Source: Actinomycetota bacterium (GTDB taxonomy: Bacteria; Actinomycetota; Actinomycetes; Nanopelagicales; Nanopelagicaceae). From it: a DNA stretch of 50,128 nucleotides. Position numbers and translations under genes: made by a program. Below the pieces are notes generated by a model that was not told the origin of the DNA, searched no databases, and was given only the letters and a program-made list of their open reading frames with translations. Below are positions 1 through 50,128 of this stretch, piece after piece. How positions within the stretch are numbered: position 1 is the first letter of the stretch; each line of letters begins with the position of its first letter. Location of the stretch: the NCBI GenBank assembly GCA_029977785.1, contig JAPOKG010000005.1, positions 1-50,128 of the forward strand, read 5' to 3'.

Positions 1-2811
1 GGTCTCGATAACAGAATCAATCGCTTCGAGGTGGATTGCCATCAAGCCCTTGCGTGGATGAGAGAGCGAATCAAATGCTCCGGCCTTTACTAGCGATTCG
101 ATTGTCTTCTTGTTGCAGACATTGGCATCAACCTTTGCTAGAAAATCTCCAAACGAGGTGAATGTGCCCTTGCTCGCTCGCGCTGATTTGATGGATGCAA
201 CCACACCTTCTCCAACGTTTCGAATAGCAGCTAAACCAAAGCGAATATCAACTCCACGAGGGGTGTATTCAGCATCAGATTCATTGACATCAGGTGGCAA
301 GACCTTGATTCCCATGCGACGACATTCAGAGAGGTAGAGCGCAGATTTATCTTTATCATCGCGCACACTTGTTAAGAGCGCTGCCATGTATTCAGTTGGG
401 TAATTTGCCTTGAGGTAGGCGGTCCAAAATGAGACAACGCCGTAACCCGCGCTATGTGCTCGGTTAAATGCGTAATCAGAGAATGGAATAAGAACTTCCC
501 AGAGACGCTTAATGGCAGCGACAGAGAAACCATTTGCCTTCATGCCCGCTTCGAATGGGATGTACTCCTTATCGAGAATCTCCTTATTCTTCTTTCCCAT
601 CGCTTTACGGAGTAGATCTGCACGTCCCAAGGTAAAGCCAGCAACTTTTTGCGCAATAGCCATTACCTGCTCTTGATAAACAATTAGGCCATAGGTATCA
701 CCAAGAATTTCATTGAGCGGTTCAGATAATTCTGGGTGAATTGGCTCCACTGGCTTTCGCCCATTCTTGCGATCGGCATAGTTGTTATGTGCATTCTCGC
801 CCATAGGACCAGGGCGATAGAGAGCAATTACCGCAGAAATATCTGCAAAGGAATCCGGTGCCATGCTGCGTAGCAGTTCACGCATTGGTCCGCCATCGAG
901 TTGGAATACACCGAGAGTGTCACCACGTGATAGCAGCTCGAAGGTTTTCTGATCGTGCAGTGGAAGATCTTCAAGAACTACATCTATTCCCTGATTTGCC
1001 TTGATATTCAGGAGCGCGTCATCGAGAACAGATAGGTTTCGCAGCCCCAAGAAATCCATCTTGAGCAGGCCCGTTGATTCGCAAGCACCCATATCGAATT
1101 GAGTAATGATTGCGCCATCTGCTTCGCGACGGTGGATTGGAATTACATCGAGCAACGGCTCGCGAGAAAGAATGACGCCCGCAGCATGGACGCCCCATTG
1201 ACGTTTAAGGCCTTCTAAACCCTTTGCTAAATCAACTACCCGTTTGGAGTCAGGATCGCTTTCGTAGAGCTGCCTAAATTCGCCAGCCTCGCCGTAACGT
1301 GAATCTTTCGAGTCAAATATTCCTGAAAGAGTGATGTCTTTACCCATTACTGAAGGAGGGAGCGCTTTGGTCAGTTTCTCGCCAATTACATAGGGATAAC
1401 CGAGAACGCGGGTGGAATCTTTAAGAGATTGCTTCGACTTGATCGTTCCGTAAGTGATGATCTGCGCTACCCGATCTTCACCATACTTTTCAGTGGCGTA
1501 ACGAATCATTTCGGAGCGACGACGTTCGTCAAAGTCGAGATCGATATCGGGCATTGAGATACGTTCTGGATTCAGGAAGCGCTCAAATAAGAGGCCATGT
1601 TCGATGGGATCAAGGCCTGTGATGCCAAGTGAATAGGCAACGAGTGAACCTGCAGCAGAGCCACGTCCAGGCCCAACGCGAATTCCAACTTTCTTTGCAT
1701 GTCCTACCAAGTCGGCAACGACGAGGAAGTAACCAGGGAATCCCATATTGGCCATGACATCAAGTTCGTAATTGAGGCGTGTGCGATATTCATCGGTAGC
1801 GCGATCGCCCATTTTTTCAAGTAGCCCTCTAACGGATTCCTTACGCAGCCATGAATCTTCGGTTTCACCTTGTGGCACTGGAAAGGCAGGAAGCAAATTC
1901 TCGTTTTCGCGAAGCTTGACGTTGCAACGTTCTGCAATCAGAAGAGTGTTATCGCAACTTTCAGGAATCTCCTTAAAAAGTTCGCGCATTTGTGACGGAG
2001 TCTTGAGATAGAACTCATCGTTATCAAACTTAAATCTCTTTGGGTCCGCAAGAGTTGTACCTGATTGCACACAAAGCAGCGCAGCATGGGCTGCCGCATC
2101 TTGATGAAATGTGTAGTGCAGGTCATTGGTAGCAAGGAGTGGAAGCTTTAATTCTTTTCCAAGTTTTAGAAGATCTGCCTTTACGCGATTTTCAATATCT
2201 ATATCGTGATCCATGATTTCAAGGAAGAAGTTGTTGGCGCCGAAGATATCTCGGTAATCACTGGCCGCACGTAGCGCCTCACGATAATTTCCCATGCGGA
2301 GTCGAGTTTGGATTTCTCCACCTGGACATCCCGTTGTTGCTATCAACCCATCTGCATGGCGAGAAATTAACTCACGGTCCATTCGAGGCTTGTAGTAATA
2401 GCCTTCAAGGGAAGCAAGCGAGGAAAGTCTAAAAAGGTTAGCGAGTCCTTGATTATTTTCAGCAAGAATTGTCATGTGTGTATATGCGCCACCACCTGAA
2501 ACATCATCTTCGCCGCCATCAGCCCACTGCACGCGCTTCTTATCAAATCGAGATTCAGGTGCGACATAAGCTTCGATACCGATGATTGGTTTTACGCCAG
2601 CTTTCGTTGCTTGCTTGTAGAAATCAAAAGCTCCAAAGACATTGCCGTGATCTGTCATTGCAATCGCGGGCATTTCTAGTCGAGCTACTTCATTGACTAA
2701 GTCTCCGACGCGCGCGGCACCATCGAGCATCGAGTACTCGGTATGCACATGTAAATGTACAAACGAGTCGTTCGTCGATGCCCGTGAAGCTGAAAAATCT
2801 TCAGATGACAT
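1..2811 (-). CDS. dnaE1: DNA polymerase III alpha subunit DnaE1 (3' end beyond window)
   Basis: Replicative DNA polymerase catalytic subunit. I translated the frame from ATG 2811-2809 to the left edge, about 937 residues with no stop, so the C-terminal part lies outside the window. The N-terminus carries the PHP domain ([13 protein letters not shown] near residue 20). The palm catalytic motif PDIDLDF is near residue 420, and [17 protein letters not shown] and [17 protein letters not shown] follow. This is the full-length DnaE1 type, unlike the shorter DnaE2 elsewhere in the window. It begins 19 bases after rluD stops and is likely the last gene of a DksA-lspA-rluD-dnaE1 operon; lspA, rluD and dnaE1 also lie near ileS in mycobacteria. 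No strong Shine-Dalgarno is visible, so translation may be coupled to rluD. Confidence 0.96.
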
Positions 2812-2830
2812 GGTGGCGCAACATTAGCGC

Positions 2831-3769
2831 CTAAGGGAGAACTGCCTCGGATAGCAACGCCAGAGAAGCCTGAAGGTCAGGTGGATATGGAGCGCTGAGA
2901 ACTAACGGAAGTGCGCTTACTGGATGGTTAAATCTCAGTTCAAGCGCATGTAACCAAGGACGAGACATCGCCATTTTCTTTCCTAGTACGGGATCGGCGC
3001 CATACGTGGTGTCACCGACAAGTGGATGTCCCAACGCCGAGAAGTGAACGCGAATCTGATGAGTACGACCAGTTTCTAGTTCTACCTTTACAAGAGAGAC
3101 TGAGCGGTAATACTCAATGACTTCATAGTGGGTGATGCTCTCTTTTCCGGTAGCGACAACGGCAAATCGATGGTCCTCTTTTGGATGTCGATCGATGGGG
3201 GCATCAATTGTTCCACTCGCTGGATCCATATGCCCTTGTACGAGTGCGTGATAAGTCTTCTCTATCTCATGGTTACGAAACATATCTTTTAACTTGAGAT
3301 AAGCCTTATCTGTCTTGGCAACAACCATTAGACCTGAGGTTCCAACATCGAGGCGATGAACTATCCCTGCACGTTCTGCGGGACCTGACGTTGTAATTGT
3401 GTAGCCAGCGGCCATGAGGGCGCCAACAACTGTTGGACCCATCCAACCTGGACTTGGGTGAGCTGCGCACCCGACTGGCTTGTCTATAACAACAATATCG
3501 TCATCGTTAAAGATGACAGTGAGGCCCTCAAGTGGCGTAAGTGGAATTGGATCTTGATTCTTTTGTGCAGGCATCAATACTTCAATCAATTGACCTGCTG
3601 CGACGCGATCTGATTTCTGCATCGCTTGATTATTGGTGGTGATATCGCCATCCTCTAGGAGTTTGACGATGGCTGTGCGAGAAAGACCCAATACTCGAGT
3701 CAGCGCGCTATCAATACGTTCGCCAGCCACGCCTTCTGGAACGGTGAGTGAGCGCAATTCTCTTGTCAT
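2831..3769 (-). CDS. rluD: RluA-family 23S rRNA pseudouridine synthase (RluD-like)
   Basis: Predicted to isomerise specific uridines of rRNA to pseudouridine. The 312-residue protein has an N-terminal S4 RNA-binding domain (about residues 18-65, with LSRTAIVKLLEDGDI) followed by the RluA catalytic domain. The hallmark HRLDVGTSG motif places the catalytic Asp at residue 141. ETGRTHQIRVH and GHPLVGDTTYG are also family signatures. Length fits RluD. It starts 6 bases after the lspA stop and ends 19 bases before dnaE1, so it sits inside that operon. The exact target uridines cannot be read from sequence; RluD versus RluC specificity is inferred from the S4 domain and from lspA-rluD neighbourhood conservation. 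Confidence 0.93.
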   Translation of the reverse strand: MTRELRSLTVPEGVAGERIDSALTRVLGLSRTAIVKLLEDGDITTNNQAMQKSDRVAAGQLIEVLMPAQKNQDPIPLTPLEGLTVIFNDDDIVVIDKPVGCAAHPSPGWMGPTVVGALMAAGYTITTSGPAERAGIVHRLDVGTSGLMVVAKTDKAYLKLKDMFRNHEIEKTYHALVQGHMDPASGTIDAPIDRHPKEDHRFAVVATGKESITHYEVIEYYRSVSLVKVELETGRTHQIRVHFSALGHPLVGDTTYGADPVLGKKMAMSRPWLHALELRFNHPVSALPLVLSAPYPPDLQASLALLSEAVLP

Positions 3770-3775
3770 GAGTTC

Positions 3776-4267
3776 CTACTGTACCTGTGTAATGGGAGGG
3801 ACGTTTCTCATCGTTTGGATGAAAGCCAATAGCGCAGCGGTAGATATTGCAATATCGGCGATATTAAATACCGGCCAATTCGGAATTTGAATCCAATCTA
3901 TGACATGTCCAAGAAAGAATCCAGGCTCACGGAAGATTCGATCCGTGAGATTCCCGAGTACTCCCCCGAGAAGTAGCCCTGCGCAGGTCAACCAACCGCG
4001 AGATGTAATACGTGCTGCATATCTGACAATTGTTGCGATGACAGCAACTGCAAGGAGAGTGAAGGCGAGTGTGAATCCGCTAGCAAGGCTAAATGCTGCA
4101 CCTGAATTCTTGAGTAAGGTGAATTGCAAGAAAGTGCCAAGGACCGGCTGTGGATCTGACGAGAAATTTGAGAGAGCCCAAGTTTTCGTTGCGTAATCAA
4201 AAAGCCAAATAGTCCAGGCAGTCAGCCAGATAGTGCGAGTCTTGCCAGAGTTAAACTGAGGGCGCAC
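3776..4267 (-). CDS. lspA: Lipoprotein signal peptidase LspA
   Basis: Aspartic protease of the cytoplasmic membrane that removes signal peptides from diacylglyceryl-modified prolipoproteins. The protein has 163 residues and four hydrophobic segments. The two catalytic Asp motifs are present: NLTDR (D109) and FNIADIAI (D138). The conserved NSGAAFSL motif lies around residue 54. The start is a GTG at 4267-4265, one base after the upstream DksA-like gene stops, so coupling is likely. Typical LspA length and no missing catalytic residue. Confidence 0.95.
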   Translation of the reverse strand: MRPQFNSGKTRTIWLTAWTIWLFDYATKTWALSNFSSDPQPVLGTFLQFTLLKNSGAAFSLASGFTLAFTLLAVAVIATIVRYAARITSRGWLTCAGLLLGGVLGNLTDRIFREPGFFLGHVIDWIQIPNWPVFNIADIAISTAALLAFIQTMRNVPPITQVQ

Positions 4268-4268
4268 G

Positions 4269-5144
4269 TTAGCGCCGCTCTTCCTTCTGCTTACAAATCA
4301 TGCAGAGCGTCGCACGTGGAAAAACCTGCAGACGAGCTTTGCCAATTGGCGAACCACATTCTTCGCACAAGCCGTAGGTCTTGGCATCAATTCGTGCGAG
4401 TGCGCGTTCAGTTTGCAGAACCATATCTCGCGCATTGATTACAAGTGACATCTCATGTTCGCGCTCGAAAGTTTTTGTTCCAGAGTCAGCTTGGTCATCG
4501 CCTGCGCCTTCGCCTGACTCTGCAATTAGTTCATTCATCTCGGCTTCAACGTTGGCGAGTTCGGTACGCAGACGTTCGAGATCAGTTGCAATCTCTGCTC
4601 GTATCGCTTTTAACTCGGCTGCAGTCCACGGTGCTTCATCACTCGAAGCTGTTACAGGAGTAGGAGCGGCCTTGATTGGCTTAAGGGGTGCAAACTTCTT
4701 GCCGCTCTTTACCGGCCGAGGTGGGGGCGGCATTACCAATCGTCGTTCTTCAACGACTGGGGCTGCAGTTGGTGCAACAACAGTTGCTACTGAAACAGTT
4801 TGAGATTTTTCATCAACAGTAAGAGTTGTCTTGCCGACCTTTGAAGGGAATGGTCGTCCCGGAGCCTTCTTTACTGGAATCGATTTCTTAGCCGGCGCTT
4901 TCTTGGCCACCTTCTTAGCAGCCGCTTTTTTAGCAGGCGCTTTCTTGGCCACCTTCTTAGCTGCAACTTTTTTAGCAGGGGCCTTCTTAGCAACCTTCTT
5001 AGCTGCAGATTTTTTGGCAGGAGCCTTCTTCGCAGCCGCTTTCTTCGCTGCTTTCTTGACTACTTTTTTTCCTGGCACGCCGCGCACCTTATGCGTTTTT
5101 CCTCTCGTAACCAACTTAGCCACGCATGGTTTAGACTTAACCAC
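4269..5144 (-). CDS. TraR/DksA-type zinc-finger protein with Lys/Ala/Pro-rich tail
   Basis: The C-terminal half matches the DksA/TraR family: a predicted helical coiled coil (about residues 180-255) and a four-Cys zinc finger (C260, C263, C281, C284) containing CEECGSPIGKARL. The N-terminal third (about residues 26-94) is a histone H1-like tail built of 14-residue Lys/Ala/Pro repeats, followed by a Pro/Val-rich linker. Such a protein may bind nucleic acid through the tail and RNA polymerase or DNA through the finger; this is inference. The start is uncertain: the frame opens at GTG 5144, but GTG codons at 5123, 5087 and 5078 are possible and none has a convincing ribosome site. It is divergent from the ileS leader and heads the lspA-rluD-dnaE1 operon. 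Confidence 0.85.
   Translation of the reverse strand: MVKSKPCVAKLVTRGKTHKVRGVPGKKVVKKAAKKAAAKKAPAKKSAAKKVAKKAPAKKVAAKKVAKKAPAKKAAAKKVAKKAPAKKSIPVKKAPGRPFPSKVGKTTLTVDEKSQTVSVATVVAPTAAPVVEERRLVMPPPPRPVKSGKKFAPLKPIKAAPTPVTASSDEAPWTAAELKAIRAEIATDLERLRTELANVEAEMNELIAESGEGAGDDQADSGTKTFEREHEMSLVINARDMVLQTERALARIDAKTYGLCEECGSPIGKARLQVFPRATLCMICKQKEERR
4875..5030 (-). repeat. 42-bp tandem repeat coding for 14-residue Lys/Ala/Pro units
   Basis: Within the DksA-like gene, residues 39-90 consist of units of the form KKAPAKKxAAKKVA, about 3.5 copies with a 14-residue (42-base) period. Differences between copies fall mainly at one variable residue and at synonymous positions, as expected for a coding tandem duplication. 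Copy number is likely to vary between strains. Confidence 0.85.
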
Positions 5145-5147
5145 GCA
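5115..5147 (+). repeat. Two 12-base direct repeats in the DksA/ileS divergent region
   Basis: CTTAGCCACGCA (5115-5126) recurs as CTTAACCACGCA (5136-5147), with starts 21 bases apart, about two helical turns. They precede the ileS T-box and overlap the first possible codons of the divergent DksA-like frame. The spacing suits a protein-binding site, but no regulator is identifiable. If the repeats are an operator, the DksA-like protein probably starts downstream of GTG 5144. Confidence 0.35.
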
Positions 5148-5163
5148 GGACCAAGCAAGAAAA

Positions 5164-5346
5164 GTGCGTTGATGAGGCCATCACCTTCGGAGCACGTCAG
5201 AAGATCCGCAATATGCGGGGTAGAACTGGCCGAAAGCTTGGAGAAATTAAGCGGCACCTCTCACATCTTGTGCCAGGTGCAAGGCGGGTGGTACCGCGAA
5301 CTCAATTGCGAGTTCGTCCCTCCAAGATCTTTTGATGCTTGGGGGA
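5164..5346 (+). promoter_or_regulatory. Translational T-box riboswitch for isoleucine (ileS leader)
   Basis: A short stem I is closed by GTGC (5164-5167) and GCAC (5192-5195) and exposes ATC, an Ile codon, at 5180-5182 as the likely specifier. A small hairpin CCGC/GCGG and a GGCAC/GTGCC stem follow. The T-box core GGGTGGTACCGCG lies at 5285-5297; its TGGT bulge can pair with the ACCA 3' end of uncharged tRNA-Ile. Downstream, CCTCCAAG (5319-5326) pairs with CTTGGGGG (5338-5345), burying the ileS Shine-Dalgarno. This matches the ultrashort-stem-I translational T-boxes of actinobacterial ileS. There is no run of T that would make a terminator, so control is likely at translation. Confidence 0.93.
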
Positions 5347-5352
5347 TTTTTT

Positions 5353-8300
5353 ATGCCATCACCATTTCGCGCGATTAGCGCACAGATTGACCTGCCTGCG
5401 ATGGAACGATCAATCCTAGATTTTTGGCGTGAAAATCAAATCTTTGAAGAGAGCACACAGTCACGCGCCGCCGGAACTCCTTGGACTTTTTACGAAGGTC
5501 CTCCTACAGCAAACGGTATGCCCGGCACGCACCACATTGAAGCGCGTGTATTTAAAGATGTATTTCCGCGCTATCAGACAATGAAGGGCAAGTACGTCAC
5601 CCGTAAAGCAGGTTGGGATTGCCACGGACTTCCCGTTGAAATTGCAGTTGAGAAAGAGTTGGGATTTGCAGGTAAGGGCGATATTGAAAAATATGGAATC
5701 GCAGCTTTTAACGATAAGTGTCGTGAATCAGTAACCCGACATGTAGATGCTTTCACCGCAATGACAGAGCGAATGGGTTTCTGGGTTGATTTTGATCAGG
5801 CGTATTGGACGATGGCGCCTGAATATGTTGAGAGTGTCTGGTGGAGCCTTAAAGAAATTTGGAAGAAAGGGTTGCTGGTTCAAGACCATCGCGTTGCACC
5901 ATACTGCCCGCGTTGTGGAACTGGGCTATCCGATCACGAATTAGCGCAAGGGTACGAGACTGTCGTTGATCCATCTGTCTATGTGCGCTTTCCCATTACA
6001 TCTGGTGAACTCGCTGAAATGGGTGCTTCACTTCTTGTTTGGACTACAACCCCTTGGACGCTAGTTTCCAACACAGCGATTGCTGCCCATCCCGATGTTA
6101 ATTACGTAGTCGTGAAGACAGTCCTAGAAGATACCTCTGAAGTTCTAGTCGTGGCAGAGCCACTGCTCTCTGCCGTGGCTGGAGAACATACAATTCTTAA
6201 GACTCTTAAAGGTAGCGAGTTGGAGCGCACTACATATAAGCGTCCATTTGATTACATCGAGATTCCGAATTCCCACTTTGTTGTTCTTGCAACATACGTG
6301 ACTACTGAGGATGGAACAGGTTTGGTCCACCAATCCCCCGCATTCGGCGCCGACGACTTACAAGTCTGTCGCTCATATGGCTTACCTGTCGTGAACCCAA
6401 TCTCACCCGATGGAAAGTTCTTGACGAGCGTGCCAGTTGTTGGAGGAATCTTCTTTAAGGAGGCGGATAAGCCACTCGTAAAAGAACTCAAGGCATCAGG
6501 TGCGCTCTACAAGCATGTTCCTTATGAGCACCCATATCCTCACTGCTGGAGATGCCACACAGCACTTATCTATTACGCACAACCTTCTTGGTATATCCGG
6601 ACAACATCAATAAAGGATGAACTCATCCGTGAAAATCAAGCCACTGATTGGCACCCTGAAACAATCAAAACTGGAAGATATGGTGATTGGCTCAATAACA
6701 ATATTGACTGGGCGCTATCGCGAAATAGATTCTGGGGAACGCCGCTTCCAATCTGGCGTTGCGAGAATAAACATGAAGTCTGCGTTGAATCGCTGAAAGA
6801 GTTAGGGGCTCTGGCTGGCCAAGAGTTAAGCAACCTTGATCCACACCGCCCATTTGTCGATGACATTACCTTTGCCTGCGCAGAGTGCTCAACAAGCATG
6901 GTGCGCGTCCCCGAAGTTATTGACTGCTGGTATGACTCAGGTGCGATGCCATTCGCGCAATGGGGATACCCACATAAAGCGGGTTCAGTAGAAAAGTTTA
7001 AAGCTGCCTACCCTGCCGACTTTATCTGCGAGGCTATTGATCAAACTCGCGGTTGGTTTTACACCCTGATGACTATTGGAACTCTTGTCTTTGATAAGAG
7101 TTCATATAAGAGCGTTCTCTGTCTTGGACATATCCTCGATAAAGATGGCCGCAAAATGAGTAAACACCTAGGCAATGTCCTTGAGCCAATGTCGCTTATG
7201 GATCAACATGGCGCGGATGCAGTCCGTTGGTACATGTTGGCTGCCGGCTCGCCTTGGTCTGCGCGCCGCGTTGGCCATGATGCAATCTCTGATGTTGTCC
7301 GCAAGACGCTACTTACCTATTGGAACACCATCTCATTCCATGCGCTTTATGCAGAAGCTTCTGAGTTTGACTTGTCGCAAAGCCCAGCAATCGCCGACCG
7401 CACAATTATGGATCGCTGGATTTTGAGCGAACTCAACACTCTGATCACTACAGTCGATAAGGCTTACGCAGACTTTGATTCACAGACTGCAGGAAGAGAG
7501 CTAGCCAAATTTATTGATGATCTTTCTAACTGGTATGTGCGCAGATCTCGTCGCCGCTTCTGGGATGCAGATACAGCGGCCTTAGCCACTTTGCATGAAT
7601 GCCTAGTCACCCTGACACAACTCCTAGCGCCGATGGTTCCCTTTATTGCCGAACATACCTGGCAGGTATTGGTACGCCCAGCCGACAAGAATGCAGCAGC
7701 ATCAGTTCATCTGACCGATTTCCCAATTGCCAATACCACATTGATTAATCCGACGTTGAATGAGCAGGTGGCGATGACCCGTCGCGTTGTTGAGTTAGGA
7801 AGAGCCGCTCGCGCAGAATCCGCCATCAAGATTCGTCAGCCGCTACAGCGTGCTCTGATCTCGGCTCAAGGATGGTCTCAATTACCCGAAGATATGAAGT
7901 CCCAAATTTCTGATGAGCTCAACGTCGCTGACTTGCAAGATATAGCAAGTGCAGATGGCGATCTTGTCGATGTCTCAGTGAAGGCTAATTTCAAATCACT
8001 CGGTGCAAAATATGGAAAAACAGTTCAGGATGTAGCAAAGTTGATTGCAGCAGCTGAACCAACCGCCCTTGTGAAGGGCTTGCGCGCCAGCGGCTCTGCG
8101 ACTTTAGGAGACTTTGAAATCGAACTAGCTGATCTAGTCGTCACAGAAGTTCCCAAGTCAGGGTGGATGGTTGCTAGCCATGATGGTGAGAGCGTAGCTC
8201 TTGATTTAGCGTTGACTCCAGAACTTATCGCTGCTGGAAATATCCGCGAAGTCATACGCCTAATTCAAGAGAGACGTAAGAGCGATGGCTTTGAAATCTC

Positions 8301-8466
8301 AGATCGAATTCACGTACGTTGGAACGCACCAGCTGAGCTACAGGAGACCATCCGGAGCGCTGCTACGCATATATCCGATGAAGTACTTGCAATCTCTTTC
8401 GAATACGACACAACTGTGGCACAAGAAGATAACGAATTTAGCGTTGGTGTTTCTCTAACAAAATAG
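5353..8466 (+). CDS. ileS: Isoleucyl-tRNA synthetase
   Basis: Class I aminoacyl-tRNA synthetase that charges tRNA-Ile. The 1037-residue protein has the nucleotide-binding HIGH-type region GPPTANGMPGTHH (about residues 49-61) and KMSKH near residue 601. The connective editing domain with TTTPWTLVSNTA and the C-terminal anticodon-binding region are complete. The overall form is the long IleS2-like type common in actinobacteria. I chose ATG 5353 over the in-frame ATG 5332 because GGGGGA (5341-5346) sits 6 bases upstream of 5353, and that site is the one sequestered by the T-box hairpin. The gene stands alone on plus and converges with yggT, the two stop codons lying 1 base apart. Confidence 0.97.
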   Translation: MPSPFRAISAQIDLPAMERSILDFWRENQIFEESTQSRAAGTPWTFYEGPPTANGMPGTHHIEARVFKDVFPRYQTMKGKYVTRKAGWDCHGLPVEIAVEKELGFAGKGDIEKYGIAAFNDKCRESVTRHVDAFTAMTERMGFWVDFDQAYWTMAPEYVESVWWSLKEIWKKGLLVQDHRVAPYCPRCGTGLSDHELAQGYETVVDPSVYVRFPITSGELAEMGASLLVWTTTPWTLVSNTAIAAHPDVNYVVVKTVLEDTSEVLVVAEPLLSAVAGEHTILKTLKGSELERTTYKRPFDYIEIPNSHFVVLATYVTTEDGTGLVHQSPAFGADDLQVCRSYGLPVVNPISPDGKFLTSVPVVGGIFFKEADKPLVKELKASGALYKHVPYEHPYPHCWRCHTALIYYAQPSWYIRTTSIKDELIRENQATDWHPETIKTGRYGDWLNNNIDWALSRNRFWGTPLPIWRCENKHEVCVESLKELGALAGQELSNLDPHRPFVDDITFACAECSTSMVRVPEVIDCWYDSGAMPFAQWGYPHKAGSVEKFKAAYPADFICEAIDQTRGWFYTLMTIGTLVFDKSSYKSVLCLGHILDKDGRKMSKHLGNVLEPMSLMDQHGADAVRWYMLAAGSPWSARRVGHDAISDVVRKTLLTYWNTISFHALYAEASEFDLSQSPAIADRTIMDRWILSELNTLITTVDKAYADFDSQTAGRELAKFIDDLSNWYVRRSRRRFWDADTAALATLHECLVTLTQLLAPMVPFIAEHTWQVLVRPADKNAAASVHLTDFPIANTTLINPTLNEQVAMTRRVVELGRAARAESAIKIRQPLQRALISAQGWSQLPEDMKSQISDELNVADLQDIASADGDLVDVSVKANFKSLGAKYGKTVQDVAKLIAAAEPTALVKGLRASGSATLGDFEIELADLVVTEVPKSGWMVASHDGESVALDLALTPELIAAGNIREVIRLIQERRKSDGFEISDRIHVRWNAPAELQETIRSAATHISDEVLAISFEYDTTVAQEDNEFSVGVSLTK

Positions 8467-8467
8467 C

Positions 8468-8749
8468 TTAGAGAATTATGCGGATTGCAGTTTGTGCAAT
8501 GTTTGCTGCAATCAGAAGAACTATAAATGAAAGGTCGAGCGCAACGCCACCAATACGTAGCGGTGGCACAAAGCGCTGGACATATCTCATTGGTCGATCT
8601 GTTATCGAGTAGACAATTTCAAAGACGGCGAGAAGGAATGAGTTCGGGCGCCAGTTACGAGCAAACATTCGTACATAATCGATGATAATGCGAACGAATA
8701 GCGCGAGTTTAAAGAGTCCAATAAGTTGGACAAGAACTGATTCAAGCAT
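8468..8749 (-). CDS. YggT family membrane protein
   Basis: Small integral membrane protein of 93 residues with two hydrophobic segments (about 1-22 and 65-90). They flank a polar middle containing the family-typical SITDRPMRYVQRFVPPLR stretch. YggT proteins follow sepF in actinobacterial division clusters; the biochemical role is not established. It begins 8 bases after sepF stops and is the last gene of the dcw-linked run. The gene expected next in many relatives, divIVA, is not here; ileS converges immediately. Confidence 0.85.
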   Translation of the reverse strand: MLESVLVQLIGLFKLALFVRIIIDYVRMFARNWRPNSFLLAVFEIVYSITDRPMRYVQRFVPPLRIGGVALDLSFIVLLIAANIAQTAIRIIL

Positions 8750-8757
8750 CTAAATAA

Positions 8758-9228
8758 TCAGCTTTGATTAAAGAAAGATGCTTGAGCAGCCGTCTTATCT
8801 TCGTTGCTTACATTGACATTCGCTGGAGAGAGTAAAAAGACTTTGAGGCTGATACGTTCAATACGTCCATGAAGGCCAAAGACAAGTCCACTCGAAAAAT
8901 CAACCAAGCGCTTGCGCTCTCCTTCTTCCATGTCATCAAGGTTGATGATGACCGGATTACCTTCACGGTAGTACTCGCCAACTTTGCGCGCTTCGGAGTA
9001 AGAGCGTGGTTGCAAAGTAATGATGTTGTAAGAAGATGAATCTTCAATCAGTGCAGGTTGTGTCGAGGCAGATGTCACTGGCGTTGAGTGTGAACCGAGA
9101 ACCGTTACTCCAGTGCGATCACGAGTAGGGCGCGCGACTGCAGTACGTGCTGGCGCTTGCGCCGGTGCGGTCTCTTCATCGGTATCGACGAGGCCCAAGA
9201 AGCCCATCATTTTATTGAGTGCTGACAT
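8758..9228 (-). CDS. sepF: Cell division protein SepF
   Basis: Cytoplasmic FtsZ partner that tethers the Z-ring to the membrane in bacteria lacking FtsA. The 156-residue protein starts with a short amphipathic helix (MSALNKMMGFLGL), the likely membrane anchor, then a disordered Thr/Pro/Ala linker. The SepF domain spans about residues 67-140 (ITLQPRSYSEARKVGEYY, NPVIINLDDM, RLVDFSSGLVFGLHG). FtsZ in this window ends in an acidic [11 protein letters not shown] tail suited to SepF binding. It lies 13 bases after yggS. Confidence 0.94.
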   Translation of the reverse strand: MSALNKMMGFLGLVDTDEETAPAQAPARTAVARPTRDRTGVTVLGSHSTPVTSASTQPALIEDSSSYNIITLQPRSYSEARKVGEYYREGNPVIINLDDMEEGERKRLVDFSSGLVFGLHGRIERISLKVFLLSPANVNVSNEDKTAAQASFFNQS

Positions 9229-9241
9229 AGGTACTAGGTTA

Positions 9242-9892
9242 CTAGCGGTAGGTACGCGAGCCGAGGATTGAACTACCTACCCGGATATGTGTCGCACCAT
9301 GGTCGATAGCCACTTCAAAGTCTGCTGACATTCCTGTGGAGAGCGATTGTGCATTCGGATAATCTCTTAGGAAACGTTGATGGACGCTATAAATTTGCGC
9401 GAAGGCATCGGCAGCAATAGCGCTGACAGGTGGGACGCACATCAATCCCACAAGTGAGAGATTGGGCGTAGCAACTACCACCTCTGCCAGAGCAGCCAAC
9501 TCCGACTCAACAACTCCCCCTCTTTCAGGATCGCCATCGAGTGAGAGTTGCAGAAAAATGTCGATTGGTCGCACTGCTCGTTGACCTATTTTGAGAGCGT
9601 GCTCGCTGCTATCGAGAGAGTGAATCACATCAGCCCACTGCACAATATCTTTTATCTTCCGACTCTGAATTCCACCTTGAAAATGCCAGGTTGCTGGAAC
9701 GGCCACAGCTTTGACTTCACCCTCTTCAGTTCGATTTTCACCGAAATTTTCAACGCCCAACTCTTTCAATACTTGGACATCGCTGACTGGATAAGTCTTC
9801 GTTACGACGATGAGAGTGACATCGGCTCTGGTAATGCGTTTTTGAACAGCGGCCAGGTTGGTAGCGAGTTCTTCGCGGCGGTTCATAGCCAA
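9242..9892 (-). CDS. YggS/PROSC-type PLP-binding protein
   Basis: Pyridoxal 5'-phosphate homeostasis protein with an alanine-racemase-like N-terminal barrel fold and no known catalytic reaction. The PLP lysine is in LIVVTKTYP (about residue 32). ENFGENRTEE and the C-terminal STGMSADFEVAIDHGATHIRVGSS stretch contact the cofactor in relatives. Length is 216 residues, slightly short. The start overlaps the pgeF stop by 10 bases; the ATG at residue 3 (9886) is also possible. It belongs to the ftsZ-pgeF-yggS-sepF-yggT run. Confidence 0.92.
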   Translation of the reverse strand: MAMNRREELATNLAAVQKRITRADVTLIVVTKTYPVSDVQVLKELGVENFGENRTEEGEVKAVAVPATWHFQGGIQSRKIKDIVQWADVIHSLDSSEHALKIGQRAVRPIDIFLQLSLDGDPERGGVVESELAALAEVVVATPNLSLVGLMCVPPVSAIAADAFAQIYSVHQRFLRDYPNAQSLSTGMSADFEVAIDHGATHIRVGSSILGSRTYR

Positions 9893-10545
9893 ACAATCCC
9901 AGCTTGTCGCCCAGTAGCGCCATCTCTGCGGTAAGAAAAAAACGTTGGGTCTTCAACTGTGCACCCTCTATCAAAAGAGATAGAGACGCCTTCAGCGAGT
10001 AGAACTTTCTCTAACGCGGCCGGAAGGTCGAGAGAGGGGGTTCCCTTTGGTGTCGTGACAGCCGCCGCAGGATGTACTGCCGTTACTTCATCAAAAATCT
10101 CTTGTGAAACTTCGTAACAGCGACCACAGATAGATGGCCCGATCACGGCAGAAATTTGAGTTGCACCAATCTCGCGCATTGCCGCAATTGCGCCCAGCGC
10201 AACTGAGTTCATCAAACCTTTGCGTCCTACATGTACTGCAGCCACGGCAACTTTGGAGGTAAGAAGGAGCGGAATGCAATCTGCGACCATGACGGCGAGA
10301 GCGACTCCCGGGATACCGGTTACTAGCGCATCTGCAGTTGGGTGCTCATCTGAGACTGCCTCAATTATGACAACGCGGTTGCCATGAACTTGTTCCATGT
10401 ATTGATGTTCGCCAACTTCCTGGCCGAGAATTCTTCTATTTTCCAGCACGCGCGCTGGATCATCGCCAACATGCAGAGCTAGGTTGAGAGAAGAAAACGC
10501 ACCGGTGCTAACTCCACCGGTGCGATTGGTAAATCGATACCCCAT
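9883..10545 (-). CDS. pgeF: PgeF/YfiH family (peptidoglycan editing factor, purine nucleoside phosphorylase-like)
   Basis: The 220-residue protein belongs to the DUF152/YfiH family. In E. coli YfiH removes L-Ser mis-incorporated in UDP-MurNAc-tripeptide, and relatives act on purine nucleosides. Conserved pieces include VHGNRVVI, the metal-site region MVADCIPLLL, AAVHVGRKG and GPSICGRCYEV, which together supply the His and Cys ligands. It starts one base before the ftsZ stop region and overlaps yggS. An older label for this family is multicopper polyphenol oxidase (laccase domain), but no multicopper oxidase architecture is present. Confidence 0.9.
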   Translation of the reverse strand: MGYRFTNRTGGVSTGAFSSLNLALHVGDDPARVLENRRILGQEVGEHQYMEQVHGNRVVIIEAVSDEHPTADALVTGIPGVALAVMVADCIPLLLTSKVAVAAVHVGRKGLMNSVALGAIAAMREIGATQISAVIGPSICGRCYEVSQEIFDEVTAVHPAAAVTTPKGTPSLDLPAALEKVLLAEGVSISFDRGCTVEDPTFFSYRRDGATGRQAGIVWL

Positions 10546-11676
10546 TTACTTCATAAAGTCTGGAACATCAATTTCATCTTCTGACACCAAATCCTCGAAG
10601 GTTACGCGTTTGCGCGGAGCGCTTGAATCAAGATCAAGGGCCACGGAGAGTGGGTCATTAGCTGGAATTGGATTTGCGATGCCACCTAGCGTGCTGGCAT
10701 TAATAACTGGCATATCAACCTTCTTCGGTTCTCCACCAGCAAAGCCAGCTGCAATCACGGTAATACGTACTTCATCGCCAAGAGCATCATCAATGGTTGT
10801 ACCAAAGATAATGCGAGCATCAGGGTGAGCAGCTGCCTGCACTAGCTCACATGCTTCGTTAATTTCAAAGAGTCCAAGATCTGATCCTCCTGCAACGGAG
10901 AGAAGAACTCCCATAGCGCCATCGATAGATGCTTCAAGGAGCGGGCTAGAGATTGCTAACTCTGCAGCACGTGTTGCGCGATTTTCTCCTCGCGCAGAAC
11001 CAATGCCCATCAACGCTGAACCCGCATCTGTCATCACAGTCTTGACATCAGCAAAGTCGAGATTGATAAGTCCCGGTTGTGTAATGATTTCGGTAATGCC
11101 TTGAACACCTGACAAGAGAACTTGATCAGCGCTCTTAAATGCATCAACTGCAGTAATTGCGCGATCTGAGATTGCAAGTAGTCGATCATTTGGAATAACA
11201 ATAAGTGTGTCTACCTGCTCGCGAAGAAGTTCGATTCCCTCATCTGCTTGACGGGTACGAATCTTGCCTTCGAAAGAGAATGGTTTTGTAACTACGCCAA
11301 TAGTAAGTGCGCCGAGATCACGTGCAATCTTTGCAACGATTGGAGCGCCACCTGTACCAGTACCGCCACCTTCTCCTGCTGTCACAAAGACCATATCTGC
11401 ACCACGAAGAATTTCTTCAATCTCTTCGGTGTGATCGATTGCTGCTTGTCTTCCCTTTTCAGGAGCAGCGCCTGCACCTAATCCTTTTGTAGATGCGCGA
11501 CCAATATCTAGTTTCACATCTGCATCACTCATTAATAAATGTTGTGCATCTGTATTGATTGCGATGAACTCAACGCCTTTAAGACCGACGTCAATCATGC
11601 GATTGATTGCATTTACTCCGCCGCCGCCGATTCCAACAACCTTGATGACAGCTAAGTAATTCTGTGGTGCAGCCAC
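10546..11676 (-). CDS. ftsZ: Cell division protein FtsZ
   Basis: Tubulin-like GTPase that forms the cytokinetic ring. The 376-residue protein has the GTP-binding G-box GGGTGTG at residues 103-109, [15 protein letters not shown] at the N-terminus and the T7-loop NLDFADVK. A linker leads to the acidic terminal peptide [11 protein letters not shown], the expected docking site for SepF. The start is GTG 11676, with a GGGGG Shine-Dalgarno about 6-10 bases upstream. A 132-base gap with a hairpin separates it from ftsQ, so ftsZ probably has its own promoter. Confidence 0.98.
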
Positions 11677-11808
11677 GTGAGTCCCCCTTTAGAACTGTAA
11701 ACCTCAACTTGAGAATTACATTTCTACTCTCTTTAATGGCGGCAACGTATGCGCAATGGTGGCGGTAATCAAAGACCGCCACGAACTAATTTTCTGTCTC
11801 AGTCAGAG
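11677..11808 (-). promoter_or_regulatory. ftsQ-ftsZ intergenic region with hairpin
   Basis: This is the longest gap within the otherwise tightly packed division cluster. It contains a perfect 7-base stem TGGCGGT/ACCGCCA (11760-11781, loop 8 bases) about 85 bases upstream of the ftsZ start. No U-tract follows on the minus strand, so it is not a standard terminator. It may be a processing or protein-binding site; ftsZ promoters commonly lie in this interval in actinobacteria. I could not fix a -35/-10 pair with confidence. Confidence 0.45.
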
Positions 11809-12540
11809 CTATTTAACCAGTGGTGCATGTGGTGCGCTGACATCAATGCGTCGAATATTTTTATTTTCAGGTAGCGCTAATAGTGCATCAATTACTTGTG
11901 ATTTTAATTCATTCTCTTCATTTGCACCCCAGAGGATCTGCAACTGCTTCTGCTCGCGCAGAACCTTCAATGAGAAGTTAGATTCGTTGTAGGCGGCAAG
12001 GCTAAGTACATCTGCTCTGATTGACTCTGGGAGGTTTTGAAAGAGATTGATTGCAACCAGCCCTAATTCTGGGGTCGAGGCTGAGACTCGAGGAAGTTCT
12101 GCGCCGTTGAAGCCGGGAAGAGTGAAGACCTTTCCGGATGCATCCAGGACCTGGTTGTTGAAGTACGCCGTTGGAGTACGAGGCGTGATGGCAACCACTA
12201 CTTCGCCAGTCATCCAATTGCGAGAAATCTCCGCACTTTCAACCCAATCGATATCTGATATTCGATGAGAGATAGCACGTGGTTCAACGCGAGCCAATTT
12301 ATCTCCAGCACGTAGATCTGCCACCTTTGAAATTGTTTCTTTACTTGCTGCAGTCGGTGCACCGTCAATCGAGATAGAAGAAACGGTGAAGATACTCGAC
12401 CATGCTAAGAGATAAGTCAGGCCAGCGAAAAGCGCCACTACAAGAGCGACGACGAGGGGAAACTTGCTTACTTTACGCAAAGCGACGCTGCAACCCTTCG
12501 GCAATAATCGGAGCAAGTGAATTAACATCACCTGCACCAA
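11809..12540 (-). CDS. ftsQ: Cell division protein FtsQ
   Basis: Bitopic divisome protein linking FtsL/FtsB-type partners. After a short basic cytoplasmic segment there is one transmembrane helix (FPLVVALVVALFAGLTYLLA). A POTRA domain follows (FTVSSISIDGAP to VVVAITPRTPTAYF) and then the FtsQ beta domain. The start is unclear. The frame opens at ATG 12540, overlapping murC by 68 bases. TTG 12480, right at the murC stop, gives a shorter cytoplasmic part and has AAGGG 13 bases upstream. A POTRA domain beside murC and ftsZ makes the identification firm. Confidence 0.9.
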   Translation of the reverse strand: MVQVMLIHLLRLLPKGCSVALRKVSKFPLVVALVVALFAGLTYLLAWSSIFTVSSISIDGAPTAASKETISKVADLRAGDKLARVEPRAISHRISDIDWVESAEISRNWMTGEVVVAITPRTPTAYFNNQVLDASGKVFTLPGFNGAELPRVSASTPELGLVAINLFQNLPESIRADVLSLAAYNESNFSLKVLREQKQLQILWGANEENELKSQVIDALLALPENKNIRRIDVSAPHAPLVK

Positions 12541-13846
12541 GGGTAATAATCACATCACCTGGTTGCGCCATTTCGATAATTCGATCAGAGGCTTGAACAA
12601 AATTAGGAAGATAATGTCCTCGTTCCATCTTGGCGGCAATGAGTTCAGATGTCACGCCATGTATTGGCTTCTCACTTGCCGCGTAGATTTCAAGCAAAGT
12701 GACATCATCGGCTAAATCTAAAGATGTCGCGAAACTGTCGAGGAATGCTTGAGTACGTGAATATCGATGAGGTTGAAAGATCACCAAGACGCGCCCATCG
12801 CCGGCGTAACGTCGAGCTGCTTCTAAAGTCACTCGTATCTCTGTTGGATGATGCCCATAATCATCGATAATTCGAATTCCATGTTCTGTCGCTTTGAGTT
12901 CAAAGCGTCGTCCGGCGCCGCGAAAGTTATGAAGACCATCTAATAGTTGGCTCATCGGTAGCTGTAGGGCCATCCCCATCGCTAGACATCCAGCTGCATT
13001 GAGCAGATTGTGGTGGCCAGGTACTTGCAGTTCAAGGGTGCCAACAGCTCTGCCCTTCCACATCACGCGCGCAGTTGATCCCATCGCCTTTAGAACAATC
13101 TGATCAAGGGCGAGGTCTACTCCATCAGTTGTTCCGTACGAGATTGGTGTGCAGGCAAGGAGTGATTCGCCAAGTCGCTTTGAGCCAGCATCGTCGGCGC
13201 AATAGACCAAGAAACCGTCCGGTGAAATCGTCGCAGCAAAGGAATCAAACACTTCGGTCACTGCTTCAGGGGTATGAAAGTAATCAACATGATCATGCTC
13301 AATGTTGGTGACGATTGCAGCAAGTGGCTGGTATTCAACGAATGAACCATCAGATTCATCTGCCTCTGCTACAAAGAAATCTCCTGTACCGCGATGTGCG
13401 TTGGAACCAGAAGCAGTCAGTGTTCCTCCTATTGCAAAGGAAGGGTCTGCCCCGCAAGCTTGAAGCGCCACAGTCATCATCGAAGATGTAGTTGTCTTGC
13501 CATGAGTTCCGGCGACAGCGATGCTGCGAGAGCCTTTCATGAGAAGCGCCAGTGCTTGTGCTCGAGTAAGAATAGGGATTGAGCGTTCGACTGCATACGC
13601 CAACTCTGGATTTGTCGCAGCGATGGCGGTTGAGTAGATAACAACATCTGCGCCTTCAACATTTGCTGCCGCATGCGTTGCTGAGACCTTGGCGCCCAGT
13701 GCAGTCAAAGCGGTCAGCACAGAAGAATCTTTTGCATCTGAACCGCTCACGCTAATTCCATCAGAGAGCGCAATCCGCGCAAGGCCACTCATGCCTGATC
13801 CACCGATGCCGATGAAGTGAATCTTCTTGCCTTGCAGCGTCTGCAC
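12473..13846 (-). CDS. murC: UDP-N-acetylmuramate--L-alanine ligase MurC
   Basis: ATP-dependent Mur ligase adding L-Ala to UDP-MurNAc in the cytoplasm. The 457-residue protein has the N-terminal dinucleotide-like fold HFIGIGGSGMSGLA (residues 10-23), the P-loop GTHGKTTTS (113-121), the EADESDGSF segment and the C-terminal ligase domain with FQPHRYSRT. It starts on the base next to the murG stop and overlaps ftsQ. All family motifs are present. Confidence 0.97.
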   Translation of the reverse strand: MQTLQGKKIHFIGIGGSGMSGLARIALSDGISVSGSDAKDSSVLTALTALGAKVSATHAAANVEGADVVIYSTAIAATNPELAYAVERSIPILTRAQALALLMKGSRSIAVAGTHGKTTTSSMMTVALQACGADPSFAIGGTLTASGSNAHRGTGDFFVAEADESDGSFVEYQPLAAIVTNIEHDHVDYFHTPEAVTEVFDSFAATISPDGFLVYCADDAGSKRLGESLLACTPISYGTTDGVDLALDQIVLKAMGSTARVMWKGRAVGTLELQVPGHHNLLNAAGCLAMGMALQLPMSQLLDGLHNFRGAGRRFELKATEHGIRIIDDYGHHPTEIRVTLEAARRYAGDGRVLVIFQPHRYSRTQAFLDSFATSLDLADDVTLLEIYAASEKPIHGVTSELIAAKMERGHYLPNFVQASDRIIEMAQPGDVIITLGAGDVNSLAPIIAEGLQRRFA

Positions 13847-14929
13847 TTACTTACCTCCGGAGAGAGCGTGATCCATCAACGCCACAATCTTAGTTGTTGC
13901 CTCAATATCAATTGTCGAACCAGATATTGGAGCAGCGCTGCTGCAAGCAAGTAGTCGGCTGAGATTCTGATTAATCCAGTCTGGGGTGAATTGCGCCTGC
14001 GGAAGTATTTCAGCACGGCCTTGAGAAATTAACGAGGCAGCATTGAGATTCTGTTCACCATTTCCGATTGGAAGAGGAATAAAGAGCGCATATCTACCTA
14101 AGGTGTTTACTTCAGCACACGTTACTGCACCGCTTCTGGCAATAATCAGATCTGCTGCCAAATATGCAGTTGCCATATCGGAGATGTAATTAACGGCTTG
14201 GTAACTATCGTGCGAATCCGGCAGCACGCTACGCGCGCCAACTCCATGAAGGATGTTTACACCTCGAGAGATAAGCGATTGCTCTGAACGTGCGATGACA
14301 TCATTTATTGCCGCTGAACCTTGTGAGCCCCCAAAGATAAAGACCAGCGGAGTTTGCTCATCAAAACCAAGTGCACGTTTTGCATCCAACCGCGCGCTAC
14401 GCCAATCCTTGTGAGCGCTCTCATACGCGCTAGCAATATTCTCTTTCAGGGGCAGGCCAGTAAGAAGTGATTTCTTGAGAGATCCGCTCATCACAGGATG
14501 AGCAACCGCAGTAAACCGAGTAAAGAGAGCACCTAAACGGTTGGCCAGGCCCGGTCTTGCATTTGCTTCATGAATAACAAATGGTGTTCGAGTCAGAGCT
14601 GCAGCTAGATATGCCGGCGCCGAGACATACCCGCCGAATCCGATAACTAAATCTGCACCTGCTATCGCCTTCATCGAATGAGAAATCGCTCGAAGCAGTG
14701 AGAAGGGCAGCAGTAATAACTTAGGTGAGATGCGACGCGGCACGAAGACTTTAGGAATAAGAGTGAGTGCGAATCCGGCTGCAGGAACAAGGTTCGTTTC
14801 TAGCCCTGCCTTTGTACCAAGAAAGGTAATCTGCGAATCAGGATGGGCCAATTGCCAACGTCGCGCTACAGCAAGTGCAGGTTCTATATGCCCTGCTGTA
14901 CCGCCGCCAGCGACGATGATGCGGTTCAT
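13847..14929 (-). CDS. murG: UDP-GlcNAc:lipid I N-acetylglucosaminyltransferase MurG
   Basis: Membrane-associated GT-B glycosyltransferase that converts lipid I to lipid II. The 360-residue protein begins with the Gly-rich GGGTAGHIEPALAVARRW. It has FGGSQGSAAINDVI in the middle and the donor-binding ARSGAVTCAEVNTLGRYA region toward the C-terminus. Its ATG overlaps the ftsW stop by four bases (ATGA), so the two are probably translationally coupled. Confidence 0.97.
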   Translation of the reverse strand: MNRIIVAGGGTAGHIEPALAVARRWQLAHPDSQITFLGTKAGLETNLVPAAGFALTLIPKVFVPRRISPKLLLLPFSLLRAISHSMKAIAGADLVIGFGGYVSAPAYLAAALTRTPFVIHEANARPGLANRLGALFTRFTAVAHPVMSGSLKKSLLTGLPLKENIASAYESAHKDWRSARLDAKRALGFDEQTPLVFIFGGSQGSAAINDVIARSEQSLISRGVNILHGVGARSVLPDSHDSYQAVNYISDMATAYLAADLIIARSGAVTCAEVNTLGRYALFIPLPIGNGEQNLNAASLISQGRAEILPQAQFTPDWINQNLSRLLACSSAAPISGSTIDIEATTKIVALMDHALSGGK

Positions 14930-16089
14930 GCGCTTCTTCGCTTCACAATCTCTTTACGAACTTCAGGATCACGAAGAGCTGCTCCGGCCACGAAACCAAT
15001 TGCACAAAGAGATGCAACCAGTGCTGAGCCACCGTAAGAGACAAGTGGAAGCGTTACACCGACAACTGGCAAAGTACTCGTTGCGGATCCAATATTGAGA
15101 AATGATTGCGCCATAAACCAACATGCGATTCCGGCACAGGCATAACGAATCATGGGCTCTTTGGCGCGAAGTGCTATTCGGAACATGGAATAAATGAGAG
15201 TTCCTAAGAGAGCAAGAACTGCGAGCGTTCCGACCAAACCGAGTTCTTCACCGATGACAGAGAAGATGAAGTCAGTGTGGGCATCCGGGAGATTTCCCCA
15301 CTTCTGTCTACTTCCCCCGAGGCCGACTCCAAAGAGTCCGCCTGTTGCAAGTCCCAACAAGCTATGCGCTGGCTGCCACCCTGCAAGTTTGTAATCTTCA
15401 GGCGCAAAGGGATTAAGGAAGACTAAGAATCTCTGAGCGCGATAATCGGATGTTGCAATGAGGTATGCAAGCGCAAGGGCGCCGGTTGCGGTGGCCCACC
15501 CAAGAATACGCAGTCGAATTCCGGAGACAAAGAGCATGCCCGCCAAAATTGCTGCAATCACAGATGTGGTTCCAAGATCGCGCCCGGCCATAACGAGGAC
15601 CATAATGATGAGGAAGCCTGGTGCAAGCAGTGCGAAGACGTTGACGTTAAATCTGCCTGCGCTCTCTTTTCTTGCTAATAATCGGCTCGCCCAGAGAATC
15701 ATCAGAAACTTTGCAAATTCACTTGGCTGAATATCAATAACTCGTAGATCAATCCAGTTGGTATTACCTTTAACTGTCTTTCCAACTCCTGGAATGAGCA
15801 AAATAGATAAAGAAAGTAATGAAATAGTGAAGGCAAAGCGGGCCAGTAGGTTCCATTGTGCAACAGTAATTTTAGTTAAGTATGCAGCGATTGGCAGCGA
15901 AACTACTACGAAGAGTAATTGCCGCAAGACAATAGAGGTTGAGCTTCCCTTTGTATCAATGGCATGAATTGTGGAAGCCGAGAAGACCATAACCACGCCA
16001 AGGAAGGTCAGCGCAGTAGCGCTGGCTAAAAGCATATAGAAATGGTTAACCGGTTGGGCTAAGAACTTCTTCTGAACTTTACTTGCCAT
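14926..16089 (-). CDS. ftsW: SEDS-family peptidoglycan glycosyltransferase FtsW
   Basis: Septal SEDS polymerase that links lipid II into glycan strands together with the class B PBP FtsI. The 387-residue protein has about ten transmembrane segments. SEDS signatures are visible: QPSEFAKFLMI, the catalytic-loop region HTDFIFSVIGEELG and LPLVSYGGSALVA near the C-terminus. Its location between murD and murG and the nearby ftsI favour FtsW over RodA. It overlaps the murD stop by 11 bases. Confidence 0.95.
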   Translation of the reverse strand: MASKVQKKFLAQPVNHFYMLLASATALTFLGVVMVFSASTIHAIDTKGSSTSIVLRQLLFVVVSLPIAAYLTKITVAQWNLLARFAFTISLLSLSILLIPGVGKTVKGNTNWIDLRVIDIQPSEFAKFLMILWASRLLARKESAGRFNVNVFALLAPGFLIIMVLVMAGRDLGTTSVIAAILAGMLFVSGIRLRILGWATATGALALAYLIATSDYRAQRFLVFLNPFAPEDYKLAGWQPAHSLLGLATGGLFGVGLGGSRQKWGNLPDAHTDFIFSVIGEELGLVGTLAVLALLGTLIYSMFRIALRAKEPMIRYACAGIACWFMAQSFLNIGSATSTLPVVGVTLPLVSYGGSALVASLCAIGFVAGAALRDPEVRKEIVKRRSA

Positions 16090-17476
16090 CTCGAACTACC
16101 TTCTCGACTGCACTCTTAAATCTTTCTCCGCGGTCGGAATAAGAGAGAAATTGATCCATCGAAGCACAGGCTGGGGCCAGCAGGACAGTGTCACCCGAAA
16201 CAGCTTTAGCTTGAGCTGTGCGAATTACGCTCTCCATTAACGAATTATCTACTCCACCTTTGGAATATCCGGCAGGTGAGTCGATGAGTTCAACCTGAAT
16301 GTGTGGAGCGCGCTGACGAATTTCATCTGCAATCAAAGCGCGATCTTCACCTATCAATATGGCAACTCGTACGCGCGCCTTAATCCGCTCAACCAGCTCG
16401 CCCATATATGCACCTTTTGCCAGTCCGCCTGCAACCCAGATGACTGAGAGAGCGGACATGATGGAGGCGCTAGCAGCGTGAGGATTTGTCGCCTTTGAAT
16501 CATCAATCCAGGTAATTCCATCGCTTTCATACACCTTCTCGATGCGATGTCGACCAGGTGTAAATGTCGAAATTGCGGATCGCAGGGCTTCATGATTTAC
16601 CCCTGCGCTCAGCGCTAAACCGGCTGCAGCCAGTGCATTTGAAACGCTGTGAGGGACTGTGGGCTTTACTTCGCTCAGTTCAGCAATCATCGCTGCTTCT
16701 TGCGGGTTAGCAACAAAAGCGCGATCAACTAATAATTCTTCAACTATTCCAATTTCTCCTGGACCCGGAGTATCAAGTGAGAAGAAAACTTTCTGCCCTT
16801 GCCAATGCGCAACGCGCGTCACAATCTCACCATCTTCACCATTAAGAATCCCTGTGGTGGCTCTATCAAGAATTGAAATCTTGTCGCTTGCATATGCATC
16901 AAAGCTGCCATGCCAATCAATATGGTCTTGGGCAATATTGAGGATTGCTGCTGCGGTAAAAGATGCATCTTCCATCCAATGAAGTTGAAAAGATGAGAGT
17001 TCAATAACTAAGAATTGATAATCTTCGAGAGATTCGACAGATTCGATGACAGTCGTTCCGACGTTGCCGCATGCAACAGCGCTGACTCCCCCAGCTTGCA
17101 ACATCGCCGCGGTGAGTTCAACAGTGGAAGTCTTTCCATTTGTCCCAGTAAGGCTTATCCATTTCTGGGCGGGCTTTTTAACGCTCCAGGCATAATCAAC
17201 TTCATTTATCAAAGGCACTTGCGCAGCACGTGCAGCTTGAATCACTGGATGGTTCTCTTTCCAACCTGGTGAAATCAGCAGGCGGTCGAAGTCGGTGATT
17301 GTGATTGCATTTGGATGAACAACTGCAAACTCATCGGTTGAATCCTTATTCTCATCAATGAGCGTTACTTCAACCCCTCGTTTGGTTAGGCTCCGCGCCA
17401 CCGCTAATCCAGTAACTCCGGCGCCTGCTACGCAGATCCGCAATCCATTGAGGTTCTTATAAAGTTCTTGTGCCAT
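16079..17476 (-). CDS. murD: UDP-N-acetylmuramoylalanine--D-glutamate ligase MurD
   Basis: Mur ligase adding D-Glu to UDP-MurNAc-L-Ala. The 465-residue protein has an N-terminal nucleotide fold (RICVAGAGVTGLAVARSL), the P-loop GTNGKTS (111-117), NIAQDHIDWHG, and the C-terminal WIDDSKATNPHAA segment. It starts 6 bases after mraY ends and overlaps ftsW. Typical length; nothing unusual. Confidence 0.97.
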   Translation of the reverse strand: MAQELYKNLNGLRICVAGAGVTGLAVARSLTKRGVEVTLIDENKDSTDEFAVVHPNAITITDFDRLLISPGWKENHPVIQAARAAQVPLINEVDYAWSVKKPAQKWISLTGTNGKTSTVELTAAMLQAGGVSAVACGNVGTTVIESVESLEDYQFLVIELSSFQLHWMEDASFTAAAILNIAQDHIDWHGSFDAYASDKISILDRATTGILNGEDGEIVTRVAHWQGQKVFFSLDTPGPGEIGIVEELLVDRAFVANPQEAAMIAELSEVKPTVPHSVSNALAAAGLALSAGVNHEALRSAISTFTPGRHRIEKVYESDGITWIDDSKATNPHAASASIMSALSVIWVAGGLAKGAYMGELVERIKARVRVAILIGEDRALIADEIRQRAPHIQVELIDSPAGYSKGGVDNSLMESVIRTAQAKAVSGDTVLLAPACASMDQFLSYSDRGERFKSAVEKVVRDGK

Positions 17477-17482
17477 GAGGGT

Positions 17483-18541
17483 TTAGCTTGCAACCCAATC
17501 GGTATAGAAGAGTCCGAGACCTAGAGCAACGCAAAGTCCTGCGATGATCCAGAAGCGAAGCACAATCGTGACTTCGCCCCAACCCATAAGTTCAAAGTGA
17601 TGCTGTAGAGGCGCCATCTTAAAGAGGCGTTTGCCTCCGGTTAAGCGGAAGTAGATAACTTGCAAAGCCACTGAAAGAGTGATGATGACGAAGAGACCAC
17701 CAAGTGGGATTAAGAGAAGCTCGACGCGCAACGAAGCTGCAAGTCCTGCAAGTGCGCCACCGAGTGCGAGAGAACCTGTATCTCCCATAAATATCTTTGC
17801 AGGAGATGCATTCCACCAAAGAAAGCCAGTACACGATCCCGCAAAGGCTGCGGCAAGCACTGCCAGGTCGAGTGGATCTCGGACGTTGTAACAATTTGGT
17901 GACGCGCTCACCGCACAGCTTTGACCAAACTCCCAAACCCCTATCAATACGAAGGCGAGAAATGTCATGACAGATGCTCCAGTAGCCAATCCATCAAGCC
18001 CATCAGTGAGGTTTACTCCATTACTAGTTGCAGTCACCATAAAGGCGATCCAAATAATGACAAGAACAACTCCAAGGTTAATTCCCGTATCACGCACAGT
18101 AGAAAGATTCTGTGAGATCGGCGTCAGGCCATCGCCATCTGGAAATTGCAGGCCTAAGTAACCAAAAGTTGAGGCAAAAAAGACTTGCCCAAAAATCTTC
18201 TGCTTGCCGCTTATCCCCCGAGAATTTTGTCGAGAGACCTTGAGGTAATCATCGAGAAATCCAACTAATCCAAGTCCGAGTACAAGTCCAATAATCAGCA
18301 GCGCCGAAACCGTGACAGCCTTCTGGGTCAACAGGTGCGCTAAGAAGTAGGCAGATATGGTCGCAAAAATAATGATGATGCCACCCATAGTTGGGGTGCC
18401 ACGTTTTGTGTGATGCGTTGAAGGTCCATCATCGCGAATAAATTGTCCATACCCGCGACGAGCGAGAACTTTAATAAGTGCGGGGGTTCCAAGAAGCGAG
18501 AAGAGGAGAGCAAGCGCTCCGGCGATAAGGATGAGTCTCAT
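17483..18541 (-). CDS. mraY: Phospho-N-acetylmuramoyl-pentapeptide transferase MraY
   Basis: Integral membrane enzyme that moves phospho-MurNAc-pentapeptide onto undecaprenyl phosphate to give lipid I. With the start at ATG 18541, which overlaps the murF stop as ATGA, the protein has 352 residues and about ten membrane segments. Catalytic motifs are [37 protein letters not shown] and the HHFELMGW region. A longer in-frame opening to 18577 exists but would overlap murF by 40 bases and add a non-conserved extension. Confidence 0.96.
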
Positions 18542-19929
18542 TCGGAATCTGCCATCTCTTGAATACGTTTTGACCAAGCGATCTTGATCATCTCGGCTAA
18601 CTCTTCTAACTTCTCGGAACGAGATGCCTTGACCAGCACGACATCTCCTTTATTCATACTTGCCACCATCGTGGTCGCCTGCTCTTTACTCGCGAATGTA
18701 TGCACTGTCGTTGCGCTACCCGCTGGAATGGCTTGCGCATATTCAGGAGCGGCAACACAGACGAGGTGATCTATCCCAAGTTCTGAGGCAAGGGTGCCAA
18801 TAGCAGCGTGGTCTTGGTCTGATGACTCGCCGAGCTCATGCATTTTTCCGAGAAATGCCCAGGCTTCACCGCCGCGTTCTTGCGCGAAATGGACAAGTGT
18901 CTGCAGGGCTGCTGATGCCGCCTCAGGGCTTGAATTATAAGAATCATTGATAAGGACAAGTGAGTCCAGTTCAGAAATTTCCATGCGCCACTTAGCTGAA
19001 GATTCTGCCGTCGAAAGTCCACCTGCAATCTGATCCAAGGTCAGACCCAGAACAGATGCAACTGCAGCAACTGCGAGAGCGTTAGCTACTTGATGTAACC
19101 CAACAATGCGAAGTCCCACTGCTGTGCGACCCTCTGGCGTTACCAAATCAAAGTGGGCACGGCCTTCACGAATTTCGATGTCGGTCGCACGAATTTCGCA
19201 ACCGCTAGTTTCTCCAAAAGTGACAGTGCGACCTTGGTGAAGCGCTGACATCTTCGGGGTGAATACGTCGTACTGACCCAGTATTGCAATAGCAGTTGGT
19301 TGCAAAGTAGAGATGAGCTCTGACTTCGTTTCAGCGATGGCAGCCTGCGAACCAAACTCTCCTAAGTGAGCGGTTCCGACTCGCAAAACAACGCCAACAT
19401 CGGGAACAGCGATTTTACAGAGATGAGCGATATCGCCTTTATGTCGTGCTCCCATTTCAACAATGCAAAAGCGAGTCTTCTCATCGCATTGCAGCAGAGA
19501 TAAAGGTGCGCCAATTTCGTTGTTGTAGTTTCCGTGTGGCGCCATCGTTGGAGCAACTGTTGATAAAACTGATGCAAGAAGTTCTTTCGTTGTTGTCTTG
19601 CCTTGTGAACCAGTAATGCCAATAACAGTCAGGCCGGAAAGACGGCTACGCACTTCATGTGCCAACACGCCCAGTGCTTCGATGGTGTTGCCTACCAAGA
19701 TGTGAGGACCGGCCACAGCGTGTTCGGCAAGAGTAAGAACTGCACCATGAGATTGCGCATCTGCAACAAAGTCATGGCCATCTACCTGCTCGCCTTTAAT
19801 GGCAATAAAGAGTGAGCCTTTCGTTGCTGCTCGAGAATCAATCACTGGGTTTGCAGAAACGATGACATCTTCACCATGAAGGGTTCCACCTACAACTGCT
19901 GCTATTTCTGAAGCTTTGAGAGAAATCAT
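18538..19929 (-). CDS. murF: UDP-MurNAc-tripeptide--D-Ala-D-Ala ligase MurF
   Basis: Mur ligase that adds the D-Ala-D-Ala dipeptide. The 463-residue protein shows [15 protein letters not shown] (P-loop residues 107-114), [25 protein letters not shown] and the C-terminal [14 protein letters not shown], all typical of MurF. It overlaps murE upstream and mraY downstream by four bases each, consistent with one polycistronic, coupled message. Confidence 0.97.
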
Positions 19930-21407
19930 CCACGCGCCTCGATTGCAGTAGCAAGAACAAGTCGGTCATCAAAGGCAGTCACAATGCCTGCTATCTCTTG
20001 ACCTTGCTCGTGTCCTTTTCCAAGGATTAAAACAGTATCGCCAGCCTTTGCTACCGAGACAGCATGGCTGATTGCCGCTGCTCGATCTTCGATAATTGCA
20101 GATGGAGCTTTCACATCAAGGGATGAAACCATCTCATGCAAAATTGTTGTAGGGCTCTCAGAGCGTGGGTTATCGCTAGTGAAGATGGCAATGTCGCAAC
20201 CTTGCGATAGCGCTGCACCCATCAAAGGTCGCTTTGTAGCATCACGATCGCCACCGCACCCGAGGACTGCAATGATCTTTCCTGAAGTGAATTCTCGTGC
20301 AGCCGAGAGAACGTTCGCTACTGCATCAGGTGAATGTGCGTAATCAACAAAAGCTTTAAAAGGTTGACCTAAGACAACTGCATCTAGCCGACCGGGTGCT
20401 CCAACCAGTTGTGGAATGACTGCAGCAAGTTCGATGGGATCAACTCCACTTTCATGTGCAAGAGCTACGGCTAGTAAGAGGTTATCTGCGTTGTATCCAC
20501 CATGAAGAGGCGTCCGCGATTCAATCAATATTCCGCCAGTGCCTCGGATGGAAAACTCTGCACCTAGTTGAGTGGGGGTGATATTTGTAAAGTGCCAGTG
20601 CGCCTTTGGATTAGTTCTAGAGACAGTAGTGAGAGCGAGTGAAGTGCGCTCGGCCAAAGTTACGCCATAGGAAGTATCGATATTGATAAAGGCAGCATCA
20701 GCGTATTCGGATGTAAAGAGTGAGGCTTTGGCTGCAAAATATGAATCCATATCTTTATGGAAATCGAGATGATCTTGGCTCAGATTTGTAAAGGCAGCTA
20801 TTGCAAAGTGTGAACCTTTCATGCGACCCATGCTCAGTGCGTGGCTTGAAACTTCCATCACAAGATTTCGGATATGGCGTTCTCGCATAGTTGCAGCAAG
20901 TGCTTGTAGCTCTGGGGCTTCAGGAGTTGTACGAACACTCGAGAGGCGCTCAGTACCGATTCGGGTTTCTACTGTTCCAATCAACCCTGATTCTCGTCCT
21001 ACTGCCTGAAATATTTGGTAGAGCAAGGTAGAAACAGTTGTCTTGCCATTGGTGCCAGTAATTCCGATGCTGGCAATATCGCGAGTGGGATATTGAAAGA
21101 GCTTTGCAGCGACGTGCGCGCCAGCAGCCCGCACATCGTTGACGACAAGAGTAGGTAGAGAGGAATCAATCTGTGCGCCTTGCGCATCCGTGATTACTCC
21201 AACCGCTCCTTTGGCGCGAGCGTTTTTGATGAATTCTGCGCCGTGGACTTTTGTGCCAGAAATAGCTAAGAAGAGATCTCCTGCCTCAACATCTTTATCG
21301 CTATGAGTAACTCCGGTAAAGATCAGATCTTCAGCTAGCGGTTCCGCACCAATGAGAATTGCAGCATCACTGAGGTGGGCTGAGAAACCGGCAAGTGGAC
21401 GAATCAC
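19926..21407 (-). CDS. murE: UDP-MurNAc-tripeptide synthetase MurE, probable meso-DAP type
   Basis: Mur ligase adding the third stem residue. The 493-residue protein has P-loop GITGTNGKTTVST (from about residue 116), TNLSQDHLDFHKDM and the substrate motif DNPRSE. DNPR is associated with meso-diaminopimelate-specific MurE, whereas Lys-adding enzymes differ there. The cell wall is therefore predicted to contain meso-DAP; this is inference from the motif. It overlaps both ftsI and murF by four bases. Confidence 0.96.
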   Translation of the reverse strand: MIRPLAGFSAHLSDAAILIGAEPLAEDLIFTGVTHSDKDVEAGDLFLAISGTKVHGAEFIKNARAKGAVGVITDAQGAQIDSSLPTLVVNDVRAAGAHVAAKLFQYPTRDIASIGITGTNGKTTVSTLLYQIFQAVGRESGLIGTVETRIGTERLSSVRTTPEAPELQALAATMRERHIRNLVMEVSSHALSMGRMKGSHFAIAAFTNLSQDHLDFHKDMDSYFAAKASLFTSEYADAAFINIDTSYGVTLAERTSLALTTVSRTNPKAHWHFTNITPTQLGAEFSIRGTGGILIESRTPLHGGYNADNLLLAVALAHESGVDPIELAAVIPQLVGAPGRLDAVVLGQPFKAFVDYAHSPDAVANVLSAAREFTSGKIIAVLGCGGDRDATKRPLMGAALSQGCDIAIFTSDNPRSESPTTILHEMVSSLDVKAPSAIIEDRAAAISHAVSVAKAGDTVLILGKGHEQGQEIAGIVTAFDDRLVLATAIEARG

Positions 21408-23224
21408 TGTCTTACTGCTCCGCTTTTTTCTGCACTGACCTGTGTTGCTTTCATGCGAGTTAAATCTTTTTGATTGAGCGCAACAGGCAAGACTTTGGTC
21501 CCAGTTGGTGCTACATGCTTAGTCTGCAGAACAAAGGTCATAACCTTCTTAAAGACTGGGCCACACAGGAGGCCTCCGTAGTAACCATTTCGTGGATCTT
21601 GAATAGTGACGTTGATGACGTAGCGAGGTGCATCCGCTGGAGCGAAGCCAATAAATGAAGCTGTGTAACCGCTATATCCACCAGTCTTATCGTTGTAGCG
21701 CCACGCTGTTCCAGTCTTACCGGCGACTCGATATCCAGGGATTGCAGCAGATGGAGCTGTTCCGGTTGGAGAGACAACGCTCTCCATCATAAGACTTAGC
21801 TCGCGAGCAGTAGCTTCGCTGACAACACGGGTAGTCGTTCTATTGGCCGCCGGCGTGAAGTGACCTGATGGATCTTGAGTTCCAGCAATAACAGTTGGCG
21901 AAACTCGAACTCCATTATTTGCAATTGTGGCAAAGACGCTTGTTGCCTGCATTGCGGTTACTGAATAACCTTGTCCGAAAGCAACTGTCGGTGCTGTGGT
22001 TCCTGACCAGTCTTTAACTTTAGGCATGAGGCCTGCTGATTCACCTGGTAGCCCAGAACCAGTCTTTACTCCAACACCAAATTTTGTGAGGTATGAAAAA
22101 AGCTTGTCATTGCTCAGTGTTTCTCCGATTTTAATTGTCCCCGTATTACTTGACACTGCCAAGATTCCTGAGGTTGTGAGTTGCTGCACCGGATGCCTAT
22201 CGTGGTCTTTAAATGTAGATCCACCGCGCTTTAACTTGTAAGGAACTGAAAAGACCGTCGTCGGAGCAACTGTCTTCTCTTCTAACGCAGCTGCCAGAGT
22301 CATGACCTTGCCAGTAGATCCTGGTTCATAGACATCTTGTACAGATGGGTTTCGCATTAAGCTCAAATCAACGTTCTTTGTATAGTTGGGATCAAAAGTT
22401 GGAGCGGTAGCGTGAGCAACGATTTCACCAGTTCGAGGGTCCATCACGATCACAGTTCCGCTGGCAGCTCTAGCAGTTTTTACAGCTTCAGCAATCGCCT
22501 TGGCTGCCACCCACTGAACATCGCGATCAATTGTCAGACGAACAGTTGTGCCAGCCTTTGCAGCAACAATTTCGCGCTGTGAACCAGGAATTTCTGCGCC
22601 ATAGCCGTTAGCGAATGAGTAACGGCCATCGGTGCCGGTGATAACTGAATTAAGACTTGATTCCAAACCAGTTGCGCCGATTCCATCAGCGCGCACAAAT
22701 CCAACGAGTGATGAGATGAGTGAACCTGATGGATATTCACGGATAAATGAGCGCTCTGGGAAGAAGCCAATAATGCGCTTATCTAGCTGTTCGTTGGTAA
22801 GGGCTTTGTTGTAATTATAAATCTCTTCAGTGAGGCGATCCCAAAGTGCAGGACGTCCATTTTTAAGCACTATTGAATAGCGGCGAGTTCCGGTGATGTT
22901 CTCTTGTACCTCTGCAACCGGCAGACCCAAAATAGGCGCCACAAAGTTTGCCACGCGAGCTGGGTCGGTAATCTGAGTCTGATCCACCACAATAGTTATT
23001 GCAGAGACGCTACGTGCAAAGGCAATTCCATTGGTATCGGTGATTTCTCCACGTGGAGCTGGCGTGGTTCGAGTGTATTCCATCTCAGAGGCAGCTTTAC
23101 TTTGATATTCACTAGCCTGAATAACTTGTACTCGAACAAGTTGGAGCGCCAGCAAAACGAAAATCATGAATACGCCAATAATGAGAATCTTGATGCGTGA
23201 CTTAGAAAGTAGGAGATCACCCAT
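21404..23224 (-). CDS. ftsI: Class B penicillin-binding protein FtsI (PBP3-like)
   Basis: Septal transpeptidase that cross-links peptidoglycan made by FtsW. The 606-residue protein has one N-terminal membrane helix (about 11-32), a PBP dimerisation domain (RGEITDTNGIAFA, near residue 58) and a transpeptidase domain. All three active-site motifs are present: STGK (Ser303, Lys306), SSN (358-360) and KTG (503-505). It overlaps the ftsL-like gene by eight bases and murE by four. Confidence 0.96.
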   Translation of the reverse strand: MGDLLLSKSRIKILIIGVFMIFVLLALQLVRVQVIQASEYQSKAASEMEYTRTTPAPRGEITDTNGIAFARSVSAITIVVDQTQITDPARVANFVAPILGLPVAEVQENITGTRRYSIVLKNGRPALWDRLTEEIYNYNKALTNEQLDKRIIGFFPERSFIREYPSGSLISSLVGFVRADGIGATGLESSLNSVITGTDGRYSFANGYGAEIPGSQREIVAAKAGTTVRLTIDRDVQWVAAKAIAEAVKTARAASGTVIVMDPRTGEIVAHATAPTFDPNYTKNVDLSLMRNPSVQDVYEPGSTGKVMTLAAALEEKTVAPTTVFSVPYKLKRGGSTFKDHDRHPVQQLTTSGILAVSSNTGTIKIGETLSNDKLFSYLTKFGVGVKTGSGLPGESAGLMPKVKDWSGTTAPTVAFGQGYSVTAMQATSVFATIANNGVRVSPTVIAGTQDPSGHFTPAANRTTTRVVSEATARELSLMMESVVSPTGTAPSAAIPGYRVAGKTGTAWRYNDKTGGYSGYTASFIGFAPADAPRYVINVTIQDPRNGYYGGLLCGPVFKKVMTFVLQTKHVAPTGTKVLPVALNQKDLTRMKATQVSAEKSGAVRQ

Positions 23225-23627
23225 TTGTTACACCTGTGGGTGGAGTTAAATTAAGGAAGACAGGCGTTTCGGAAGGTCGCATTCCCAGAGCGGCTGCAGC
23301 TGCAGCCAAGTTTTCGGGTGCTTCAAAAGAGTCAATCGCACGATTGATGGCTTCGCGTTGATCGGCAACTTGTTTTGCTTCAACCTTTAAGTTCGAAAGT
23401 GTGAAGGCATCCTGTGCCAAAAGTGTATTTATGCCCAAAAGAACTAAGAATCCCATGGCACTGACAACTGTGAGAAATGTGGCGAAATATCTATGAGTTG
23501 CGCGTGCACCTGAATTTAAGTCAGGAAAAATGCCGGAGATGATATCTGCTGTGCGTTCTGCAACAACTTTGCGAGCTTTAGGAATAACTGAGGTTGATTG
23601 GAATTTACGAGCGGTCGCTTGTGCCAT
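23217..23627 (-). CDS. ftsL: FtsL-like septum protein
   Basis: Small bitopic protein of 136 residues placed between rsmH and ftsI, the standard ftsL position. It has a basic cytoplasmic N-terminus and a single membrane helix (about residues 48-70, with FLTVVSAMGFLVLLGINTL). A heptad-rich periplasmic segment (LSNLKVEAKQVADQREAINRAI) follows, and then LAAAAAALGMRPSETPVF, which resembles the end of actinobacterial FtsL. Sequence identity in this family is low, so the call rests on position, size and topology. Confidence 0.85.
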   Translation of the reverse strand: MAQATARKFQSTSVIPKARKVVAERTADIISGIFPDLNSGARATHRYFATFLTVVSAMGFLVLLGINTLLAQDAFTLSNLKVEAKQVADQREAINRAIDSFEAPENLAAAAAALGMRPSETPVFLNLTPPTGVTNG

Positions 23628-24568
23628 TACGCAGCCACCCTTTCAATCGCGCGCAGGCGCACTGAGGCAGAGCGAGGGTTCTCATCCAGTTCGCTCTGCG
23701 ATGGAGTCTCGCCAGATCGGAAAACGAGTGAGAATTTTGCGGCGTACTCTGGAAGTTCGATTGGAAGATTGCGTGGGCTCTTCGATGTTGATGCTTCTTG
23801 GAAGATCTCTTTCACGATGCGGTCTTCCAGCGACTGGAATGACATCACAACGAGTCGTCCTTGCACCATCAATAAATCAAGGGCTTGTGGGAGTGCGCGG
23901 GTGATTGCCCCTAACTCATCATTTGCTTCAATCCGTAGCGCTTGGAAGGTGCGTTTTGCGGGATTACCACCGGTACGACGTGTGGCTGCAGGAATGCTTT
24001 CTTTCACCAGAGTCGCCAGCTCTGTCGTTGAGTTAAGAGGTGCAATAGCACGTGCCTTGACTATATTTTCTACGATACGAGTTGCAAACTTCTCTTCGCC
24101 ATAAGTACGCAGGATCTTTACTAGCTTTCCGGGTTCATAAGAGTTTACGATTTCGTAAGCAGTTATTCCCTTGCTGCGATCCATGCGCATATCCAGTGGC
24201 GCATCTTGGGAATACGAGAAACCACGCTCTGATTCATCGAGTTGCATAGATGAAACACCTAAATCAAAGAGAGCTCCATTTATACGCGTGAAACCAAAGC
24301 TCTGTACTACTTCTGTGATCTCGTCGAATACACAATGTGCTGTCTTTAGTCGATCTCCAAATGGAGCAAGACGTGCTGATGCTTTTTCGAGCGCGCTCTT
24401 ATCGCGGTCAATCCCAATGACGATGAGGTTTTCAAAACGTGTAAGGAGCGCTTCGGTGTGGCCGCCCAAACCAAGTGTTGCATCGACAATAACTGGTTTC
24501 GAGGATGAAGTAATTGCAGGAGCGAGAAGTTCTACGCAACGATCGCGCATTACTGATATGTGTTGCAT
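23627..24568 (-). CDS. rsmH: 16S rRNA (cytosine(1402)-N(4))-methyltransferase RsmH
   Basis: SAM-dependent methyltransferase (MraW) acting on C1402 of 16S rRNA. The protein begins MQHISVMRDRCVELL and shows the SAM-binding DATLGLGGHTEALL, INGALFDLGVSSMQLDESERGFSY, and MSFQSLEDRIVK toward the end. I prefer ATG 24568, which has GGGGGA just upstream, giving 313 residues; ATG 24580 is an alternative. The gene is preceded by a large structured leader. Confidence 0.96.
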   Translation of the reverse strand: MQHISVMRDRCVELLAPAITSSSKPVIVDATLGLGGHTEALLTRFENLIVIGIDRDKSALEKASARLAPFGDRLKTAHCVFDEITEVVQSFGFTRINGALFDLGVSSMQLDESERGFSYSQDAPLDMRMDRSKGITAYEIVNSYEPGKLVKILRTYGEEKFATRIVENIVKARAIAPLNSTTELATLVKESIPAATRRTGGNPAKRTFQALRIEANDELGAITRALPQALDLLMVQGRLVVMSFQSLEDRIVKEIFQEASTSKSPRNLPIELPEYAAKFSLVFRSGETPSQSELDENPRSASVRLRAIERVAA

Positions 24569-24623
24569 CTTCTCCCCCATTCTTAACTCTTTCTTTCTTC
24601 ATCTCATCGATACTCGATTAGGT

Positions 24624-24745
24624 GAGCGCTCATCTCTGGTCACCGCCGGCCGACGGATCTTTTGAAGGTAGCGACGCCGGGGAAGGGACGTCGCTGCCGG
24701 CCTAACAAGTAAGGAAAGGTCGGCGGTGGCCACAAATGAGCGCTC
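24624..24745 (-). ncRNA. mraW-type structured leader RNA between mraZ and rsmH
   Basis: On the minus strand this interval folds into nested stems. Perfect 10-base outer arms, GAGCGCTCAT (24624-24633) and ATGAGCGCTC (24736-24745), enclose long arms with CACCGCC (24641-24647) against GGCGGTGG (24722-24729). An inner GCGACG/CGTCGC hairpin lies at 24671-24694. It lies in the mraZ-rsmH gap and ends about 55 bases before the rsmH start. Position and architecture match the mraW RNA motif described upstream of mraW in actinobacteria, thought to control the division operon. The assignment is from memory of that motif, not a covariance search. Confidence 0.75.
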
Positions 24746-24779
24746 TATTTAGTTGTGTTAAATGTTTTTTGCTGATGTT

Positions 24780-25211
24780 CTAAAAAAGTCCCGGAAAAAC
24801 CTCCTCAGAGACATCAGCAAAACTTTTTTCGCGATCGGCGAGGTACTCGCTCCACGCACCGCTATCCCAAATTTCAACGCGGGTATTTGCACCGATAACA
24901 ACGCACTCTTTTTCAAGGCCTGCATATGTACGAAGTCCTTGTGGGATGGTGACGCGACCTTGACGGTCTGGAATTTCATCGTGTGCGCCGGCAAACATCA
25001 CGCGCTGGTAATCGCGAGCGCTCTTGGCAGTAACCGGCGCCTGTCGCAAAGTTTCGGTAATAGTTGCAAATTCAGATGATGGAAATACATAGAGGCAACG
25101 CTCTTGGCCTTTGGTGATGACAAGGCCTGCTGAGAGCTCGTCGCGGAATTTGGCCGGAAGGATGAGACGGCCCTTTTCATCAAGGCGCGGTTCGTGAGTG
25201 CCGAGAAACAT
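24780..25211 (-). CDS. mraZ: Transcriptional regulator MraZ
   Basis: First gene of the dcw cluster, a DNA-binding autorepressor. The 143-residue protein has two SpoVT/AbrB-like domains, each with the family signature: [13 protein letters not shown] near the N-terminus and [13 protein letters not shown] near residue 78. ATG 25211 is chosen because [15 protein letters not shown] is the canonical start and AAGGAGG lies 8 bases upstream; a longer opening to 25232 runs through that ribosome site. Candidate MraZ boxes lie 54-82 bases upstream. Confidence 0.95.
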
Positions 25212-25264
25212 TCTTCGCGCCTCCTTCCCCAAGTGGCCCTTTGAGCGTGAACTTCCCGCTCAAT

Positions 25265-25293
25265 TCCCCACTTTACACCACTTTCCTCCTTTT
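25265..25293 (-). promoter_or_regulatory. Candidate MraZ operator (AAAGTGG direct repeats)
   Basis: Read on minus there are tandem near-repeats with about 10-base period: AAAAGGAGG, AAAGTGGTGT and AAAGTGGGGA, upstream of mraZ. MraZ proteins are known to bind sets of short G-rich direct repeats (TGGGN or AAAGTG-type boxes) spaced by one helical turn in front of mraZ, so this is the expected autoregulatory site. A further AAAGGTGG lies just upstream (25297-25304). Confidence 0.65.
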
Positions 25294-25367
25294 TCAACCA
25301 CCTTTCCCCATTATTTTCCCTAGCCCTCCCCCAATCGCTCCACCTCTGCCCATCGATTTTTGGGCGC

Positions 25368-25396
25368 AAAAAAGCCCCGACCTTGTGGTCAGGGCT
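25368..25396 (-). terminator. Rho-independent terminator of the DUF3040 gene
   Basis: Reading minus, AGCCCTGACC and GGTCGGGGCT form a stem of about 10 pairs with one G-T wobble and a short loop (25396 to 25373), directly followed by TTTTT. It lies 17 bases after the DUF3040 stop and separates that gene from the mraZ promoter region. Confidence 0.9.
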
Positions 25397-25413
25397 TGGG
25401 ATCTACTGGGCGT

Positions 25414-25773
25414 CTACTGCTGGTCGAAGTCCCTACGGTTCCAACGCTCTTCTAGGCGCTCTGAGAGCGAGGTACGAGCGCCCTTTTCGCGCGGCGCACG
25501 GGTTGTGGTCAAAGAAGAGAGCGAGCGCGCAACCAGAACTACACCTACGAGAGCTACGAGAAAGCCAGCTACTCCGAGTGGGGTGATCTGAGAGATAAGG
25601 CCAGCAAAGAGAATCGCTACCCCTGCCAGAATTGAGAGAGCTCCGAGGGCTAGTCGTGGTCTGGTTGGAGTCAAGGTACTACCGGCTAACCGTGACTCTA
25701 GGCGTGGGTCATCGGTAGCAAGAGCTGCTTCCATCTCGGCTAGGAGGCGACGTTCACGGTCTGAGAGCGACAT
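25414..25773 (-). CDS. DUF3040 family membrane protein
   Basis: The 119-residue protein starts MSLSDRERRLLAEMEAALATDDP, the conserved N-terminus of DUF3040. Two hydrophobic segments follow (LALGALSILAGVAILFAGLI and the next GVAGFLVALVGVVLVA) and then a basic cytoplasmic tail. The function of the family is unknown. Copies next to mraZ or dinB are usual in actinobacteria. I start at ATG 25773 rather than the upstream opening at 25809, because the conserved domain begins there. A terminator follows. Confidence 0.85.
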   Translation of the reverse strand: MSLSDRERRLLAEMEAALATDDPRLESRLAGSTLTPTRPRLALGALSILAGVAILFAGLISQITPLGVAGFLVALVGVVLVARSLSSLTTTRAPREKGARTSLSERLEERWNRRDFDQQ

Positions 25774-25833
25774 ATTCACACAATAGAACAGAACTTCATA
25801 CAGCGCCACTTTATTGCGGACTTACTTGGAGGG

Positions 25834-27006
25834 CTATTCCTCGTCAACACCACTTTCAGGGCGAATAAGCCTGCCTGGGCGCACGCTACCTCGGCCAAAG
25901 CGCGCTTGTGCACGATCGATAGCGGTATCTGCCTCACGCCATCCACGTTCACGTGCGCCGAGTTCAAGCTGTACTGGAGCGCCTTCCTGTAGTTGAGAGA
26001 GTGAGACACCGACAAGACGGATGCGCGCACCTTCATTGCGAAGTGCGAGATAGAGAGCTTTTACAACTTCGTAGGTGTCGTGGGTGTTATCAATTGCAAT
26101 CGGCACTGTTTTAGAACGCGTCAGTGATGAGAAGTCAGCAAACTTAATCTTGATGCTAATTGTCTTAGCAAAGAGAGAGCGTTCACGTAAACGCGCTGTT
26201 GCCTTTTCAGTCATACGCAGAAACTCGCGCAAGATTTCTTCAGGGTTATCAAGGTCTTCACTAAAGGTCTCTTCATTGCCAATGCTTTTCTCAGGTTCAT
26301 CGGGAATAACGTCGCGATAGTCGCGCCCCCATGCCAATTCATAGAGCGATGCACCGGTTGCCTCACCCAGGGCTCGAATCAACGTTGCACGCGGAGTATG
26401 TGCAATATCAGAGACTGTATGTAGCCCTAACCGCTCGAGTGATTCAGCAGTCTTTGGTCCAACTCCCCAGATAGCGCGCACTGGAAGTGGATGGAGAAAT
26501 TCGAGGATTCGATCGGCTTTTATCTCAAGCATCCCATTTGGTTTGCAATGTTGTGATGCCAGCTTTGCAATGAACTTAGATTGCGCAAGGCCCACAGAAC
26601 ATGTGATGCCCTCTTCTTTCTCTACTTGTTCACGAATCTTTGCCGCGATTTCACGGCCTGTGCCAAATAACTTCTGTGACCCTGTGACATCGAGAAATGC
26701 TTCATCGAGTGAGATTGGTTCAACCAGCGGTGTGTAGGAATGAAAGATTGCCATGACTCGCTCTGAGATTTCAGAGTAGCGATGATGTTCGGGCGCGATA
26801 AAGATTGCATGTGGCGCCATTCGCTTGGCACGTCCTACCGGCATAGCAGCGCGTATTCCAAATTTGCGCGCTTCGTAATTTGCTGAGAGCACAACGCCAC
26901 GAGCTCCGGCGCCAACAACGAGAGCTTTGCCTTTATATTCGGGGTGATCTAGTTCGGCCACCGATGCATAGAAGGCATCCATATCTACATGGAGGATGAC
27001 CGTCAT
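25834..27006 (-). CDS. dinB: Y-family DNA polymerase IV (DinB)
   Basis: Error-prone translesion polymerase. The 390-residue protein has the Y-family catalytic residues intact: HVDMDAFYASV (Asp8, Asp10) and SLDEAFLDV (Asp101, Glu102). A palm/thumb with two HhH-like segments (WGVGPKTAESLERLGL) and a little-finger domain ending RLVGVSLSQL follow. The nearby QLEL could be a weak beta-clamp motif. It overlaps dnaE2 by four bases (ATGA) and is the third gene of the LexA-box operon. Because the carboxylates are present, it is an active polymerase, not the catalytically dead ImuB accessory protein. Confidence 0.94.
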   Translation of the reverse strand: MTVILHVDMDAFYASVAELDHPEYKGKALVVGAGARGVVLSANYEARKFGIRAAMPVGRAKRMAPHAIFIAPEHHRYSEISERVMAIFHSYTPLVEPISLDEAFLDVTGSQKLFGTGREIAAKIREQVEKEEGITCSVGLAQSKFIAKLASQHCKPNGMLEIKADRILEFLHPLPVRAIWGVGPKTAESLERLGLHTVSDIAHTPRATLIRALGEATGASLYELAWGRDYRDVIPDEPEKSIGNEETFSEDLDNPEEILREFLRMTEKATARLRERSLFAKTISIKIKFADFSSLTRSKTVPIAIDNTHDTYEVVKALYLALRNEGARIRLVGVSLSQLQEGAPVQLELGARERGWREADTAIDRAQARFGRGSVRPGRLIRPESGVDEE

Positions 27007-30000
27007 ATCGCCACACTATCTGCTCGGTTACGCCATTGTTCGTAGGCCAGGCGCAGATCCCATACGGCTGTTGCACGAATAGAGATACCGCGGGCGCCAG
27101 TGCGTCGCGTCTGCCCACGTACTAGCAGTAGCGATGTGGAATAGAGCGTTGATGCATGATCGACTTGTGCATCAGGGAAGAAAGTTGAATCGCTGCAACC
27201 ATAACCATCATCGAGCGTTAAGAAGATGACGCGCCGCCCCGAACGCACCGGTGGTGTTTGGAGCGCAACCTTGACGCCCGCAACAAGCACTGTGGAGTCA
27301 GAGCGCTGCGAAAGTAAGTCAGAAGATTTTACGGCGCCGATAGCGTTAAGAAAGGGCGCATAGAAAGAGAGCATGTGTTGCGTGACATCCATACCTAAGC
27401 GCGTGACTTCGCTAGAGACTTTTTCGGCTGCGCTAAGTGGTTGTAGCCCACTGCTTTCAAGGGCAGGGGGTGCAAAACCAAAGGTAAGTTGCGAACCAGG
27501 AAGATGCGCCACTGGTGATTTTTGTAGATCTGTTAAGTGCAGTAAGAGGTCGCGCTGATTGGCATGAATCGAATCAAAGGCGCCCGTCATAATCAGATTT
27601 TCAATTACTGGTATAGACGCACCTGACCTGCGATAAAAGTCGGTGAGATCGATGTAAGGCTGACCCTGCACAATTGAAGTAATCTCTTTTTCAGAGATAC
27701 CAGCAACGCATGAGAATGCGATTCGCACAGCATCTCCATCGAGAGTGCGTTCGACTCGGTAGTGCGCTGATGATTTATTGATATCAAGAGGTGCAATACC
27801 AACGCCCATCTGCCGTACCTCATCGAGCATCAACCGCTTGGGGTACATACCTGGGTCGTGTGTGAGGACCCCTGCCATAAAAGCTGCTGGGTGATGGGTC
27901 TTAAGCCAGGCTGATTGATAGGTCGGTAGAGCAAAGGCGGCGGCATGCGCTTTGCAGAAACCAAAGGATGCAAAGGCGCGCAGCACATCCCAGATTTCAG
28001 TAATAACTTTTAACTCGTAACCACGTTCGGTCGCTGCAGGAAAGAACCAATCGCAGACTTCTTGTTGGCCTGCCTTATCCCCCAGCGCTCTACGTTTTTC
28101 ATCGGCAGCAGCAAGTGAGATTCCAGTCATCACCGAGATAATCGAGATTACTTGTTCGTGAAAGACAACAACGCCTTCAGTTTCAGACAAGATCGGCAGC
28201 AAATCAGGGTGGATTATCTGCGCTGGGTTCCAGCCATGGCGAGCGTTGAGAAAAGGTCGAATCATGTCGCTCTTTACCGGCCCCGGACGAAAGAGTGAGA
28301 TATCGATAATCAGATCGCTAAAGGTGCGCGGCTCTAGCTTGCCTACTAGTTCGCGCTGCCCCGGACTTTCTACTTGGAAGATACCTAAGGTGCGCGTTGA
28401 TTGGATAAGAGAGTAGGTAGCTGCATCATCAAGTGGCAGCGCATCGATATCAATTTCTTCGCCGGCAACTCTTTGAATTTCGTGGATGGCATGAGCGATG
28501 GTGGATTGCATCCGCACGCCCAAGATATCGAGTTTAAGGAGACCAATATCTTCAACATCATCTTTATCGAATTCGACCATTGGGAAACCACCTGCGTTGA
28601 ACTGCACAGGTGCGCGATCTAGAAAAGCTGCATCAGATAAGACCATGGCGCAGGGATGCATCGCTAAATGGCGTGGCAGACCATCAAGGCGCGCAGCAAG
28701 TGCGATGGTGGCGCGCGTTAACGGCGCAGAGGTGTTGAGGTTCTTTAGCTCTGGAAGTGAGTTAAGCGCTGCCTCGATATTGCCGGCGCGGATATGTGGC
28801 ATTGACTTTGCCAAGAGATCTATCTCCATCGCCGGCATGCCCAGGGCTGCTCCAGCATCGCGAATGGCATGGCGCGCACGATAGGTATCAACCATTGCAA
28901 CTGTGGCGCAGCGAGAAATTAACCCAGATTTACTCCAATCAGCTGCGCCATATCTTTTAAAGACCATCTCATAGATTTCAAGTCGTCTGGCAGATTCAAC
29001 GTCGATATCAATATCAGGAAGTGCACGGCGCAACGGTGAACAGAAACGTTCCATCAATAAACCATGTTGCATCGGATCAACGCCAGAGATACCAAGTAAG
29101 TGACAGATCAGAGAACCCGCACCGCTACCCCGCGCTGCTACGCGGATATCTGCAGCTCGTGCCATATCGGTGATATCTGCAACTGTTAAGAAGTATGACT
29201 CGTAGCCCAGAGTTGCAACGGTAGCGAGTTCATCATCGAGTCGCGCCCGCGCTTTGGCAATTGTGGCGCTGTCGTTGTAACGCCAATTAATACCCGCTTC
29301 AGAACGTGCACGTAGCAAGGTGCGCATACCTGCAGCTGAATCAGCGCCGACAATATGTGGTTCAGGTAAATGAATGCCACCTAAACCAATATCGCGCTGC
29401 GGCGATAAGACTGCGCGTTCGGCCCATTGTCTAGTTGTTGTCAGAAGTGCACGCGGAGTGCGTTCGCCAGCGGCCCGTGCGATTTCAGCAGCAAGTGAAA
29501 TCATCTCATCGCTGCTCTTTAAATAACCTTCAGCGTTACGTCGTTCAACATGGCGTGGATGTAGCGGCACCAATTGACGGGCGCAATCAAGAACATCAGC
29601 AACTGGACCATCGTCGCGATGGCACATCCGTACTGCATTGGTAAGAACGGCATCAATATCGTTATCGCGGGCAAAGATAAGAGAGCGGGCAGCATGAGCG
29701 GTAGAACGCGGGCCGTTGCCTGGCGCTAAATGCGAAACACATTCGATGGCATGGTCTGCAAAGAGATCGCGGGTCTGATTAAAGATAGTAAGCGCTGCAT
29801 CGAAGCGATGCGCTGTTAGCGCCTGTGACACTGGTGATTCAGGGCCATGCAGAAGATGTAGCTGCGAGGTGTAGCTACTGAACTTTTCAAGAAGTTCGGG
29901 GGTAAGTACAGGTGTGCGATCTGGGCTATTCATCTGTAGCCCTGTCATGAGGCGCACTAAAGAGCGCCAACCACCATCGCCATGCGCCAAGACAGTCACG

Positions 30001-30239
30001 CGCGGCAGCGCACCAGATGTATCACCAATACGAATTGCCAGATTAACGCCGATGATGGGTGCGATGCCGTGTGCTACTGCTGCTTTAGTAAAACGGATTG
30101 CGCCAGCTAAGCCATCGCGATCAGTGAGTGCGAGCGCCGGCATCTCAAGTTCTGATGCGCGCGCTACAAGATCGCGTGGTTGTGTAGTTCCGTATTTAAA
30201 AGAGTAGGCACTCGCTACTCGCAGATGGATAAAGCTCAT
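27003..30239 (-). CDS. dnaE2: Error-prone DNA polymerase DnaE2
   Basis: C-family polymerase for damage-induced mutagenesis. The 1078-residue length is typical of DnaE2. It has an N-terminal PHP domain (LRVASAYSFKYGTTQPRDLV), the catalytic PDIDIDVES near residue 405, GIFQVESPGQRELVGKLEP and FGFCKAHAAAFALPTYQSA. An OB-fold region lies near the end (VLVAGVKVALQTPPVRSGRR). It follows the DUF6504 gene by 3 bases and overlaps dinB. The replicative DnaE1 is encoded separately at the left edge, so this is the second, inducible copy. Confidence 0.95.
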   Translation of the reverse strand: MSFIHLRVASAYSFKYGTTQPRDLVARASELEMPALALTDRDGLAGAIRFTKAAVAHGIAPIIGVNLAIRIGDTSGALPRVTVLAHGDGGWRSLVRLMTGLQMNSPDRTPVLTPELLEKFSSYTSQLHLLHGPESPVSQALTAHRFDAALTIFNQTRDLFADHAIECVSHLAPGNGPRSTAHAARSLIFARDNDIDAVLTNAVRMCHRDDGPVADVLDCARQLVPLHPRHVERRNAEGYLKSSDEMISLAAEIARAAGERTPRALLTTTRQWAERAVLSPQRDIGLGGIHLPEPHIVGADSAAGMRTLLRARSEAGINWRYNDSATIAKARARLDDELATVATLGYESYFLTVADITDMARAADIRVAARGSGAGSLICHLLGISGVDPMQHGLLMERFCSPLRRALPDIDIDVESARRLEIYEMVFKRYGAADWSKSGLISRCATVAMVDTYRARHAIRDAGAALGMPAMEIDLLAKSMPHIRAGNIEAALNSLPELKNLNTSAPLTRATIALAARLDGLPRHLAMHPCAMVLSDAAFLDRAPVQFNAGGFPMVEFDKDDVEDIGLLKLDILGVRMQSTIAHAIHEIQRVAGEEIDIDALPLDDAATYSLIQSTRTLGIFQVESPGQRELVGKLEPRTFSDLIIDISLFRPGPVKSDMIRPFLNARHGWNPAQIIHPDLLPILSETEGVVVFHEQVISIISVMTGISLAAADEKRRALGDKAGQQEVCDWFFPAATERGYELKVITEIWDVLRAFASFGFCKAHAAAFALPTYQSAWLKTHHPAAFMAGVLTHDPGMYPKRLMLDEVRQMGVGIAPLDINKSSAHYRVERTLDGDAVRIAFSCVAGISEKEITSIVQGQPYIDLTDFYRRSGASIPVIENLIMTGAFDSIHANQRDLLLHLTDLQKSPVAHLPGSQLTFGFAPPALESSGLQPLSAAEKVSSEVTRLGMDVTQHMLSFYAPFLNAIGAVKSSDLLSQRSDSTVLVAGVKVALQTPPVRSGRRVIFLTLDDGYGCSDSTFFPDAQVDHASTLYSTSLLLVRGQTRRTGARGISIRATAVWDLRLAYEQWRNRADSVAI

Positions 30240-30242
30240 GGT

Positions 30243-30542
30243 TTAGAGCGACCTAATAATCCACTGCCCTGTTGCTTCATCGCGTTCGAGTTCAAATGTG
30301 GCAAGAGCTCCGATGGGAGCCGCCTCAACTTTCCAGAGAGCGCGCGCTTGATCGTCGGGACGGAACTTGCCATCGCTAATGCGGTTCCACCAACCACCTG
30401 CTTCGCACCAACGAGAGAGAACTGCATGGATGCGAAAGCGTTTGCCGCGAAAGGTAAATTCGATAGGAGTAAGACCACCATCGGCGAGAACTTCGTGCGC
30501 TGGTATTACTTGAGGTGCTGTTGACGCTCTTTCGACTGACAT
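30243..30542 (-). CDS. DUF6504 family protein of the SOS mutagenesis operon
   Basis: The 99-residue soluble protein has the conserved core TPIEFTFRGKRFRIHAVLSR followed by a Trp-rich stretch (WCEAGGWWNRI) and a C-terminal beta segment (LERDEATGQWIIRSL). I recognise this as the small family often found beside actinobacterial dnaE2/Y-family polymerase genes. No biochemical activity is known to me. Being first in the operon and 33 bases downstream of the LexA box, it is the first gene induced with DnaE2 and DinB, suggesting an accessory role in translesion synthesis. Confidence 0.8.
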   Translation of the reverse strand: MSVERASTAPQVIPAHEVLADGGLTPIEFTFRGKRFRIHAVLSRWCEAGGWWNRISDGKFRPDDQARALWKVEAAPIGALATFELERDEATGQWIIRSL

Positions 30543-30574
30543 TCTTTCTACTTCCCCTGGGTACTTGTGGATAT

Positions 30575-30590
30575 TCGAACAGATGTTCGA
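30575..30590 (-). promoter_or_regulatory. LexA-binding SOS box
   Basis: TCGAACATCTGTTCGA read on minus is a perfect match to the actinobacterial/Bacillus-type SOS box, TCGAAC-N4-GTTCGA, with fully palindromic arms. It lies 33-48 bases upstream of the DUF6504 start and should place DUF6504-dnaE2-dinB under LexA repression. Confidence 0.92.
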
Positions 30591-30642
30591 AAAGTACGCC
30601 AGAGGGCTGACAAGGGCAACTCCCGCGTGTTGTGAGCGTAGA

Positions 30643-30674
30643 TAGTTGAAATTTCAACTACTTTCACCTATTCT
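30643..30674 (+). promoter_or_regulatory. doxX promoter with palindromic operator
   Basis: TAGTTGAAATTTCAACTA (30643-30660) is a perfect 18-base palindrome. It contains TTGAAA (30646-30651), which with TATTCT (30669-30674) and a 17-base spacer forms a good sigma-70-type promoter. A repressor dimer on the palindrome would block the -35 element. The dyad size suits MarR- or TetR-class regulators, but none is encoded nearby. The doxX start codon follows at 30712 with AGGAGA at 30701-30706. Confidence 0.75.
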
Positions 30675-30711
30675 CGTGCTCGTACATACCCCCTACCCAT
30701 AGGAGAAACAC

Positions 30712-31134
30712 TTGGACGCAATACTCATCATCGGACGCATCCTCTTCGGAGCGCTCTTCGTCGCATCAGGCATCGGTCACTTTGCAAAGCTTGAAGCAAT
30801 GACTGGCTATGCAAAGTACAAGAAGCTCCCGGCTGCAAAGTTCGGCGTTCTCATCTCAGGCCTGCTCTTCCTCCTTGGCGGCATCTACATCATCGCTGGC
30901 TACTGGGTTGATCTCGGAGCCCTCTTCCTAGCAATCACGCTAATCCTCGCCGCATTTATCTTCCATAACTTCTGGAAAGAGACAGATGCAACAGCGAAGA
31001 TGAATGAGCAGATCGCATTTAACAAGGACCTATCACTAGCTGGTGCCTCGCTTATCCTCTTTGCACTCATTGCAAGTGGAACGCTCACTGACTTCGGTCC
31101 AACCGTTGGAACGCTCAACTTCTTTAACTTCTAA
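30712..31134 (+). CDS. DoxX family membrane protein
   Basis: The 140-residue protein has four hydrophobic segments and begins MDAILIIGRILFGALFVASG, the usual DoxX opening, with GHFAKLEAMTGYAKYKKLPAAK after the first helix. DoxX-type proteins are linked to redox and thiol stress or respiration; the exact reaction here is unknown. The start is TTG 30712 with AGGAGA five bases upstream. The gene is monocistronic: its own promoter with a palindromic operator, and a strong terminator 12 bases after the stop. Confidence 0.9.
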   Translation: MDAILIIGRILFGALFVASGIGHFAKLEAMTGYAKYKKLPAAKFGVLISGLLFLLGGIYIIAGYWVDLGALFLAITLILAAFIFHNFWKETDATAKMNEQIAFNKDLSLAGASLILFALIASGTLTDFGPTVGTLNFFNF

Positions 31135-31146
31135 TTAATTGCAGGT

Positions 31147-31181
31147 AAAGCCCCTCGAGAAATCGGGGGGCTTTCCTTTTT
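31147..31181 (+). terminator. Rho-independent terminator of doxX
   Basis: AAAGCCCC and GGGGCTTT form a long stem around the internal TCGA/ATCG region, followed by CCTTTTT. It closes the doxX transcript and lies 20 bases before the TauE/SafE gene. Confidence 0.9.
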
Positions 31182-31200
31182 GCCCTGCCACAATTGCCAG

Positions 31201-31941
31201 ATGGAGATTATTGGCGCACTCATTGCAGGTGGCGCAATTGGTGCCGTGCTCGGTTTTGTTGGCGCAGGCGGCGCGATGCTCTCAGTTCCAATTCTGATGT
31301 ATGGATTTGGCTTTGGCGCCAAGAGCGCAACTACCGCAGCTTTAGCGATTGTCTTTCTCGCAGCGTTATCAGGTGCTATCCCCAAGGCGCGCAAAGGTCA
31401 GATTCTCTATCGCGATGCTCTGGTCATTGTCGGGCTGGGCCTTACAACCAACTTCGGTTTCGCAACGATTGCCGATGACCTATCTGATTCACTTATTTCA
31501 ACGGGCTTTGCACTCGTGTTAATCCTTGCTGGGCTTTCCATGCTCCGCACCCCTAAATTTAGCGAACATACTCGCATGCCCGTGCCGGTGCTGATTGTTA
31601 TCTCGCTAGTAATCGGATCCATTACTGGGCTCTTTGGTATCGGTGGCGGCTTCTTGGCTATCCCAGTCCTCGTTCTCTTCTTTGGAACTCCGCAAGCTAT
31701 CGCCGCTGGAACATCACTGCTGATCATTGCCCTTAACTCATTCATTTCATTTTTAGGCCACCACGCACTTTGGGATTCCGTGGAGTGGCATATCCCCATC
31801 TTTATTGGAGGCGCAGCTATCGTTGTTGCACAAGTTGCATCGCACTATTCAGCAAAGACAACTCCAGATACCTTACGGAAAGCCTTTGCTTATCTATTGC
31901 TAGCCATTTCAGTATTTACTATTGCGCAGACCTGGCTTTAG
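31201..31941 (+). CDS. TauE/SafE family sulfite/anion exporter-like permease
   Basis: The 246-residue membrane protein has about eight hydrophobic segments in the two-repeat layout of TauE/SafE. Each repeat has its Gly-rich signature: GAVLGFVGAGGAMLSVPIL near the N-terminus and GSITGLFGIGGGFLAIPVL near residue 145. Family members move sulfite, sulfoacetate or other organosulfur anions; the substrate here is not evident. I start at ATG 31201, since the upstream extension overlaps the terminator U-tract. It converges with the MFS gene, overlapping by four bases. Confidence 0.9.
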   Translation: MEIIGALIAGGAIGAVLGFVGAGGAMLSVPILMYGFGFGAKSATTAALAIVFLAALSGAIPKARKGQILYRDALVIVGLGLTTNFGFATIADDLSDSLISTGFALVLILAGLSMLRTPKFSEHTRMPVPVLIVISLVIGSITGLFGIGGGFLAIPVLVLFFGTPQAIAAGTSLLIIALNSFISFLGHHALWDSVEWHIPIFIGGAAIVVAQVASHYSAKTTPDTLRKAFAYLLLAISVFTIAQTWL

Positions 31942-33167
31942 TTTTCGTGGCTCAGCCTTTTCACCGTAATAAATCGTGATTGATAGGCCGCACCGAACAT
32001 CAGCAACACTGGGAAGGCGAAGGCGATAGGAAGCGAAGTTAATTCAGCGATTCCACCAATGATTGTTGGGCCTGCGAAGTAAGAACCAATCGCGATGATG
32101 CCAATGCGTGCTAGGCCAACTGAAGGTGCAACTCCTGGAATTGAAGCTGCCGCTAAATTAAAGGCGGGAAAGAATGGCCCCATTCCAAATCCTGCGGCGC
32201 CAAAACCGATACAGACAATGACCAGGCTCGCCATCTGATGTGAATCAGCAAGTGGGATACCAATAATTAAAGACAGGCCCCAGATTCCGCCGCCAAAGAT
32301 TCCGCCGTATTGCACCGTCTTAACGTGTCCCCACTTCTCAAAGAATCTATCTCCAAGTAAACGGCTGGCAATCATTGCTAACGAGAAGATGGTGGCAGCT
32401 GCTGCATTTAAACCTTTTCCAATATCCATATGATCTTGCAGCAAGATTCCGCTCCAGTCATACGAGCCACCTTCTGGAATAAGCGCACACATCAGCCCAA
32501 AACCTAAGCCCCACAGAATCATCGCTTCTTTGCCAACGAGTGGAACCTTTGATTCGAGTTCTTCTCCTTCATCACCCAAATGTCCATCTAAGTGAGGCGG
32601 CAACAAGTTGTAGTTCACCCAGAAATAAGCGAAGAAAGCGATAGTTGAAATCGCCAGAAGGTTGACCATTGGTGAAACAAAGTTAGCGACGAGGCCACCT
32701 AAGAGCGCTGCAAAGAATGCACCAACGCTCCAGAGCCCATGAAAGCTCGACATCCAGCGACCATTTGTATGTTCTTCGATTGCAACTGCCTGTCCGTTAA
32801 GTGCAACATCCATAAAGGCAACGCTAAATCCGCAGATAAAGAGTCCGATGCCTAAGAGCGCAACTGACTCTGATATTCCCATGATGCCTACGCCGAGCGG
32901 CAAGGTCACTCCAGAGATGCGAACAACAATCTTTGATGAATACATATGAACAATACGTCCAGATAACTGCGCACCAGGGACTGCTCCCAACGTGCTTGTC
33001 AAAAGCAGAAGCCCAAATTGGCCATCGCTTAACCCCAGAGAAGTTTTCATCTCAGGAATTCTTGGGATCCATGCCATGCCGGTGATGCCCAGCAAGAAGA
33101 AACCCGCCCAAACCGCATTACGCGCCCGAATTCCTCTTTCGTAATTGCTGAGCGCGCTCAAAGACAT
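31938..33167 (-). CDS. Major facilitator superfamily transporter
   Basis: The 409-residue protein has 12 predicted membrane segments and starts with a short cytoplasmic leader (MSLSALSNYERGIRARN). WIPRIPEMKTSLGLSDGQFGLLLL and GFSVAFMDVALNGQAVAIEE resemble the MFS subgroup often annotated FucP- or YbjJ-like, and FHGLWSVGAF is also typical. The charged loop DEGEELESK near residue 200 separates the halves. Substrate is unknown. It stands alone on minus, divergent from the YbaK-like gene with 29 bases between the start codons. Confidence 0.88.
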   Translation of the reverse strand: MSLSALSNYERGIRARNAVWAGFFLLGITGMAWIPRIPEMKTSLGLSDGQFGLLLLTSTLGAVPGAQLSGRIVHMYSSKIVVRISGVTLPLGVGIMGISESVALLGIGLFICGFSVAFMDVALNGQAVAIEEHTNGRWMSSFHGLWSVGAFFAALLGGLVANFVSPMVNLLAISTIAFFAYFWVNYNLLPPHLDGHLGDEGEELESKVPLVGKEAMILWGLGFGLMCALIPEGGSYDWSGILLQDHMDIGKGLNAAAATIFSLAMIASRLLGDRFFEKWGHVKTVQYGGIFGGGIWGLSLIIGIPLADSHQMASLVIVCIGFGAAGFGMGPFFPAFNLAAASIPGVAPSVGLARIGIIAIGSYFAGPTIIGGIAELTSLPIAFAFPVLLMFGAAYQSRFITVKRLSHEN

Positions 33168-33196
33168 GGCGCGACGCTATCTCATAAAGTTCGCAC

Positions 33197-33685
33197 ATGG
33201 ATGGAATTCTGGAAAAAGCGGCTGTCAGACGTTTCAAAGAAGCAGCCGATTCACTTGGCGTAAAAGGTGAAATCAATATCTTGGCCGAAACTGCTCGCAC
33301 TGCCATTGATGCTGCCAATGGCCTTGGTATTGAGGTAGGTCAGATCGCTTCCTCTCTCATCTTCAAACTTCCATCCGGTAATCCGCTCTTGATTATCACT
33401 AGCGGGCGCCATCGCGTTGATACAGATTTGGTCGCAAAAAATCTTGAAATCCCAGAACTAGGTCGTGCTGATGCCAACTACGTCAAAGGGGTATCTGGCT
33501 ATTCAGTCGGTGGCGTATCCCCCATCGGTTGGATTACAACGCCAGAAATCACGCTAATTGATCAAGCCCTCAACGATTACGAAATCGTCTGGGCAGCTTC
33601 CGGTCATCCCCACGCTGTCTATCCAACAAGTTACGCAGAACTTATTGCCTGCACTGGCGCAACACCTATGGTTGTCGGTGACTAG
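33197..33685 (+). CDS. YbaK/prolyl-tRNA deacylase-like protein
   Basis: Predicted trans-editing hydrolase that clears mischarged tRNA, most often Cys- or Ala-tRNA(Pro). The 162-residue protein is a single YbaK/ProX domain. It shows VGQIASSLIFKLPSG with the conserved Lys, LLIITSGRHRVD, GYSVGGVSPIGW (the substrate-loop signature) and WAASGHPHAVY near the end. Length and motifs fit a stand-alone deacylase. Its stop overlaps arsC by four bases in convergent orientation. Confidence 0.9.
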   Translation: MDGILEKAAVRRFKEAADSLGVKGEINILAETARTAIDAANGLGIEVGQIASSLIFKLPSGNPLLIITSGRHRVDTDLVAKNLEIPELGRADANYVKGVSGYSVGGVSPIGWITTPEITLIDQALNDYEIVWAASGHPHAVYPTSYAELIACTGATPMVVGD

Positions 33686-34080
33686 GCAAGTAGTTCAGCA
33701 AGTAACTTTTCTACGCGAGTTTTAATCTCATCGCGAATAACGCGCACTGCTTCAATGCCCTGTCCTGCAGGATCATCAAGCACCCAATCTTCATAACGCT
33801 TACCCGGATAGAACGGGCAGACATCACCACATCCCATGGTGATGACTGCATCAGATTCTTGTACCGCTTCAGTTGTTAAGACCTTAGGAGTGTTGTTGGC
33901 AATATCAATTCCAACTTCGGCCATTGCCTCAACTGCAATTGGGTTAATTGAATCCTTTGGTGCAGAGCCAGCAGAAAGCACTTCAACGCGGCCTTGCCCC
34001 AGTTCGCGCATGAAGCCTGCCGCCATTTGGGAGCGGCCAGCATTATGAACACAGACAAAGAGAACTGTTGGTTTGCTCAT
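33682..34080 (-). CDS. arsC: Arsenate reductase, thioredoxin-coupled type (ArsC)
   Basis: Reduces arsenate to arsenite using a Cys cascade regenerated by thioredoxin. The 132-residue protein has a low-molecular-weight phosphatase fold with the CX5R loop CVHNAGRS (Cys10, Arg16). The two redox Cys follow in MGCGDVCPFYPG (Cys84, Cys88), and DWVLDDPAGQ completes the active site. It begins next to the stop of the aquaglyceroporin gene, so the two form an arsenic module. No arsR regulator is adjacent. Confidence 0.93.
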   Translation of the reverse strand: MSKPTVLFVCVHNAGRSQMAAGFMRELGQGRVEVLSAGSAPKDSINPIAVEAMAEVGIDIANNTPKVLTTEAVQESDAVITMGCGDVCPFYPGKRYEDWVLDDPAGQGIEAVRVIRDEIKTRVEKLLAELLA

Positions 34081-34746
34081 TTACTTTCCTGACTTTGCTT
34101 TGGTGGTGAGGTATTTGAAAGCTGTGTATCCAACGGCTGCTCCCACTATCTGGGCTGCAATAAATGCTGGAACTGATGAGAAGTTAATGCCAGAGAATGA
34201 ATCAGTCAGGCTTCGTGCAATTGTGACTGCAGGATTTGCAAAAGAAGTAGATGAGGTAAAGAAATAAGCAGCACCAATCCACGCAGCTACCAAGCGCGGA
34301 ATCTTCTTATCTATCCCCTGCTTGATCGCTAGGAAGATGATGAAGATGAGGCCGGCTGAGGCAATCACCTCACCGAGCCAAAGATGAGCGCCATCTCTGA
34401 CTTTCTGTGAAGGATCAAGACCGGGGTGTTCAAACATGAGGTTGGCCAAGATTGCACCGAGTGAGCCGCCAAGAATTTGTGCAGCCAAGAACCAGATGGC
34501 GTCAGCGAATGAAAGCTCTTTTCGAAAGAGTGAGATAAAGCTGACGAGTGGATTGAAGTGAGCTCCACTTATTGGCGCTAGAAGAGTAATCAGAATGTAG
34601 AGAACGAAGACGGTGGCGATGGTGTTAATCAGTAATTGAATCCCGACATCTGAACTGATGTCGGTCGCCATAATTCCAGAGCCCACAACTGTGGCTACGA
34701 GAGTCCCTGTCCCGAGAAACTCAGCGAATAACTTCTTACGCAGCAT
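34081..34746 (-). CDS. aqpS: MIP family aquaglyceroporin, AqpS-like arsenite channel
   Basis: The 221-residue channel has six membrane helices and two pore half-helices. The first NPA box is altered to NPL (residues 65-67 in GAHFNPLVS); the second is canonical NPA (171-173, with Arg178 of the selectivity filter). Its stop abuts the arsC start. This matches the known pairing in which ArsC makes arsenite and AqpS lets it flow out, replacing ArsB or Acr3. The arsenite role is inferred from the pairing; the channel may also pass glycerol. It is divergent from the crtA-like gene with only 15 bases between start codons. Confidence 0.87.
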   Translation of the reverse strand: MLRKKLFAEFLGTGTLVATVVGSGIMATDISSDVGIQLLINTIATVFVLYILITLLAPISGAHFNPLVSFISLFRKELSFADAIWFLAAQILGGSLGAILANLMFEHPGLDPSQKVRDGAHLWLGEVIASAGLIFIIFLAIKQGIDKKIPRLVAAWIGAAYFFTSSTSFANPAVTIARSLTDSFSGINFSSVPAFIAAQIVGAAVGYTAFKYLTTKAKSGK

Positions 34747-34761
34747 GGGTATCCTTCAACT

Positions 34762-35460
34762 ATGGAAAGCGCCGCCAACATCACCGTCGCCTACTTCTTT
34801 TCAATTCAGAAGCAGAGTATTCCATTTGCCTTCTGGAGCATGGCTATTGACCGAATACGTAGCCGAAAGTTCACCGGGATTTCATTTTCCAAGTTACTTG
34901 GCACGGGCACAGGTAAGACCTTTACGCCAAGTGATGCTGACTTACTGCAATGGGGCATGGTTGTGGTCATCGAAAAAGAGCGCCTTGCCGCCTTTGATGA
35001 ATCTGCCATCATTAAATCTTGGCGCAAGAGATCAACATCAGAATATCGCGCACTCTTATCGCCGTTGTCATCTCATGGACTTTGGTCTAAGACAGAGCCA
35101 TTTACGCCAACCCAGACTTTAAGTAACCCAGATGCGCAGATTGCAGCGATTACTCGCGCACGCATCAAGTGGAACCATAATCTCCGTTTTTGGAGAGCAG
35201 TACCTCCAGTTGTTACTGATCTCCATTCATCCCCTGGGCTGATTGCTGCTATCGGTATCGGTGAAGCACCTATTGGTCTGCAAGGCACATTCTCACTCTG
35301 GAAATCATCAGCGGCGCTTCGTGACTTTGCATATAAGGGCCAGGCGCACAAAGTTGCGATTGAGCAAACAGAATCTATCGGTTGGTATAGCGAAGAGTTA
35401 TTTGCGCGCTTTGAAGTACTCGAGCAACGCGGCTCAATTGTTAAGAATCTAGCCAACTAG
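34762..35460 (+). CDS. Spheroidene monooxygenase-like protein (CrtA family)
   Basis: The 232-residue protein matches CrtA-type carotenoid monooxygenases. SKLLGTGTGKTFTPSDADL appears in the N-terminal half and IKWNHNLRFWRAVPPV in the middle. GEAPIGLQGTFSLWKSSAAL and the C-terminal HKVAIEQTESIGWYSEELFA complete the pattern; the last parts supply conserved His and Trp residues. CrtA inserts oxygen at C-2 of acyclic carotenoids such as spheroidene. Here it heads a crtA-cruF-glycosyltransferase-desaturase row, so it probably oxygenates an acyclic or hydrated carotenoid end. Substrate is inference. The ATG at 34762 leaves only 15 bases to the divergent aqpS. Confidence 0.72.
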   Translation: MESAANITVAYFFSIQKQSIPFAFWSMAIDRIRSRKFTGISFSKLLGTGTGKTFTPSDADLLQWGMVVVIEKERLAAFDESAIIKSWRKRSTSEYRALLSPLSSHGLWSKTEPFTPTQTLSNPDAQIAAITRARIKWNHNLRFWRAVPPVVTDLHSSPGLIAAIGIGEAPIGLQGTFSLWKSSAALRDFAYKGQAHKVAIEQTESIGWYSEELFARFEVLEQRGSIVKNLAN

Positions 35461-35474
35461 GGCAGACTTAGCCC

Positions 35475-36281
35475 ATGTCGATTCGCCATTACAACCCTCG
35501 CCGCAGGCGTCGTGGTGGAATCTCCCCGAAAGCGAGAAATTTCTTAGGGGCACTTGTCGCCCTGATTATTCTCTTGCAAATTTCATATCCTCTGATTGAG
35601 GGCGAATCCCTTCGAATTGTCACAATCGCAACTGTTCTTGTGGCAGCTCTTGCCATGGTCGTACATGGACATCTTTCTTACGGAATTAAATATTCATCAC
35701 GGTATTTACCGATTACATTTGCATTTGGCTTAGGAATTGAAGTTTTAGGCGTGCACACTGGCTGGCCATTTGGCGTCTATGAATATGACACATCTCTTGG
35801 AGTGCAGCTATTTGGTGTTCCACTCGTTGTTCCGTTCGCGTGGGTCATGATGGTTCACCCATGTTTATGTGCGGCACGTCGTATCGCTGGCAACTGGGTC
35901 TTTCTCTATGGCGGCGCTATTCTTGCTGCTTGGGATCTCTTCCTCGATGCGCTCATGGTGGGAGCAGGTCGCTGGACCTGGGAGGTAGATGGCGCGCATG
36001 CACCATTTACTCCAGATATTCCAATGTCTAATCCATTCGGTTGGCTCTTGGCGGGAATGTTTATTACCGGCCTTCTCAATAAAGTTCTTCCGCGCGAGCG
36101 ACGTAAAGAAGGCGCTTCCCTTCGCGCAGTAGATGCCTATCTTCTCTGGACCTTATTCGGCGGATTTGTTGGAAATCTATTCTTCTTCGATCGCCCAGGG
36201 TTAGCTCTCTTCGCAACTGCCGTGATGGGCGGCTTACTAACTCCATACTTTTTCTCAAGCTGGCTAGGTAGCAAAGAATAG
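35475..36281 (+). CDS. cruF: CruF-like carotenoid biosynthesis protein (DUF422)
   Basis: Predicted carotenoid 1',2'-hydratase, a membrane enzyme adding water to the psi end of an acyclic carotenoid. The 268-residue protein has about seven membrane segments. Family pieces include EVLGVHTGWPFGVYEYD, GVPLVVPFAWVMMVHP, AAWDLFLDALMV and NPFGWLLAGM. It begins 14 bases after the crtA-like gene and 3 bases before the glycosyltransferase, an arrangement like the cruF-cruG pairs that make carotenoid glycosides in cyanobacteria and actinobacteria. The very basic start (RHYNPRRRRRGG) is probably cytoplasmic. Confidence 0.85.
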   Translation: MSIRHYNPRRRRRGGISPKARNFLGALVALIILLQISYPLIEGESLRIVTIATVLVAALAMVVHGHLSYGIKYSSRYLPITFAFGLGIEVLGVHTGWPFGVYEYDTSLGVQLFGVPLVVPFAWVMMVHPCLCAARRIAGNWVFLYGGAILAAWDLFLDALMVGAGRWTWEVDGAHAPFTPDIPMSNPFGWLLAGMFITGLLNKVLPRERRKEGASLRAVDAYLLWTLFGGFVGNLFFFDRPGLALFATAVMGGLLTPYFFSSWLGSKE

Positions 36282-36284
36282 TCA

Positions 36285-37358
36285 ATGTCATTCGTTGCCC
36301 TGGTTTTAGTCTTTCTTACTTTCGCTATTTCAGTCTTTAACTTCATCACTATTCGTAAGCCTGAAAATGATGACCTCGTCAGCGAAACAGTCACAGTTAT
36401 TGTTCCGATGCGCAATGAGGCCGAGAATGTTGCAGAGTGCATCTCGGCACTATCTAGCCAAAGTAGCGTTGATAATCTCAAGTTCATCCTCGTTAACGAC
36501 TCATCTACCGACAACACTCTCGCGCTAATTCAGCAGGCAATCGCAGGTGACTCTCGCTTCATAGTTATTGATTCGCCAGAACTACGCACTGGCTGGCTGG
36601 GCAAAGTTTCTGCGCTCCAAGCTGGATATGAGGCCACCGACTCTGAATTTATTGTCACCATCGATGCCGATGTGCGCTTGAAGCCAAAGGCCTTGGCCCG
36701 CGCCATCAACCAACTCAAAGATCTGAAGCTTGATTTCGTCTCTCCTTATCCTCAGCAAGTTGCCGTTACATTTCCAGAGAAGTTGATTCAGCCGCTCTTG
36801 CATTGGTCTTGGATGAGCACCGTTGTGCTTCGCCTTGCTGAGAAGTATCCAATTCGCTCAACTGCGATTGCTAATGGCCAATTCTTTGTGGTGCGCAAAG
36901 AAGCGCTCGATATCATCGAAGGCTTTTCGACCGTTTCAAGCAAAATCCTTGACGATATTGAAATCGCTCGTTCGCTCATTGCATCTGGTTTTAAAGGAAT
37001 TGTTACCGAGGGATCTGCTGTTGCCAAGACGCGGATGTACTCATCATTTGATGAGCTGCGCAGCGGTTATGGAAAATCTCTCTGGAAAGCCTTCGGTGGA
37101 CGTTTTGGATCTTTAGTTGCAATCTTCTTTATCTTTACAGTTGGGATCCTTCCCTTCGTACTCTTTCTCAACGGTTATCTCATAGGCTTTATCCTCTTCC
37201 TCCTCTCAGTCTTAACCCGAGAACTGAGTGCGCTGCGATCACGTAGTAATCCCATCTACGCCTTCTTGCACCCACTCTCATCCGCGCTCTTGATTTATCT
37301 CATCATCTACTCATGGAGCAAGCGTGGAAAAGTTCAGTGGAAGGGCCGCACTGTATGA
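36285..37358 (+). CDS. Family 2 glycosyltransferase, CruG-like
   Basis: The 357-residue protein has an N-terminal membrane helix, a GT-A domain and two to three C-terminal membrane helices. GT-A signatures are VIVPMRNEAENV, LVNDSSTDNT and IDADVRL (the DxD metal site), with DDIEIARSLIASG as the acceptor-side ED-like motif. It follows cruF immediately and overlaps the desaturase by four bases. It is therefore predicted to glycosylate the hydroxyl introduced by CruF. The sugar cannot be read from sequence. Confidence 0.85.
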   Translation: MSFVALVLVFLTFAISVFNFITIRKPENDDLVSETVTVIVPMRNEAENVAECISALSSQSSVDNLKFILVNDSSTDNTLALIQQAIAGDSRFIVIDSPELRTGWLGKVSALQAGYEATDSEFIVTIDADVRLKPKALARAINQLKDLKLDFVSPYPQQVAVTFPEKLIQPLLHWSWMSTVVLRLAEKYPIRSTAIANGQFFVVRKEALDIIEGFSTVSSKILDDIEIARSLIASGFKGIVTEGSAVAKTRMYSSFDELRSGYGKSLWKAFGGRFGSLVAIFFIFTVGILPFVLFLNGYLIGFILFLLSVLTRELSALRSRSNPIYAFLHPLSSALLIYLIIYSWSKRGKVQWKGRTV

Positions 37359-38866
37359 CCGGCCATGTTGGAAAAGTTGCGGCACCCGAAGAGATTGCAG
37401 TTATTGGCGCTGGAATAGGTGGGCTCTGTACTGCAGCTCGTCTAGCTAAAGCAGGCCACCGCGTCACAATCTTTGAGGCATCAGATCGCACGGGTGGAAA
37501 ATGTCGCACCGAATGGATTGGTCGATACGCCTTTGATACCGGACCATCTCTTCTGACTCTTCCTGCTGTCTATCGCGATTTCTTTCAACGAACTGGCGAA
37601 GTCATGGGTCGAGTTGTAGAGCTTGAAGAAGTAAACCCTTCCTTTGATTACCGATTTCATGATGGCAAATCGGTGCAGTTCGCTAACTTGTCACGGAAGA
37701 AGACGTTAGAAGCTATTACGCAATCATTGGGTGAAAGTAGCGCTGCTGAATGGGAGCGCGCCATGCTGCGCGCTGAGGCTATGTGGGATGTTTCGCGCGA
37801 ACCTTTTGTTGAATCTGAACTGAAATCCCCTATCTCACTACTCAAGCGCCCTCGGGTTTTACGCGACTTAGCCACTATTGCGCCTTGGAAATCGTTACGA
37901 GGACTCAAGATTGAAAGTCCTTACCTTTCAAAGATCATGGATCGCTACGCCACGTACAGTGGATCTGATCCACGTTCGGCCCCTGCAGTTCTATCAACTA
38001 TTGCATTTGTAGAAGAGGCCTTTGGCGCCTGGCATATCAAGGGTGGAATCGGAACCTTGTCCGAGAAGATTACGCAGCGCTGTGAAAAGTTGGGCGTCAC
38101 AATCCACCTCAATACCTTCGTTACTGAAATTACCCACCAAGGCAACAAAGTCACGGGCCTTATTGCCAATGGCGAACATCGCTCTTTCGACCGCATCGTT
38201 GCCAATACAGATGCTCAGTTCCTCTACGAAAAGCTATTGCCTGGCAGCAGTACCGCCAAGAAGGTAGCGAAGTCACTGTCTAAATCAGAGCCATCCCTTG
38301 CCGGTTTCTCACTCCTCTTAGGGCTTAAGCCAAGTACTGCGCCAGCCCTTTCACATCACACAATTTTATTTCCTGAAGATTATGATGCTGAATTTGAATC
38401 AATTTTCACCACAAAGACTCCGGTTGAAAAGCCAACCATCTATATCTGTGCGCCAAATGATCCCTTGATGGTCAAAGACGAAGGACATGAAGCTTGGTTT
38501 GTACTTGTTAATGCTCCACGTCATAGCAAAAGCGGCGATGGCTTTGATTGGAGCGATGCCGAGTTCGCACGTCGCTACGCCAATAGCATTATTAATCAGA
38601 TTGAAGCTCGCGGTATATCAATCCGCGATCGCTTAGAAGTTCTTGAGATTCGCACACCACTTGACCTACAAAATTCTGTACATGCTCCTGGTGGTTCGAT
38701 TTATGGAACATCTAGTAATGGTGCTCGTTCCGCATTTGCTCGCGCCAAGAATCGTTCACCTATTAAGGGGCTCTATCTCGTAGGAGGTTCTGCACATCCA
38801 GGTGGTGGGCTACCGCTTGTGGGATTAAGCGCAGAGATTGTGGCTAACGCAATTTTAGAGAGATAA
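37355..38866 (+). CDS. Carotenoid desaturase, CrtD/CrtI-like
   Basis: FAD-dependent phytoene desaturase-family enzyme. The 503-residue protein, from ATG 37355 overlapping the glycosyltransferase stop, opens with the dinucleotide fold IAVIGAGIGGLCTAARLA. It ends with the family signature LYLVGGSAHPGGGLPLVGLSAEI. The middle GGIGTLSEKITQRCEKLGV is typical. The window holds a second CrtI in the crtE-crtI-crtB run, which is the likely phytoene desaturase. This copy, coupled to cruF and the glycosyltransferase, is more likely the CrtD-type 3,4-desaturase of a hydroxylated carotenoid. That split of roles is inference. Confidence 0.87.
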   Translation: MTGHVGKVAAPEEIAVIGAGIGGLCTAARLAKAGHRVTIFEASDRTGGKCRTEWIGRYAFDTGPSLLTLPAVYRDFFQRTGEVMGRVVELEEVNPSFDYRFHDGKSVQFANLSRKKTLEAITQSLGESSAAEWERAMLRAEAMWDVSREPFVESELKSPISLLKRPRVLRDLATIAPWKSLRGLKIESPYLSKIMDRYATYSGSDPRSAPAVLSTIAFVEEAFGAWHIKGGIGTLSEKITQRCEKLGVTIHLNTFVTEITHQGNKVTGLIANGEHRSFDRIVANTDAQFLYEKLLPGSSTAKKVAKSLSKSEPSLAGFSLLLGLKPSTAPALSHHTILFPEDYDAEFESIFTTKTPVEKPTIYICAPNDPLMVKDEGHEAWFVLVNAPRHSKSGDGFDWSDAEFARRYANSIINQIEARGISIRDRLEVLEIRTPLDLQNSVHAPGGSIYGTSSNGARSAFARAKNRSPIKGLYLVGGSAHPGGGLPLVGLSAEIVANAILER

Positions 38867-39467
38867 CGCGCATTACTTGGAAAAAACTAAATACCAAGAG
38901 TGCAAGAAAAACGTACGAGATAACCAATAAGCCTGGGATATCAAAGATATAAAAAATCAAAACAAAGGCCATAAAGATTGCGCGGACTGGTCTTTCAGTA
39001 ACTGTCACAACACCAACTTCGTGGTGGCCAAGAGATGCCATTCGTGCGCGCGCATATTCTTGTATTGAGGCAACCATCCACATAGTGATGGCTAGCCATG
39101 CTGGTATTCCTAGACGCCAACCCATATAGAGCCAACACGCCTCAGAGATGCGATCTGCCAATGAATCAAGGAGCGCGCCCCACTGACTATCTCGTTCTTG
39201 CACAATCGCCACGCTGCCATCGATGCCATCAAAGAAGAGTGAAACAACCAACAGTAATAGCGCAATCGCGGCATAGGTAGATAACGCCATGGCGATGGCG
39301 GTGAGTAAACCTAGAAGTGTCAATAGATTTGGCGTGATGCGAAGTGCGGTGCAGACGCGCGCTGCTTGATACGAGAATGAGAGCCAACCACCAACTACAC
39401 CTTCAACGTCGGCTCCCCCGTGGAGCTTGCTCCATCTATCTTTGAATTCTGATTCGGTGAGCGCCAT
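38844..39467 (-). CDS. CDP-alcohol phosphatidyltransferase family protein
   Basis: The 207-residue membrane protein has about six hydrophobic segments. The CDP-alcohol motif DxxDG(x)2AR(x)8G(x)3D(x)3D is present with Asp80, Asp83, Gly84, Gly97, Asp101 and Asp105, but the Arg of the AR pair is Ile (Ala87-Ile88). The metal-binding Asp residues are all kept, so the protein is probably active on a CDP-activated lipid and an alcohol acceptor not identifiable here. It overlaps the end of the crtD-like gene by 23 bases in convergent orientation and starts 4 bases after the metF stop, hence likely co-transcribed with metF. Confidence 0.85.
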   Translation of the reverse strand: MALTESEFKDRWSKLHGGADVEGVVGGWLSFSYQAARVCTALRITPNLLTLLGLLTAIAMALSTYAAIALLLLVVSLFFDGIDGSVAIVQERDSQWGALLDSLADRISEACWLYMGWRLGIPAWLAITMWMVASIQEYARARMASLGHHEVGVVTVTERPVRAIFMAFVLIFYIFDIPGLLVISYVFLALLVFSFFQVMRVISLKLR

Positions 39468-39471
39468 TTAC

Positions 39472-40341
39472 TTAACGCAAATCCTTAATCTGCGAGTAAA
39501 TCTCACGAGTCGCAGTTGATGTATTCATCGTGTAGAAGTGAAGCCCTGGTGCACCTGCCTCGAGCAACTCTTGGCAGAGCTTGGTGGCAATATCTACACC
39601 CAACTTGCGAACATCTTCTGGGCTATCTTCAACTTTCGTAAAGGCTTCAGAAATGCTCGCAGGAATTGGTGTGCCGCTGAGTTCAGCCATTCGGTTAAGT
39701 TGCTTCACATTGGTCACAGGCAATATTCCAGGAATGATAGGAAGTGAAGAACCTTTAGCTTCTAACTTATCTACAAGAGATTGCCATTTATCGACTTCAA
39801 AGAAGAATTGTGTTGTTGCAAAGGTAGCGCCACGACGTTCCTTTTCGATGAGTACTTCGATATCGCGAGAAAAATCCCCATTAGATGCAGGATGGCCATC
39901 TGGAAATGCTGCGACTCCGATAGTAAAGCCACCGAATTCAGCTGCCAGAGTGACGAGTTCATCTGCGTGGCTAAGTCCATTCGGGGTTGGAGTCCATGGA
40001 GCGCGCGGGCCACCGGTTGGATCCCCGCGAAGTGCCAAAATACTTTTAATACCGGCATCGCGATATTTTCCAAGAATTTCAATTAACTCATCGCGAGTAG
40101 ATCCAACGCATGTCAGGTGGGCGACAGTTGGAATATGTGTGCGGGCGGTAATTTCAGAGGTAATGCGGATTGTGCGATCGCGGGTTGAGCCACCTGCGCC
40201 ATAGGTCACAGAGATGAAATCTGGGGCGATGGATTCAAGCTGTGACATTGCAGCCCATAAGCGTTCTTCGCCCTCGACATCTTTAGGAGGGAAGAACTCA
40301 AATGAGTAGGTCAGTTGATTCTTCAGACTGCGCATCATCAC
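39472..40341 (-). CDS. metF: Methylenetetrahydrofolate reductase MetF
   Basis: Flavoenzyme reducing 5,10-methylene-THF to 5-methyl-THF for methionine synthesis. The 289-residue protein has the N-terminal YSFEFFPPKDVEGE, FISVTYGAGGSTRDRT, VAHLTCVGSTRDEL, LRGDPTGG and TQFFFEVDKW, covering the folate/FAD site. Possible starts are GTG 40341 or the next two ATG codons. It is divergent from crtE with 22 bases between the start codons. Standard MetF length. Confidence 0.95.
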   Translation of the reverse strand: MMMRSLKNQLTYSFEFFPPKDVEGEERLWAAMSQLESIAPDFISVTYGAGGSTRDRTIRITSEITARTHIPTVAHLTCVGSTRDELIEILGKYRDAGIKSILALRGDPTGGPRAPWTPTPNGLSHADELVTLAAEFGGFTIGVAAFPDGHPASNGDFSRDIEVLIEKERRGATFATTQFFFEVDKWQSLVDKLEAKGSSLPIIPGILPVTNVKQLNRMAELSGTPIPASISEAFTKVEDSPEDVRKLGVDIATKLCQELLEAGAPGLHFYTMNTSTATREIYSQIKDLR

Positions 40342-40363
40342 TGCGTCAGGGTACCTTTTCTCC

Positions 40364-41449
40364 GTGGATAAAGAGCTCTTGAGCAGCGCAACTGCTGTGC
40401 GTGATGCGGTGAAAGAGGAGCTAGCCCTTTATCTGGCACAACAACGTGACTACCTCACCGGCATCGCATCCGAAATGGTTCCGGTCTGTGATGCTCTTGA
40501 AGATTACTTACTTGAAGGTGGAAAACGCCTTCGTCCGCTCTTTGCATATGCTGGATTTATGGCAGCAGGATCGGTGCCAAGTAAGACCGAGATCCGCGCT
40601 ATGGCCAGCCTTGAACTATTGCAGGCGTGTGCACTTATTCATGATGATTTGATGGATGGTTCAGATACCCGCCGCGGCAAACCTGCAATCCATCGCCACT
40701 TTGAGAATTTACATCGCCAAGGATCTATGGCCGGACTTGCCGAACAATTTGGTGAAGCAGCTGCTGTTCTCTTAGGCGATCTTGCACTCGTCTGGTCAGA
40801 TCACATGTTGCACAACTCAGGTTTGTCACATGACGCACTGACTGCCGCTCTCCGTGTTCATGATGAGATGCGCATTGAACTGATGGCCGGTCAATATCTC
40901 GATGTTCGCGAAGCTGGAGAGCGCGAACATAGCGTTGAACGTTCGCTCCGCATTGCACGATATAAATCTGGCAAGTACACCATCGAACGCCCGCTCCATT
41001 TAGGTGCCGTCATGGCTCGTCCATCCGCGTCAGAACACTCTGAACTTCTTAAGGTACTTTCGGCTTACGGCCTTCCACTCGGTGAAGCATTTCAATTGCG
41101 TGATGACCTACTTGGAATTTTTGGAGATCCGGAAACGACAGGCAAGCCAGCCGGTGATGATCTACGCGAAGGAAAGCGCACAGTGTTGATGGCTATGACT
41201 CTGGAAAAGGCGCAAGGCGCAGCTCGTGAAGAGTTGGTGAAGAACTTGGGCAACCCTGCGCTATCTAGCGAAAAAATAGAATCTCTCCGCACGCTCATTA
41301 CTGAAACAGGTGCTGTGGCAGATGTAGAAAAGCTCATTGATCGCCTCGCCGAAGAATCTCGCGCAGCGGCTAATAGCTCGGTAATCCACCCCGATGCACG
41401 TCCATTTCTCTTAGCTCTCGCTGAGACAGCAATCCGTAGGAGTCACTAA
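40364..41449 (+). CDS. crtE: Polyprenyl (geranylgeranyl) diphosphate synthase CrtE
   Basis: Trans-prenyltransferase making the C20 precursor of carotenoids. The 361-residue protein has the first Asp-rich motif DDLMDGSDTRRG (FARM) and the second, QLRDDLLGIFGD (SARM), with GKRLRPLFAYAGF at the IPP site. The start is GTG 40364. It is the first gene of crtE-crtI-crtB and overlaps crtI by one base. Product chain length is inferred from the cluster, not the sequence. Confidence 0.93.
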   Translation: MDKELLSSATAVRDAVKEELALYLAQQRDYLTGIASEMVPVCDALEDYLLEGGKRLRPLFAYAGFMAAGSVPSKTEIRAMASLELLQACALIHDDLMDGSDTRRGKPAIHRHFENLHRQGSMAGLAEQFGEAAAVLLGDLALVWSDHMLHNSGLSHDALTAALRVHDEMRIELMAGQYLDVREAGEREHSVERSLRIARYKSGKYTIERPLHLGAVMARPSASEHSELLKVLSAYGLPLGEAFQLRDDLLGIFGDPETTGKPAGDDLREGKRTVLMAMTLEKAQGAAREELVKNLGNPALSSEKIESLRTLITETGAVADVEKLIDRLAEESRAAANSSVIHPDARPFLLALAETAIRRSH

Positions 41450-42933
41450 TGGTCAGAAGAGTTAAAGGTCCAACAGATCACGTCGTTGTAGTAGGTGCAG
41501 GTCTTGGTGGACTCAGCGCCGCACTTCGCTTGGCAGGTGCTGGGCGTAAGGTGACTGTTGTTGAACGTGAATCAGTACCAGGTGGGCGCAATGGATTACT
41601 CAATAAAGATGGTTACTCCTTTGACACTGGCCCGACTGTTTTAACAATGCCATCACTGATTCAAGATGCCTTTAGTTGCGTGGGTGAAGATCTGAAAGAT
41701 TGGCTCGAATTGATGCCGCTTTCTCCTCTCTATCGCGCCTTCTACGCCGATGGTTCGCAGATTGATGTCCATGCCAATACTGCACAAATGGAAGAAGAGA
41801 TTCGCACCCAGGTCTCTGCAGAAGAAGCGTTGGGCTATCGTAAATACGTTGACTTCGTCACCAAGCTATACAAGTACGAGATGAATGACTTTATTGATAA
41901 GAACATCGACTCACCGTTAAACCTGCTCACACCGAACTTAGCTCGACTTATTGCACTCGGTGGGTTTAGACATTTACAGCCAAAGGTAAATCAGTATCTT
42001 AAGGATCCACGCTTACAGAAGGTCTACTCATTCCAAGCGATGTATGCAGGTGTAAGCCCACAGCAAGCGCTAGCTATTTATGCAGTCATCGCCTATATGG
42101 ATTCAGTCAATGGCGTCTTCTTCCCTAAGGGTGGAATGCATGCAGTTCCACGTGCGCTAGCGGCTGCGGCCCAAAAGCATGGCGTTGAATTCAAGTACAA
42201 CACGACAGTTACTGGTCTTGAAAAAGAGAATGGTCGCGTCAAGGCAGTTCTTACCGATACCGGAGAACGTATTGGTTGCGATGTTGTTGTGATGAATCCA
42301 GATTTGCCAGTTGTCTGGCGCGATCTGTTGGGTAAGACCCCGCTAAATATTAAGCGTCTCAACTACTCACCATCATGTGCAACGCTTCTTGTGGGCTCAT
42401 CTAAGAAATATGACCACATCGCTCACCACAACATTCACTTCGGTGAATCGTGGGATGGCGTCTTTGATGAACTTATCAATAAGAAGGTCTTGATGACAGA
42501 TCCATCTGTATTGGTCACAGTCCCAACACATGATGATGCCAGCCTGGCACCTGCTGGTAAGCAGTCTTATTACATCTTGTACCCAACTCCTAACTTGGAT
42601 GCAGATATCGATTGGACCAAACAAGCCAAGCCATATCGTGATGAGATGATTAAGACTCTCGAAAATCGCGGTTACACCGGATTTGAAGATGCTATCGAAA
42701 CTGAAGTTCTGACCACTCCCCTTGATTGGCAGGCGCAAGGTATGGAGCGCGGTGCGCCATTTGCTAGCGCACACACCTTCTTCCAGACAGGACCATTTAG
42801 ACCGCGCAATATGGCAGCTGGTTTTGAGAATGTTGTCTTTGCCGGCAGTGGAACTCAACCTGGCGTTGGAGTTCCTATGGTTCTGATTTCAGGTCGCCTT
42901 GCGGCAGAGCGCATTGTGGGTCCGGTTAAGTAG
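41449..42933 (+). CDS. crtI: Phytoene desaturase CrtI
   Basis: FAD-dependent desaturase converting phytoene towards lycopene. The 494-residue protein begins with the FAD fold VVVVGAGLGGLSAALRLAGA. It has SFDTGPTVLTMP, VNGVFFPKGGMHAVPRALA, and ends with VVFAGSGTQPGVGVPMVLISG, all typical of bacterial CrtI. It lies between crtE and crtB; its stop directly abuts the crtB start. The other desaturase in the window is less like CrtI and sits with cruF. Confidence 0.94.
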   Translation: MVRRVKGPTDHVVVVGAGLGGLSAALRLAGAGRKVTVVERESVPGGRNGLLNKDGYSFDTGPTVLTMPSLIQDAFSCVGEDLKDWLELMPLSPLYRAFYADGSQIDVHANTAQMEEEIRTQVSAEEALGYRKYVDFVTKLYKYEMNDFIDKNIDSPLNLLTPNLARLIALGGFRHLQPKVNQYLKDPRLQKVYSFQAMYAGVSPQQALAIYAVIAYMDSVNGVFFPKGGMHAVPRALAAAAQKHGVEFKYNTTVTGLEKENGRVKAVLTDTGERIGCDVVVMNPDLPVVWRDLLGKTPLNIKRLNYSPSCATLLVGSSKKYDHIAHHNIHFGESWDGVFDELINKKVLMTDPSVLVTVPTHDDASLAPAGKQSYYILYPTPNLDADIDWTKQAKPYRDEMIKTLENRGYTGFEDAIETEVLTTPLDWQAQGMERGAPFASAHTFFQTGPFRPRNMAAGFENVVFAGSGTQPGVGVPMVLISGRLAAERIVGPVK

Positions 42934-43812
42934 ATGGATGCAGCGCTCAAAGCTTCTTATGAAGAATGTAAGCGGCTTAATTCGCTACATGGGAAGACGT
43001 ACTACTTGGCAACGCTCTTGTTGCCTGCAGAAAAGCGACCGTATGTTCATGCCTTGTATGGCTTTGCGCGTTATGCCGATGAAATTGTTGACGATTTAGC
43101 ATCCACTTTATCGCCGCAAGAGAAGGCGGATGCTCTACGTTCGTGGAGCAGCGGAGTTTTAGCAGACCTTAAAGCTGGCACTAGCAGTGACCATATTGGT
43201 CGCGCCTTAGTTGATACCGCTCGTAAGTTCGATATTCCTCACCAACATTTTGTGGATTTCTTACACAGTATGGAGATGGACTTAACTGTCACTGAGTATC
43301 AGACATATGAAGACCTTCTGGAGTATGTCTATGGCTCGGCAGCTGTCATCGGACTTGAGATGGTTCCTATCTTGGGCTATTCAGATGAACGAGCCTATGA
43401 AGCGGCGAAGAAACTTGGAATTGCCTTTCAACTAGCAAACTTCATTCGCGATGTTGGCGAAGATCTCGATCGCGGTCGCGTGTATTTGCCACTACAAGAA
43501 CTTGCCAAATTTGGAGTAGATCGGGCAGCCCTTGAGCGCCGAACCTTAACTCCAGAGATTATTAACGCCCTCAAGTTTCAAATCGCTCGAGTGCGTCAGC
43601 TGCAAGCAGAGGCAGAGATCGGAATTGCATATCTCGATAAAGTCTCTCGCCCCTGCATCCGTGCAGCCAGTGAGTTGTATTGCGGAATCGTCGATGAAGT
43701 CGAAGCGATCGGATATGACATCTTTAATAAGCGCGCCAAGACCTCAACAGGGCGCAGGGCGCGAGTTGCAGGCGTTGCCTACTTACAAGCAATAGCAGCG
43801 CGTATTCGCTAA
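42934..43812 (+). CDS. crtB: Phytoene synthase CrtB
   Basis: Condenses two geranylgeranyl diphosphates to phytoene. The 292-residue protein has the Asp-rich motifs YADEIVDD (about residues 47-54) and NFIRDVGEDLDRGRVYLP, and HGKTYYLATLLLP at the N-terminus. It is the last gene of crtE-crtI-crtB. Its stop codon lies only a few bases before a TPP riboswitch, so the vitamin transporter gene begins a separately controlled unit. Confidence 0.95.
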   Translation: MDAALKASYEECKRLNSLHGKTYYLATLLLPAEKRPYVHALYGFARYADEIVDDLASTLSPQEKADALRSWSSGVLADLKAGTSSDHIGRALVDTARKFDIPHQHFVDFLHSMEMDLTVTEYQTYEDLLEYVYGSAAVIGLEMVPILGYSDERAYEAAKKLGIAFQLANFIRDVGEDLDRGRVYLPLQELAKFGVDRAALERRTLTPEIINALKFQIARVRQLQAEAEIGIAYLDKVSRPCIRAASELYCGIVDEVEAIGYDIFNKRAKTSTGRRARVAGVAYLQAIAARIR

Positions 43813-43819
43813 AGTACGC

Positions 43820-43905
43820 AGCAACGGGAGCCACATTGGCTGAGAGGACTTCAACCCTGAAGTCGACCGTCTGACTGGTCCGGTAATGCGGATCTAGAAA
43901 TGAGG
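43820..43905 (+). promoter_or_regulatory. TPP (thi-box) riboswitch
   Basis: The conserved GGCTGAGAGGAC (43838-43849) is followed by a GACTTC/GAAGTC stem (P3) and then CTGACTGGTCCGGTAATGCGG (43871-43891), the second conserved core. The layout is that of the thiamine pyrophosphate riboswitch. The 3' end runs into GAGG (43902-43905), the ribosome site of the following PnuC-family gene, and no U-tract terminator is seen. Repression of translation by TPP is therefore the likely mechanism. Confidence 0.87.
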
Positions 43906-43911
43906 TTAAAA

Positions 43912-44502
43912 GTGTTTTCAACTTTCTTTACTGCGTGGGGATATGAAGTTTCTTATCTCGAATTCGTAGCATCCATTGCATCCTTTATCGGTGTTGGTCT
44001 TGGAATTACTGGCAAGCGCATTACCTGGCCCTGGTGGGCGCTCAGCAGCGCTCTCTATGGTGTCTTCTTTCTGCAATATGAACTCTATGCAAGTGCAGCG
44101 CTACAAATAGTCTTTATTGCAGCAGCGATTGTTGGTTGGTTTGGATGGGAGCCAACTGGTGCCAAGCCTGGCCCTTTTAAGAATAAGTACCGCCTGTACA
44201 CCTTGGCAGCGATTGTTGTTGCGACGTTGATACTTGGGCCGGTCTTGAAATCAATCGGAGCCGCTTCCACTTATGTAGATGCCATCTTGTTCTTCGGCAG
44301 TTTAACTGCGCAGATTCTGATGGTCTATGAAAAGTACGACAGCTGGCCGCTCTGGCTCGTTGTAGATCTGGGCTATGTCGCGTTGTATGCAACCCAAGGG
44401 CTGCTCTTCACAACGCTGCTCTATGTGGCATTCACAATTATGGCGGCTGTGGGTTGGAGAGCTTGGTATGGATCTCATAAGCGCACTCTTAGACCTCTGT
44501 AA
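43912..44502 (+). CDS. pnuT: PnuC-family transporter, probable thiamine transporter PnuT
   Basis: The membrane protein of about 196 residues has seven or more hydrophobic segments and the PnuC-family WWALSSALYGVFF, WFGWEPTG and WLVVDLGYVALYATQGL stretches. PnuC members carry nicotinamide riboside, PnuT members thiamine. The TPP riboswitch directly upstream is the evidence for thiamine. I prefer GTG 43912, with GAGG six bases upstream, over ATG 43900, which would place the ribosome site inside the coding region. Its end overlaps the following kinase by 35 bases. Confidence 0.85.
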   Translation: MFSTFFTAWGYEVSYLEFVASIASFIGVGLGITGKRITWPWWALSSALYGVFFLQYELYASAALQIVFIAAAIVGWFGWEPTGAKPGPFKNKYRLYTLAAIVVATLILGPVLKSIGAASTYVDAILFFGSLTAQILMVYEKYDSWPLWLVVDLGYVALYATQGLLFTTLLYVAFTIMAAVGWRAWYGSHKRTLRPL

Positions 44503-45004
44503 AACAAGTGAGCGACCCATCATCGCAATTGATGGGCCTGCTGGCGCTGGCAAAACCACTCTTGCTACCAATATCCATTTGGCGCTCTTTCCCAACTACA
44601 CCTCAACCATAATTCATATGGATGATCTATATAACGGGTGGGATAAAGCGCTCTCTAGCGAGTTAACAGAAGTCCTTACCCATATCGCAATGGCGCATCG
44701 CCAAGGTCAACCAATATCACTCTCCAAATACGACTGGGCCAACGCAACATTTTCTCCAGCAGAACTAATCGACGATGCGCAATTGATAATTCTTGAGGGA
44801 GTTGGAAGTGGGCAGAGCGCAGTTCGTGAATATCTCTGCGCCCTTATTTGGATTGATATCGACGAAAGTAAAGGGTTATCGCGGGTTTTAGAGCGAGATG
44901 GTGAAGGTATAAAAGAACAGATGCAGAAGTGGCTCATGACACAGGAGCAACACTTTGCAATCGAAAAGACTGATAACGCGGCGGATTTCGTACTGACTAC
45001 CTAG
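44468..45004 (+). CDS. P-loop kinase, uridine-kinase-like
   Basis: The 178-residue soluble protein has a Walker A IIAIDGPAGAGKTTLA (about residues 18-33), MDDLYNGWD after the second strand, YDWANATF, the strand LIILEGVGSGQSA and a lid-like ERDGEG. This is the small uridine kinase-like family widely seen in actinobacteria; true substrates are mostly untested. Here it overlaps pnuT by 35 bases and shares its TPP riboswitch, so it may phosphorylate incoming thiamine or a precursor and trap it in the cell. That is inference. I chose ATG 44468 because the family N-terminus lies just after it. Confidence 0.8.
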   Translation: MDLISALLDLCKTSERPIIAIDGPAGAGKTTLATNIHLALFPNYTSTIIHMDDLYNGWDKALSSELTEVLTHIAMAHRQGQPISLSKYDWANATFSPAELIDDAQLIILEGVGSGQSAVREYLCALIWIDIDESKGLSRVLERDGEGIKEQMQKWLMTQEQHFAIEKTDNAADFVLTT

Positions 45005-45014
45005 AATTAGGGAT

Positions 45015-46418
45015 ATGTCTGACCTCACCGGCGAACTTATTGATGGGCGTTATCAGCTCATTCGCCAGATGGCCACCGGTGGTATGGCCAGTATTTACGA
45101 GGCTGTCGATACTCGCTTAGATAGAAAAGTTGCTGTAAAAATCATGCACTCCCATCTTGCCCAAGATGAGCAATTTGTTGAGCGATTTATCCGAGAAGCA
45201 AAGGCTGCGGCAGCTCTTTCGCATCCAAATATCGTTGCTGTGCAGGATCAAGGTTGGAATCAAAATGGCACACCTGCCATCTTCTTAGTGATGGAGATGA
45301 TTGAGGGCCACACTTTGCGTGAATACCTCAATGAACAAGGTCGACTCTCGGTACAAGATGGCATCAAATTTCTATTGCCTGTTCTAAGCGCGCTCTCTGC
45401 TGCGCACAAAATTGGAATTGTTCATCGCGACATAAAGCCAGAAAATATCTTGATCTCTAAAGAGGGACGTATCAAGATTGCAGACTTTGGGTTAGCTAAA
45501 GGCCCACTTCTAGGCGGCACCATGACTGCCGAATCCAGCGTCATTCTGGGTTCAGTCTCTTACCTATCCCCCGAGCAGGTCCAACGCGGTGTTGCTGATT
45601 CTCGTAGCGATGTCTATTCAATTGGAATCACTGCTTTTGAAATCTTTACTGGTAAAAAACCATTTGAGGGTGCAGAGCCTATTCAAATTGCCTATATGCA
45701 CGTTAATAATCGAGTGCCAAAGACAAGCACTCTTGTTAACGGTATCCCGGAAGAACTTTATGAATTAATTTATGCTGCTACTAGCGCTAACCCAGATGAG
45801 CGGCCTCGGGATGCCACAATCTTTAACGAAAAAATGTCACAGATTAGCCATCGACTAAACCCGAAAGAGAATCAGTTAAGCCTAGAACTTGATATCCCTA
45901 TTGAACCGATGCGACCAAAGAAGGCGCCAAAATCTCTTCGTAAGAAACTTCGTGAAATCACTGAAGCTATTCCAGTTCCGGTACAACGTGAAAGCACGGC
46001 AGAAGTTGCAAAGCGCAAGAAAGCGAGCAAGCGGGTTCGCCGCAATCGCAAGATAGCGCTCCTGATGGCTATCGCAGTTGGAATTACAGGCTGGTATGTA
46101 CTCATCGGTCCAGGATCTCGCGTTGTCGTGCCTTCGACAGTCGGTGCGACAGAGGCGGAGGTAACGGCAGCTCTTACTCCGATTGGCCTCAACTCAATTG
46201 TTGTCGAACGTCAATTTAGTGAAGATATCCCTGAAGGTCGCGTGATCCAATCCATCCCAGAAGCAGGTGGACGGATAGATCAAAGCGGCACTGTGAAATT
46301 AATTGTATCTAAGGGGCCAGAACGCTTTGTTATTCAACTCGTCAGAGGCCTTACTCCTGGAGTAGCACGTCGACTTCTTACTGCGATGCCACTTTCGCTA
46401 CAACCGAATTCAGAATAG
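45015..46418 (+). CDS. PknB-like Ser/Thr kinase with PASTA domains, cut by an internal TAG
   Basis: Membrane-anchored eukaryotic-type kinase. The N-terminal kinase domain has YQLIRQMATGGMASIYEA, the ATP Lys in KVAVKIM, the catalytic HRDIKPENIL and the metal-binding DFG of IADFGLAKG. A basic linker leads to one membrane helix (about 347-365), then an extracellular PASTA repeat (VVPSTVGATEAEV to LIVSKG) and half of a second. TAG at 46416-46418 stops the frame within PASTA 2. The same frame continues with the rest of PASTA 2 and two more, to 46913. The kinase domain is complete and probably active; ligand sensing would be reduced if the stop is real. Confidence 0.9.
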   Translation: MSDLTGELIDGRYQLIRQMATGGMASIYEAVDTRLDRKVAVKIMHSHLAQDEQFVERFIREAKAAAALSHPNIVAVQDQGWNQNGTPAIFLVMEMIEGHTLREYLNEQGRLSVQDGIKFLLPVLSALSAAHKIGIVHRDIKPENILISKEGRIKIADFGLAKGPLLGGTMTAESSVILGSVSYLSPEQVQRGVADSRSDVYSIGITAFEIFTGKKPFEGAEPIQIAYMHVNNRVPKTSTLVNGIPEELYELIYAATSANPDERPRDATIFNEKMSQISHRLNPKENQLSLELDIPIEPMRPKKAPKSLRKKLREITEAIPVPVQRESTAEVAKRKKASKRVRRNRKIALLMAIAVGITGWYVLIGPGSRVVVPSTVGATEAEVTAALTPIGLNSIVVERQFSEDIPEGRVIQSIPEAGGRIDQSGTVKLIVSKGPERFVIQLVRGLTPGVARRLLTAMPLSLQPNSE

Positions 46419-46913
46419 TTCAGCACAACTATTCCTAAGGGATATGTCATCGACTCTAATCCACCATCCGGTGAGAAGGTGAAGCGAAATGCGCTAATAG
46501 TTCTGCGGATATCAAAAGGCATTGAACAAGTCGCACTTGCATCGTATGTAGGAAAGAGCTCTGATCAAGCGCTCAATGAATTGCAAGAGTCAGGGTTTGC
46601 CGTGGATTCAACTTATGCATTTAGTGAAACACGTCTTCCAGGTGAGGTCGTGTCACAAAACCCTGCAGGTGGAGGCACCGCGGATAAAGGTTCAAAGGTT
46701 GCCCTCGTAATCTCTAAGGGCACTCAATATGCCTATATTCCAAATATCTTCTCCATTGAAGAAGTTAAAGCGGTGCAGGCACTGAAAGATCTCGACCTCA
46801 AGGTGGTGGTAAAGAAGATTGGTAAGAAGACCGTGAAGAAGGTGACGAATATTTCACCGAAGGTTGGAACCAAGGTAAAGCGTGGCAGTACTGTGACCAT
46901 CACAGTAGGCTAG
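46419..46913 (+). pseudogene. Continuation of the PASTA kinase after the in-frame stop
   Basis: The frame of the kinase resumes directly after TAG 46416-46418 and stays open for 164 codons. It completes PASTA 2 (FSTTIPKGYVIDSNPPSGEK) and adds PASTA 3 (SYVGKSSDQALNELQESGFA) and PASTA 4 (YIPNIFSIEEVKAVQALKD to STVTITVG). A start at ATG 46479 would give a protein without a membrane anchor or signal peptide, so independent function is unlikely. A single base change or an assembly error would restore a 632-residue kinase with four PASTA units. Confidence 0.8.
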
Positions 46914-46917
46914 GCAG

Positions 46918-47778
46918 ATGCCAGCATCCAAGAAACCTCGAATCGGCGCGCACACTCCAACATCTGGTGGAATGGCTAAACGCTCAATCGCATATGCCGA
47001 AACGATTGGCGCTGAAGCAATACAAGTATTTACCTCTAATCCCCGTGGATGGGCGATGCCAGAGACAAACCACGAAGCAGATGCGCTCTTTCGTGAAAAG
47101 GCAGTCGCACTAGATATTGAGACGTATGTGCATGCACCATTTCTTATCAACCTTGGCTCTCCTACCGAAGATACCTACAAGAACTCACTTGCTTCAACTG
47201 CCTATTCACTCAAGCGCGGACAAGAAATTGGCGCCCTCGGAGTAGTTGTCCATACCGGCTCTGCTGTCAAAGAAGATAACGTTGATAAAGCATGGAAGCA
47301 GATAAAGAAAGGCGTCATGCCAATTCTTGAATCACTCGATGATGATGCGCCCATGTTGCTCCTTGAACCAACTGCTGGGCAAGGCCAATCACTTGTGAAG
47401 CGGCTCGAAGATTTAGAGAACTATTTGAAAGCACTTGAGTATCACCCAAAGGTCGGCATTTGCCTCGATACCTGCCACGTCTTTGCAGCTGGCCACGACA
47501 TCGCGAAAAAAGGTGGAATGAAAGAGACTCTTGATCTCTTGGTTCAGGTCGCCGGTATTGAGCGAATTCAACTTATCCATGCCAATGACTCTATGGATGT
47601 CTGTGGAGCGCTCAAAGATCGCCATCAGAATATTGGAGATGGCTTTATCGGTGTAGATCCCTTTGCAGAATTACTCAAGCACCCAGCAGTAGCAAACGCT
47701 CCGCTCATTCTTGAAACTCCCGGTATGGAACCTGAACACGGCAAGGAAGTTGCGCTCCTAAAAAGTTTGCGAAAATGA
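46918..47778 (+). CDS. nfo: Endonuclease IV (AP endonuclease)
   Basis: Cleaves DNA at abasic sites in base excision repair. The 286-residue TIM barrel has the trinuclear zinc ligands spread over YVHAPFLINL, VVHTGS, LLLEPTAGQGQ, GICLDTCHVFAAGHDI, LIHANDS and DRHQNIGDG. Length matches Nfo. It follows the PASTA kinase by a few bases and overlaps the EamA transporter by four, so it is probably co-transcribed. Confidence 0.94.
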   Translation: MPASKKPRIGAHTPTSGGMAKRSIAYAETIGAEAIQVFTSNPRGWAMPETNHEADALFREKAVALDIETYVHAPFLINLGSPTEDTYKNSLASTAYSLKRGQEIGALGVVVHTGSAVKEDNVDKAWKQIKKGVMPILESLDDDAPMLLLEPTAGQGQSLVKRLEDLENYLKALEYHPKVGICLDTCHVFAAGHDIAKKGGMKETLDLLVQVAGIERIQLIHANDSMDVCGALKDRHQNIGDGFIGVDPFAELLKHPAVANAPLILETPGMEPEHGKEVALLKSLRK

Positions 47779-48635
47779 GCAAGCAGCACGCCCTCAAGAT
47801 GAAAATCGCCCCATGGGCGCTGCTTGCAGTCTCTGCTTCATGGGGAATGGCCTTTGTTGTCATGAAAGATCCCATTGAAAAACAAGGCGTCAACAGCTTT
47901 CTATTTACCCGCTTTCTAGTCGCAGTACTTGCCATGCTTGCTATACAACCAAGTGTTCTTCAGAGAATTACCCCTGAAATTCTGCGCAAGGGATTTATTG
48001 CAGGACTATTTCTTGGCGCAGGTTATGTACTTCAAACTTTAGGTTTAGCAATCGCTGGGGCTGCCATCACTGGATTCATCACTGGACTCTATGTAGTTGC
48101 AACGCCACTGATTGCCTCGCTTTTTTTGAAGGCAAAAATTACACGATTTACTTGGGGGTGCGTTGCTCTTGCAACAGCCGGCCTTGCGCTCTTATCACTT
48201 CGCGGATGGAGCTTGGGATTTGGAGAATTTTTAGTATTTCTCTGTGCCATCGCTTTTGCCGCGCATATTGTCACTTTAGGACAATGGAGCAATGGACTCG
48301 ATGTCTATGCGATGACTATCGTGCAACTTGCAACCTGCACCCTCATGACAGGGACACTTTCATTTGCACAAGGTTATGACTTACCAGTAAATCTCAGTGG
48401 ATGGTTAGTTGTCTTCTACACAGCCATTATCTGCACAGCGCTGGCTTTTGTTGTTCAAACTTGGTCTCAAGCGCATATGAGCGCAACTAAGGTTGCTGTT
48501 ATTTTGACGATGGAGGTTGTCTTTGCCGCAATCTTTGCTCTCGCCTTCGGTGGTGAATCACTGACGGTCAAGGCGCTCTTTGGTGGTCTTATGGTCTTGA
48601 CCGCTATGTTTATGATTGTGCTGAAGGAGTCCTAA
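47775..48635 (+). CDS. EamA (DMT superfamily) transporter
   Basis: The 286-residue protein has ten hydrophobic segments in two EamA repeats. The first contains ALLAVSASWGMAFVVMK and GLFLGAGYVLQTLGLAIAGA. The second ends AVILTMEVVFAAIFALAFGGE, the family-typical last two helices. Such proteins export amino acids, metabolites or drugs; the substrate is unknown. The start codon overlaps the nfo stop (ATGA), and threonine aldolase follows one base after the stop, which could point to an amino-acid-related role. Confidence 0.9.
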   Translation: MSKQHALKMKIAPWALLAVSASWGMAFVVMKDPIEKQGVNSFLFTRFLVAVLAMLAIQPSVLQRITPEILRKGFIAGLFLGAGYVLQTLGLAIAGAAITGFITGLYVVATPLIASLFLKAKITRFTWGCVALATAGLALLSLRGWSLGFGEFLVFLCAIAFAAHIVTLGQWSNGLDVYAMTIVQLATCTLMTGTLSFAQGYDLPVNLSGWLVVFYTAIICTALAFVVQTWSQAHMSATKVAVILTMEVVFAAIFALAFGGESLTVKALFGGLMVLTAMFMIVLKES

Positions 48636-48636
48636 C

Positions 48637-49674
48637 ATGGCAATTGATCTACGTTCTGACACAGTGACGAAGCCAACGGCTGCAATGCGCGAAGCGATTG
48701 CTAGCGCCGCTGTCGGTGATGATGTTTACAGCGATGATCCAACTGTTAACTCACTCGAAGAACGTGTTGCAGCTCTTTTCGGACACGAGGCCGCCCTCTT
48801 CTGTCCTACGGGCTCGCTAGCCAACCAACTTTCCATCCGCACATTAGTCAAGCCTGGCGAAGAACTTCTCGTTGAGACGCGTTCGCACATTGTTCGTGCT
48901 GAGTTAGGCGCTGCTGCAACCTTCAGTGGAATCACTACCCGCACCTGGCCTGCCGAAGACGGGCTGCTGCGCGCTGAAGATCCACTTGCCATCGCACATG
49001 AAAACGCTGGTCCTTATCTGGTTTCTACCAAAGCAATCGCGGTTGAGAACACTCACAACTTTGGCGGCGGAACTGTCCAACCTATTGCAGAGATTGAAAA
49101 GTTATCGGTGCAAGCGCGTGCACGGGGAATTGCAATGCACCTAGATGGAGCGCGCATCTGGAATGCGCATATCGCTTCCCAAGTTTCATTTGCAGATTAC
49201 GGCAAGTACTTTGACACCATCAGCGTCTGTCTCTCAAAAGGGTTAGGTGCTCCTGTTGGATCACTGATGATTAGCACTACAGAGCGCATCGCCGAAGCAC
49301 GAATCTGGCGCAAACGTTACGGCGCCGGAATGCGACAGGTAGGAATTCTGGCAGCTGCCGGCCATTACGCACTCGATCACAATATCGCCCGGTTGGCAGA
49401 AGATCACTTGCGTGCCCAGAAAATTGCTGTCGCCCTTGCTGCAGTCGACTCATCACTTGTAGACCCTAAGAAAGTTGTAACCAATATTGTTGGACTTGAA
49501 CTTTCGAAAGTTGGAATTACTGCAGGTGAATTAGCATCACGTTGTAAAGAAGCTGGGCTCTGGATTAGCGCACTTGGCCCACGCTACGCACGTCTTGTTA
49601 CACATCTCGATTTTGATGATGCGCAGTGCGATCAAGCGATTGAGATTCTAAAGAGCGCCCTCGTGGCGAAGTAG
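48637..49674 (+). CDS. ltaE: Low-specificity L-threonine aldolase
   Basis: PLP enzyme cleaving L-threonine or L-allo-threonine to glycine and acetaldehyde. The 345-residue protein starts MAIDLRSDTVTKPTAAMREA, the usual LtaE opening, with VGDDVYSDDPTVN, FCPTGSLANQL, MHLDGARIWNA (cofactor Asp) and VCLSKGLGAPVGSL carrying the Schiff-base Lys. It begins one base after the EamA gene. The 3' end overlaps the methyltransferase gene on the opposite strand by 27 bases. Confidence 0.94.
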   Translation: MAIDLRSDTVTKPTAAMREAIASAAVGDDVYSDDPTVNSLEERVAALFGHEAALFCPTGSLANQLSIRTLVKPGEELLVETRSHIVRAELGAAATFSGITTRTWPAEDGLLRAEDPLAIAHENAGPYLVSTKAIAVENTHNFGGGTVQPIAEIEKLSVQARARGIAMHLDGARIWNAHIASQVSFADYGKYFDTISVCLSKGLGAPVGSLMISTTERIAEARIWRKRYGAGMRQVGILAAAGHYALDHNIARLAEDHLRAQKIAVALAAVDSSLVDPKKVVTNIVGLELSKVGITAGELASRCKEAGLWISALGPRYARLVTHLDFDDAQCDQAIEILKSALVAK

Positions 49675-50128
49675 CCACTCTTTCTTATCTAAACCATAGG
49701 CATAATTGCCGAGCGCTCCCCCAGTTTTCACGATGCGATGGCAGGGCACGATTAAGACAATTGCATTCTTGGCACAAGCACTTCCGGCGGCGCGAACAGC
49801 AGCAGGGCTACCCGCACGCTCTGCAAGTTCGCCATAGGAGATAACTTTTCCAGCTTTAACTTTCTTCATCGCTTTCCAAGCAGCTTGTGAAAAGGAAGCA
49901 CCTGGTTGGCGAACGTTTATTGCGTTTATCGCAGAAATATCACCATCAAAGTAATCGCTGATTAAATCGCTAATGATAGGAATTCGTGAGACGCTCTTTA
50001 TATCTCTCTCAGAATCTTCTTGGCTAAGGCTCTCTTTCAGGGCTTTAACATTTGAAAGATTTGCTGCAAGTAGGACGTGTTCATCTGCAATCAGATTGAG
50101 GTTTCCAATTGGGGTGGAGAGAGTGGAT
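49648..50128 (-). CDS. ogt: Methylated-DNA--protein-cysteine methyltransferase (5' end beyond window)
   Basis: Suicide repair protein that moves an alkyl group from O6-methylguanine to its own Cys. I translated the minus frame from the right edge: about 159 residues are visible with no start, so the N-terminus is outside. The C-terminal domain has FSQAAWKAMKKVKAGKVISY, GSPAAVRAAGSACAKN and the active-site LIVPCHRIVKTGG. No AraC-type HTH is seen in the visible part, so Ogt is more likely than Ada. It converges with ltaE, overlapping by 27 bases. Confidence 0.93.
   Translation of the reverse strand, partial: STLSTPIGNLNLIADEHVLLAANLSNVKALKESLSQEDSERDIKSVSRIPIISDLISDYFDGDISAINAINVRQPGASFSQAAWKAMKKVKAGKVISYGELAERAGSPAAVRAAGSACAKNAIVLIVPCHRIVKTGGALGNYAYGLDKKEWLLRHEGAL

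Follow-up and report, generated by a model that had tools for sequence, protein, structure and literature searches.

In the 50,128-nt stretch of DNA analysed here (the window, from the actinobacterial family Nanopelagicaceae), a TPP-type leader RNA is followed by a PnuC-family gene and then by a P-loop kinase gene. This unit is likely a vitamin B1 salvage operon in which the kinase acts as a thiamine kinase (EC 2.7.1.89), a function that we infer from the pathway and the genomic context. PnuT transporters work by facilitated diffusion. In the mechanism that we propose, PnuT would admit thiamine by this route, and the kinase encoded by the overlapping gene would turn it into TMP, which would be trapped inside the cell. 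ThiL, encoded elsewhere, would then add the second phosphate to yield TPP. Binding of a thiamine compound to the leader RNA would lower translation; the last helix of the leader ends four bases 5' of a Shine-Dalgarno-like site. The locus contains the following features.

42934–43812, forward strand: crtB-like phytoene synthase gene, left edge of the slot (PF00494, 8.7e-70)
43814–43917, forward strand: THI-type leader aptamer (span of the Rfam RF00059 match), with an atypical P4/P5 pyrophosphate arm
43840–43845, forward strand: CTGAGA pyrimidine-sensing motif
43875–43897, forward strand: P4/P5 (pyrophosphate) arm, CTGGTCCG / GTAATG / CGGATC-T-AG
43902–43914, forward strand: Shine-Dalgarno-like GAGG (43902–43905) and likely pnuT start GTG (43912)
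43912–44502, forward strand: pnuT, PnuC-family transporter; the ORF opens at ATG 43900 (PF04973, TIGR01528)
44468–45004, forward strand: P-loop kinase of uridine-kinase/PRK fold, PRK06547-like, proposed thiamine kinase
44531–44560, forward strand: Walker A motif DGPAGAGKTT, residues 22–31
44615–44641, forward strand: HMDDLYNGW, residues 50–58, predicted catalytic Asp and putative substrate side
44735–44737, forward strand: Trp90, candidate aromatic contact, invariant in 58 sequences
45015–46418, forward strand: Ser/Thr kinase gene, which we take to be pknL-like, right edge of the slot; a homologue lies downstream in most neighbourhoods compared

A first-pass annotation had read a thi-box, a PnuC-family gene and a 35-base overlap with the kinase gene at this locus, and all three are borne out by the RF00059 match, PF04973 and the coordinates (overlap at 44468–44502, 35 nt). 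The arrangement goes beyond chance, since leader, pnuT and kinase are found together again and again across the bacterial family. The host assembly comprises 1.04 Mb in 90 contigs and is 77% complete. In the window, the pknL-like gene appears as two ORFs (45015–46418 and 46479–46913), while relatives such as L082 have a single ORF of 632 aa; the split is a frameshift or an assembly error.

The transporter ORF (43900–44502) belongs to the PnuC/NMN_transporter family (PF04973, 1e-38, 133.5 bits). Its conserved start is probably GTG 43912 rather than ATG 43900, because the ATG frame of the relative L086 runs into a TAA ahead of the GTG and GAGG is positioned at 43902–43905. TIGR01528 also matches, at 84.6 bits against a cut-off of 42.45, and the formal call of this model is a nicotinamide riboside carrier. 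Together with the uridine kinase fold of the partner and a phage PnuC annotated beside a ribosylnicotinamide kinase, this call raises the question whether the pair imports and traps nicotinamide riboside or another nucleoside. In PnuC-NadR systems, nicotinamide riboside uptake is coupled to a kinase; the window unit shares their logic of a facilitator and a P-loop kinase, but has a thiamine-type leader and context. We consider a nucleoside substrate highly improbable, given that the leader is of the THI type, with no element for NAD or nucleosides reported by the leader scans, and that the pair is exchanged for thiE, thiO and thiG in the same slot. A PnuC tree, in which the branches are long and a proven PnuT is not represented, places a 92/93 branch between the PnuT proteins of the family and the PnuC proteins of E. 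coli and a phage. Genomes of the Nanopelagicaceae also encode a second PnuC type, which forms one group on a long branch of the tree (eight rows, 100/100) and is preceded by an FMN riboswitch in six of the 11 such loci scanned. These FMN riboswitches support the salvage reading of the THI-led type. On the basis of leader and context, we argue for thiamine over the nicotinamide riboside of TIGR01528.

The gene content of 61 genomes from the same family points in this direction. Thiamine pyrophosphokinase (TPK, PF04263) is found in none of the 61, strong ThiE in six and ThiC in one, yet ThiL exceeds its cut-off in 54; the kinase occurs in 55 (in G011 as a weak match of 52 bits). As ThiL phosphorylates TMP, a genome that lacks ThiE must obtain this compound in some other way, which argues for the salvage reading. 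The window's own assembly contains ThiL (193 bits), and TPK, ThiE and ThiC are all without a match in this 77% complete sequence.

Kinase and ThiE largely exclude each other. The kinase is missing from G005, G014, G020, G032, G044 and G056; all of these except G056, which is 60% complete, are ThiE genomes. G003 alone combines kinase and ThiE, and it also encodes ThiC, ThiM and ThiD. The Fisher p for this exclusion is 6e-6 by genome and 0.02 by genus, the latter both with a single entry for the genus of G003 and with an entry on each side; the independent losses are few, because the ThiE genomes G005, G020, G032 and G044 belong to one genus. A second family (f111) follows the same pattern, with leader, pnuT and kinase and no ThiE in G558, and ThiE without the kinase in G565. 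Except for G003, the ThiE genomes of the family (L077, L083, L078) have no ThiC match; they may depend on external HMP while making the thiazole moiety themselves. In G011 (89% complete), a divergent kinase with 29% identity lies directly after crtB (L081, 4294–4842); PnuC, ThiE and an over-cut-off ThiL were not found in this genome.

Enzymes of the uridine-kinase/PRK fold transfer a single phosphate, and this is the fold of the predicted kinase structure. A missing TPK would also fit a kinase that is itself a thiamine pyrophosphokinase and makes TPP in a single step. Such a TPP-forming enzyme is a known PnuT partner: the pnuT-tnr3 of Bacteroides, as described in the accessible text of PMC5613172, resembles the window unit in its TPP riboswitch, PnuC-family thiamine transporter and adjoining trapping enzyme. 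The window differs in that the partner has a PRK/uridine-kinase fold and is predicted to make TMP, which ThiL would finish in a family with TPK in 0/61 genomes. Because ThiL is kept in 54 of 61 genomes, where it would be redundant beside a pyrophosphokinase, we regard single-step formation of TPP as unlikely.

Distant homologues of the kinase lie beside ykoEDC and NMT1-type transporters, which often carry HMP, and a kinase for HMP or thiazole alcohol, akin to ThiD or ThiM, could be read from this. For these transporters, the available part of PMC6593275 gives HMP forms as well as B1 forms, and it names PnuT, ThiXYZ2 and YkoEDC2 as B1 transporters. Within the family, 54 of the 55 kinase genomes have no strong ThiE to use the product of such an enzyme, and G003 encodes ThiM and ThiD of its own in addition to the kinase. 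On account of the ThiE count, we consider this substrate range very unlikely. The first-pass annotation had offered thiamine or HMP/thiazole alcohol as substrates; the first is favoured by the absence of TPK and the retained ThiL, and the second is disfavoured by the lack of strong ThiE.

The association of kinase and transporter is tight. In 50 of the 55 family genomes with a kinase, pnuT lies immediately 5' of it, and the pair is intact in 76 of the best 80 loci from a named genome collection, so that the linkage expected for TPK-less relatives holds. Five of these intact pairs (L158–L161, L164) lie outside any crtB-pknL slot. The kinase has no adjacent pnuT in G002, where it lies at a contig edge, nor in G003 (the ThiC/ThiE genome), G011, G021 and G033. 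In G021 and G033 the kinase still occupies the slot, and neither pnuT nor the riboswitch was found there.

A thiamine kinase of the known type could in principle do the job from elsewhere in the genome, which would make the window-type kinase a passenger. ThiK has an APH-type fold, and PF01636 matches occur in 61/61 genomes, mostly far stronger than those of five weak-match genomes. Each of these five (G016, G040, G007, G022, G008) has only one PF01636 match, a weak one with a best E-value between 1.1e-4 and 9.3e-4, and no convincing ThiK-type APH candidate was found; in G007 and G008 the matching ORF is 516–529 aa long, unlike ThiK in size. As the pnuT-kinase pair also recurs outside the crtB-pknL slot, we judge a passenger role extremely unlikely. 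The predicted two-step route from thiamine via TMP to TPP resembles that of E. coli ThiK (YcfN) and ThiL, as far as the accessible text of PMC4112796 describes it, with the difference that the window kinase is a P-loop kinase.

In three ThiE loci without the pair, thiamine genes take its place. In L077, the stretch from crtB to pknL contains a pair of small membrane ORFs that by eye resemble lycopene cyclases, then thiE, a gene similar to Rv2175c, thiO and thiG, as confirmed by HMMs. L083, of the same genus, has the matching order from crtB to a ThiG-like ORF near the end of the fetched stretch, and in L078 (G014) thiE, identified by the ThiE search, lies between idsA and pknL together with ThiO- and ThiG-like ORFs, which were assigned by likeness to L077. 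In all three, thiE and thiO/thiG-like genes thus occupy the pnuT-kinase slot, and the riboswitches are of the ordinary TPP type (60.5–68.7 bits). The complementarity of kinase and ThiE, this replacement in the slot and the linkage to pnuT all argue for the salvage reading.

The kinase (44468–45004, 178 aa) has an intact P-loop and matches PF00485 at 33.5 bits. Its best NCBIfam model is PRK06547 (NF005115), a 'hypothetical protein' model without function, which it matches over residues 7–176 of 178 at 98.7 bits, under the cut-off of 173; the TIGR00235 udk equivalog cut-off of 220.3 is likewise missed (33.7 bits). In the predicted structure (mean pLDDT 96.6), the fold is uridine-kinase/PRK-like, and the best Foldseek matches are uridine-cytidine kinases and phosphoribulokinases (3asz, E 2.3e-10). 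Residues invariant in 58 kinase sequences include D22, G23, A25, G26, G28, K29, D52, Y55, G57, W58, W90, E110, R143, D144 and G145. By analogy, the Asp would be the catalytic base and the Trp residues would contact the vitamin. The kinase is among the fastest-diverging genes in the area: between L082 and the window, its identity is 65%, compared with 66% for EamA, 83% for pnuT, 92% for crtB and 96% for nfo, and between L087 and the window it is 91%, compared with 99% for pnuT and 98% for crtB. The kinase search retrieved relatives named as Candidatus Planktophila and acI, for example the complete genome IMCC26103 (L099), so that the window probably belongs to acI/Nanopelagicaceae. The public MAGs L086, L087 and L097, titled Streptomycetaceae or Bifidobacterium breve, contain the acI neighbourhood, and their titles look wrong.

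The leader proved to be a divergent member of its class. A covariance-model check of the proposed thi-box gives an RF00059 match, though a weak one (34.4 bits; E 1.2e-4 for the 1.4 kb scanned), under the gathering score of 54.3, and a default scan of the window returns none. It is the sole TPP match with E <= 0.001 in the 1.04-Mb, 77% complete assembly. The pnuT leaders of relatives score 30.2–43.7 bits, and a TPP-type match is present in 17/20 loci of one set and in 9/9 kinase loci of another. The three misses are L006, whose genome (G043) has a leader that our own covariance model R1 picks up at 88.2 bits, and L014 and L017, where the fetched stretch does not include pnuT. R1 finds the window leader at 43818–43904 with 80.8 bits, a score that is not independent since this leader is among the training rows. 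Among the matches listed, scores of at least 69 bits are restricted to Nanopelagicaceae-family genomes and G558, the next being 61.3. Like RF00059, the window leader has the pyrimidine sensor CTGAGA with P2 and P3, as well as P3a and a UAAU loop; CTGAGA is present in 75/77 pnuT leaders, and the other two start too near a contig end.

The leader departs from RF00059 in the pyrophosphate arm, where pairs stand in place of the internal loop. In the Rfam alignment, the P4/P5 arm of ordinary TPP aptamers has a small internal loop with AU opposite CG. The window arm has 6 bp, no internal loop and one bulged base after the pairs. In an alignment of 73 pnuT leaders (A4), the stated structure pairs 97.7% of cells, whereas sliding gives 17–44% and shuffling 87%. 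Two-sided changes number 184, compared with 56 in the shuffles. Columns 76–77/92–93 pair in almost every row and show covariation (columns 76/93: AU 39, CG 19, GC 11). The motif CGxAGG, the 3' side of the pyrophosphate-sensor loop, is found in 0/74 parsed pnuT leaders.

In the E. coli thiM riboswitch, C77 and G78 touch the pyrophosphate. According to the accessible text of PMC4112796, the pyrophosphate sensor consists of P4, J4-5 and P5, and pyrophosphate is mandatory for thiM switching. Since paired, covarying positions replace this loop, the ligand of the leader may be other than TPP; it may also still be TPP, bound in another way. We tentatively raise the possibility, which we think rather less probable than its converse, that the variant with its pyrophosphate loop closed into a helix responds to TMP or to thiamine without any phosphate rather than to TPP, and is matched to a new family of P-loop thiamine kinases that accompany several thiamine-type transporters in Actinobacteria. 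A changed ligand is made slightly less likely by the CG that nine of the 73 leaders keep at the loop's place, in eight of them opposite CG, where pairing is possible.

As controls, 47 class-wide and in-family leaders were tried and 39 parsed, with the canonical leader of G003 counted twice (L080, L235). CGxAGG is present in 30/39 and missing in 9/39, in a sample that stems mostly from matches of our own variant model and is biased towards variant-like leaders. The nine are L224, L230, L231, L233 and L237 (all f92), L236, L245 and the pnuT leaders L223 and L232; L236 stands before a ThiO-like ORF. Loss of the loop is therefore not unique to pnuT leaders, and as arms lacking the loop are also seen elsewhere among actinobacterial leaders, in part before genes other than pnuT, it is no proof of a new ligand by itself. 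Among the f92 leaders without CGxAGG, only L224 has a downstream ORF that resembles a permease (by eye). A pnuT leader from f108 (L255) is canonical.

Outside the family, kinase homologues accompany other thiamine-type genes. In L296, a TPP riboswitch (57.8 bits) is followed by ykoE (PF09819), ykoD (two ABC stretches), a ykoC-like ORF (by eye) and a kinase homologue that passes the PRK06547 cut-off at 200.2 bits, and in L294 a homologue adjoins an NMT1/THI5-like gene (PF09084, 162.7 bits). A thiamine link for the entire wider kinase family is unsupported: a TPP riboswitch is found in one of 20 wider neighbourhoods, scanned at the gathering threshold, at which weak variants would be missed, and among 12 homologues aligned with the window DxYxGW is fully missing in three and altered in a fourth.

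Two different kinases can follow pnuT, because f107 and f108 use an AAA_28/NadR-like kinase there, as in the PnuC-NadR pairing. It follows pnuT in G492 (f107) and in G626 and G662 (f108), assigned by HMM in the first two and by 78% identity in the third, and in f108 the two genes sit between crtB and pknL. These genes (L270 3464–4033, L271 2941–3483, L272 3124–3666) may encode another type of thiamine kinase. In f108, ThiE is found in 0/12 genomes and the window-type kinase in only 2/12, so that other solutions exist. On a Novosphingobium plasmid (L303, 2913–4615), a TonB receptor gene precedes pnuC and an overlapping gene of the aminoglycoside phosphotransferase family, and the latter is a possible further kinase partner.

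The kinase homologues beside ykoEDC and NMT1/THI5-like genes, together with the NadR-like swap after pnuT, add to the case for salvage. Weighing against it are the 5/55 kinase genomes without an adjacent pnuT, the TIGR01528 call, the missed PRK06547 cut-off, the single riboswitch among 20 wider neighbourhoods, the aligned homologues with a missing or altered DxYxGW, the f108 genomes that have neither ThiE nor this kinase, and the small number of independent losses.

The transporter and the RNA are already published for acI bacteria. For four acI strains, the accessible text of Kang et al. 2017 (PMC5301498) reports thiamine auxotrophy, with nearly all de novo and salvage enzymes missing, a THI element and a probable PnuT; the pnuC and RNA are of the identical kind as in the window, and the strain IMCC26103 corresponds to L099. 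The term 'uridine kinase' is absent from the main text of that paper. Literature on PnuT/thiamine, thiamine kinase and YkoE, available largely without full text, yielded no earlier assignment of the kinase, and a search for PRK06547 gave no literature match.

Taken together, we propose that three solutions replace one another around a single locus: thiE/thiO/thiG, PnuT paired with a kinase of uridine-kinase type, or PnuT paired with one of NadR type. Should the leader have lost its response to pyrophosphate, it would represent a naturally occurring TPP-type aptamer of altered specificity. For the acI bacteria, which are abundant in freshwater and unable to make vitamin B1, a kinase from a family of hitherto unassigned job probably traps the imported vitamin.
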